From: a virus
IMG/VR virus record: IMGVR_UViG_3300031974_000430
Location: 1 to 36,092 of that record
Reading direction: 5' to 3' (one strand)
DNA length: 36,092 nt
A model generated the notes under the pieces. The model saw only the letters and a list, made by a program, of their open reading frames with translations, had not been told where the DNA came from and did no database searches. The translations under genes and the position numbers were made by a program. Each line of letters begins with the position of its first letter. Position 1 is the first letter of the stretch. Of the stretch, positions 1 to 36,092 are shown in pieces.

Positions 1-79
1 TAACAAACCCATAGAAGCCATTGATGGGCGTGTACACTTCTGTGCCATCGGTGATGTTGGAAACGTTTAGTGTACTCAT
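1..79 (-). CDS. Tail-fibre-type protein, N-terminal part (runs off window)
   Basis: Twenty-six codons are visible. The product opens MSTLNVSNITDG, the same first 12 residues as the protein that starts at 36054, although the two genes differ at many synonymous positions, so they are diverged paralogues rather than a recent copy. The ATG overlaps the stop of the gene before it (ATGA), and GGAG lies 7 bases upstream inside that gene's last codons. If the two window ends join as a circle, the frame reads one more codon (Asn) and then TGA, giving a 27-residue product. That would be either a truncated fibre remnant or an assembly artefact. If the window is linear, the gene simply continues. Role inferred from its paralogues: a virion fibre or receptor-binding subunit. 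Confidence 0.55.
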   Translation of the reverse strand, partial: MSTLNVSNITDGTEVYTPINGFYGFV

Positions 80-459
80 GCTAAGTCTCCGTGCGTAAGG
101 CAACGAAGTTCAAGAACGTCAACAACGCTGCCACTTGTTGTATTTTCTGGAACCCCAGAAACGTTAAAACTACCAACAAGTAGATTGCAAATTCTAGGCG
201 CCCATGTAACACGCGGAGACGTTAAACTAGTTGATTGACTGCCTGCTACCGCAGCGTAATTCGCAGCGTCAAAATTATTGCTAAAATTAACTGCGTAATC
301 ACCAGTTCCGTTATCAGTCAAACTAGCAACATTGACACTATCGTTAACTGCAATAGTTCCAGTGCCGTTAAAATTAACCCAAGCCGCCGCTACCCCTGAC
401 ACAGAACGACTAGCTGTTTCACCTGTAGCCTGAATGTTTGTGACCTTCAGTGTACTCAT
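76..459 (-). CDS. Small tail-fibre/receptor-binding-type protein (GDLA cassette)
   Basis: 127 residues. The N-terminus MSTLKVTNIQATG matches the short 'MSTL-V-NI' opening shared by several neighbouring proteins and probably docks the protein on a common tail element (inference). The rest is Ser/Thr/Asn/Val-rich, with the alternating pattern expected of a beta-rich fibre tip. It ends LTHGDLA-stop. The codons GGA GAC TTA GCA TGA both encode the C-terminus and supply the ribosome-binding site and the overlapping start (ATGA) of the next gene. Its own start overlaps the gene upstream in the same way. It is a paralogue of the 456-827 and 35692-36054 products. No enzyme motif is visible. Confidence 0.75.
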   Translation of the reverse strand: MSTLKVTNIQATGETASRSVSGVAAAWVNFNGTGTIAVNDSVNVASLTDNGTGDYAVNFSNNFDAANYAAVAGSQSTSLTSPRVTWAPRICNLLVGSFNVSGVPENTTSGSVVDVLELRCLTHGDLA

Positions 460-827
460 GCTAGGTCTCCGTGTGTGGTTCCGCTTACATATCGCAAATC
501 ATAAGCAGTAGTTTGCCAATGCCCATACACATAAAAAGACCCCGCATCTATTGCCCATGCTTCAGCTTCATACTGAGAACCTGAAATGGTACCATTTGCC
601 CCGCCAGCGGATTTAGTATAATACAGATCGGTATAAGAATTGGTGAAATTGTGGGAACTTAATGCTCCCGCAACATCCACGGACGACGAGATATTAAGGC
701 TATTATTAACAACTAATCCAGTTGACTGATCAAAGGATACCCAAGCCTTCGCAGCACTCTGCCCTGTCAAAGTAATCGGGCCAGTACCAGCACTATCACT
801 AATTGTTGTTGCTCTAATCTCAGACAA
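456..827 (-). CDS. Small tail-fibre/receptor-binding-type protein (GDLA cassette, TTG start)
   Basis: 123 residues beginning MSEIRATTISDSAGTG. The start codon appears to be TTG: the sequence reads GGGGGGAACTTGGCAATTG, giving a strong ribosome-binding stretch 9-10 bases ahead, and no in-frame ATG is nearby. The central part (SAAKAWVSFDQSTGLVVNNS) resembles the AAAWVNFNGTGTIAVNDS segment of the 76-459 protein, and the last residues are GTTHGDLA, so the two are paralogues with a diversified middle. The gene overlaps the stop of 820-1290 and its C-terminal codons provide the start signal of the next gene. It is probably a fibre or adhesin subunit; the receptor is unknown. Confidence 0.75.
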   Translation of the reverse strand: MSEIRATTISDSAGTGPITLTGQSAAKAWVSFDQSTGLVVNNSLNISSSVDVAGALSSHNFTNSYTDLYYTKSAGGANGTISGSQYEAEAWAIDAGSFYVYGHWQTTAYDLRYVSGTTHGDLA

Positions 828-1290
828 TTGCCAAGTTCCCCCCAGTTGTGACGGTCAGCGTTACGCCTGTGTCAACAGTAATTGGGCCAGATGCCATAGC
901 GTTTTCCGTAGCATCAATCGTTACGTCCGCTGTTAGCGTCTGGTTGTGTACACGGAATATGTCACCACGACCCGTATTTGCGTCACCAACATCGCCATTG
1001 TCACCCTTGAAGAATGATCCACCGCCGCCAACATTGGCAACTTGGAATGTCTCGAAGGCAAGTATTTCTAGCGTATCTCCAGCCGCAGCACCCGCTGTTA
1101 AAACAATATTCACGCCATCAGTGTCGCTGTAATCGACAGACGGAAGCAGTTTGACCCCGTTGAGCCAAACGACAACAAAGCCAGATGTGAAACCAACCGT
1201 GGTAAAAGTTGTCTGTCCCGCAGTCGCAGTAAACTTCTGACTTACCTGCGTAGCCTGTGGAACTGGTATGCTGCCGATATATCCTGACAT
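820..1290 (-). CDS. Tail-fibre protein with N-terminal adaptor domain
   Basis: 156 residues. Residues 1-90 (MSGYIGSIPVPQATQ, then TVGFTSGFVVVWLNGVKL and LTAGAAAGDTLEIL) form a beta-sandwich-like domain that I recognise as recurrent at the N-terminus of marine phage tail-fibre proteins. Residues 110-156 look like short beta-helix rungs, with the capping sequence ENAMASGPITVDTGVTLTV near the end. A very similar cap (GRNAMVIGPVTVNAAITI) closes the 69-residue protein at 3259-3468, so the two share a C-terminal module on different N-termini. It precedes the GDLA-type cassettes and its last codons carry the next gene's ribosome-binding site. Confidence 0.75.
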   Translation of the reverse strand: MSGYIGSIPVPQATQVSQKFTATAGQTTFTTVGFTSGFVVVWLNGVKLLPSVDYSDTDGVNIVLTAGAAAGDTLEILAFETFQVANVGGGGSFFKGDNGDVGDANTGRGDIFRVHNQTLTADVTIDATENAMASGPITVDTGVTLTVTTGGNLAIV

Positions 1291-1299
1291 TTTATGTCC

Positions 1300-1683
1300 T
1301 TATGGTTTTGTAGGCCATACTACATCATCTAGCGATGAATAGCTATTTGTGATGTCGCGCAGAGCCTGACGATATGCAGTTTGTTCTGCGGTCATTGTCA
1401 GATCAGATGATGCCCACCAATCTGTCTCGGCAATCAGGCGGTTACGTTCCTCGCGCAGCAAGCGTAGAGGTTCAGCCGCGGCTAGCTCGTCTTTCTTAGC
1501 TGATACTGCTGCCCACGTTGTACCCCAATCTGCGGGATCGCTGCTTTCGATTGCTGTGCCATTGGCATCTGCGCCAGTGACCTTGCGGAACATTTCGTTG
1601 AACTCAGCTTCTGTTGTTGGTTCGCCACGAAGTACCCACTCTGTGACACCCAACTCTGTTAATGCGTTTGCGATTGTTGTCAT
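1300..1683 (-). CDS. Tail-fibre accessory protein, Phage_tail_APC-like
   Basis: 127 residues. The C-terminal half carries the signature of the Phage_tail_APC-type domain: REERNRLIAETDWWASSDLT, then TAYRQALRDI and a terminal VVWPTKP. In many phages this domain sits at the end of a tail fibre or in a small protein beside it, where it is thought to act as an assembly or attachment module. The N-terminal part (ALTELGVTEWVLRGEPTTEA) resembles the substrate-entry segment of the same family. The gene lies between two fibre genes. The next downstream start is on the same strand 10 bases beyond its stop. The family call comes from motif recognition; the exact role is inferred. Confidence 0.8.
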   Translation of the reverse strand: MTTIANALTELGVTEWVLRGEPTTEAEFNEMFRKVTGADANGTAIESSDPADWGTTWAAVSAKKDELAAAEPLRLLREERNRLIAETDWWASSDLTMTAEQTAYRQALRDITNSYSSLDDVVWPTKP

Positions 1684-1695
1684 TGTCGGCCTCCT

Positions 1696-2217
1696 TTAGC
1701 CAGCTATTTCTCTAACAGTTATCCAGCTACTTCCTCGTCTAGTTGTAGCTGCTGCCGCACGATTTACATACATAGGATAACTGGAATATCGTGATGCTAG
1801 TTGTACTTTATAAGTTACGTCAGAAGTTGTAGCAGGTTCATCAAGAATTTCTTCGGGCCATAGTAGCTGTTCATACGGGGCATTTCCGCTATCTGCACCA
1901 AATTGTATCCACCAATAATCACCAATAGCAGTGCTACTGTTGCCACCTATATTAGTGCCGTTCCGACTTACGCCGAAAAATCCACCTGCACTTGTCCACC
2001 AGTTATTACCAACTGTCAAAGCACAGGTTACTAAAAATTTGCTGCTACTACTTGATGGTGTAAGGGTAACACTAAGATCAGTCACGTCTACAAAACTTTG
2101 GCTACTTGTTGAAAAAGTATCTGTTTTTCTAGCTTGCTTTACCTGCAACACCTTCCCAAAGCCAAAGCCTGACCCGTCTGTCTTCTGGATTTCATCGACT
2201 TTGATTATGCTGGTCAT
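1696..2217 (-). CDS. Small tail-fibre-type protein (EIAG/EIAQ cassette)
   Basis: 173 residues. It starts MTSIIKVDEIQKTDGSGFGFGK, an adaptor-like opening, and proceeds through a Ser-rich beta segment (SVTLTPSSSSSKFLVTCALT) typical of a jelly-roll fibre tip. It ends SWITVREIAG, a variant of the EIAQ ending of its two upstream neighbours. It is a clear paralogue of the 2214-2750 and 2747-3259 products, which share the 'ITPKFQNSKI' and 'TTSAVTY' segments in diverged form. The start overlaps the upstream stop (ATGA). Its own stop is followed by AGGAGG ahead of the 1683 start. It is probably one of several interchangeable host-contact proteins. Confidence 0.75.
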   Translation of the reverse strand: MTSIIKVDEIQKTDGSGFGFGKVLQVKQARKTDTFSTSSQSFVDVTDLSVTLTPSSSSSKFLVTCALTVGNNWWTSAGGFFGVSRNGTNIGGNSSTAIGDYWWIQFGADSGNAPYEQLLWPEEILDEPATTSDVTYKVQLASRYSSYPMYVNRAAAATTRRGSSWITVREIAG

Positions 2218-2750
2218 TGTGCGATCTCCATTAGGGTTATGCAGCTACACATTTTCCTCCCCCCACCCGTGCCTTGATTAAAGTAGGCTGTTCCAGAATT
2301 AACACCCCACAAAATACCATATGTTACGGCACTTGTTGTGTTTGGTGTGTCTGTTCCTGAGTGTGAAAATGTTTGCCCATTAACAGTATAGCCTTGCGAC
2401 AAAAACATCTTGGACAATCCATTAGCGTTGTTTGAAGGGTTTAATTGAGATGGCACCCCAGAGTTAGCAAAATAAACTGGCGTTCCCGCTGGATCACGTG
2501 CAAAAATGAAAGAACCAGCATTTGAGCCACTCATTTCCAACTGCAAATCTACTGTCATAAGTATTTTGCTGTTTTGAAACTTTGGCGTTATAGAAAAATT
2601 AAGGTCATCTACACCAGAGTTTGTCCATGACGTGCTAGTTGTTGACCCTGAAGCATTACTAATCTTATTAACCACTTGCACCACATGCCCTGCTGCATGG
2701 ACTGCGTTACCCAAGTTAGGCTGGAGATTATCAACGTAAAGTGTACTCAT
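2214..2750 (-). CDS. Small tail-fibre-type protein (EIAQ cassette)
   Basis: 178 residues from the ATG at 2750, chosen because it overlaps the upstream stop as ATGA and has GGAG 9 bases ahead; a longer in-frame reading would run into the neighbour. The order is an MSTLYVDNLQPNLGN opening, a GHVVQVV linker, a Ser/Thr stretch, 'FSITPKFQNSKILMTVDLQL', a Gly/Asn-rich middle, 'NTTSAVTYGILWGV', and the ending CITLMEIAQ. The same series of blocks is found in the 2747-3259 product. A beta-sandwich head domain on a fibre is likely. The codons of the EIAQ ending contain the ribosome-binding site of the next gene. Confidence 0.75.
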   Translation of the reverse strand: MSTLYVDNLQPNLGNAVHAAGHVVQVVNKISNASGSTTSTSWTNSGVDDLNFSITPKFQNSKILMTVDLQLEMSGSNAGSFIFARDPAGTPVYFANSGVPSQLNPSNNANGLSKMFLSQGYTVNGQTFSHSGTDTPNTTSAVTYGILWGVNSGTAYFNQGTGGGRKMCSCITLMEIAQ

Positions 2751-3259
2751 TGTGCGATCTCCCATGCTACGCATTGTGTCGTATCATTAGAGCCAGGGGG
2801 CCAGTATACATTTCCACTAACAGCCTTATAGTAAACTGTATATGTTACCGCAGATGTTGTATTTGGTTCGTCAAAAACTGCTACAGTTGCAGGGGAATAA
2901 ACAGTGCCATTACCTACTTGCGCTTGAGAGACAGTTTCTAAGCTAGTTAAGCCTCGGTATATTGTATAAACACCCTGACCTGATGTGTATGAACCACCAA
3001 TGAATTGAACAAATATTTTACTGTTTGCAAACTTAGGTGTGATGGTAACATACACTCCACTACTTACAAAAGAAGTACTGGTAGTCCCTGATGACGTGGT
3101 TGTGTCAACTCTACTCGTCATTTGAACAACCTGCCCAGCACTCGGAACCAACGTCCCACCAGATGCATCCAACGTATGACCACTAGGAACAATAATCTTG
3201 TTTGCGTTGGACCCTGACGTTGGACCCTTCAGCGTTTGTACGATTAATTCACTAGCCAT
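2747..3259 (-). CDS. Small tail-fibre-type protein (EIAQ cassette)
   Basis: 170 residues. The N-terminus MASELIVQTLKGPTSG differs from the MSTL type, but the segment NKIIVPSGHTLDASGGT is a standard phage-fibre linker. The body (GVYVTITPKFANSKIFVQFI, then NTTSAVTYTVYYKAVSG) parallels the next two gene products in order and spacing, and the ending is CVAWEIAQ. TGG GAG ATC GCA CAA TGA gives both the last residues and the GGGAG and ATGA signals of the next start. It overlaps the 69-residue gene at 3259. Likely a receptor-binding or decoration subunit of the tail. Confidence 0.75.
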   Translation of the reverse strand: MASELIVQTLKGPTSGSNANKIIVPSGHTLDASGGTLVPSAGQVVQMTSRVDTTTSSGTTSTSFVSSGVYVTITPKFANSKIFVQFIGGSYTSGQGVYTIYRGLTSLETVSQAQVGNGTVYSPATVAVFDEPNTTSAVTYTVYYKAVSGNVYWPPGSNDTTQCVAWEIAQ

Positions 3260-3468
3260 TATACCACCGTAAAGGTTCCGTTAATCGTGATAGCTGCATT
3301 CACAGTTACAGGACCAATCACCATTGCATTACGACCAGATGCAATCGTTACAGGCGCATCAATGCTGTCGTCGTTGTTCAGCATACCGTCAAAGTTTACA
3401 TCGCCAGTGACAGTGATTTGCTTGTTGTTCTGCGCAGTGGTTACAACCCGACCGATGTATTTGCTCAT
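3259..3468 (-). CDS. Short beta-helix-like tail protein
   Basis: 69 residues. The last 30 residues (SGRNAMVIGPVTVNAAITIN plus GTFTVV) match the C-terminal cap of the much longer 820-1290 protein. The N-terminal 40 residues (MSKYIGRVVTTAQNNKQITV) are different, apart from the short -YIG- near the start. The gene therefore looks like a minimal fibre made of an anchor and a cap. Start and stop both overlap their neighbours (ATGA upstream, one base downstream), so it is translationally coupled within the fibre operon. Confidence 0.7.
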   Translation of the reverse strand: MSKYIGRVVTTAQNNKQITVTGDVNFDGMLNNDDSIDAPVTIASGRNAMVIGPVTVNAAITINGTFTVV

Positions 3469-3773
3469 GTTTGCTCCAATACGCTTAGAATTACATCGAC
3501 ACTTTTATCCGTGTCGCTTTCGATGGTTACTGGGTTGCTCTCTAACAGAATAACCTTGCCATCAAGAACTGATAAGGCCGAACCGCTTGGTATCGCTACA
3601 TCTTTCACGATATGGACGTGCGCGGCCTTAACAGAGACATTTACTGTCGAGGAAGTCACATTGGCTAGGTTACATCCAATAACCACCGAAGTCGTACCTG
3701 CTGGCACCGTGTAAACGGTTTCTTCTGATTGACCAACAGAGGAAGCCGTGTAGTTCTTAAATGTATTAGCCAT
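3465..3773 (-). CDS. Conserved beta-rich virion protein
   Basis: 102 residues, ATG at 3773. It is beta-rich throughout, with a Val-Pro-Ala-Gly-Thr turn (TVYTVPAGTTSVVIGCNLAN) and the pattern 'VSVKAAHVHIVKDVAIPSGS'. I recognise this layout from small proteins near the fibre genes of marine short-tailed phages, but I cannot name a function. It could be a tail decoration or fibre-attachment protein. It sits 15 bases downstream of the 3789-4241 gene and overlaps the next start by 4 bases. Confidence 0.65.
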   Translation of the reverse strand: MANTFKNYTASSVGQSEETVYTVPAGTTSVVIGCNLANVTSSTVNVSVKAAHVHIVKDVAIPSGSALSVLDGKVILLESNPVTIESDTDKSVDVILSVLEQT

Positions 3774-3788
3774 TGTGACCCGCCCCTA

Positions 3789-4241
3789 TTACGCTACGTC
3801 GTCGATTAGCGCAGCAACGATAACCTCAACTGTACCTGTTGAAGAAATTGCGTTGATGTCTGCGATTGTTGAGTTTGGCAAACGTGCTGCAAAACTTTCA
3901 TTTGGACCAATGACGATTGCACCAGCTACGCTTGATGTCACCACTGTACCGTCAACAGTCACATAGATCGAACCGCTGTTTGTATCGACGTTCTTGATGT
4001 ACAAGAATTTGACTAGATCAGCTACGTCAACCGCTGTAGGCGCTGTTGAGCTATCTACCGCTGTGTAGTCAAGAAACGTACCTGCAATCAAATCAGAACT
4101 TGTGTTATCGACAGATGATAGCTTGTAGTACCACTTGTCGTTCACATCTTCTGGTGTAACCGTTGTGGTTGCCGAGAATGTTTTTGCAATCTCGTCTGGA
4201 AGAACGGTAACTTCCATTGTGCATTTTGCTGCATCAGCCAT
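3789..4241 (-). CDS. Conserved virion protein of unknown role
   Basis: 150 residues starting MADAAKCTMEVTVLPDEIAK. An Ile/Val/Thr-rich beta pattern follows: 'KFLYIKNVDTNSGSIYVTVD', then 'GAIVIGPNESFAARLPNSTI' and 'GTVEVIVAALIDDVA'. The GPNESFAARLPN loop is the kind of conserved turn found in phage structural proteins. It is preceded by AGGAG at a normal spacing (GGAGAAAAATC then ATG). It lies between the long fibre gene and the small beta protein, so a tail or neck structural role is likely but not demonstrable here. Confidence 0.65.
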   Translation of the reverse strand: MADAAKCTMEVTVLPDEIAKTFSATTTVTPEDVNDKWYYKLSSVDNTSSDLIAGTFLDYTAVDSSTAPTAVDVADLVKFLYIKNVDTNSGSIYVTVDGTVVTSSVAGAIVIGPNESFAARLPNSTIADINAISSTGTVEVIVAALIDDVA

Positions 4242-4253
4242 GATTTTTCTCCT

Positions 4254-5174
4254 TTATCCCAAGGCTATAGCAAAGGCCAGCGCCTCACCCGCCTGATCGA
4301 CGTTGAGGTTAGCCCTAGTTGTTTCCGCGTCAGTTACGTTTAGCGCACCCGTTACGGTTACGTCACCACCTGCTGTTATAGCACCTTGCGATACTATTGT
4401 CCCAGATGATGTTATAGCCCCACCGTTGATGGAACCATTTGCAGTCACGTCACCAGTGGCATTCACACCACCCGTCACGTTGACATCCGATCCAGACGTA
4501 ATCACGCCTGTTGTTGTAAGCGTAGAACCAAATATGTCACCGCCGATAAACTGCGTTGCGGTCACTGATCCTGACACTGTAGCATTTGCATTTACTGTAA
4601 CATCACCGTCAGATGTAATACCGCCCTCTGTGGCGATTTCACCCTGTGTAATGATGTTTCCATTGGTGCTGAGATAGCCAGACACCTGAATGTTGCCGAA
4701 ACCTGACGTGCCAGCCGCTGTAACGCCCTCTGTAGCTGTCAAACCTGCCGCTTCGATAGAACCCTCAGCTACAAGATCACCCTGCAATTCTACAGTCTCT
4801 GTAGCGTTGATCTGACCAAAGACTGTAATGCCATCTTTTGTGGTTTCTAGCTTCTTAGTGTTGTTGAAGTATAGCTCAACTGACCCGTTTTCATCCATTG
4901 CCAAGAATGTCGGCTTGTTTGGATCATCAGCACCAATCGTGATGTTGTCGCCAAGAATATATAGCTCACCTGTGACGTTCTTGATATATGTGTCTACCGC
5001 ATCGTGATAGACCTGCAAATCATCGTCATCACCAAAGTTGACCTGAATGTTGTCTCTGACAGTCCCGCCAGTTTTCTTGTCTAGCTTGTCGTCATTAAGA
5101 TTGGTAAAGTTGTTGTCCACCTCATCATGCGTAAGAGGTGCGCCCTTGGTATCACGTAGAGTAATTGTTGCCAT
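4254..5174 (-). CDS. Long repetitive tail-fibre protein
   Basis: 306 residues. The first 60 residues (MATITLRDTKGAPLTHDEVD, then NNFTNLNDDKLDKKTGGTV) are a standard phage-fibre N-terminal module. A 'LYFNNTKKLETTKDGITVFG' block follows. From about residue 115 to 280 the chain consists of repeated rungs of the type 'GDVTVNANATVSGSVTAT' and 'GAITSSGTIVSQGAITAGGD', expected to form an intertwined trimeric beta-structure. The C-terminus (TTRANLNVDQAGEALAFAIA) is a familiar fibre ending. It starts on TGATG, overlapping the adaptor gene's stop, so fibre production is coupled to the adaptor. Confidence 0.85.
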   Translation of the reverse strand: MATITLRDTKGAPLTHDEVDNNFTNLNDDKLDKKTGGTVRDNIQVNFGDDDDLQVYHDAVDTYIKNVTGELYILGDNITIGADDPNKPTFLAMDENGSVELYFNNTKKLETTKDGITVFGQINATETVELQGDLVAEGSIEAAGLTATEGVTAAGTSGFGNIQVSGYLSTNGNIITQGEIATEGGITSDGDVTVNANATVSGSVTATQFIGGDIFGSTLTTTGVITSGSDVNVTGGVNATGDVTANGSINGGAITSSGTIVSQGAITAGGDVTVTGALNVTDAETTRANLNVDQAGEALAFAIALG

Positions 5175-5788
5175 CAGTACGACCTAATCTTTATCCGACG
5201 ACCAGCGGAACCTGTTTTAGCTTTCTCGTTGTCTGCGTTTATACCATCTATTGCGCTCTGAAACAATGCCGCCCATGTTTGCATACGCGCATCCTCACCC
5301 AAGAACGGCGCTGAGTGTATCAGTGAGCCGTACAAATACGCATCAGGAAAGTATGTAAGTATAGGATTTGTTGTCTGGATGGCGCTTAAAGCGGGTATCT
5401 CGCCATAGTAGTACATTTCTAGATCATAGTCTGCGTCTGGCGCAGGGTATAGCTCAATCTCGCCTTGCGTAATTGCAAATGATGTTGGCTTTCCCACTGT
5501 AGTAGATTGCCCACGTAAAGTTTGCATTTCCATCGAAGAAATCAGTTCGATTGGCCTATCATCTGCTTCTAAATGCAAGCGAATAGGCTCTAGAAAGTCT
5601 GATGGTAGTGCGCTGTATCGACCATTTACGACAGCAGATGCGCGGTTTTCCATGCGCCAATGACGAACCCTGCGGTTCATTTCTGCCTCTGCAAGCGTAA
5701 TGAATGTCTTGATCCGCTCTGTCTGGTCATCTCGATCCAGAAAGTCTGCGATCACCGTTTGCAGTTCTGCGTAGGTTGTAATTGGCAT
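5174..5788 (-). CDS. Head-tail adaptor (SU10/P22 gp4-like)
   Basis: 204 residues. The N-terminal helices (MPITTYAELQTVIADFLDRD, then 'TFITLAEAEMNRRVRHWRME'), the central 'ALPSDFLEPIRLHLE', the 'IELYPAPDADYDLEMYYYGE' strand pair and the C-terminal helix block 'YFPDAYLYGSLIHSAPFLGE' fit the SU10-type adaptor family, which forms the ring below the portal. The start directly follows the TAG of the large upstream gene, whose last codons GGA GGC TTA provide the ribosome-binding site. In many phages the adaptor is near the portal. Here the portal gene is about 20 kb away on the map. Confidence 0.85.
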   Translation of the reverse strand: MPITTYAELQTVIADFLDRDDQTERIKTFITLAEAEMNRRVRHWRMENRASAVVNGRYSALPSDFLEPIRLHLEADDRPIELISSMEMQTLRGQSTTVGKPTSFAITQGEIELYPAPDADYDLEMYYYGEIPALSAIQTTNPILTYFPDAYLYGSLIHSAPFLGEDARMQTWAALFQSAIDGINADNEKAKTGSAGRRIKIRSY

Positions 5789-8227
5789 CTATAAGCCTCC
5801 ATATCCCATCAAGCCGCCAAGGCGCTCGTTTCGTTTTTCTTTTTGATCGCGCAGGTAGTCAAACACGCCAAGCAAAGGCATGGCACCAAACGCAGCGAAT
5901 GTGGGTATGCCTTTTTCTGCCGCATTGCGAATAAACTCTGGGGTCAAGCGCAAGCCAGTGACATTTTCTACGCCAGTATCAGTTTGCACTCGCATCGGCT
6001 CTAGTTTAGCATTTTTATCAATGCGGCGAACTACATTTTGAAACCTTTTGGGAACGATTTCATCATAAAACGCCCCCTGACCTTCCTCTGACCCAAATGT
6101 CGCTTTCCGCACCATTTCTGAATTGGGCACCGCCATGACACCCTGCCCCTCTTTAATTGCATCGTAAATGTTGCGGCGAAGCATCATGTCCACCCACTTC
6201 GATGTATTATCCACATATGGCAAAGAAGTAGACAAGGTTCCACTTTCGACGCGCGTTCCTGTATCGGGGTCAATCCTGTTGAATTTGTCCCTTAACCCCA
6301 CGTTTTCCATTTCAGCCAGTTGCAAGTTCATTCTGGCGTCAAGGAAATCTTGCATCGGCTTTCGCATTGGAATAGGAACGTCCGACATCTTGATGTTTCC
6401 TGACATCAAATCTGACGCAAGTTCATCCATTACCCGCGTATCGCGGCCTCGGTTCTTCTTAATGCGGTTCTCATCAGCCCACGCTGAAAACAGGCTGTAT
6501 TCTTGTGACGACATATCTTTGTAATCGTCAAATTGCTTTAATGGCACAGAGGCCGATGGGTCATTACTCTGTAAAAGACCTGTAACCCAATTATTCTTTT
6601 CCCTCAAATGTGCATTATACGCATTCAAGTCCGCTTTTGAGAACATACTGTTGACGTCAAAACGATAGTCGTCATCGTGAATGAAACTTTCAGCCGCAAA
6701 CCTTGCTTTATTTGCCTCCGATCTATACGGATCAATAACCCGATTATAGTCTGAGCGCGCGACAAGTTCCTCGTATGTCTGCGGAAGTCGGCTGTGCTTT
6801 CGCATGATCTGACCAACATCAGACTGCAACTCGCCTACTAATAACGCGTTTTCATTTGTGGCAATTCCACTTTCATCCACAAGGGGGAATTTACCTGTCC
6901 GACTATGACCTATGATAGCATCAAATTGATTGTCGAAATGACTTGCATTTGGCAATAGTCCCGCGTCAATCTTCCCAGTTGGGTCTGTGTAACTGTAAAT
7001 CTTCTCTTGATAGTTTGTTGCGCCTTTGGGGAAATAGCCCGAATACTCTGTATCCCCAACATTCCCAACGTCATCTGGGTCACGGCCCAGATAATCAATC
7101 ATAAATTGCTCTGGATTGCGGTCAGCTTCATAATAAGCATTGTCGTATAGGCTATCTCTCGCCATCGCTTCTGCGTCATACTGCGTATCAACAATATAGC
7201 CCTCTGTGCGCAATCGCATTGAATTTTCCAAATCAATGTATTCGTCGTCATGGAAGTTCAGCAAGTCATCGACGCTCTTACCTGTACGCCTACTTAACTC
7301 GTCCAACATATCTGCATCTGCATCCCTGACGCGCATAAAGCGTACGTCTTGCTCTATCATATCTGGGATTATTTCATTGCGATATAGTTCGACCTCATGG
7401 TCAAAAACACGATCGATGTACTGCTCAACTAAGGCATCAGTGCTTGTATCGTCTACGCCCAACTTGCCAGACGCAGCAAGAACATTCTCATTAACCAAAT
7501 CAGTATTTTCAGACAGGTAATCTATGATTTCTTGCTTCGTGACCTTTTTGCCGCTGAAAACGCTATCTGCACCCGACCAAGACAGTTCATCTGCCTTGGC
7601 TCCACCCTTGTCCATCATCCACTTGCGCAACTGTTCATAAGTGCCTTTTTCTTGAGGCAGTTTTTCTGCTGCCTGCAAAGATGGGCTGTACATTCGCACC
7701 CGTGAACGGTTCTCGTTCTCTTGAAGCAGGGTTCTAAAGTCATCGTAACTGACAGCTTCCGCACCAACAGACTGTGGTTGGCCGCTTGGTCTAAAAGCAT
7801 CGAAAATGCCGCCAAGATCACCCTCTGCAAGCGAACGCCCCGCATACTGAACATCAGAAACAGCGTTGCGAACCATTGGCCCGATGACCTCGCCTGTCGG
7901 CGTGGCAAACATTTCCGTTAGCCCTGCTGGCGCTGCAAGATACCCTGCGCGAACCAAAGCTGCTGGGGCTAGTGACATTGCCATTTCGACGCCCATGTCC
8001 ACTGCTGCGCGCTTCCGCGCCTCTGCGGTAGCATCTGGATCAAACACAACAGACGCATCTTGCATTGCGTTACCCATTGCATTGACGGGGTTCATTTCGT
8101 TTACAAACTGACCCGCTGGACGCAAGTTAGGCGGCAGGAACCGCTCTAGGTTGAGATCGTCAACATATTCGTCCAGCATACGGCGGCGCTCTTGCCCGCC
8201 CATCGCAAAGAAATCAATTAAGTTCAT
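5789..8227 (-). CDS. Large conserved phage protein, possibly virion-associated
   Basis: 812 residues from ATG 8227, preferred over an upstream in-frame TTG because GGGGA lies 5 bases ahead. After an N-terminal alanine-rich, partly hydrophobic segment (about 75-120) comes 'LPQEKGTYEQLRKWMMDKGG', then 'AKADELSWSGAD' and 'KKVTKQEIIDYLSENTDLV', a block I recognise from large proteins common in marine phages but without known biochemistry. The middle is acidic and Tyr/Asp-rich; the C-terminus has a short hydrophobic stretch (GIPTFAAFGAMPLLGVFDYL). Position between small structural genes and the adaptor suggests an injected or internal virion protein. No catalytic motif could be identified. Confidence 0.75.
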   Translation of the reverse strand: MNLIDFFAMGGQERRRMLDEYVDDLNLERFLPPNLRPAGQFVNEMNPVNAMGNAMQDASVVFDPDATAEARKRAAVDMGVEMAMSLAPAALVRAGYLAAPAGLTEMFATPTGEVIGPMVRNAVSDVQYAGRSLAEGDLGGIFDAFRPSGQPQSVGAEAVSYDDFRTLLQENENRSRVRMYSPSLQAAEKLPQEKGTYEQLRKWMMDKGGAKADELSWSGADSVFSGKKVTKQEIIDYLSENTDLVNENVLAASGKLGVDDTSTDALVEQYIDRVFDHEVELYRNEIIPDMIEQDVRFMRVRDADADMLDELSRRTGKSVDDLLNFHDDEYIDLENSMRLRTEGYIVDTQYDAEAMARDSLYDNAYYEADRNPEQFMIDYLGRDPDDVGNVGDTEYSGYFPKGATNYQEKIYSYTDPTGKIDAGLLPNASHFDNQFDAIIGHSRTGKFPLVDESGIATNENALLVGELQSDVGQIMRKHSRLPQTYEELVARSDYNRVIDPYRSEANKARFAAESFIHDDDYRFDVNSMFSKADLNAYNAHLREKNNWVTGLLQSNDPSASVPLKQFDDYKDMSSQEYSLFSAWADENRIKKNRGRDTRVMDELASDLMSGNIKMSDVPIPMRKPMQDFLDARMNLQLAEMENVGLRDKFNRIDPDTGTRVESGTLSTSLPYVDNTSKWVDMMLRRNIYDAIKEGQGVMAVPNSEMVRKATFGSEEGQGAFYDEIVPKRFQNVVRRIDKNAKLEPMRVQTDTGVENVTGLRLTPEFIRNAAEKGIPTFAAFGAMPLLGVFDYLRDQKEKRNERLGGLMGYGGL

Positions 8228-8693
8228 CACGATCCCCAAATAAGTAAGTTAGCAAGCCTGACGCATATCCTCTACGCCGTGAAGGTGACTGAAATAGCGT
8301 TTGCGCGCCATCGGCGATCACCGCGCCAAGTTTGCCCATTTTGCCCATATCGTCATTTTGGTTAATTTCATGCAGCTTGTCGATAAAGTCCATACGACCT
8401 CGCTCGTAGCTGTGCGGATACATCAAGCCCCGACCAACGCCCTGACGCGGCCCATACTCACGCATCATGCGTTCCATGTACTCCCGCTGTCGAATGTCTC
8501 TGTCGTCAATCCCTAACTTTTCCAACTCTCGCAAAGCACGGGCAATCACATCGTCGCTGTAATAATAGCCCTCTGGGCCATCCTCGCGCAGACGGTATGC
8601 GTTGTATTCGTCTTCTGCCTCTCGCGCATACTTGTCGCGCATTGCGTTCATAAGCTGATCCATTAGCCCCTCACGGATTTCTTGCCGCGACAT
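8214..8693 (-). CDS. Hypothetical Arg/Glu-rich protein
   Basis: About 159 residues from ATG 8693 (MSRQEIREGLMDQLMNAMRD); an ATG two codons upstream at 8699 is possible but leaves only one base after the AAGG. Highly charged, helical, with Met-Arg-Glu-rich stretches (REYMERMMREYGPRQGVGRG) and a less charged C-terminus. It overlaps the downstream 812-residue gene by 14 bases and the upstream DUF6321-like gene by about 31 bases, so it belongs to the same transcript. No family is recognised. A virion assembly or packaging-accessory function is a guess from position only. Confidence 0.65.
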   Translation of the reverse strand: MSRQEIREGLMDQLMNAMRDKYAREAEDEYNAYRLREDGPEGYYYSDDVIARALRELEKLGIDDRDIRQREYMERMMREYGPRQGVGRGLMYPHSYERGRMDFIDKLHEINQNDDMGKMGKLGAVIADGAQTLFQSPSRRRGYASGLLTYLFGDRDELN

Positions 8694-8875
8694 CCCCATG
8701 CCTTGCGACGCACCTTGACCTTTTCAGTCTGCTTTTGACCGCTGGAACGTGCGCAGTACGCATCGCCCCGTTTTGTACCCTTAGCAGAGGTGCGTTTATG
8801 CGTACGACCCTTGCTGTCTTTATAGGTTGTGCCGTTAGCGTACTTCTTAGAGGCTGGGACTTTCTTGCGTGGCAT
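8663..8875 (-). CDS. Small basic protein, DUF6321-like
   Basis: 70 residues, about one third Lys/Arg. The sequence MPRKKVPASKKYANGTTYKD continues into KGRTHKRTSAKGTKRGDAYC and ends with VKVRRKAWGCRGKKSVRG. It matches what I remember of the DUF6321 family of small phage proteins. The two Cys and the strong positive charge suggest nucleic-acid contact, perhaps inside the capsid, but no function is established. Its start overlaps the stop of the Gly/Pro-rich gene by one base (TAATG). Confidence 0.75.
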   Translation of the reverse strand: MPRKKVPASKKYANGTTYKDSKGRTHKRTSAKGTKRGDAYCARSSGQKQTEKVKVRRKAWGCRGKKSVRG

Positions 8876-9903
8876 TAATTTGCACCACCATAGCCCAGCG
8901 CCATGTACTCATCCATTAACGCCATGATGTTTTCTTGCGTTACTGGTAAGCCCTTTGACGCCACATAATCTGTGATAAACATTCCCTTGCCCAATCCCAA
9001 GCCAGCGTTTGATGGCGGCGGTGTGTATGTGTCGCCCACGCTTGGCGCGCCCGCGCTAAAAATTGCTGGTGGCACCAAACTAGACCCAGAAACCGTTTTA
9101 TCTGATCCCTCTGGGAAATTACCAATAGTGCGGGGTGATTTCGGCGCTGTTCCTGAACTAAGATCGCTCATTGTGTTCATTTCAATGCGCGGGACGCCGA
9201 CGTTTGGTGTGTAGTTCGGCATCGTCATTTCGCCACTTGCTCCGACGCCATAGGGATCAGGCGTAAATGGAACCTTAATACCCCGACCTAATTCGTTAGA
9301 CATATAACGATAGCTGGGTGGTGGCGCGGGCTGTACGGGCGTCGTGACGGGCGTCGTGCTTCCACCACTCCCGTTGCCTGATGGCGCAGCACCTAAATCA
9401 ACCTGAACGGGCGCACCAGATGCATCAACACGCGCTGCTTCCATTGGCATAAAGTACCGTGGACGATTAGACCCGTATGGCGCGACGTTCATCGCGTTCA
9501 GTCCACCACTGATTGCCTGTGAGCCTATACCGAACAAACCGCCCCCCATTGGGGCATTCTCAAAAGGTGAAACAAACGTATCGCCAGCCGCGTTCGCACC
9601 GCCGCCGTTGATCATGTCGATGTACCAAGGAACCTCGATGCCTGTTTGCGTGTCAACGTAACCATAGCCAAAGCGACCATCGTTGTTCTTGCCGCCTTTT
9701 TTATTGAACGATGCAACTTGCTTACTCCAATCTGGCGCGCTTGTATCATATGTCGGCGTAGCCTCGCCACCACCCTTGCCAGATGTTCCTGACTGCTCTT
9801 GCGGATCAGACCCGCTGTCAGATGGGTTGAAATTTGCTGGGCGCAGCTTTGGACGAATTGATTTCTTATCCTCGCCCTTATCCTTCTTCTTGAATAAGCT
9901 CAT
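8875..9903 (-). CDS. Gly/Pro/Ser-rich virion-type protein
   Basis: 342 residues of low complexity. A basic N-terminus (MSLFKKKDKGEDKKSIRPKL) is followed by a Gly/Ser/Pro-rich disordered region, including 'TTPVTTPVQPAPPPSYRYMS', and a short ordered C-terminus 'GLPVTQENIMALMDEYMALG'. Such proteins are commonly internal or scaffold-type virion components. The motif SIRPKLRP near residue 15 reappears in the unrelated small early protein at 18543-18779. The ATG overlaps the stop of a 16-codon basic ORF (ATGA). Confidence 0.65.
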   Translation of the reverse strand: MSLFKKKDKGEDKKSIRPKLRPANFNPSDSGSDPQEQSGTSGKGGGEATPTYDTSAPDWSKQVASFNKKGGKNNDGRFGYGYVDTQTGIEVPWYIDMINGGGANAAGDTFVSPFENAPMGGGLFGIGSQAISGGLNAMNVAPYGSNRPRYFMPMEAARVDASGAPVQVDLGAAPSGNGSGGSTTPVTTPVQPAPPPSYRYMSNELGRGIKVPFTPDPYGVGASGEMTMPNYTPNVGVPRIEMNTMSDLSSGTAPKSPRTIGNFPEGSDKTVSGSSLVPPAIFSAGAPSVGDTYTPPPSNAGLGLGKGMFITDYVASKGLPVTQENIMALMDEYMALGYGGAN

Positions 9904-9950
9904 TTCTTCTTACCGCCCTTACGGCCTTTTTTCTTATAACCACAAGCCAT
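9900..9950 (-). CDS. Tiny basic peptide (16 residues)
   Basis: The frame reads MACGYKKKGRKGGKKK and stops in TGA overlapping the next ATG (ATGA). It starts one base after the TAA of the upstream Cys-rich gene, with GGA about 10 bases before the ATG. It exactly fills the space between two coding genes, and 9 of its 16 residues are Lys or Arg, like the other small basic products in this cluster. The precise coupling on both sides is the main argument that it is translated; length alone proves nothing. Confidence 0.5.
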   Translation of the reverse strand: MACGYKKKGRKGGKKK

Positions 9951-9951
9951 G

Positions 9952-10146
9952 TTAATTCCATCCTATCTTGCTAAGAATGCTACCATCTTTCATCTTGCGA
10001 CCTTTTAAGTTCTGCCGTGTCTGCTTTGCAGTCGGCTTGTCACCCATGATTGTGCTTTTTGTTTTCTGTATCTTTTGACGAACACATCCACCCTTGCACA
10101 AAAACGGGTTCTCACATGCTTCACCTGTAACAGGACACTGCATCAT
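9952..10146 (-). CDS. Small Cys-rich basic protein
   Basis: 64 residues. The N-terminus MMQCPVTGEACENPFLCKGG continues to a further Cys, so four Cys lie within 18 residues, spaced like a small metal-binding knuckle. The remainder is Lys-rich (KTKSTIMGDKPTAKQTRQNL). A second in-frame ATG one codon on is equally possible as the start. It overlaps the upstream 41-residue gene by 4 bases. The role is unknown; a DNA- or RNA-binding protein made with the packaging proteins is plausible. Confidence 0.65.
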   Translation of the reverse strand: MMQCPVTGEACENPFLCKGGCVRQKIQKTKSTIMGDKPTAKQTRQNLKGRKMKDGSILSKIGWN

Positions 10147-10268
10147 TTTTTCCTTCTCTTTTTCATAGGAACACAGCGGTCTTTACCGCCCTTGGTGCCA
10201 GCATAGCGATAACCTTTCCAGCAGGCTTTGCCATCCGCACCTTTTTTCTTTGTGGTTTTCTTGGCCAT
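10143..10268 (-). CDS. Small very basic protein (41 residues)
   Basis: The product begins MAKKTTKKKGADGKACWKGY and ends DRCVPMKKRRKK, with two Cys and about 40 percent Lys/Arg. It lies directly downstream of the large terminase gene (33 bases) and its stop overlaps the start of the Cys-rich gene. It has the form of the small lysine-rich proteins many marine phages encode beside structural genes, possibly DNA-condensing; this is inference. Confidence 0.6.
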   Translation of the reverse strand: MAKKTTKKKGADGKACWKGYRYAGTKGGKDRCVPMKKRRKK

Positions 10269-10301
10269 GATAACCCCATTAGTTGAGGCAAACATAGCAC
10301 A

Positions 10302-11591
10302 CTAGGCGATGCCGCGCAAATTCCTTCTTATCGGCCCACTGCCCCAGTTATCTGCTGGCCTGTATCCAACCGCTAGGTACCGAAACGCATCAGCGCCGTG
10401 TGATGTCCAATCGTGAAGCGGACGCCCGCGCCATGTCTTTAGCTTTTCATCAAAGTCCCTGCGATACTGGCGCAATGCTTCGATGCCGCGCTCACAGTTG
10501 CCGCCATCAAACCAGCACCGTGCAAGCATGGATCGTGCCGCTTGAATACCGTCGTCTACACTTAGCTTCGGCGCAATCTCGACATCCCGTATGCCCAGCG
10601 CCTCAAGCGTTTCAAGCCTGCTTTTCCCCGTTCCCAGTTCTTTGACACGGACGTCATGCGGCAGAATGTGCTGTTCGTAGTGATAAGGCTTTTCACTGAG
10701 CGCTTTAGCATATGCGTCTAATCCAACCCCGCTGTTTTCGTGATAGTCGATAATGCGTATCTCTTGACCATAGAACTGTGCAAACCAGATTGCCGTGCTG
10801 TCACCAATACCCAAGTCCCATGCAGTCACAACGCCCAGCGCTGGATCGTATGGCACACGGGTGATGCGGCTGTCGTTCATGGCGTCTTTCATTTCGACTG
10901 CGTAATAAGCCCCTTGGATCGCCGCTTCGAAAGAACACTCAAACTCTTGCTCGTAGCGGTCATCGCCCATTGCGCGTCTTGCTTCGTCAAGTTCGCCCTG
11001 ATCCAGTATTCCTGTTTCTGACGCTTTGAACATCGCGGTGTACCAGTTGGGATCGTCTTTGGCGTCGTTGTAGATTTCCCAGAACTCATTTTTGCCCTTT
11101 GGTGTACCTATGAATGTTGCCTTGCCCTTACGATCTGCCAGCGCTGGACGGATGACTGTCGGCCACGCTGATGCGGGAAAGTCTGCGGGTTCGTCTAGCA
11201 CTACTGCATCGAAGTACAGTCCACGCATAGCGTTGTAATTGTCCGCGCCAAACAAACGAATGCGCGCGCCATTCGGGAAGTCGATGCGCAATTCAGCGAT
11301 GTTCACTTTGATGTCAGGGATAGCTGCGGTGTATTCTAGCAGGTAATCCCATGCTATGGCTTTAGATTGGCTGAGATATGGCGCAATATATGCGACACGC
11401 ACGTTATCAAGTGGTGTCGTGTAACACGCTCTGATAAGATCATTGATAGCAGCAACGGTCTTTCCGAACCTTCGATGAGCCACAAGGCAAGCGTATCTCT
11501 CTGACCTAGCGTGAAATGCAATTGCTTGCGGCCTTGGCACATAACCAGTTCGCACACGGATCGTGTCGCCTTCGTCAATCACTCGCCCCAT
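10302..11591 (-). CDS. terL: Terminase large subunit
   Basis: 429 residues: the ATPase-nuclease that drives DNA into the prohead and cuts concatemers. The Walker A variant HRRFGKT is at 39-45 and Walker B VVLDEP at 130-135 with the catalytic Glu at 134. A coupling-type motif IGTPKGKN is at 161-168. The RNase H-like nuclease begins with the strand VTAWDLGIGDSTAI (Asp 259) and ends with the acidic motif HGADAFRY near residue 405. Length is normal for the family. The start overlaps the small-subunit gene by 13 bases. A GTG three codons on is an alternative start. Packaging type cannot be read from motifs alone. Confidence 0.95.
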   Translation of the reverse strand: MGRVIDEGDTIRVRTGYVPRPQAIAFHARSERYACLVAHRRFGKTVAAINDLIRACYTTPLDNVRVAYIAPYLSQSKAIAWDYLLEYTAAIPDIKVNIAELRIDFPNGARIRLFGADNYNAMRGLYFDAVVLDEPADFPASAWPTVIRPALADRKGKATFIGTPKGKNEFWEIYNDAKDDPNWYTAMFKASETGILDQGELDEARRAMGDDRYEQEFECSFEAAIQGAYYAVEMKDAMNDSRITRVPYDPALGVVTAWDLGIGDSTAIWFAQFYGQEIRIIDYHENSGVGLDAYAKALSEKPYHYEQHILPHDVRVKELGTGKSRLETLEALGIRDVEIAPKLSVDDGIQAARSMLARCWFDGGNCERGIEALRQYRRDFDEKLKTWRGRPLHDWTSHGADAFRYLAVGYRPADNWGSGPIRRNLRGIA

Positions 11592-11962
11592 TCGACGACG
11601 ACCTTCTTAGCGCCATTGACTTCATGCTCTGTGGTTTGCTTTTCGCGCCAATCAGCAGGGAAGCGGTTTTTCATCTGAAAGATCATCAACGTGGGATTTG
11701 CCTGCGCTGTTTCTTGGTCAATACCTAGTGCTGCGTTATGCAGCTTATCTTCCCAAAAACCCTGTGCAAGTGCCGTTGCCTTTTTTACGGCGTCGAAAAA
11801 TTCAGGGTGTGTATCTGCCCAGTTGTTTAACGTTTCTCTATGAACCTTGAAGCGCGCGGCCATCTGTGCCTTGCTAAGTCCTTGTTCTCCAAAAGATATT
11901 ACTTCATCGCAGAACTTGGGTTCATACTTTGTCGGTGCGCCTGCGTTAGATTTCTCTGTCAT
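11579..11962 (-). CDS. terS: Terminase small subunit
   Basis: 127 residues from ATG 11962; an in-frame upstream TTG at 12019 would extend it into the region just past the terminator and has no ribosome-binding site. The N-terminal helix-turn-helix is clear: GLSKAQMAARFKVHRETLNN, a DNA-recognition domain used to bind the packaging start site. A helical middle (FDAVKKATALAQGFWEDKLH) probably forms the oligomer, and the basic-hydrophobic C-terminus (FPADWREKQTTEHEVNG) contacts TerL. It is the first gene of the late unit after the early-operon terminator. Confidence 0.88.
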   Translation of the reverse strand: MTEKSNAGAPTKYEPKFCDEVISFGEQGLSKAQMAARFKVHRETLNNWADTHPEFFDAVKKATALAQGFWEDKLHNAALGIDQETAQANPTLMIFQMKNRFPADWREKQTTEHEVNGAKKVVVEWGE

Positions 11963-12021
11963 AGTACCGTCCATAGTGGGTGCGTCTATATGTTGTGTAA
12001 TATAGCGTATAACATACAAAG

Positions 12022-12058
12022 AAAAAAGCCCCTGATGTGAGCGATCAACACCAGAGGC
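12022..12058 (-). terminator. Rho-independent terminator of the 13324-12135 operon
   Basis: On the minus strand the arm GCCTCTGGTGT pairs with ACATCAGGGGC over 11 positions (two G-U pairs), with a 9-base loop, and is followed directly by TTTTTT. It separates the early minus-strand operon from the terminase gene. The AT-rich 60 bases beyond it (11963-12021) probably carry the late promoter, but I cannot point to a convincing -35/-10 pair there. Confidence 0.85.
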
Positions 12059-12081
12059 CAGTGAAGTGAGGCAGAAAGAGG

Positions 12082-12117
12082 CAGGGAGTGACCGCTTTTG
12101 CCCGTGATCACTTCCTG
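12082..12117. other. Inverted repeat in 3' untranslated region
   Basis: CAGGGAGTGA at 12082-12091 and TCACTTCCTG at 12108-12117 pair over 10 positions with one G-T pair on the plus strand and one mismatch on the minus. It lies between the last gene of the early operon and its terminator. It could be an RNA-stabilising hairpin or a protein-binding site. The tandem GAGGCAG repeats just left of it (about 12069-12084) are also unexplained. Confidence 0.5.
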
Positions 12118-12134
12118 TCTATCGTACCACAATT

Positions 12135-12515
12135 CTATGGTTTTTCGACCTTTTTGTAAACCTCTGTGTTTTGTCGTGGCAATGTCCACTTGTTAATCTC
12201 GGCAACGATCATGTTCTCTGATGCACCCTCTACGAACGCAATGTCCTTCACGGTCATCTGGATATTTAACATGCGGTTGATGCGCTGCGCGATCTGTGAC
12301 GCCCTGTGCGGCCATCTGTAGTTGTAGTCACGCGCTGCCATCTTTGGGGTGCGCGGCTCTTGCTTACGCTTCTGTGGTGTCACCTGTGAGGCTTCCATAG
12401 CCTTCATTTTTTTAAAGCCCTCTTGTTCACGTTTCAGGCGATACATTTCGCCGATTTCGGTTTCTGTCGGGCGTCGTCCATAAAGTTTCGTAAAACTTTC
12501 CGTCAAATTTACCAT
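12135..12515 (-). CDS. Hypothetical basic protein, possible DNA-binding
   Basis: 126 residues from ATG 12515, chosen because GAGGGAAACA precedes it, as at other early genes. Basic and helical: MVNLTESFTKLYGRRPTETE, then a Lys/Arg-rich linker (about 45-70) and 'SQIAQRINRMLNIQMTVKDI' with a possible helix-turn-helix 'TVKDIAFVEGASENMIVAEI'. Last gene of a five-gene operon, 8 bases after the preceding stop. I do not recognise the family. A DNA-binding role is suggested only by charge and predicted helices. Confidence 0.65.
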   Translation of the reverse strand: MVNLTESFTKLYGRRPTETEIGEMYRLKREQEGFKKMKAMEASQVTPQKRKQEPRTPKMAARDYNYRWPHRASQIAQRINRMLNIQMTVKDIAFVEGASENMIVAEINKWTLPRQNTEVYKKVEKP

Positions 12516-12523
12516 TGTTTCCC

Positions 12524-12700
12524 TCAAATTGGAACGCCAGTAATGTCTGGGTTCTCGTTTTTTTTGTGTTCGATAACGCGCTCTAAATACCCCTTGATTT
12601 CTCTCAAACCATGCTCTGCTGGCATCTGCGGGTTGGCGATGTGCGCGTTGCACAAGTTCACCGCCATTTGCAAATACTTTAGTTCTTGGTTGCCTGTCAT
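12524..12700 (-). CDS. Small hypothetical helical protein
   Basis: 58 residues from ATG 12700 (MTGNQELKYLQMAVNLCNAH, ending PDITGVPI). The start overlaps the stop of the 33-residue gene as TAATG, and GGATGG precedes it. Helical and fairly neutral, with no recognisable motif. The compact coupling with both neighbours is the evidence that it is a gene. Confidence 0.6.
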   Translation of the reverse strand: MTGNQELKYLQMAVNLCNAHIANPQMPAEHGLREIKGYLERVIEHKKNENPDITGVPI

Positions 12701-12801
12701 TACCACCATCCTTTTATTATACCTGCTGCCCAAAGAAGAACCATCGCCGTAGCGATGATCCCGATGATAACATCTTCCCATGTCCATTTGCCATAACGCA
12801 T
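12700..12801 (-). CDS. 33-residue single-span membrane protein
   Basis: The frame MRYGKWTWEDVIIGIIATAM continues VLLWAAGIIKGWW and stops. It has a short polar N-terminus, then about 20 hydrophobic residues. Both junctions are TAATG overlaps (with the 81-residue gene upstream and the 58-residue gene downstream), so it fits exactly between two neighbours with no spare bases. An early-expressed membrane peptide could be a host-interaction, superinfection-exclusion or inhibitor factor; that is speculation. Confidence 0.6.
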   Translation of the reverse strand: MRYGKWTWEDVIIGIIATAMVLLWAAGIIKGWW

Positions 12802-13046
12802 TAGTAAGACCCCCACGCGGCTTCGTGCGCATCCTCTTGGCAATGCTGCATGATGTAACTGTGCAAGCGTGACGGTATTTTGTAAGCCTCAACGCCGCTA
12901 ATCTTTTCGCGGCCCTCTGACAAGTGAACATCGTCCACCTCGAACATGCCCTCGTCAAAGTCCAATGTACCTAAGAACACAACGTCTAGTTCGATGTTGC
13001 GTACATATACTTTTGCATTGCAATGATGTGAAAAACGTCCGCGCAT
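12801..13046 (-). CDS. Hypothetical early protein
   Basis: 81 residues: MRGRFSHHCNAKVYVRNIEL, then 'VVFLGTLDFDEGMFEVDDVH' and a C-terminal helix with a Cys-His cluster 'SYIMQHCQEDAHEAAWGSY'. Acidic in the middle. Start and stop are TAATG-coupled to its neighbours. The family is not recognised. Confidence 0.65.
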   Translation of the reverse strand: MRGRFSHHCNAKVYVRNIELDVVFLGTLDFDEGMFEVDDVHLSEGREKISGVEAYKIPSRLHSYIMQHCQEDAHEAAWGSY

Positions 13047-13324
13047 TATGCTTTCCCTCCGTCTAGTGCGTATGCCTTAAAGCCAACGCGCTTGTTCAGT
13101 AGATTGATTGCTGCGTCGAAACCCAAGTTTTTCTCGACTAGCATCCAAACACGTCGCAGCTTGCCTGCTTGACCAACGTATTCGTTCTTGATGACAAACA
13201 CCGCATAGCCACCCTTTGACTTTTCTTGACCATGAAGCGATGCTTCTCTACCGAACGCGAAGTAAGCATTACGCTTGCTGTCCTTTTGCGCGATTGCGGT
13301 GTTTTTATAAACTTCTGCTGACAT
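13046..13324 (-). CDS. Hypothetical early protein, first in operon
   Basis: 92 residues: MSAEVYKNTAIAQKDSKRNA, 'GGYAVFVIKNEYVGQAGKLR' and 'VEKNLGFDAAINLLNKRVGF'. Basic, alpha/beta, no recognised motif. It is the first gene behind the promoter at 13353-13381 and is preceded by the early-region element GAAGGGAAA. An early host-takeover or modifier function would fit its position but there is no sequence proof. Confidence 0.65.
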   Translation of the reverse strand: MSAEVYKNTAIAQKDSKRNAYFAFGREASLHGQEKSKGGYAVFVIKNEYVGQAGKLRRVWMLVEKNLGFDAAINLLNKRVGFKAYALDGGKA

Positions 13325-13352
13325 CTGATTTCCCTTCGTTGTCTGTAATACA

Positions 13353-13381
13353 CTTATATCTTACCCCGCAGGGTAACACAA
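13353..13381 (-). promoter_or_regulatory. Sigma70-type promoter with palindromic operator in the spacer
   Basis: On the minus strand TTGTGT (13381-13376), a 17-base spacer and TATAAG (13358-13353) form a plausible promoter about 30 bases before the 13324 start. The plus-strand sequence TTACCCCGCAGGGTAA (13361-13376) is a perfect 6-bp palindrome around CGCA and fills the spacer, the classic place for a repressor. A related sequence, TAACCACATGGGGTAA, lies at 16931-16946 just before the HTH regulator gene. The divergent RusA gene would be read from the other side of this 114-base gap. Confidence 0.55.
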
Positions 13382-13438
13382 CCCCCTTATTTACATTTTC
13401 GTGTTATTTTTTTACTGTCGGCCAAAACAGGACTAATC

Positions 13439-13882
13439 ATGTACAAAGTTGAGATTGAGGTTTCGGGCCAACCACAAGGCAAGGGACGACCACGCTTTAC
13501 CAAGACAGGCCACACATACACGCCAGAAAGAACACGGGAATATGAACGTAGGGTTGGCGCTGCTGCTTGGGCAGAAATGCAGCGCTTAGACTTAGACCCA
13601 ACAGATCGGCCATGTCACGTCGATGTCATTGCGTTTATGAACATCCCCAAGTCGTGGCCGAAGGGTAAACGCTTAGAAGCGGAATACGGGGTCACAAAGC
13701 CCACCAGCAAGCCCGATCTGGATAACATTGTAAAGTCGGCCATTGATGGGATTACTGGTGATACTGGGATCATCCTGTCCGATACTCAAGTGACCAGCAT
13801 AAAGGCCAAGAAAACATACTGTCATCCTGACCGTGGACCTGTTCTTTACATATCGGTGTCTTGGACATCGGTAGGTGAATAG
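13439..13882 (+). CDS. rusA: RusA-family Holliday junction resolvase
   Basis: 147 residues. RusA dimers cut four-way junctions and resolve recombination intermediates. Seen: the N-terminal GQPQGKGRPRF at 10-20, the catalytic loop KPDLDNIVKSAIDGITG at 91-107 with Asp 93 and Asp 95 and a Lys at 99, and the third acidic position in SDTQV at Asp 115. These match the essential residues known for the family. It is the only plus-strand gene among minus-strand recombination genes. Its last 37 bases overlap the HNH gene tail to tail. AGGA precedes the ATG by 7 bases. Confidence 0.93.
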   Translation: MYKVEIEVSGQPQGKGRPRFTKTGHTYTPERTREYERRVGAAAWAEMQRLDLDPTDRPCHVDVIAFMNIPKSWPKGKRLEAEYGVTKPTSKPDLDNIVKSAIDGITGDTGIILSDTQVTSIKAKKTYCHPDRGPVLYISVSWTSVGE

Positions 13883-14193
13883 GGCGCATACGACCAATCA
13901 GAGCCGTACTTTTCGCGCCATGCTCGTTTATCTTTATGAATTGCTTGTTTGCTGTCGTCCCACAATCCCTGATGATGCCCGTCACAAAGAGGCACGGCCC
14001 AGTCGTCGCCGCGCTTATAGACGCCGTAACGATCATGGATGGGGTGATGTGCTGTCGTGGGTGACAACTGCTGCTCTCCATGCGCCTGACAAACCGCGCA
14101 AGGTAACTCGCGTATCTTGTCCAGCATCTTCTTGCTGCGCAGTGGCTTGTCCTGTTTTAAGCCCAGTGGCGGGCGTTTAGCTAAGTTTGTCAT
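13846..14193 (-). CDS. HNH-type nuclease, Ref/DUF968-like
   Basis: 115 residues. The segment LPCAVCQAHGEQQLSPTTAH is followed by H-P-I-H-D and, 20 residues later, 'VPLCDGHHQGLWDDSKQAIH', giving the Cys/His metal frame and the HNH-like His pair expected of the DUF968/Ref family (phage P1 Ref is a RecA-dependent nuclease). The CxxC of the second zinc knuckle is reduced to C-x2-H. It overlaps the preceding HTH gene by 17 bases and the oppositely oriented rusA by 37. A job in trimming or nicking recombination intermediates fits. Confidence 0.8.
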   Translation of the reverse strand: MTNLAKRPPLGLKQDKPLRSKKMLDKIRELPCAVCQAHGEQQLSPTTAHHPIHDRYGVYKRGDDWAVPLCDGHHQGLWDDSKQAIHKDKRAWREKYGSDWSYAPYSPTDVQDTDM

Positions 14194-14485
14194 ATTTACC
14201 CGCCAATACTTCCGTGACCCGACCTTGGTTCACGTTCAGCTTTTCTGCAACGTCCCGCGTGTGCATTTCTGGATTGTGCCTGCACATAGACTTAATCCTG
14301 TCACGCAGCGCCGCTGTCATGCGCTGTGACGTCCTGCTTCCTTTCACTGGCTTATGCTTGTCACGGTACATGTGTTTCAGTGCCGACCTGACTGCTGCGC
14401 GTGTCTGCATGATGTCGCTGTCGAACGCTTCCAAATCTTTTAGAAGCCGCTCTAATATTTTTCGTGCATGTGGAATGTCGCTCAT
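14177..14485 (-). CDS. Small HTH DNA-binding protein
   Basis: 102 residues. The N-terminal half is a charged helix pair; the C-terminal half carries 'MTAALRDRIKSMCRHNPEMH' and then a helix-turn-helix 'TRDVAEKLNVNQGRVTEVLA', whose second helix (NQGRVTEVL) is the recognition helix. I have seen this ending in many alphaproteobacterial phages without an assigned target. It may act as a regulator or as a recombination accessory. It is coupled to the upstream gene by ATGA. Confidence 0.75.
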   Translation of the reverse strand: MSDIPHARKILERLLKDLEAFDSDIMQTRAAVRSALKHMYRDKHKPVKGSRTSQRMTAALRDRIKSMCRHNPEMHTRDVAEKLNVNQGRVTEVLAGKYDKLS

Positions 14486-14874
14486 TGCTCTAATGGATCG
14501 TACCCGATCCCCTCTGCTAGTTTGGCCATTGCCATATCAAAATACTGCTGAAACTCTGGCTGTGTCATTTTATCGAAACTGATGCTGTCTGGTATATTGA
14601 CCAATTCACCGTTCAACGCTGACAATTTGATCCTAACGTACCCACAAGCAATCTTTAGTTCGTCGTGTAGGTGATGCTCTGTAGGCCACTTACCCGTAGC
14701 CTTTGCCACCCTACGCAGCGTTGACCAGTACATGTTGTGTTGCGGATTGCTGCGCTTTCCTGTCGGTGACAGGTTAAACAGTGAGCCTTGCGCATAATCT
14801 TCCATGCGCTCGGCGTCATACTGAGAAACAGGAACAAGCCGACCATTGGAAAGCTGTACTTGTAACTTAGTCAT
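14482..14874 (-). CDS. NinB/DUF1367-like recombination-associated protein
   Basis: 130 residues. The diagnostic block is 'GKRSNPQHNMYWSTLRRVAK', then 'ATGKWPTEHHLHDELKIACG' and 'DSISFDKMTQPEFQQYFDMA'. The S-x-P-Q-H-x-x-x-W core and the D-x-x-S-F-D-x-M-x-x-x-E-F tail are characteristic of the DUF1367-type phage proteins and resemble lambda NinB (Orf), a mediator that helps load recombinase on SSB-coated DNA. It sits with SSB, an annealing-type protein, an HNH nuclease and RusA. The start overlaps the upstream stop by 8 bases. Confidence 0.75.
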   Translation of the reverse strand: MTKLQVQLSNGRLVPVSQYDAERMEDYAQGSLFNLSPTGKRSNPQHNMYWSTLRRVAKATGKWPTEHHLHDELKIACGYVRIKLSALNGELVNIPDSISFDKMTQPEFQQYFDMAMAKLAEGIGYDPLEQ

Positions 14875-15379
14875 TGTTTTCGTGCGCCTTTAGGTATTCA
14901 TCACCGTACTTTTCAACCCTATAACAAATTACCCTTATTGTTGCTGGATGCAGATTGTACTTTTGGCCTATTGCCTTTAACGTCATGCCCGACAGCCTAT
15001 CCTCATATATCTTTTTGTTTCGATGTATCATCCATTTGGGAACTTTTGAAAAACGCTTATGTGGCTTTTTCCCCTTCCCATGCCTTTGCTCCCAAGGCCA
15101 ATATTTTTCAATCAACCCCATGATTTCCCTGTATGTCCTACGACCGCAATTCGGCACTGTGAGCCAGTTGTAACGCGCAACCATCTGGCGATGCTTTTTT
15201 ATATTTAGGTTTACATCAGACCCTATAGTATTTTTGATCGCGTTCATCGCGCGCAGTGACAGAAAACGCTCCCACGGTATCGGTTCACGCTGTTCCTCGA
15301 AGTAATCCAACGACATCACTGTTCCGTCTTTCAACGTGACCACCTGCAAAGTTTCGTATTTTGTAAATTCTAAGGCCAT
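14867..15379 (-). CDS. Putative transcription factor: alpha-CTD-like domain plus C-terminal HTH
   Basis: 170 residues. Residues 38-92 (FLSLRAMNAIKNTIGSDVNL ... TVPNCGRRTYREIMGLIEKY) resemble the C-terminal domain of RNA polymerase alpha: the L-S-x-R-A-x-N-x-x-K entry helix and the P-N-x-G-R-x-x-x-x-E-I helix-hairpin-helix. A basic linker (100-120) leads to a sigma4-like HTH at 126-157 (GMTLKAIGQKYNLHPATIRV). The combination suggests a factor that contacts the host polymerase or UP-like DNA and redirects transcription, perhaps to the late genes; this is inference. The start overlaps the preceding gene by 10 bases. Confidence 0.7.
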   Translation of the reverse strand: MALEFTKYETLQVVTLKDGTVMSLDYFEEQREPIPWERFLSLRAMNAIKNTIGSDVNLNIKKHRQMVARYNWLTVPNCGRRTYREIMGLIEKYWPWEQRHGKGKKPHKRFSKVPKWMIHRNKKIYEDRLSGMTLKAIGQKYNLHPATIRVICYRVEKYGDEYLKAHENND

Positions 15380-15588
15380 AACGTTTTATCCATATCCATA
15401 GAATAGAACCCCACACGGCGACCACTACCAACTTCACGGCGATCACAGTGGATCGGCCACCCATCCTCGCGTAACTCGAAAATGCGGCCTGCTAGACGGA
15501 AGCAACCAAACATGTTCAGTGCTTCCAGTGGCGATATTGTTTTGCCTTGCTTTAGATAGTGCAAGATTTGTGCGTTCTGTGTTTCCAT
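15370..15588 (-). CDS. Small winged-helix/HTH protein
   Basis: 72 residues from ATG 15588, preceded by GAAGGGAAA. 'AQILHYLKQGKTISPLEALN', then 'MFGCFRLAGRIFELREDGWP' and 'RREVGSGRRVGFYSM' give helix, HTH and beta-wing in order, matching the small helix-turn-helix family (HTH_39 type) widespread in phages. A regulatory role is expected; the target is unknown. The 130 bases before it contain a predicted pseudoknot and a 10-bp stem. Confidence 0.8.
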   Translation of the reverse strand: METQNAQILHYLKQGKTISPLEALNMFGCFRLAGRIFELREDGWPIHCDRREVGSGRRVGFYSMDMDKTLWP

Positions 15589-15610
15589 TGTTTTTCCCTT
15601 CAATGTTATG

Positions 15611-15645
15611 TGGGGGATTTACAGAACCGCTCCCCCAGACGGTTC
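15611..15645 (-). ncRNA. Predicted H-type RNA pseudoknot in the 5' leader of the HTH gene
   Basis: In the minus-strand transcript, stem 1 pairs GAACCG (15645-15640) with CGGUUC (15629-15624). Stem 2 pairs UGGGGGA (15637-15631) with UCCCCCA (15617-15611). The strands alternate S1-S2-S1-S2 with connectors UC, G and UGUAAA, an almost ideal H-type geometry. It ends 9 bases before the GAAGGGAAA ribosome-binding element. I do not recognise a known riboswitch class in it; it may be a ligand- or protein-controlled translational switch. Confidence 0.5.
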
Positions 15646-15650
15646 GGTAA

Positions 15651-15711
15651 TCAGATAACGCCGCGCGGTTTTAGTGCAGCTAACCAATGCCGCTAAATAT
15701 ACGTTATCTGA
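15651..15711. repeat. 10-bp perfect inverted repeat enclosing a second stem
   Basis: TCAGATAACG (15651-15660) and CGTTATCTGA (15702-15711) are exact complements around a 41-base interior. Inside, TTTAG (15670-15674) pairs with CTAAA (15693-15697) and CCGCGCGG (15661-15668) is self-complementary. It lies between the SSB stop and the pseudoknot, so a folded RNA leader is likely; a DNA-level function such as a protein-binding site or single-strand initiation site is also possible. Confidence 0.5.
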
Positions 15712-15720
15712 CTTCTGTTC

Positions 15721-16071
15721 CTAAAACGGTATTTCGTCGTCTATGCCTGCCATTGCTGGCTGTGGCTGTGATGTCTGTTCGTCCCGTGGCTTACCGCCAC
15801 CCATGAGCGACAGATCGGCTGCGCGGATCGACAGATATGTTTTACCGTTGTATTCACGCTGCTTTAGTTCACCGCTGACACAAACCTTTGTGCCTTTGGT
15901 CAGATACTGCGCCACTGCGCTGCGATGATAGGTGACGTCAAAAAACATCACCCCTTTGTTTTGTCCATAACCGTCGTCAACTGCGACAGAAAAGGTTGCA
16001 AACTGCCTGCCTTCGTTCTCTTGAACCTGACAGTCCTTGGTAAGACGCCCTGCGATTGTACATACTTTCAT
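15721..16071 (-). CDS. ssb: Single-stranded DNA-binding protein
   Basis: 116 residues. An OB-fold sequence (VCTIAGRLTKDCQVQENEGR, 'FATFSVAVDDG', 'MFFDVTYHRSAVAQYLTKGT', 'KVCVSGELKQREYNGKTYLS') is followed by a short Gln/Pro linker and the acidic tail DDEIPF, the tip that recruits partner proteins in bacterial SSBs. It coats single strands during replication and recombination. Start and upstream stop overlap as ATGA with GGAG in place. The partner annealing-type protein is encoded immediately upstream. Confidence 0.93.
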   Translation of the reverse strand: MKVCTIAGRLTKDCQVQENEGRQFATFSVAVDDGYGQNKGVMFFDVTYHRSAVAQYLTKGTKVCVSGELKQREYNGKTYLSIRAADLSLMGGGKPRDEQTSQPQPAMAGIDDEIPF

Positions 16072-16694
16072 ACCATTAACTCCACTTTACGTTTGTCATG
16101 CGCTTCGACCATGCGCTCGTACTGCGCTTCGGTCAAGTCGGGGCTGTTGATCAGCTTTTTGTACTTTGCTTCGGCTGTAGCAAAGCGCTGGGCGTCACAG
16201 TTTTCGTAGAACTGCAACATCGCATCGACACGATCTTCAAGCGGCATTTCCATCTTTGGTGCGCCTGTTGGCTTTGGTGCAACCTCTGATGCTTTGATCG
16301 CTGCCTCTTTGCGCTTCACGCCGTCCATTTCGTTGGCTGAAGCATACTGACCGCCGTGCATACCCATAGACGCCAGCGCGCGCCCGATTGCCGATGTTTC
16401 GCAAACCTCGACCGCTGACGTGCGCGTAATCTGTGATGATCCACGAATTTCTTCTGCCAAACCTGACCCGACGATAAAACCGTCTTTGTCTTTGACTGTG
16501 GCTTTGACCACGACAGTCTGACCGTCATTGTGGATGATGTCAGTGTCGATACCGTATTCGCCACCGAAGACCATGCGGAACGCCTCAACGCGCTTTGCAA
16601 CCTCTGTGTATTGCTTGCCGCCGCGCTGGGTGACGCCGTGGGACTTGTTCAAGTCCGCTACGACATCCATTGCTTGATGAAACTTATTGGTCAT
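16068..16694 (-). CDS. Putative single-strand annealing recombination protein (Rad52/ERF-like)
   Basis: 208 residues from ATG 16694, chosen because it overlaps the upstream stop and has GGGGAG 7 bases ahead. The core 'GGKQYTEVAKRVEAFRMVFG', beta strands with 'TVVVKATVKDKDGFIVGSGL', and 'TSAVEVCETSAIGRALASMG' then 'HGGQYASANEM' form a pattern I know from marine phage genomes, next to SSB. The C-E-T-S-A-I-G-R-A-L-A helix resembles the conserved helix of annealing proteins. The C-terminal third is a helical tail. The annealing role is inferred from this pattern and from SSB, NinB-like and RusA neighbours. Confidence 0.65.
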   Translation of the reverse strand: MTNKFHQAMDVVADLNKSHGVTQRGGKQYTEVAKRVEAFRMVFGGEYGIDTDIIHNDGQTVVVKATVKDKDGFIVGSGLAEEIRGSSQITRTSAVEVCETSAIGRALASMGMHGGQYASANEMDGVKRKEAAIKASEVAPKPTGAPKMEMPLEDRVDAMLQFYENCDAQRFATAEAKYKKLINSPDLTEAQYERMVEAHDKRKVELMV

Positions 16695-16860
16695 TGTAAT
16701 CTCCCCAAATTTTGTCGTGTTCTTCACACGCTGACTTTACGCCCTTATCAAGAGCGTCAATCATATCGCTAACTTGCTGGCTTGTCATGTTGCCAAACTT
16801 TTTGCTCATAGATTGCAAAACGTGCATCTTGATCGAAACTGGTGTTGGATGCTTGTGCAT
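16684..16860 (-). CDS. Small hypothetical protein, first in the recombination operon
   Basis: 58 residues from ATG 16860 (MHKHPTPVSIKMHVLQSMSK, then FGNMTSQQVSDMIDALDKGV). Helical with no recognised motif. GAAGGGAAAAAAT precedes the ATG, the early-gene ribosome-binding element. It is the first gene read leftward from the divergent control region, and its end overlaps the annealing-protein start. Confidence 0.65.
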   Translation of the reverse strand: MHKHPTPVSIKMHVLQSMSKKFGNMTSQQVSDMIDALDKGVKSACEEHDKIWGDYNDQ

Positions 16861-16873
16861 ATTTTTTCCCTTC

Positions 16874-16950
16874 GTACACAATTTGTACCTTGCGGTGTAA
16901 ACGAATATATGTGATACGTCAAACAGAAAATAACCACATGGGGTAAAAAA
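16874..16950. promoter_or_regulatory. Divergent early control region
   Basis: The gap between the leftward operon and the rightward regulator gene. Leftward: TTGACG (16922-16917) is a good -35, but the -10 at the proper distance (TACACC) is weak. Rightward: TTGTAC (16883-16888), 17 bases, TATATG (16906-16911). Two palindromes: GTACACAATTTGTAC (16874-16888), over the rightward -35 and near the leftward start, and TAACCACATGGGGTAA (16931-16946), directly ahead of the regulator ATG and similar to the palindrome at 13361-13376. Suits control by the neighbouring HTH protein. Confidence 0.45.
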
Positions 16951-17142
16951 ATGGACTGCCACAAGGAAACGATGCTGACGTTCGATACTTTAAAATGCGA
17001 ACTAGCAAAGCACAACCTGCGCAAAGTCGCGCGGGAAACTGACCTACACTACAACACGGTGTATAGGTTTATGAACACAGAAAAAGACCCGAAGTACTCG
17101 ACAATGAAAGCGCTGTCGGATTATGTAGAGGGTGCGCTATAA
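16951..17142 (+). CDS. Small Cro/CI-type HTH regulator
   Basis: 63 residues from ATG 16951; the ATG at 16972 (56 residues, AAGGA close by) is an alternative. 'LRKVARETDLHYNTVYRFMN' at about 23-42 is a helix-turn-helix: first helix KVARET, turn, recognition helix YNTVYRF. 'YSTMKALSDYVEGAL' closes the small fold, as in minimal phage repressors. It probably controls the divergent promoters beside it. GGGG in the palindrome at 16931-16946 doubles as its ribosome-binding site, which would allow autoregulation. Confidence 0.75.
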   Translation: MDCHKETMLTFDTLKCELAKHNLRKVARETDLHYNTVYRFMNTEKDPKYSTMKALSDYVEGAL

Positions 17143-17291
17143 GAAAGAACCGCCCCATTTGGGACGGCTCTAACATGAAGGGAAACGTTCAGCATGAACG
17201 CAATTCAAATGCTGAACAAACAAACTGCCTAAACCAAGCACTTGCCCTTGCTTGGTAACACGGCACAACATATTGGGCAAGGAGTTTTAAA
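17143..17291 (+). promoter_or_regulatory. Structured leader of the replication operon
   Basis: 149 bases with four elements in order: an imperfect hairpin (17147-17170, CCG/CGG and CCC/GGG arms, loop ATTT); a 12-codon ORF (17194-17232) overlapping a strong hairpin, GTTCAGCAT (17187-17195) with ATGCTGAAC (17209-17217), extended by GAA/TTC; stem ACCAAGCA (17233-17240) with TGCTTGGT (17249-17256); and loop CTTGCCC (17241-17247) complementary to GGGCAAG (17275-17281), which runs into the AAGGAG ribosome-binding site of the replication gene. The last two form a possible pseudoknot that would hide that site. Confidence 0.5.
17194..17232 (+). CDS. Possible leader peptide (12 residues)
   Basis: ATG at 17194, reading MNAIQMLNKQTA and TAA at 17230-17232. 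The early-gene element GAAGGGAAA stands at 17177-17185, a somewhat long but usable distance. The stop codon directly abuts the first base of the downstream stem, so a ribosome terminating here would cover that stem. That placement, rather than the peptide sequence, is the reason for calling it. Confidence 0.4.
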   Translation: MNAIQMLNKQTA

Positions 17292-17945
17292 ATGTCGCAT
17301 TACATGACAGCGTTAGCGATGAAACAAAAAGGCTTGAAGCCAGCAACCAAAATTGTGCTGTATTGGTTAGCCGATTGCCACAATCAAGAAACAGGCCAAT
17401 GCTTCCCCAGCATCAAACACCTTGCAAATGTCTGCGAAATGTCGCGCAGATCAGTTGAGGGTCATTTGACAGTTTTAGAACAGCTAGGATTAATTAAACG
17501 CTTTAACCAATTTCGTGACCGTGGGGGCAAAACCTCTAACAGTTACGTCTTAGAATTAACGGGAACTACTGAGCATAATAGTTCGACGGACACCGATGCG
17601 CAAAATCTGCGCATGGTATGCGAAAAATCTGCGCATGGGGATACGCAAAATCTGCGCATGAATAACCTTGGAATAAATAACCTTGGAAAAGAAACTAATA
17701 TATCATCATCTGACGATGACGGTGTTGATTACTACTTTGACCAATTATGGGAAGAATACCCACGCAAGGTTGGTAAAGCACAGGCCAAGAAAGCGTTTAA
17801 GACAGCTTCTAAGAAAATAAACTTCTATGACCTATTGCCAAAGTACATGTCATATGTTTTAACCCTAGAGGGTAAAGAAACTCAGTTTATACCGCATCTA
17901 GCTACATGGCTAAACGGTGAACGCTGGAACGATGAAGGGAAATAA
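17292..17945 (+). CDS. Replication initiator (lambda O-like layout, winged-helix N-terminus)
   Basis: 217 residues. Residues 1-90 form an HTH_36-type winged helix: 'GLKPATKIVLYWLADCHNQE', 'CFPSIKHLANVCEMSRRSVE', 'LEQLGLIKRFNQFRDRGGK'. A polar linker (91-145) follows, and then 'YFDQLWEEYPRKVGKAQAKK' and 'HLATWLNGERWNDEGK', a C-terminal block common in phage replication proteins. The linker is encoded by the iteron array at 17596-17661, so the protein probably binds an origin inside its own gene, as lambda O does. AAGGAG precedes the start in a structured leader. Next gene starts 2 bases after its stop. Confidence 0.85.
   Translation: MSHYMTALAMKQKGLKPATKIVLYWLADCHNQETGQCFPSIKHLANVCEMSRRSVEGHLTVLEQLGLIKRFNQFRDRGGKTSNSYVLELTGTTEHNSSTDTDAQNLRMVCEKSAHGDTQNLRMNNLGINNLGKETNISSSDDDGVDYYFDQLWEEYPRKVGKAQAKKAFKTASKKINFYDLLPKYMSYVLTLEGKETQFIPHLATWLNGERWNDEGK
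17596..17710. other. Predicted replication origin: three iterons plus AT-rich segment
   Basis: Three 21-bp repeats at 17596-17616, 17618-17638 and 17641-17661 share the pattern ATGCGCAAAATCTGCGCAT (two substitutions at most), each an inverted repeat of TGCGCA about AAATC. Starts are 22 and 23 bases apart. Immediately after, two 13-base copies of AATAACCTTGGAA (17661-17673 and 17676-17688) lead into an AT-rich stretch to about 17710, a candidate unwinding element. Repeats 1 and 3 are read in the same frame (QNLRM), repeat 2 in another (CEKSAHG), so conservation is at DNA level. Confidence 0.7.
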
Positions 17946-17947
17946 CA

Positions 17948-18439
17948 ATGACTTTTGACGAACGCATGGCGCAAATTCGCAGTGAAATTACAGGGATGTT
18001 GGCAACCTATGCCGTTCCCAAGCATCTAGATACCGAAAACAAGGTACGCCAAGAGATTGAAGGCTTGGCGCGCATGGTGAACCACAAGCTGCCGAACGAC
18101 ACAACGCCTGATCATATCCGTGGCACGTTTGAACGCGCATCTATGAAGCTGAAAAGCGCGCACACGTCACGCACATGGCCAACAGGCAAAGACATCGACG
18201 CTGCTGTCACAAAATCTATGACAACAACCATGTCATCATTGCCTGCAAACAAAGGCCAGTGGAAGCCTGACACGCTGGCAATCAATGCGCGCCGCATCAA
18301 GGCGGGTGAACCTGTAGGTGAAACATACATCACTGGCAAGCTGGCAGAACGCATGGTTGCGCAAGGTCTAGTCACTGAAGAAGAACTTGCGCCGTATCTA
18401 GTTTACCTAGACGCGCACAAACGCAGCATAAACGGGTAA
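17948..18439 (+). CDS. Putative replication partner protein (helicase-loader position)
   Basis: 163 residues. No Walker motif, so not a DnaC-type ATPase. Helical N-terminus (MTFDERMAQIRSEITGMLAT, 'YAVPKHLDTENKVRQEIEGL'), then a segment rich in basic and Thr residues (TFERASMKLKSAHTSRTWPT, GKDIDAAVTKSM) and a C-terminal helix pair. By position, directly behind an O-like initiator in the same transcript, it could play the part of lambda P in recruiting the host helicase; the sequence does not prove it. GAAGGGAAA precedes the start. Confidence 0.6.
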   Translation: MTFDERMAQIRSEITGMLATYAVPKHLDTENKVRQEIEGLARMVNHKLPNDTTPDHIRGTFERASMKLKSAHTSRTWPTGKDIDAAVTKSMTTTMSSLPANKGQWKPDTLAINARRIKAGEPVGETYITGKLAERMVAQGLVTEEELAPYLVYLDAHKRSING

Positions 18440-18530
18440 TCGTGTGGGCGGCGCTATAGTGTCGGGATAAGCTGGGGAACCAACAAAAACGATGGTATCA
18501 ACCGCCCACCGCGACAAAATATCATAGAAG
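18440..18530 (+). ncRNA. Possible structured RNA element before 18543
   Basis: GTGGGCGG (18444-18451) and CCGCCCAC (18502-18509) are perfect complements, extended by CG/CG past one bulged base. The 50-base interior can form small inner stems: CGC/GTG around TATA, and GATA (18466-18469) with TATC (18496-18499) enclosing TGG-GGAA-CCA. The element sits between two plus-strand genes, 25 bases ahead of the GAAGGGAAA ribosome-binding element. No known RNA family is recognised. Confidence 0.35.
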
Positions 18531-18542
18531 GGAAACACCGCA

Positions 18543-18779
18543 ATGGAATTTTTTACACTGCTATACATAGAATACGCACTGCGCGGTATTGACATCGAAA
18601 CATATTTGATTTTGCCCGATTACGAAGCATGTCAGATAGCCATACGCGACAACGAAAATATGCCGATGTACTTTAACGCAGATAGCGATGTCGATATGTA
18701 CTGTATACGCACCGACACGCTATCCAGATCAATACGACCTAAACTTAGACCAAAAGTTCGTAGTGAGGGGCATCTATAA
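18543..18779 (+). CDS. Small hypothetical early protein with SIRPKLRP motif
   Basis: 78 residues: MEFFTLLYIEYALRGIDIET, 'YLILPDYEACQIAIRDNENM', 'SDVDMYCIRTDTLSRSIRPK', ending LRPKVRSEGHL. One Cys pair, acidic middle, basic tail. The form (Tyr-rich, single C-x-x-A-I element, MYCI before the basic tail) is familiar from unannotated marine phage proteins; no function known. The tail motif SIRPKLRP also occurs in the virion-type protein at 8875-9903. Its 3' end overlaps the endolysin gene head-on by 35 bases. Confidence 0.65.
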   Translation: MEFFTLLYIEYALRGIDIETYLILPDYEACQIAIRDNENMPMYFNADSDVDMYCIRTDTLSRSIRPKLRPKVRSEGHL

Positions 18780-19215
18780 ATGGTCTACGTGATTGTGAAC
18801 GTCTTAGGTCAACATAGGCGTTCATAGCATCTTCTGCGGTGCCAGCGTAGTCAGTGATTGAACCCTCTGACCATGCTGCACCCCATTTGATTTTGCACCC
18901 AACCTCACGGGCTGCTGCCGCCATCGCATCACAGATGTCATCATACATATTCAATTCCCAAACGGGCGAAGGACCATCATAGGCTACTAAGTCCACGGCA
19001 TGTGACATTCCATCAGCTTGCGGAATATGCTTGCTATTCATTGTCTGGCTACGACCCATAGCAACCAAACGTTCTTGCTCTTTTACGGTTCGTAAGCCAC
19101 ACGTCACGCCGAAGTCGATCTTCGTCAGCTTAATAGCGCGTTTGACAGTTTCAGCCATGTCAGGGTGTACACCCTCTAAACGACCAAGGCTGCGTGTTGA
19201 TAAACTAAACGTCAT
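18745..19215 (-). CDS. Endolysin, M15 peptidase (VanY/L-Ala-D-Glu type)
   Basis: 156 residues. A zinc peptidase that cuts peptidoglycan cross-bridges at lysis. Zinc ligands are visible: His 63 and Asp 75 in 'SKHIPQADGMSHAVDL' and His 151 in 'DAPHYEL'. The substrate-side Arg is in 'GVTCGLRTVKEQERL' at about 42. The length suits a single catalytic domain, with no cell-wall-binding domain and no signal peptide, so it needs a holin; two holin-type genes lie just upstream and the start overlaps the nearer one (ATGA). Confidence 0.93.
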   Translation of the reverse strand: MTFSLSTRSLGRLEGVHPDMAETVKRAIKLTKIDFGVTCGLRTVKEQERLVAMGRSQTMNSKHIPQADGMSHAVDLVAYDGPSPVWELNMYDDICDAMAAAAREVGCKIKWGAAWSEGSITDYAGTAEDAMNAYVDLRRSQSRRPFIDAPHYELLV

Positions 19216-19607
19216 TTCGTCACCTTCTTAACTTTTTCATATGTTCGTAAACCGCCAATACCTAACAGGCCACCAAGAACAGTCATAAGCGTACCCATGT
19301 CAAACTCTGGCAGGGTAGGGATTTCCATACCCATTACCGTCATAACAAAAATGGCAAAAGGCTGGCCAACAAAGTGATAGAAAAAAGCAATCCCGCAAGT
19401 CCAACCAATGAAAGGACGCCAGCCACCCTTAAAAATACTGCCTGACGCTGCTTCAGCTTTGTTGACCTCGATCTGAGCAAGAGCCAAATTCTGGGCGTGT
19501 CGCTCGGACATGGTGGCGATGTCATGGGCCAGCTTGGCCTTGGTGTCGGCGTCCTCAACAAACTTGTCCAATAGGTGTGTGACGGGGCCAATTAACTTGT
19601 CAATCAT
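19212..19607 (-). CDS. Holin of the GTA 3TM type
   Basis: 131 residues. A polar helical N-terminus (residues 1-60, 'LAHDIATMSERHAQNLALAQ') precedes the hallmark 'GGWRPFIGWTCGIAFFYHFV' and two further hydrophobic segments, the last ending in 'MTVLGGLLGIGGLRTYEKVK'. This matches the three-segment holin family found in gene transfer agents and many alphaproteobacterial phages, where it opens the inner membrane for the endolysin. It overlaps the endolysin start and the upstream small membrane protein. Confidence 0.9.
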   Translation of the reverse strand: MIDKLIGPVTHLLDKFVEDADTKAKLAHDIATMSERHAQNLALAQIEVNKAEAASGSIFKGGWRPFIGWTCGIAFFYHFVGQPFAIFVMTVMGMEIPTLPEFDMGTLMTVLGGLLGIGGLRTYEKVKKVTK

Positions 19608-19810
19608 TTCTTAGCCTCGCCGTTCATCCAGATGCCGAAACATCCTGTAAGCGCCCCCATGCAAACCGATACAAGCCCAGCTTGCGCGTTAGTTACTTGC
19701 TCAGGTGGGATCGACATAAACCAATGCACAGATTGATATGTCAGGATCGTGACCGCCAGCATCATCAGGCGGGGGATGATTTTCCAATCATCTATAAACG
19801 TTCTAGCCAT
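19604..19810 (-). CDS. Two-span membrane protein, holin-like
   Basis: 68 residues: MARTFIDDWKIIPRLMMLAV opens with a charged segment and a first span, then 'SIPPEQVTNAQAGLVSVCMG' and a second span 'ALTGCFGIWMNGEAKK'. The N-A-Q-A-G-L-V-S-V-x-x-G-A-L-T-G core is familiar from small phage membrane proteins annotated as holins. It may be a second holin or an antiholin for the 3TM holin, whose start it overlaps. AAAGGAT precedes the ATG. Confidence 0.75.
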   Translation of the reverse strand: MARTFIDDWKIIPRLMMLAVTILTYQSVHWFMSIPPEQVTNAQAGLVSVCMGALTGCFGIWMNGEAKK

Positions 19811-19914
19811 TCCATATATCCTTTCGCTATCCGTCTATCTGACGTGATAATAGCGATCTTATTGTCGTGCGTCAAAACCGCCCACTGATTGCGTCTAAGT
19901 TGGATTAACTTCAA
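19792..19914 (-). CDS. Possible small ORF, uncertain start
   Basis: A frame ending 'WAVLTHDNKIAIITSDRRIA' KGYMEWLERL fills the 84-base space between two coupled genes and looks protein-like, but it has no ATG there; TTG at 19914 (40 codons) or 19875 (27 codons) would be needed. Overlap with the membrane gene start is 19 bases. The longer ATG-initiated reading to 20010 overlaps its neighbour by over 100 bases and is unlikely. Confidence 0.25.
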   Translation of the reverse strand: MKLIQLRRNQWAVLTHDNKIAIITSDRRIAKGYMEWLERL

Positions 19915-20071
19915 GGCAAGCAACAGTCTGGCTGTTGTGTACAACCAAACCCTCCTTTGCCTTTCTCCGCTCTTGTTCGCATTCTTGCAACGTACCAAAT
20001 GACGGACCAATTTGATAATACTTCAATGAAGTTGCTGGTATGTACTGTATAAACACAAGTATATACAACAT
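19895..20071 (-). CDS. Small secreted-type protein
   Basis: 58 residues from ATG 20071, which shares one base with the upstream stop (TGATG) and has GGGGA 9 bases ahead. MLYILVFIQYIPATSLKYYQ is a short signal-peptide-like hydrophobic start. Two Cys follow in 'FGTLQECEQERRKAKEGLVV' and 'QTVACLEVNPT', spaced to form one disulfide. Small periplasmic proteins of this form are common in phage lysis regions, with unknown role. It could be an outer-membrane-facing lysis accessory. Confidence 0.6.
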   Translation of the reverse strand: MLYILVFIQYIPATSLKYYQIGPSFGTLQECEQERRKAKEGLVVHNSQTVACLEVNPT

Positions 20072-20538
20072 CACCATTTCCCCGCATTTCTACCAAGCCA
20101 CCATAAAACGGCGAATAAGGCGGCTACACCACCTGCTATGCACAGTATGGTCACAATTAGCTCTATACGCTCCTCACGCGCCTTCTCAGCGGCTCTACGG
20201 GCCTGTTTGCGGGCAATCCTAGCATCAGCTTGGTACTTTACCCACCGATCCCATGTGCCACTAGGCGCGTACAAGCGGCAAAAACTCTCCAATTCTTTAC
20301 GTTTTTCGCGTAAGTCTTCAAGGTGTTGGAAATGCTCCCAATCCGATATGTCCTTGCCAAGAAGATTAGCTAAAGGATCATTTTGCTTTTTCTTGTGTAG
20401 TGTTTCTAATTCTTCTTCAGCTTGCAGGAATTTACCAACTTCTGAAACCAAGCCCGTGACCTCTTTGCCATTTTGCAGGCAGGTTCTAATCACTCCGTAT
20501 GCAGCATTTGCGGCTGCTATGGTTTCAAGAATAGCCAT
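20071..20538 (-). CDS. Coiled-coil protein with C-terminal membrane anchor
   Basis: 155 residues. MAILETIAAANAAYGVIRTC LQNGKEV begins an N-terminal block recurring in marine phages. A charged coiled coil (about 40-130, 'EEELETLHKKKQNDPLANLL', 'QARRAAEKAREERIEL') is followed by one membrane span, 'VTILCIAGGVAALFAVLWWL', close to the C-terminus. The arrangement is the reverse of an Rz inner-membrane spanin (which has an N-terminal span), so I do not call it a spanin. Located in the lysis block; function unknown. Confidence 0.7.
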   Translation of the reverse strand: MAILETIAAANAAYGVIRTCLQNGKEVTGLVSEVGKFLQAEEELETLHKKKQNDPLANLLGKDISDWEHFQHLEDLREKRKELESFCRLYAPSGTWDRWVKYQADARIARKQARRAAEKAREERIELIVTILCIAGGVAALFAVLWWLGRNAGKW

Positions 20539-20539
20539 G

Positions 20540-20680
20540 TCATTTCACTAAAGCATCATTCAGCAGAATGATCTCCAGCCTCTGCACGGCTAACTGTAGC
20601 TCGTTAGTGGTTTTGATGTTCCACCCAATCAGACCCATGACCGCAGCGAACAGCACGGATATGATTGCTTTCTGATCCAT
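20540..20680 (-). CDS. Small single-span membrane protein (46 residues)
   Basis: MDQKAIISVLFAAVMGLIGW is one membrane span, followed by an amphipathic helix 'NIKTTNELQLAVQRLEIILL' with heptad-like spacing. It starts 1 base after the preceding TAA and its stop lies 1 base before the next ATG, so the three genes are tightly coupled. The layout parallels the 71-residue protein upstream (span, then helix), suggesting a duplicated or paired unit. Confidence 0.6.
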   Translation of the reverse strand: MDQKAIISVLFAAVMGLIGWNIKTTNELQLAVQRLEIILLNDALVK

Positions 20681-20681
20681 G

Positions 20682-20897
20682 TTACTTCGTCATTAGCTGA
20701 TGGATGTCCTTGCGCATTTCTTTCTGATCGCTGCGCATTTCTTCCATCATCTTTATCATCATGTCGGTTTTTTGCTCTAATAACTGAACCTTGGATTGGT
20801 TGGTCAAAATGTTATTCAATACCCACCATACCGCGCCGATTACTGCGCCAACCATTGCAATAAACAATGCCGTATAATCCTGTATGAATTTCATCAT
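20682..20897 (-). CDS. Single-span membrane protein with coiled coil
   Basis: 71 residues from ATG 20897 (MMKFIQDYTALF); an ATG one codon later is equivalent, and AGGG precedes. 'FIAMVGAVIGAVWWVLNNIL' is the span, and the remainder 'VQLLEQKTDMMIKMMEEMRS DQKEMRKDIHQL' is a clear coiled coil. An inner-membrane spanin or a holin-type protein would have this layout, but it is short for a spanin. It is part of the crowded membrane block between capsid and endolysin. Confidence 0.65.
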   Translation of the reverse strand: MMKFIQDYTALFIAMVGAVIGAVWWVLNNILTNQSKVQLLEQKTDMMIKMMEEMRSDQKEMRKDIHQLMTK

Positions 20898-20904
20898 CCG
20901 AACC

Positions 20905-21189
20905 CTAGTAACCATTTGCAATCAACTTGCCGTAATCACCCGACATTAACTTCTTTTTAACATATTCTGCGAACTCTTGCGACCCCAGTTTCAAACCGCT
21001 TTCATTCAACCACATTTCGACCACAACAAACGGGATACGACCCGCCAAGCGCATGTCAGATCGCACGTTGTGACCCTCAATGTTACGCTCTTTGTTCCAG
21101 TCCAAAATACGCTGAATGTCTTGCTGACGATTGACGACAACCTTCCCATCTTCAACAGCGTAATTTGTGTTTAGAATAGTATCAGTCAT
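20905..21189 (-). CDS. Conserved hypothetical protein downstream of capsid
   Basis: 94 residues: 'DIQRILDWNKERNIEGHNVR', then 'LAGRIPFVVVEMWLNESGLK' and 'EYVKKKLMSGDYGKLIANGY'. The R-I-P-x-V-V-x-E-x-W strand-helix is a pattern I recognise from a protein often found close to head genes of marine podoviruses, without a known role. It starts inside the preceding 57-residue gene (8-base overlap). Confidence 0.65.
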   Translation of the reverse strand: MTDTILNTNYAVEDGKVVVNRQQDIQRILDWNKERNIEGHNVRSDMRLAGRIPFVVVEMWLNESGLKLGSQEFAEYVKKKLMSGDYGKLIANGY

Positions 21190-21355
21190 TTTTCTTTGGC
21201 CTACCGCGTTTCTTAGGTGCTTCTTTTACTTCTTCTGCAAAACCATTAGCAATCATCACTTTGGCTTCTGCTGCTGTAACTTCTAGCACTTCGCCCTTTT
21301 CAGTCTTGCGACCTTCGACCCAAGGCTTGCGGTCTGTCGTAATTTTAATTTTCAT
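21182..21355 (-). CDS. Small protein with basic AT-hook-like tail
   Basis: 57 residues: MKIKITTDRKPWVEGRKTEK, 'VLEVTAAEAKVMIANGFAEE' and the tail VKEAPKKRGRPKKND. The body has the small beta/helix layout of proteins that accompany phage capsid genes; the R-G-R-P core of the tail is AT-hook-like and may touch packaged DNA. AGGGG precedes the ATG. It is the first gene after the terminator-like hairpin that follows the capsid gene. Confidence 0.65.
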   Translation of the reverse strand: MKIKITTDRKPWVEGRKTEKGEVLEVTAAEAKVMIANGFAEEVKEAPKKRGRPKKND

Positions 21356-21378
21356 ATCAAACCCCTGTGTGTGTGAAA

Positions 21379-21394
21379 GGGGGCCGAAGCCCCC
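21379..21394 (-). terminator. Hairpin terminator after the capsid gene
   Basis: The minus-strand sequence GGGGGC-TTCG-GCCCCC, followed by TTTC, is a six-GC-pair stem with a very stable UUCG loop, just downstream of the capsid stop. The short T-run suggests partial termination, which would lower expression of the lysis block relative to capsid, or RNA 3'-end protection. Confidence 0.7.
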
Positions 21395-21400
21395 AATCTA

Positions 21401-22357
21401 TTAGCTAACGTCTGCGATAACGCCGTGTGCTTTCTCTGATGTGACCTGTAGGCCATATTCAGCAGAGATCAAACGACGCTCTGACAGACCGTTTTTCGCA
21501 AGTGGTTCTTGCTTTGCAGTCTGTAGATACGCAACCGCTGCGTAGTTTGGATCAAGTACGAACACATCGCGTGAACGAATGTGACGCGCTGGAACAATCT
21601 GCAATTCACCGAAGTCTGAGATATAGACGTCGATTGCTGCGTTCAGCTTGCTATCTTCTGCTTCTTTGTAACGTGTCGCGTTACCTGTGAAAGTAGAGAT
21701 AGTTTGCTTTTGCGATGATCCACATAGAACAACACTTGGCTCTGCGCCTTCATCCCAACAATCAGCAATAACACCCTTTAAGATAGTTTCTGTGATCGCA
21801 CGTTGTGTTCCATCTGTTGCTGCTGCGTCTGGATAACCCGCTGAACCTGCGCCAGATGTTGTGCCATCTGCACCACCTGCACCACGGGCTGTGTTGGTTG
21901 TCAAGAACGCAGGTAGACCCGCTGTTTGACGCGCTGTTGACGCTGTACCCGCTGATGCAGCTACGTTGTCCAACAACATTTTTTCCATGTCGCGCTTCAT
22001 TTCTGACAGCTTGTAAGCAACCTGCTTTGCAACAGTTTGCGCATCAGCAACACCATTAACCGCTTGGTTAGTGGATGAAACTTCTACAGTTTTTGTAGAA
22101 ATCTGTGTGTAGTTGCCTTTGCGTACTGCATTGGTTGGCGCTGAGTTTGTCGCCGCGTCGCCTTCAACCGCACGGTTGTCTGCTGCTGCCGCTAGGTCAA
22201 CTTCACTCCACTCGAAGTAAGTATTATCGACGTTGCGTGTGCCGATTGAACTCATAAAAACAGTTTCAAGAGGCGATATGGATGCCAATGCAGCATCAAG
22301 GTCTTCACGAATTGTAGACACATTATATGTCTGGTTTGTATTTGCATTTACAGCCAT
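21401..22357 (-). CDS. Major capsid protein (SU10/DUF5309 type)
   Basis: 318 residues. 'FMSSIGTRNVDNTYFEWSEV', 'RKGNYTQISTKTVEVSSTNQ', 'AYKLSEMKRDMEKMLLDNVA', a Gly/Ala-rich loop at about 150-190, 'GVIADCWDEGAEPSVVLCGS' and 'LQIVPARHIRSRDVFVLDPN' follow the order expected of the SU10-type HK97-fold capsid family. The K-G-N-Y-T-Q-I-x-x-K-T strand and the E-x-K-R-D-M-E helix are the main signatures. The scaffold gene directly precedes it (27-base gap with a GGATC ribosome-binding site), and a strong hairpin follows. Confidence 0.92.
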   Translation of the reverse strand: MAVNANTNQTYNVSTIREDLDAALASISPLETVFMSSIGTRNVDNTYFEWSEVDLAAAADNRAVEGDAATNSAPTNAVRKGNYTQISTKTVEVSSTNQAVNGVADAQTVAKQVAYKLSEMKRDMEKMLLDNVAASAGTASTARQTAGLPAFLTTNTARGAGGADGTTSGAGSAGYPDAAATDGTQRAITETILKGVIADCWDEGAEPSVVLCGSSQKQTISTFTGNATRYKEAEDSKLNAAIDVYISDFGELQIVPARHIRSRDVFVLDPNYAAVAYLQTAKQEPLAKNGLSERRLISAEYGLQVTSEKAHGVIADVS

Positions 22358-22384
22358 TGGACTGATCCTTTCAAAGCAAAAGTT

Positions 22385-23377
22385 TTAAGAGAGCAAAAAG
22401 TTAGCAACATCATCTATGCTGCCGCGTTTCTGCATGTTTGCCTTCGCTTGCTTTCTTTGACGCTGCTTGTCAGTTTGCGTAGACTTTTTCGCAGATGGTT
22501 TAGCAACAGGCGGCTTATCAGCTACCTTTGCTTTAGCCTGATCTTTACGTGCGACTGCTTCACGATAGCGTAGTGCATCACGCAAGATTGCGACTTCCTC
22601 TGCGGTTTGGACTGTAGAAAGCATTTCATCCGTTAGTTTGTAATGCTTCTTAGCCTTTGTCGTAATGTCCATCATAACGGCATCACGCTTTTGCGGATCA
22701 GCGAACTCTGGCATCCATTCAGCTAAACGCGCGGCCTCTTGTTCAAGGCGTTGTGCTTGCTGTTGGCGCTGTTGTTGCTGTTGCTGTTGAGACAGTGCTT
22801 GCGCTTGCTGCTCCCATGCTCTCCGCTTATCTACTGCACGACGGTACTCTGCCTCTGCCTCTAAATAGCCCAGAGGGTCACTAGCGCGTAGTTCCTCGGA
22901 TGGATATTCTGGTACAGGGGGGATACCATCTTGCTGCAACTGTTGCATCATAGATTGCAATTGTTGGCGTTCTTGGTTGGTCTGCTGAATTAGCGTTTCA
23001 ACCGCTTTACGGGCTTCGGCGTTTTCTGCCATACCCTTTTGGATGTACTCTTGCCCTGAATAACCACGCAGTAACTCGTCCAAGGGTACCTGCTTTTCTC
23101 TACCATCAACCTTGACAGTATAAAGCGGCTCTTGCTCGGTTTCGGGTTGTTCGTTCTCAACATCCGCAACATCGTCATCAAACTCTAAGTCATCGTCGGA
23201 CAATGTATCGACGTCATCCTGACCCTCGGCCTCTGCTTCTATCGCCTCTGGCTGTTCGTCAACAACCTGATCGACAATATCATCAGGTGCTTCATCAGAA
23301 TTAACTGGCGCGTCCATAATCAAGTTTTCGGCAACTGCGCCTATATCGTTACCGTTGATCGGTTCAGTCGTTTCCAC
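22385..23377 (-). CDS. Capsid scaffolding protein (GTG start)
   Basis: 330 residues. The start is GTG at 23377 with AAGGAA ahead. Very acidic N-terminus (about 1-85), then 'YTVKVDGREKQVPLDELLRG', a long Gln-rich coiled coil (about 130-220, with a run of seven Gln) and a basic C-terminus 'QRKQAKANMQKRGSIDDVAN' that would bind the capsid shell, as in known scaffolds. Acidic-coil-basic layout, length and place just before the capsid gene all fit. It overlaps the upstream small gene by 14 bases. Confidence 0.85.
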   Translation of the reverse strand: METTEPINGNDIGAVAENLIMDAPVNSDEAPDDIVDQVVDEQPEAIEAEAEGQDDVDTLSDDDLEFDDDVADVENEQPETEQEPLYTVKVDGREKQVPLDELLRGYSGQEYIQKGMAENAEARKAVETLIQQTNQERQQLQSMMQQLQQDGIPPVPEYPSEELRASDPLGYLEAEAEYRRAVDKRRAWEQQAQALSQQQQQQQRQQQAQRLEQEAARLAEWMPEFADPQKRDAVMMDITTKAKKHYKLTDEMLSTVQTAEEVAILRDALRYREAVARKDQAKAKVADKPPVAKPSAKKSTQTDKQRQRKQAKANMQKRGSIDDVANFLLS

Positions 23378-23615
23378 GGTGCTGTTCCTTCCGTTTCTTG
23401 AGGATCGTCACGGCGTCTACATCTGCCTTTAGACTAACCTCGATTGCATTTAGCGCACGAATGATTGCGTGTGCTTCTTCTCGCCCCTCAACGTCTGAGG
23501 CAGCGCTATCTGCGAAAATGTCTTTCTGACGTTTCCGCAAATCCTTCATAGTATCAATAAAGTGTTCGTGATCTAGCAGTGCTTTAGAACGTGCTGCCCG
23601 TATCTCAATATCCAC
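23364..23615 (-). CDS. Small helical protein between portal and scaffold (GTG start)
   Basis: 83 residues: MDIEIRAARSKALLDHEHFI, then 'DLRKRQKDIFADSAASDVEG' and 'LNAIEVSLKADVDAVTILKK'. Two charged helices, no motif. Start is GTG at 23615, inside the last codons of the portal gene (GGGAGCAATGG is the ribosome-binding stretch). Likely a head-assembly accessory from position. Confidence 0.65.
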   Translation of the reverse strand: MDIEIRAARSKALLDHEHFIDTMKDLRKRQKDIFADSAASDVEGREEAHAIIRALNAIEVSLKADVDAVTILKKRKEQHRGND

Positions 23616-25704
23616 CCATTGCTCCCATCATGTTTGCATTGTGTTCGCGGATCGCTGCTTGTTCTTCTTTGACCTGCTGAACATCTACTGCTGTACCGTA
23701 TTTACCCAGTATCTCGGCAACCTTAACTGCCAAGTCCTGAACCATATCATCACGCGCCAAATCATCATCCATCGCTAACTTGTGCATCTTGTACTGCTGA
23801 TCCATCTGAGCTTTTGCTAAGTCTACTTGCGCGCGCGTTTGCGTTTTCATTGCTTCAGCTTGCATAAACGCTGCATTTGGATCGGGCATTGGTGGCTGTT
23901 GCGCTGCTGCTTGCTGCTGCTGCATCAACATCTGCTGCTCAATCTCTGGTGTAATTGGCAAGAAGTAACGCTCTGAATTACGCACACCACCCATCGCCAA
24001 CAAATCAGCCATTGTGTTGCGCATCTGTGTGAGCGTCACAACGCCATTCATAGGCCCGTATGTCTGGTAAACCTGCTGCTGGATCGTAAACGCCTGCATC
24101 AACGCCGCAGCGCGCTCTTGCTCACGACCCGTGCCAATACCTACGTTTACAATCAAATCCATTTCAGGATCAAAGTTGGCTGGGTTTACTGGCACAAACT
24201 GGTTATTCAAGCGCGCGATTTCTTCGCCATCAACATTTTTGATCGCCAAGTCCAAGATAATGCGGAACAAGCGACGCATACCGCCCTCTGCGATATTTCG
24301 TGCGATAACCTCTGCCTGACCCGCCTGACCTTCAATAGACGCCGCAACGCTGGTTGCTGTCGCGCTCTTGAGTACGTCTGGATCAAGACCCTGCGCCATC
24401 TTCGAAACGCCCGTCTTATTATCCACAAGCTGATCAAAATACTGCAACGCTGGCAATGTTTGACCCGCTGTAAACGGTACGGCCATTTCACCAACCGCAC
24501 CCATTTGCTTTACACGAACGATGCGACCAATCTCGTTATTCAGCAAGTCATCAATATTGGCCTGCCCATCAACGATCTGTAGCGCTGGGTTGTTTGTCAG
24601 TGCCACGTTGTCCAAAACACCGCGCAGCATGGATGTGGCCGCGTCCTGATCGTGCATCACCAAATCAACCAATGACGTACCGAAGAACGCATGTGGCTCT
24701 GGATCGACCTCAAAGATCGCGTATGGGGCCATATCAGCTTCATAAAAGTTCAATAGCTTGTATCCAGCACCCGCACATAGGAATTGGTACAAACGTGGCT
24801 TACCAGTGCCGTCAATGTCCAATTCCATATATGCTGTCGTAACGCTGACTTTCTTAGATGCTGCTGATGTGTTTTCGTCATCATCTTCGTCAACAGTGTA
24901 ACCGCGACGCTCAAATTCTGCTTCGTCATCCATCGCTGAATAACGGCCACCGTCAACATCGCTTAGTTCTTCCAGATCAAAACCCATTGCCAACAAGTCT
25001 GCGATCCGCATTTCTGTGGTGTGACCAATTACATAGAAGTCATCAACTGACCGCGCGTTTCGATCCACAAAGAAGTCTTCTGGTGGTACACTTTCAACCT
25101 TGATGTCACCCTTGGTAATGGTGCGCGCAATGCGAACATCGTGCATAGGCATTTCGATCTCAATGCCCATCTCATCGACTTCAATCGACATCGTTTCAGT
25201 ATGCTCAAGAACCTCTACATCGTCTTGCTCGACCAACAACTGCATAGCGTCATCTGTCAAACCTGAGAAAGTATGGATTTCTTGTTCTTCGCTTTCGTCA
25301 AAGTAAGCAAGCGCAATGCCTGCTTTCTTAACCATAGCATCTTGTAGAACGTCATTAAGAATACGGTATCCATCTTGCTGCTGAAACTTATAACCGATGT
25401 AGCTGGTCATCTGTTCAGCAAGCGCAACATCCTCGGCGTTGCGCGGCTGAAACTCTACAAACTTGTCATTGGTCAAAAAAATACGCTGAATGCTAGGCTT
25501 GATCCCACGCACCACTTCACGGCACTTCGTCGCAACAACTTGGCTGCGGCCTTCTTCGAAACCTATATCAACCTCGCCATCAAAGTAGCGCTGGGCCTTG
25601 ACACGTTGCGGTGAAATCTCGCCTTCGATAAAGTCTACCGCGTCCATGATTGCTTTGGAAACGATGCCTTCTATTTCTGTGCGACCTAGTTTTTCAAGTT
25701 TCAT
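23605..25704 (-). CDS. Portal protein (P22/SU10 type)
   Basis: 699 residues. The dodecameric ring at the packaging vertex. 'YFDGEVDIGFEEGRSQVVAT' is the clip/wing entry seen in P22-type portals, then 'GYRILNDVLQDAMVKKAGIA', 'DIKVESVPPEDFFVDRNARS' and 'PHAFFGTSLVDLVMHDQDAA' with 'TSMLRGVLDNVALTNNPALQ', all in the family order. The C-terminus (about 590-680) is Gln/Met/Ala-rich helix (barrel). Length is normal for the group. It is followed by helper, scaffold and capsid genes in the same transcript. Confidence 0.93.
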   Translation of the reverse strand: MKLEKLGRTEIEGIVSKAIMDAVDFIEGEISPQRVKAQRYFDGEVDIGFEEGRSQVVATKCREVVRGIKPSIQRIFLTNDKFVEFQPRNAEDVALAEQMTSYIGYKFQQQDGYRILNDVLQDAMVKKAGIALAYFDESEEQEIHTFSGLTDDAMQLLVEQDDVEVLEHTETMSIEVDEMGIEIEMPMHDVRIARTITKGDIKVESVPPEDFFVDRNARSVDDFYVIGHTTEMRIADLLAMGFDLEELSDVDGGRYSAMDDEAEFERRGYTVDEDDDENTSAASKKVSVTTAYMELDIDGTGKPRLYQFLCAGAGYKLLNFYEADMAPYAIFEVDPEPHAFFGTSLVDLVMHDQDAATSMLRGVLDNVALTNNPALQIVDGQANIDDLLNNEIGRIVRVKQMGAVGEMAVPFTAGQTLPALQYFDQLVDNKTGVSKMAQGLDPDVLKSATATSVAASIEGQAGQAEVIARNIAEGGMRRLFRIILDLAIKNVDGEEIARLNNQFVPVNPANFDPEMDLIVNVGIGTGREQERAAALMQAFTIQQQVYQTYGPMNGVVTLTQMRNTMADLLAMGGVRNSERYFLPITPEIEQQMLMQQQQAAAQQPPMPDPNAAFMQAEAMKTQTRAQVDLAKAQMDQQYKMHKLAMDDDLARDDMVQDLAVKVAEILGKYGTAVDVQQVKEEQAAIREHNANMMGAMGGY

Positions 25705-25713
25705 GTCGTTTCC

Positions 25714-27300
25714 TTATTGTGCTGCGGCCTGACCCGCTAGGTAAGACGTCAAAGCTGCGCGCAAACGCATTTTTGCTGCTGGGGTCATATTGCGACCCTG
25801 CACGATAGATTGATACAAGCGATCAATGTTTTGCTGCTGCAATGCTGCTCCCGCCTGTTTACCCGCAAAGCCTGCTGCCATCGTGCTACCTGCTGCTGCT
25901 GAAGCCAAGGCTGGATCGCGTGTAGCACCATAAACCGCACTATACGGCAGACCAGCGCTAACGCCTAAAGAAACAACCCCAGTAGGACTGAACTTGCCAA
26001 TAAACCGCGCCATGTTTTCTGCGCTGCCGCCCTCAACTATTTGTTTTAACTGGTTGACCTCATCTGTAGTCCAACCTTTTTCAGTGCCGCGAATGATTTT
26101 TCGCAAAAGCCCACGAAACTCTTGGCGCAACGCATTTTCCATATCACCATTAGCAGCTACCGCAGAGGTAGACGCAAGTTCACGCAAATCCTCTATTTGC
26201 TCTGCCTTGATCGCGCGCGCATACATGCCATTAGCAATTTTTATTTCTGGCGCAAGCTGCGAAGTATTCTCGTCAAAAATACGCAAAATATTGCGCAAAG
26301 CGTTACGTTCTTCGCCTTTAGCATCGCGCATACGTCCAGCAATAGACCTACGAATAGTTTGAATGTTAGCCGCTGTCATACCCTTGTCTGCATACGCTTC
26401 CAACAAGTTTACTACTGGCTTTAATTTTGTGTAATCTGGTGCAACACGAACTTTATTACTGTTGCGAACAGGCGTTAAATAACCCGCAACATCCAAGTAT
26501 GAGAAAACATCGCGGTCAATTTGCTCTGTTACATCTGGCTGCGCTGATAGTCCTTGCGATTTTTGCAATTCATAAAGACGACCTGCTTCTGATTTTAATT
26601 CTTCTGCTGTCAATGGGCCTGTTGGCTTCTTTTCCAGCAAACGCGCCCCAATATCTGACGCTTTACCACCAACAACCGCACCAAGAATATTTGCGACCAT
26701 TTGAGCCGTGGGACTTTCTGGGAATAGCTCTGCAACACTTGTTTCTGCCAAACCGCCGCCAAGCGCTGTTGCGCCCTCCGCTGCCGCAAACGCCGCTGGT
26801 GCTGCTACTGCTTCCTCTGCGACGTCCTTAAAGGCACGTTTCCCCGCCTGTAACAGTGACGAACCAGCACCCACTGCTGTACGCAGTCCACCTGCAACTA
26901 TCGCTGGCGCTGCTACCGCTGTTTCACCAACCACACGACCTGTTCCTCTTGCTATCCGCTGGGATGCTGTCTCTGGCTGTTCTTCTTTGATCATAGTTGT
27001 GGCTGTCAACATATCACGCAATGACTGACTTCCACCAATCGGACGATCAACTTCTCGACCTGTGATTGCCTCGTATCCTGACGTCATCAAATCTACTGGC
27101 GCACCTAGAATATCCGCTGCACCCTCATAGAAGCCCGACATGCCTTGCTGTGTGATGTTTGTTTCACCCGTAGGATTTGCACCCTTTGCACGACGTTCCA
27201 ACTCTTTTTGAAAGATCAAAGCGCTTCCCATGTCCTTTGCTATCAAAGCCCGATCTAGCGCGCTTTCTAGTGCTTCGTCGGTGATGTCTGTAAAGTCCAT
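25714..27300 (-). CDS. Internal virion/ejection-type protein
   Basis: 528 residues, Ala/Gly-rich. N-terminal helices (MDFTDITDEALESALDRALI) precede 'GMSGFYEGAADILGAPVDLM' and a hydrophobic, Gly-rich region at about 120-215 that could insert in a membrane; a helical charged middle and a second hydrophobic stretch (about 440-490, 'GAALQQQNIDRLYQSIVQGR' at its end) follow. Such amphipathic proteins are ejected with the DNA by short-tailed phages. No lytic transglycosylase motif was found. First of four such genes located between nozzle and portal. Confidence 0.7.
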   Translation of the reverse strand: MDFTDITDEALESALDRALIAKDMGSALIFQKELERRAKGANPTGETNITQQGMSGFYEGAADILGAPVDLMTSGYEAITGREVDRPIGGSQSLRDMLTATTMIKEEQPETASQRIARGTGRVVGETAVAAPAIVAGGLRTAVGAGSSLLQAGKRAFKDVAEEAVAAPAAFAAAEGATALGGGLAETSVAELFPESPTAQMVANILGAVVGGKASDIGARLLEKKPTGPLTAEELKSEAGRLYELQKSQGLSAQPDVTEQIDRDVFSYLDVAGYLTPVRNSNKVRVAPDYTKLKPVVNLLEAYADKGMTAANIQTIRRSIAGRMRDAKGEERNALRNILRIFDENTSQLAPEIKIANGMYARAIKAEQIEDLRELASTSAVAANGDMENALRQEFRGLLRKIIRGTEKGWTTDEVNQLKQIVEGGSAENMARFIGKFSPTGVVSLGVSAGLPYSAVYGATRDPALASAAAGSTMAAGFAGKQAGAALQQQNIDRLYQSIVQGRNMTPAAKMRLRAALTSYLAGQAAAQ

Positions 27301-27309
27301 AGTTTATCC

Positions 27310-28305
27310 TTAGAAGTATGATGTCGGATCAACCTGCATCGCAAATGGATCAGGACGGTCTAACAACATTTGGAACGCAGTGTTTTTGTCAATTCTACCC
27401 GCACGATAGTCTTGGACAATCTTAGCGCCCATTGCATCGTATCGCGCTATTCCCCGCATCGTTTCCAAAATCACCTCATTACCGCGTGGCGTGTTGATGA
27501 TCCGTGGCAATGACTGCTTAAACAGCTCTAGGTCAGCATCAGACATTGGGCCTGAACCCGCTGGGCGCTGCGCTGGCACTAGCTGATTTATAAGTGCGCG
27601 CGCGGCCTGCAAATCATCCAAGCCTTCTGTTTCGATACCAAAGTCACCAGCAATCACTTTTACGTTAGCTGCACCGCCTGTAGGTGTTCTACTCAGAAGA
27701 TCGGCCAACCGTTCAATTTTTGCTAGGCTCGACTGCGCTGTTGCGCCAGCTTGAAAAACCTCTGACAGATTTTTGGCGTCCATCTTAGCAAATTCGTCAA
27801 CGCCCTTGTCGCCTTCAATTGTAATACCGCCACCGCCAACTTTTGTAATTTGACCTGTAGATGATAAATTGTATAGCTCACCTTCTGGCAACGTAGAACC
27901 CATCAATTTATTGATTTGTGCGCCTGTCATGGTTTTGTAAGAAGATTTTGGCTTCGCCGCTGCCAATGCCGCTCTAGCGTTTAATTCACGCTGCAAGCGT
28001 TCGTTAGCCGCTACCTCGTTCAGATACCCAGCAAAGCCCGTTTTCATGTCTAACGCACCGCTTTGGATGCCCTGCAAGTAACGCTGTGCAATCGTATCAC
28101 CTGCATCTGCTCGTTTCTGCATTTCTGCGATTGTTGCGTTGCGACGATCCGCTGCCACACGTTGCAAACCCTGCTGACGGATTTGCTCACCCATGCGATA
28201 ATTGGGCATCACTAAGGCGTCCATACTTGCTGCAATGTTTTGCAGTGGGTTTAAACCCGTTTCTTCGTTACGACGAACCAACCCGCTAAGTAGACCACCA
28301 ATCAT
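27310..28305 (-). CDS. Internal virion/ejection-type protein
   Basis: 331 residues. MIGGLLSGLVRRNEETGLNP starts a helical N-terminus; 'DAGDTIAQRYLQGIQSGALD' and 'NAGA'-poor, Ala/Lys-rich linker precede 'LPEGELYNLSSTGQITKVGG' and a C-terminal helical domain 'DLELFKQSLPRIINTPRGNE'. Similar proteins in marine podoviruses are annotated as structural or internal. No enzyme motif is visible. It lies 2 bases before the next stop, in a compact series. Confidence 0.65.
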   Translation of the reverse strand: MIGGLLSGLVRRNEETGLNPLQNIAASMDALVMPNYRMGEQIRQQGLQRVAADRRNATIAEMQKRADAGDTIAQRYLQGIQSGALDMKTGFAGYLNEVAANERLQRELNARAALAAAKPKSSYKTMTGAQINKLMGSTLPEGELYNLSSTGQITKVGGGGITIEGDKGVDEFAKMDAKNLSEVFQAGATAQSSLAKIERLADLLSRTPTGGAANVKVIAGDFGIETEGLDDLQAARALINQLVPAQRPAGSGPMSDADLELFKQSLPRIINTPRGNEVILETMRGIARYDAMGAKIVQDYRAGRIDKNTAFQMLLDRPDPFAMQVDPTSYF

Positions 28306-28307
28306 TA

Positions 28308-28958
28308 CTAACCTCCGCTCATTCCCGCCGCTGTCTGTGCGGCCATCTGCATATAGTTAAACAACCCAGGGTTGAACGAAGACATTTGACCCTGCATTGC
28401 TGGCGTTCCGTGGACAGCGCTAACGAATGGCGCTAGTGCCGCTTGTGGCTGTCCCGCATAACCAGCAAATTGCTGTTTACCCGCGTTTATAAGGTTCTGC
28501 ATCATTTGTTGCTGCATGGCGCCCTGTTGCATCTGCTGGTTCTGGATTGCCTGTCCGTACCCAAATGATTGCTGACCTGCGCTTTGCAAACCCTGTGCCG
28601 CACGGAACGCGTCATTCATGGCTTGGTTGTAACCCTGTTGGTTTAAGGCACCTACAGCATCTAAGGCTTGTTGCTGATAACCCTTTGCCGCTTCTGCCAT
28701 GGCAATTCCATGTCGTGAACCCCCAAAAGCGCCAGCTTGCGTTGCTTGCGCGTCTAGCGTGTTTAGCCCCATTTGTGCGGCACCACCAACATCACGAAGT
28801 GTTTTGTTCACCACCGCCTGTTGGTAGGGGTTCATCATCTGCTGCGCTCGTGCTGCTGGATTTGCGTATGTAGCCAATGCGCCCTGCTGCGCTTGTGAGG
28901 CTTGCGTGTATGGATTGGCTGCTGCCTGAACCATATTTGGGTTTGCACCACCTGCCAT
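28308..28958 (-). CDS. Ala/Gln-rich internal virion protein
   Basis: 216 residues, more than a third Ala or Gln. The core 'MMNPYQQAVVNKTLRDVGGA' and 'GAFGGSRHGIAMAEAAKGYQ' is a block I know from internal virion proteins, where it usually sits in the same chain as the 'PYTGPEVAAFSPLQQAAFAG' block now found in the gene just upstream (28968-29408). The two genes are 9 bases apart with AGGAG between, so they look like the two halves of one ancestral protein. Confidence 0.7.
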   Translation of the reverse strand: MAGGANPNMVQAAANPYTQASQAQQGALATYANPAARAQQMMNPYQQAVVNKTLRDVGGAAQMGLNTLDAQATQAGAFGGSRHGIAMAEAAKGYQQQALDAVGALNQQGYNQAMNDAFRAAQGLQSAGQQSFGYGQAIQNQQMQQGAMQQQMMQNLINAGKQQFAGYAGQPQAALAPFVSAVHGTPAMQGQMSSFNPGLFNYMQMAAQTAAGMSGG

Positions 28959-28967
28959 GACTAACTC

Positions 28968-29408
28968 CTATTTACCGCCGCCGCGTGGCTGCATTTCTAA
29001 TGTGTAATCTTGCTGTGAGGCTTGACGTGAGCCAACCGCACCCGTAACGGGATCAATTCCAAAACTTGCTATGTAGTCTGCTTGTGCTGGCGCTCTTTGG
29101 CGAAGCCCCTGAACCGCATCATCGTATAGACCAATTGAAGAATAACCCTGAACACCGTTACCAAATGTTTCCGCTTGAGGCATGTACTGCTGACCACCTG
29201 TCCCCTGCATTCCAAACGCACCCGCCATTTGATCCGTCCCAGCAAACGCAGCCTGTTGCAGTGGACTAAAAGCTGCAACCTCTGGACCCGTATATGGTAC
29301 ATAACCTGTGGCAGATGCATCCGTCGCTAAGTTTATGCCTTGTTGGTATGCTTTCTCTTGCCACGCTGGAAGCGTTGCTTCTTTAACTTCCTGACCGCCT
29401 TTAGCCAT
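28968..29408 (-). CDS. Internal virion protein, N-terminal-type half
   Basis: 146 residues from ATG 29408, supported by AAGGAG at 7 bases; a TTG two codons upstream is not needed. 'LPAWQEKAYQQGINLATDAS' and 'YVPYTGPEVAAFSPLQQAAF' are the usual N-terminal part of the marine-phage internal virion protein whose later part is encoded by the next gene. The C-terminus is Gly-rich. The start overlaps the preceding gene by 8 bases. Confidence 0.7.
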   Translation of the reverse strand: MAKGGQEVKEATLPAWQEKAYQQGINLATDASATGYVPYTGPEVAAFSPLQQAAFAGTDQMAGAFGMQGTGGQQYMPQAETFGNGVQGYSSIGLYDDAVQGLRQRAPAQADYIASFGIDPVTGAVGSRQASQQDYTLEMQPRGGGK

Positions 29409-29784
29409 CTTCAAACTCCTTCAGGAAACTGACATGCTGTTGTTTCCAATTTAACGGGGCTAGTGGTTTCTTCCAGCCCATGCGTCCTGTCATTGTTGCG
29501 GCAGTACACCCATGTGACTTTGCCCATTCTTTGACATCGTGATCCATGTCTAAAATCTGGTCCAACTCGCCACCCGCAAGAAAAATGTTTAAAACCTTCT
29601 TTCTAGGATATACCACAATTTCAGTCACAATACACCCCCTTGGTGCTGGCCACAACTGCATGTGTCCCTTCGAGATGCTGTCTACTATATCTGCGAACTC
29701 ATGTGTGCCGCCTGTGTATTCCAATGCAGCCTCAATCCACGGCCTACATCTTTCTAGATCGTCTGATAGAACAAAATCTTTCAT
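29401..29784 (-). CDS. Conserved phage protein, GNAT-like shape
   Basis: 127 residues from ATG 29784, which overlaps the upstream stop (ATGA). 'RCRPWIEAALEYTGGTHEFA', 'IVTEIVVYPRKKVLNIFLAG' and 'EWAKSHGCTAATMTGRMGWK' follow the order of a family found near tail genes of many podoviruses. The strand-helix-strand pattern and the G-R-x-G-W element resemble a degenerate GNAT-type fold, but no acetyl-CoA loop is visible, so an acetyltransferase call is not supported. Confidence 0.7.
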   Translation of the reverse strand: MKDFVLSDDLERCRPWIEAALEYTGGTHEFADIVDSISKGHMQLWPAPRGCIVTEIVVYPRKKVLNIFLAGGELDQILDMDHDVKEWAKSHGCTAATMTGRMGWKKPLAPLNWKQQHVSFLKEFEDG

Positions 29785-30440
29785 CCGTGTAACCTCGTTA
29801 TGTGCAGCGTAGAAGCTGGCGCTGCGGGGGAAAACGCTGTTGCCGATGTCGCGTGCAAAAAACCAGAAGTGTCGGATGTTGCCCACATGACTTGTAAGTA
29901 ATCATTAGATTGTACATCAAACTTTGCGCTTCGAGATGCAACAAAAGTCGCCCCATTGTTATGCAAAGAACTAACCATCGTATTGTTAGGTGCATCTGTA
30001 CCGTTTAAGCGGGGCCAAAAATAAAAATTTACCGTTGCCGCCGATGACGAACTAATTTGCGCGGAAAACATAATTAAATACTCACCTGCTTCTTCAAAGA
30101 CAATCTTAGTTGCATCCGTTGCATCTAAAGAAATGCTTTTGTTCCCAACAGGCGCGTCGTACTGAATTGCATACGCTGTATCCGCTGATGCCGCATTAAC
30201 ATCTGCCGTGCGATACAATGAGCAATGTCCATCTTCTAAAATGACCTGCACAAACTCATTGTTCTTAGAAACTACTGGATAGCCGTTTTCACTATCCCAC
30301 AAAAACACACCGTCTTCAGACGGGTTATCATCTGCCGTTTTGAAGCCCAACTTAGCTAGATTGCCCTGTAGGTAAGCTGTAAGCTGTCTACCCCACTGCC
30401 GCAAGTCTGGTCCGATCGGTGGCAGAATAGGTGTGGGCAT
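29781..30440 (-). CDS. Virion protein with C1q/TNF-like beta-sandwich tip
   Basis: 219 residues. N-terminal helix region (LPPIGPDLRQWGRQLTAYLQ), a linker, then a jelly-roll-type domain at about 105-219: 'AGEYLIMFSAQISSSSAATV', 'NFYFWPRLNGTDAPNNTMVS', 'SRSAKFDVQSNDYLQVMWAT', ending 'PAAPASTLHITRLHG'. The N-F-Y-F-W-P-R-x-N-G-T-D strand is highly characteristic of a phage structural family. It probably forms a trimeric knob on the tail. TAATG couples it to the nozzle-like gene. Confidence 0.8.
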   Translation of the reverse strand: MPTPILPPIGPDLRQWGRQLTAYLQGNLAKLGFKTADDNPSEDGVFLWDSENGYPVVSKNNEFVQVILEDGHCSLYRTADVNAASADTAYAIQYDAPVGNKSISLDATDATKIVFEEAGEYLIMFSAQISSSSAATVNFYFWPRLNGTDAPNNTMVSSLHNNGATFVASRSAKFDVQSNDYLQVMWATSDTSGFLHATSATAFSPAAPASTLHITRLHG

Positions 30441-32422
30441 TAGCGTCTACCCCCAGCAGTTACATCCAATCGCATCGTTCCTACGCGCCATTGACTGTAT
30501 ATTTTGTCACCGTCTTCATTCGTGTCGGTTTCTACCCGCATACGAATTTGTCTGCCTGAAAACCTAACGCTTGTTTCGTTTTTAGGGTCAAATGGACCAT
30601 GTTCAATTTCGTCGTTTTCAGTGCCATAATCAATAGGTGCGCCAGCAGCATTAAACGCCAAGACAGCACTTTTTGTTAGCTTGCGACTGACATTTGGATT
30701 GAGGCGTGACTTGAACTTCAGATTGACCTGTCCCTGCGTTTTTTCATCAGGGATAACTTTTTTAACACGCGCAATTTGCTCACCTGTGCCAATCGAAACT
30801 GGCCCTGTCTCAGCGAATACAAGTTTATCTTGGTAGTTTAGCCCAACCTCATGCTCATAAATGTCTGTATCTTCGTCGTGACCAGCCATGAACATATAAC
30901 GGAAAACACCACGCTCGACACCAGACGTGCGGGATAAATCACCGATCAACCAGTGATTTTCTTTATAATCCAAAGCAACATAGCGATCTATTTCTGTGCT
31001 GCTACTTGAACAATAGAACCACCAAATTTCACCAAATTGACCATTGGCAACTGCCCAGATTTTTGTTTGCTGCGCCGTGTTGATGTCGCCAAAAACATAG
31101 TCGTGAACGTCACATGGTATTTCTTGCACAGCGTTACCATCAAATCTGAAAAAGCCTTTCTGGCCCATCCAGAAAACGCCCATATCAACGTCAGCCGCAG
31201 CCTTTCGTGAAATTGCCCCGCATGACGTGCCTACGCGCTCAAAGCCATAAACGTATGGTGGGCCTAGATAACGTGCTGTATGCGCGTCTGTGTCCGTTAT
31301 AATGAGCGTCTGACCCCGTGTACGAATGCCCTGCATAATTTGACCCGCAGTTTGCAATTCAATATCACCAGCTTCATTGGTTGCCGCTGGGGTCCAATTA
31401 GTTAAGTCCTCACGATCACACCACTGCACCTTGCGGCTGTTTCCACCTGCACCTAAACAGAAAATAAAACGTTCCTCAGTAACAAGCATAGTGCGGTTGT
31501 TTATCGGCGCATTCGTTACAGGTTTAGCAACAGGGCGGCGTATCATTGAAACATTATCTACATTGAAAGCAGGTTCCGCGTTTGTGGCTGCATATATTTG
31601 CACCTCCACAGACGTATCATCTGTTTTCAATCTAAATTTATTGGCACCTATCGCCAGTTCTTCGTCTAACAAAACCGTAGTCGTGGTTGTTCCTACAACT
31701 TTAATTTTAGCAACAGGGATTGTCGCAGGGTCAGCATCCGCATCTGGATCAACTACTGTAATCTTAACTTCATACGTGTCGTCACTTGTTAGACCCGCAA
31801 CGGTTTGCTCAAGGTTTGTAGCAGTAGTCCCCGTCCACTCTGCTACTCCCGTAGAAATCGCCCAGCCAACACCTTTTGTCCAATCCTGATCTGCCGCAAA
31901 GTCACCTGTGAGGATTTCTTCCGAACCTACGGTTGTATCCAAGTCCCATTGCAGCAAACGACCATCATCATAATGAACACCAAGTAGGTCTTCGCCAAAG
32001 TTGTCTAACGCCCACGTTGTGGCTTCCTCTGGAACTGATCCACTGAACTGTTGAATGGGCGTACCAAAGTAACCAACGCCGTAAAATCCACTACCAAAAC
32101 CAGACCCTACAGCGGCATCTTCTCTGCCCGTAGCCAAATCATGTGGCGTAATGTCGTATAAAGTACCCGCACCCGTCATAGAAACAAGTTGATCGTGCGA
32201 ACCACCAGCCACCCAAGCAGTTGAGTTTAGGGCTTCCCATGTATGCATCCCACGGACAGGGTTAGTACAAAATGACGTTTTACGCTCTTGCCATCCACCA
32301 ATTGGGCGAAGCGAATTGTCTCTCCACCGAACAAGCGAACCTTCACGCCAGCGACCAGATTGCTCATATTCTGTCCCATTGCGGTAGAAGCCAGCAGGTA
32401 TATCTAAGGGCAATAATGTCAT
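30440..32422 (-). CDS. Tail nozzle/stabilisation-type protein
   Basis: 660 residues. 'IPAGFYRNGTEYEQSGRWRE' and 'GSLVRWRDNSLRPIGGWQER' open the protein, followed by propeller-like repeats ('GMHTWEALNSTAWVAGGSHD', 'WALDNFGEDLLGVHYDDGRL', 'NNRTMLVTEERFIFCLGAGG') and an inserted beta-sandwich at about 175-295 resembling a carbohydrate-binding domain. A beta-propeller tail nozzle (like T7 gp12 or P22 gp10) is the best match by architecture; the pairing with the adaptor supports it. Start overlaps the glycine-rich gene as ATGA. Confidence 0.75.
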   Translation of the reverse strand: MTLLPLDIPAGFYRNGTEYEQSGRWREGSLVRWRDNSLRPIGGWQERKTSFCTNPVRGMHTWEALNSTAWVAGGSHDQLVSMTGAGTLYDITPHDLATGREDAAVGSGFGSGFYGVGYFGTPIQQFSGSVPEEATTWALDNFGEDLLGVHYDDGRLLQWDLDTTVGSEEILTGDFAADQDWTKGVGWAISTGVAEWTGTTATNLEQTVAGLTSDDTYEVKITVVDPDADADPATIPVAKIKVVGTTTTTVLLDEELAIGANKFRLKTDDTSVEVQIYAATNAEPAFNVDNVSMIRRPVAKPVTNAPINNRTMLVTEERFIFCLGAGGNSRKVQWCDREDLTNWTPAATNEAGDIELQTAGQIMQGIRTRGQTLIITDTDAHTARYLGPPYVYGFERVGTSCGAISRKAAADVDMGVFWMGQKGFFRFDGNAVQEIPCDVHDYVFGDINTAQQTKIWAVANGQFGEIWWFYCSSSSTEIDRYVALDYKENHWLIGDLSRTSGVERGVFRYMFMAGHDEDTDIYEHEVGLNYQDKLVFAETGPVSIGTGEQIARVKKVIPDEKTQGQVNLKFKSRLNPNVSRKLTKSAVLAFNAAGAPIDYGTENDEIEHGPFDPKNETSVRFSGRQIRMRVETDTNEDGDKIYSQWRVGTMRLDVTAGGRR

Positions 32423-33225
32423 GATGGCACCGTAAATGTATGACTTCCAGTTGAAGTGAAGGTGTAGTTAACCCCGCCTATGGTCAACTTGCAATAACCA
32501 TGCGCACCCCTTGCACCGTTGTTTGTGCCACTACCACCTGCGCCACCAGTACCTATCACAATCGTAACAGTCTGACTTGGGACAACAAGCACAGTGCCTG
32601 TAGAGGGTTGACCAATATATCGAGTTATATAAGTTCCTGAGTTCCATGCGTACTGACGGTAAGATGTACCATCGGTGCCGCCAGAGTATCCACCTAGACC
32701 ACCGTTTCGTGCGTTGAAGGTGTTTGCTCCCCCGCCGCCACCGCCAGCGCCATAAGCGTTACTTGCTGGTGGGTAGCCTCCAGTATCATTATTGCTGTCA
32801 CTATCCGCGCCACCTGCGCCCCCAGAACCATAATATGAGCTTTCACCCGTACTCATGCCAGTGTTGTATGTCGCCGCCCCACCTGCACCGCCTGAAGACG
32901 TAACCGTGACGGATGATCCGCTTGATGCATCGTTATATGTAAGCGTACTCGAACCACCCGCTGAACCTGCGCTTCCTGATCGACCTGCACCCCCGCCGCC
33001 GCCCGCGCCAATGATCTCATAGGTCATTGAAACGCCTTTGACTGCGCCATAAAACCCATTCATGCTGATATTGCTAGTTGTAGTGGGGATGCCATTGTTT
33101 GCAGTCGCATTCGGGACTAATGAACCACCCCTAATATACTCTGACAAAGAGTGCGGGGCAGAGCCGCCAAACTCACCCACAATATCAGTATTGAAACTGA
33201 GTGAACCTGATGACTTTATCGCCAT
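32419..33225 (-). CDS. Glycine-rich adhesin-like tail protein
   Basis: 268 residues. N-terminal adaptor (MAIKSSGSLSFNTDIVGEFG), then 'YEIIGAGGGGGAGRSGSAGS', and several Gly-rich motifs ('GSGGAGGADSDSNNDTGGYP', 'AYGAGGGGGGANTFNARNGG') interspersed with variable loops, closing with 'HGYCKLTIGGVNYTFTSTGS'. The layout matches glycine-rich phage receptor-binding domains, in which Gly-rich strands form a polyglycine sandwich and the loops contact the host. A host-range determinant is likely. Confidence 0.8.
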   Translation of the reverse strand: MAIKSSGSLSFNTDIVGEFGGSAPHSLSEYIRGGSLVPNATANNGIPTTTSNISMNGFYGAVKGVSMTYEIIGAGGGGGAGRSGSAGSAGGSSTLTYNDASSGSSVTVTSSGGAGGAATYNTGMSTGESSYYGSGGAGGADSDSNNDTGGYPPASNAYGAGGGGGGANTFNARNGGLGGYSGGTDGTSYRQYAWNSGTYITRYIGQPSTGTVLVVPSQTVTIVIGTGGAGGSGTNNGARGAHGYCKLTIGGVNYTFTSTGSHTFTVPS

Positions 33226-33656
33226 TATGCACTTCCGTAAGCTGTGATGTCATTTTCAACTGTTAGCGCACCCGCAGATGTCAGCTTAAATCTATCGACC
33301 CCTTGATATGAAAACTTTAGGTCACTTCCGCTTTGCGTAATCGTCCAATCGCCCAAATCGACTGTTGTAACCTCTACCGTGGTAGCAGCAATCTCTCCCG
33401 CTGCGCCATATACAGCCGCCTTGCTGTTCACTACCGTACCTGCTGTCGCACCATCTAGCAGATTAAGTTCTGCCGTATCTGATGTTACACCATCCAGCAC
33501 GTTTAGTTCCGCAGCAGTCGATGTCACCGCACTCAGATCAGGTCCACCACCCGCACCGTTCACCGTGTTTACAATGGTGTCCAGAGCGTCATTGATCTGA
33601 TCGCCCCAACTATCCTCAGAGCCACCAACTGTTGGTTTTGTAATGCTAATCGCCAT
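33225..33656 (-). CDS. Tail-fibre protein with repeated LNVLDG motifs
   Basis: 143 residues: MAISITKPTVGGSEDSWGDQ is a familiar fibre N-terminus; 'TAAELNVLDGVTSDTAELNL' contains two repeats of the T-A-E-L-N-x-L-D-G unit typical of phage fibres; the C-terminus 'GVDRFKLTSAGALTVENDIT' is a short beta-helix cap. Its stop shares a base with the next start (TAATG). Confidence 0.8.
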   Translation of the reverse strand: MAISITKPTVGGSEDSWGDQINDALDTIVNTVNGAGGGPDLSAVTSTAAELNVLDGVTSDTAELNLLDGATAGTVVNSKAAVYGAAGEIAATTVEVTTVDLGDWTITQSGSDLKFSYQGVDRFKLTSAGALTVENDITAYGSA

Positions 33657-33694
33657 AATTACGCTTCCTTTGCTAGTCGCATCATATCAGTTTA

Positions 33695-33907
33695 TTAGTC
33701 GTCCGTCCACGTTCCGCTTGCCGTGGCATCATCAGTCCAAATGCTTGTCACAGATGCGTTGTTTGACCAAGAAGATGTGGGCGCTTTGTCATCGTTCCAA
33801 ATACCATCGCCCTCGCAGTATCCAGCAATCCAGTAACGTCTGCCGCCGAATACGGAGTTAGCACCCGCTGCTAACGCATCTTTCTCAACGTAAATCGGAT
33901 CGCTCAT
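33695..33907 (-). CDS. Small repeat protein (W-x-D-D repeats)
   Basis: 70 residues: MSDPIYVEKDALAAGANSVF, then four copies of a 10-11 residue unit around G-I-W-N-D-D, S-S-W-S-N-N, S-I-W-T-D-D and G-T-W-T-D-D. The repeats would give short beta-arcs with an exposed Trp, suitable for sugar binding, but no family is recognised. ATGA overlap with the upstream gene shows coupling. Confidence 0.65.
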   Translation of the reverse strand: MSDPIYVEKDALAAGANSVFGGRRYWIAGYCEGDGIWNDDKAPTSSWSNNASVTSIWTDDATASGTWTDD

Positions 33908-34077
33908 TCTGCATCCTGTATGGTTAGTGTACCAGCTTCAACTTGGCGCATGATCTCTGCATAGTGGCGGTTGTTAAGGTCAATGGGAATTGACATTTCT
34001 ACACCGTCGATGGTGGCTAGAATGTTATCATTTAAACCTTCTAATTGCGTAACATATTGCGCAGATGTAATATTCAT
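33904..34077 (-). CDS. Small fibre-associated protein
   Basis: 57 residues from ATG 34077 (MNITSAQYVTQLEGLNDNIL), chosen over an in-frame upstream start because GGAG in the last codons of the upstream gene lies 8 bases ahead. 'NRHYAEIMRQVEAGTLTIQD' is a helix. The T-I-D-G-V-E-M-S-I-P-I-D segment resembles small phage proteins near fibre genes. It may be a chaperone for the adjoining fibre. Confidence 0.65.
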   Translation of the reverse strand: MNITSAQYVTQLEGLNDNILATIDGVEMSIPIDLNNRHYAEIMRQVEAGTLTIQDAE

Positions 34078-34078
34078 T

Positions 34079-34939
34079 TTATAACTCCGCATCGTGATCT
34101 AACACACAAGTACAGTATCCGCTTGAATTGTGGTAGAAGTAATAAAGGGACGCACCATTCGCACCTACGTTAGTGGCTTGTGTTGTTGTTAATCCTGCTT
34201 GTAATCCTGTATTAATTACCGTTGGTGTTGCTCTCATAAAGACAGGATAATCCATAACTTGACCACCATAACTTCCAGATGCGTAGTGTGTATTGTGTGT
34301 TCTCTGATAATACCTCTGACACCTCGCCAGTTCATCCCCGTATGACCGATGCTCGAAGTCGGTAGCTTTGTCGCCTAATTCTAGTTTGACGCCTGTGATG
34401 TAGAAGTCATATGTATCGGATATTGGTAAATCAAACCTGCAAATTAAATTATCATATGTTGAATTGTACGAACCTGAGGGATCAGGAAGTGTAGAAGTAA
34501 GAGTAAACTTTTCCCAAGACGTTGTAATACTGTTACTTTGGGCAGTTGTAGTGTTATCTGTATTTGCCCAAATTAAATTAAAATAAGTATCTACTGTAAT
34601 AGCTTTTGACGCTTTAGCGTAAAAGCTAAATGTTACAGTCTGGTTTTTAAATTTACGACTATCCTCTATTTTCTGCTGTATAGCTGGGGAACTAGTCGCC
34701 GCTGATGTAATGGCAGTTTTTAAAGCATAGGTAAATGGCCTCAGTTCAGCACCCATATCGTATTGGCTCATTGTACCTGCGCCATCACGCAAGTTAGTGT
34801 TCCAACGGTCTGCCGTATGATAACCCCAACCAGTAGATGTTGACGAAATTCCACGCTGCCATACAGCTAAGTTTCCATTGATAATAAGATTGGGATTTGT
34901 GCCGCCAATCCCGTCAGCAATATCCCGTGCCTTACTCAT
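34079..34939 (-). CDS. Tail-fibre protein with carbohydrate-binding-type domain
   Basis: 286 residues. 'MSKARDIADGIGGTNPNLII' and 'NGNLAVWQRG' are the standard N-terminus of a broad fibre family; 'KNQTVTFSFYAKASKAITVD' and 'YDFYITGVKLELGDKATDFE' with 'HRSYGDELARCQRYYQRT' complete the beta-sandwich (galactose-binding-like) domain and its conserved F-E-x-R-x-x-x-x-E-L-x-x-C-Q-R-Y-Y ending. It is very probably a receptor-contacting fibre. GGAGAA from the upstream gene's last codons serves as its ribosome-binding site. Confidence 0.88.
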   Translation of the reverse strand: MSKARDIADGIGGTNPNLIINGNLAVWQRGISSTSTGWGYHTADRWNTNLRDGAGTMSQYDMGAELRPFTYALKTAITSAATSSPAIQQKIEDSRKFKNQTVTFSFYAKASKAITVDTYFNLIWANTDNTTTAQSNSITTSWEKFTLTSTLPDPSGSYNSTYDNLICRFDLPISDTYDFYITGVKLELGDKATDFEHRSYGDELARCQRYYQRTHNTHYASGSYGGQVMDYPVFMRATPTVINTGLQAGLTTTQATNVGANGASLYYFYHNSSGYCTCVLDHDAEL

Positions 34940-34940
34940 C

Positions 34941-35288
34941 TTATTCTCCTAGCAGTGTAGCTAAATCCAACGCTTTCAATTCATCAGGCGTAGTTGCCGC
35001 AGCCAAACGTGCATCATCTGTAATGTCACGCAGCGTTGCTTTCTGCGCTGCGATCTCAGCCGCACCTGTGCCAGCTTCCAAGGCTTTCATGTAGTCTACG
35101 TCCAAGGCTTCTAAGCGTGGCTTGCGTTCTGCACGTAGGCTGTCCTTGTGGATAGCCAGTGCCGCTGTCATGTCTACCTCGACAGCATCGCCGTTGAATG
35201 ACCAAGCCCCACGGAATGTGCGGTCTGTTGGAACCGTAAGAGACGATGCATCACGAACATCGCCGTTGATATTGATGTAAGTTGTCAT
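34941..35288 (-). CDS. Tail-fibre accessory protein
   Basis: 115 residues from ATG 35288 (MTTYININGDVRDASSLTVP); an ATG five codons upstream lies inside the previous gene's coupling signal and is less likely. 'TDRTFRGAWSFNGDAVEVDM' is followed by a helical C-terminus 'LEALDVDYMKALEAGTGAAE' and 'TTPDELKALDLATLLGE'. The D-R-(S/T)-F-R-x-A-W motif also ends the next upstream protein (35285-35695). Such proteins are found beside fibre genes and may assist their assembly. Confidence 0.7.
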   Translation of the reverse strand: MTTYININGDVRDASSLTVPTDRTFRGAWSFNGDAVEVDMTAALAIHKDSLRAERKPRLEALDVDYMKALEAGTGAAEIAAQKATLRDITDDARLAAATTPDELKALDLATLLGE

Positions 35289-35695
35289 TGTGCAATTCTC
35301 CATGCGTTTCTAAATGACCGATCCGATGGGATCATTTCAACAGGGACGATCTTCATAATCGTTCTGTTTCCTTTGTAGTCCCGCCATACAGCAGGGTCTA
35401 TGTCTTTCATTACCAGATACTCTATCGCTTCTTCCTCAGTCATAGGGCCGATAGGTTCTGCGTATGGGTGTTCCTTTGGCTGTCCGTCAGGCACCAAACG
35501 ATCACGCTGATAAGTGTCAATAGGTGGCAAGATGTCACCCTCTAGTGCAGCAGCCATCCAGTTAGGATCAGGGACAAGCACCTTGGCAGGTTCGTCTGGT
35601 GTGGCAGGGTCCTCGAACAGCACACGATACTTAGACTGCACTGGCTCTAACCGTGACTTAGCTTCTAGTAGGCGTTCCCATAGATGCTTGGTCAT
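35285..35695 (-). CDS. Tail-fibre accessory protein
   Basis: 136 residues: 'MTKHLWERLLEAKSRLEPVQ', 'DPNWMAAALEGDILPPIDTY', 'PIGPMTEEEAIEYLVMKDID' and the end 'VEMIPSDRSFRNAWRIAQ'. The final segment encodes both the D-R-S-F-R-N-A-W motif shared with its downstream neighbour and an I-A-Q ending that forms the next gene's start signal. No enzyme motif. Likely tail-fibre assembly or attachment. Confidence 0.65.
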   Translation of the reverse strand: MTKHLWERLLEAKSRLEPVQSKYRVLFEDPATPDEPAKVLVPDPNWMAAALEGDILPPIDTYQRDRLVPDGQPKEHPYAEPIGPMTEEEAIEYLVMKDIDPAVWRDYKGNRTIMKIVPVEMIPSDRSFRNAWRIAQ

Positions 35696-36054
35696 GCTAA
35701 GTCTCCTATGGCTTTCATTGTATGCACTCGATCTTCATAGACATCATTCCAAGTCAAAATTGCCATAGGTGACGTACTAGCATCTTTTGTATAGTTGAAC
35801 CCATTACCTGAGAATATACGACCAACCACATCAACAGAGCCTGAAACCCCATAGTCTCCAGAACTAAAACTGCTAGTAAAACTATAAGAATAACGCCCTG
35901 TATTAGTATCTGTTACAGAAGACACGTTCAAACTATCAGTAATGGTTGTTGTGGATGAGCCTAACACCCAAGCCTTAGCCGACCCATTTAGGACATAGCT
36001 TGTGCCTACTGTATCCACTCCGTCTGTAATATTAGAAACATTAAGAGTTGACAT
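35692..36054 (-). CDS. Small tail-fibre/receptor-binding-type protein (GDLA cassette)
   Basis: 120 residues. It opens MSTLNVSNITDGVDTVGTSY, has the 'GSAKAWVLGSSTTTITDSLN' block shared with the 76-459 and 456-827 proteins, a Ser/Tyr-rich body and the ending KAIGDLA. The last codons contain GGAGAC and ATGA for the next gene. GGGGG stands about 7 bases ahead of its own ATG. A third member of the GDLA series, on the far side of the window join. Confidence 0.75.
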   Translation of the reverse strand: MSTLNVSNITDGVDTVGTSYVLNGSAKAWVLGSSTTTITDSLNVSSVTDTNTGRYSYSFTSSFSSGDYGVSGSVDVVGRIFSGNGFNYTKDASTSPMAILTWNDVYEDRVHTMKAIGDLA

Positions 36055-36092
36055 TGTTATACCCCCATCTTTCCCATGTCTTACGTTTCAGT

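Follow-up and report, generated by a model that had tools for sequence, protein, structure and literature searches.

The question posed by this locus is why a set of palindromic repeats should lie within the coding sequence of a single phage gene, and whether they mark the site at which the phage begins to replicate. The DNA analyzed here, which we call the window, is a single virus record of 36,092 bases. Its minus strand carries most of the other ORFs, while a plus-strand cluster (16951-18779) comprises a Cro-like regulator, the gene with the repeats, a partner of 163 aa and a small gene. We propose that the repeats very probably belong to the replication origin of the phage, and that this origin is embedded in the phage's own initiator gene. 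The named genes of the cluster are as follows.

16951-17142, plus strand: gene of a Cro-like helix-turn-helix regulator, 5' of the initiator gene (PHROG 18104, transcriptional regulator, E 2e-11).
17292-17945, plus strand: predicted replication initiator gene, 217 aa (PF13730, PHROG 270, AlphaFold2 model).
17948-18439, plus strand: partner gene, 163 aa, all-helical; a helicase-loader candidate from position alone.

Profiles from two libraries identify the product of 17292-17945 as a likely replication initiator: it matches PF13730 (HTH_36) with an E value of 1e-14 and, over its full length (residues 1-215), PHROG 270, "replication initiation protein," with an E value of 2.9e-41. The AlphaFold2 model displays a winged helix (residues 3-87) with its recognition helix at residues 52-64, a linker at about residues 92-141 that is mostly below a pLDDT of 50 and hence predicted to be disordered, and a helical C-terminal domain (residues 142-208). 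PHROG 277, the lambda O family, is not among the profile matches of the protein, and a direct comparison with lambda O is not significant; the two are linked only via the broad N-terminal PHROGs 678 and 345, which are common to both. The protein is thus best described as one that works like lambda O without being a member of the lambda O family.

The codons of the disordered linker contain three repeats of 21 bp, hereafter iterons, with starts 22 and 23 bp apart.

17595-17615, plus strand: iteron 1, GATGCGCAAAATCTGCGCATG, palindrome centre 17605, encoding DAQNLRM.
17617-17637, plus strand: iteron 2, TATGCGAAAAATCTGCGCATG, palindrome centre 17627, encoding (V)CEKSAHG in another frame.
17640-17660, plus strand: iteron 3, GATACGCAAAATCTGCGCATG, palindrome centre 17650, encoding DTQNLRM.

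Their number, spacing and placement in the linker agree with the original prediction, as does its reading of QNLRM in repeats 1 and 3 and of CEKSAHG, in a different frame, in repeat 2; the predicted start of the array at 17596 shifts to 17595 once a flanking G is counted. The core is the palindrome ATGCGCA-N5-TGCGCAT, of which copies 1, 2 and 3 retain 8/9, 7/9 and 7/9 pairs, respectively. With up to two mismatches allowed, this palindrome has four occurrences in the window, where dinucleotide shuffles predict 0.35, and none of 100 shuffles reaches four. The three copies together score 57/63, whereas synonymous recodings of the whole initiator gene (n = 1000) average 38.6 and attain at most 51, so that none of them reaches the observed value. 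Since the score lies beyond all recodings and copy 2 is read in a different frame, what is conserved in the iterons is DNA and not protein; the disorder of the linker would leave its codons free to carry them.

A comparison across relatives bears out the selection on DNA that had been postulated. We searched twice at the protein level and scanned viral contigs twice for DNA patterns, and in this way assembled 107 distinct full-length viral initiators (a scan of genome contigs gave mainly C-terminal matches and was left out); an array was counted if at most one of 200 synonymous recodings equalled or surpassed it (p<=0.01). A three-copy linker array exceeds the protein-preserving recodings in 99 of these 107. 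Among 65 non-redundant arrays the spacing is 22+23 in 42, 23+23 in 17 and 21+24 in three; hence, 59 of the 65 keep one of the first two spacings, which places the copies in different frames, and only in the three 21+24 arrays do the copies share a frame. The iteron slots are filled by about a dozen different palindromes, with sequence types including ATGCGCAAAATCTGCGCAT, TGGCAGAATCTGCCA, GTCGCAAAATGCGAC, GGCGCAAAATGCGCC, GGAAAATATTTCC, GTTCGGAATGCGAAC and TGAATGACGTTCA. Thus, the linker protein and its frame change among relatives while the three-copy palindromic array stays; the reverse pattern, named in advance as one that would speak against an origin, with the linker protein conserved and the nucleotide repeats lost, was absent. 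Five of the 107 initiators tested (L032-L036) have no linker array. In the four of these whose next gene was read (L032, L033, L035 and L036), that gene encodes a different protein of 565 aa that resembles, by eye, a zinc-finger primase, which suggests that these array-less relatives use a different route of initiation.

If the winged helix reads the iterons, then its recognition helix should change along with them. We examined this in 58 representatives by partial Mantel tests in which each protein segment was controlled for the others (L017, L156, L179-L181, L186, L243 and L245, for which no palindrome centre was found automatically, were left out). Residues 50-60 correlate with iteron distance at r=0.645 (p=0.001; the largest of 999 permutations gave 0.146), in contrast to values of 0.11 for residues 61-90, 0.07 for residues 1-38, -0.03 for residues 39-49 and 0.005 for the C-terminal domain. 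Outside the linker, where the iterons themselves encode residues, the top covarying positions are E56, R53, S51, G57 and S54. Natural sequence types of the helix include SRRSVE, SKRAVQ, DRSTVIR and TDRSVR. This is the pattern expected of a helix that reads the iterons, and it supports such a role. Individual pairs are in keeping with it: L014, L015, L017 and L003 have C-terminal domains that are 99-100% identical but differ in helices and iterons, while L019 has the iteron type of the window together with 73% of its helix and only 44% of its C-terminal domain. The N-terminal parts also differ between L003 and L014, L015, L017 and L031, despite C-terminal identities of 99-100%; L014 and L031 share only 18% identity over residues 1-38. 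Identical C-terminal domains joined to differing N-terminal parts, helices and iterons place the likely recombination junctions in or near the iteron linker, and the joint change of helix and iterons over a shared C-terminal domain suggests that the two are exchanged together, as a single specificity cassette.

One alternative is that helix and iterons are associated through linkage, as parts of one recombination block, rather than through recognition. They lie roughly 110-200 bp apart in a gene that is clearly mosaic, as such an explanation would have it. However, residues 61-90 lie between the helix and the iterons and, being nearer to the latter, should then lead the correlation; their value of 0.11 against 0.645 indicates that linkage alone does not account for the association, and we consider this explanation very unlikely. 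We regard as highly improbable the proposal that the repeats are autoregulatory operators of their own gene, with the origin elsewhere: palindromes bound by a winged helix would suit it, and it predicts binding by the gene's own helix equally well, but our palindrome scan of the window recovered no iteron copies in the promoter region 5' of the gene, the protein matches replication families, and several in-gene copies followed by an unstable stretch better fit an origin. There is next to no chance that selection acts on the protein, through a short linker peptide that is repeated, with DNA similarity as a by-product; although copies 1 and 3 do encode the same peptide, this reading is refuted by the change of frame at copy 2 and by the recodings, and it is further at odds with the predicted disorder of the linker and with a DNA layout that is kept in relatives while the peptide changes. 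Equally negligible is an action of the palindromes in RNA, as transcript hairpins or a terminator: the minus strand has one predicted stem of terminator type here (17649-17628), but such predictions are about as frequent as expected by chance (4 against 2.6), and RNA structure would explain neither the covariation with a DNA-reading helix nor the 22/23 spacing.

An origin would further need a site at which the duplex opens, and the sequence directly 3' of the iterons is a candidate for it.

17660-17709, no strand assigned: candidate unwinding region, by nearest-neighbour stability.
17661-17673, plus strand: AATAACCTTGGAA copy 1, with AACC at 17664-17667; conserved at the DNA level in relatives.
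17676-17688, plus strand: AATAACCTTGGAA copy 2, with AACC at 17679-17682; conserved at the DNA level in relatives.

The AT-rich stretch with two AATAACCTTGGAA copies that was predicted to follow the repeats is thus present and is indeed of low stability: among non-overlapping stretches of 50 bp it ranks second from the bottom in the window, with only 0.05% of the 50-bp positions being less stable by nearest-neighbour calculation. The repeated units within it display a constraint of their own. Of the 52 N-L-G units in the relatives selected by protein, 48 are encoded by exactly AACCTTGGA, as against 2% expected from codon usage. With the set extended by two further scans to SfV-like and other initiators, AACC is in excess over synonymous recoding in 38 non-redundant marine tails (86 vs 44.8 expected, z 8.4), in 31 SfV-like tails (96 vs 42.5 expected, z 11.5) and in the tails of a third small group (12 vs 6.7 expected, z 2.8), although all three z values are inflated by kinship and overstate the certainty, since related sequences are not independent. 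The part coding for the wHTH has no excess of AACC (29 vs 32 and 28 vs 35 expected), and GGTT, its complement, has little or none on the same strand. A stronger argument than the z values is that the frame differs between groups: the marine set mainly translates AACC as N-L (AAC CTT) and the SfV-like set as E-P (GAA CCA), which indicates that, like the iterons, it is kept as DNA across frames. The copies are mostly 12-17 nt apart, at 12 to 15 nt in the marine set and 17 and 12 nt in the SfV-like set. Such strand-specific AACC repeats are seen directly 3' of the iterons in the tails of, e.g., L031, L229, L265, L266 and L268, and also in an Arthrobacter phage and in EBPR podovirus 2.

What the AACC array does is a more speculative matter. 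Its most likely use would be as a strand-specific element after the duplex has opened, as a site for single-strand binding or as a mark for helicase loading, a role to which we give somewhat less than an even chance. A wider proposal, which we offer just as tentatively, is that the array is a new strand-specific origin element common to phage initiators of the HTH_36 type; unchanged where iterons and recognition helix vary, it would mark the strand for single-stranded DNA binding by the initiator or for helicase loading. On this proposal the helix-iteron series would at the same time constitute a natural specificity code for swappable phage origins. The closest functional parallel, on a works-like basis and for the AACC array only, is the DnaD recognition element of the Bacillus subtilis oriC, a short motif that recurs on one strand of the unwinding region and is read by a winged-helix initiation protein (PMC10201434). 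We rejected the array as an instance of that element, whose motif is TnnT in pairs on one strand (PMC10201434), as no TnnT occurs in AACCTTGGAA or in its complement.

Taking these findings together, the locus combines an initiator that has a DNA-binding N-terminal domain, mid-gene iterons under selection at the DNA level and an adjacent AT-rich, easily melted stretch, and sequence comparison gives good support to an origin of the lambda type whose initiator is divergent. The initial interpretation of an origin with iterons in the initiator gene accordingly gains support from the profiles, the selection on DNA, the covariation of the helix and the unstable stretch; the comparisons establish selection on the repeats as DNA, their near-fixed spacing, helix-iteron covariation and low duplex stability. 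We envisage that the N-terminal domain, a winged helix that probably dimerizes, would place its recognition helix into each of the three iterons, which lie about two helical turns apart, and would build a nucleoprotein complex. The adjoining AT-rich stretch would open, and the C-terminal domain, along with the partner gene product, might next bring in the replicative helicase and the replisome of the host. We infer dimer binding, origin melting, helicase loading and the use of host polymerase from this architecture.

Origins inside initiator genes are already known from lambda (J02459; PMC6022878, PMC7466680) and from oriL of SPP1 (PMC6316719). The lambda origin in gene O and those of the Stx phages 933W and P27 likewise have palindromic mid-gene iterons in several frames (PMC6022878, PMC7466680), and in lambda the AT-rich stretch lies on the same side of the iterons as in the window. 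By the J02459 annotation, the four lambda iterons occupy three frames of O (0, 2, 2 and 1) at spacings of 20, 24 and 23, so that the predicted comparison with lambda is a fair one as regards in-gene iterons in multiple frames. The two differ in iteron number, which is three in the window versus four in lambda and six in 933W and P27, and in the AACC array, which is absent after the lambda iterons; further, the C-terminal domain and the partner gene are different, and the iteron sequence is, as had been stated, unrelated to that of lambda. The oriL of SPP1, inside gene 38, represents a scheme of initiator, loader and helicase (PMC6316719), but SPP1 has another origin that lies outside the gene, and it encodes a helicase of its own, whereas the large ORFs searched in the window yielded no helicase family. 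SfV orf39 and the initiators of related enterobacterial prophages belong to the same family (PHROG 270) and also possess a palindromic linker array with an AACC array 3' of it. These differ from the window in having more copies in some members, a spacing of mostly 21/24 that keeps the copies in frame, AACC in the E-P rather than the N-L frame and a different downstream gene. A Vibrio phage initiator also carries a linker array of its own. In the open-access literature we found no published origin for the SfV orf39-type initiators and no paper on the origins of this initiator family or on the AACC array. The architecture as such is therefore not new. The apparent novelty lies in the family, in how large and clear the helix-iteron series is, in a 22/23 spacing that is nearly fixed, and in the AACC array.

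The partner gene has a homologue directly 3' of the initiator in 82 of the 107 relatives, and it is by position only that 17948-18439 is a candidate helicase loader. Its structure model is all-helical (mean pLDDT 87), but Pfam and PHROG scans gave no convincing family match, and a Foldseek comparison with the PDB gave none with E < 0.5; the single significant match among predicted viral structures is a protein without a name. Comparisons with SfV orf40, with Vibrio phage p48 and with lambda P gave no significant match. Searches of the large ORFs of the window against Pfam and PHROG recovered no helicase or polymerase family (two of those searched, of 816 and 342 aa, had zero family matches), for which reason the phage likely uses host replication enzymes; such reliance has likewise been proposed for an HTVC010P-type phage (PMC10504331). 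The terminase in the window shares 45-50% identity with its counterparts in Methylophilales phage Venkman and HTVC010P-type pelagiphages. Candidate genes tested in the terminase-near phages HTVC010P, Venkman and Rhodoferax phage P26218 had no iterons; these phages thus seem to have a replication module other than that of the window. The GC skew of the full window, which had been suggested as a check on the origin, did not locate one: it stays negative over almost the entire length and comes up to zero only at four plus-strand genes, following gene orientation, and we dropped it as evidence.

These observations provide a candidate origin for mostly uncultured marine phages that have no polymerase or helicase among the large genes searched. 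With a protein scaffold that is largely shared, the roughly one dozen natural pairs of initiator and iteron suffice for testing a recognition code and offer a basis for predicting compatible phage replicons, while the conserved AACC array amounts to a testable proposal for the strand polarity of helicase loading at lambda-type origins.

Elsewhere on the minus strand, a 219-aa protein (16068-16727) adjoining the SSB gene has PHROG matches of unknown function only and carries the motif TSAIGRALASMG, which by eye resembles phage single-strand annealing proteins. The 816-aa ORF (5789-8239, minus strand) lies in the structural region and is without Pfam or PHROG match. At both ends of the record, neighbouring minus-strand ORFs of 120-190 aa (76-827, 1696-3259 and 35692-36054) look alike by eye, with starts such as MSTLKVTNI, MSTLNVSNI and MSTLYVDNL, and are possibly tandem paralogues of a tail protein.
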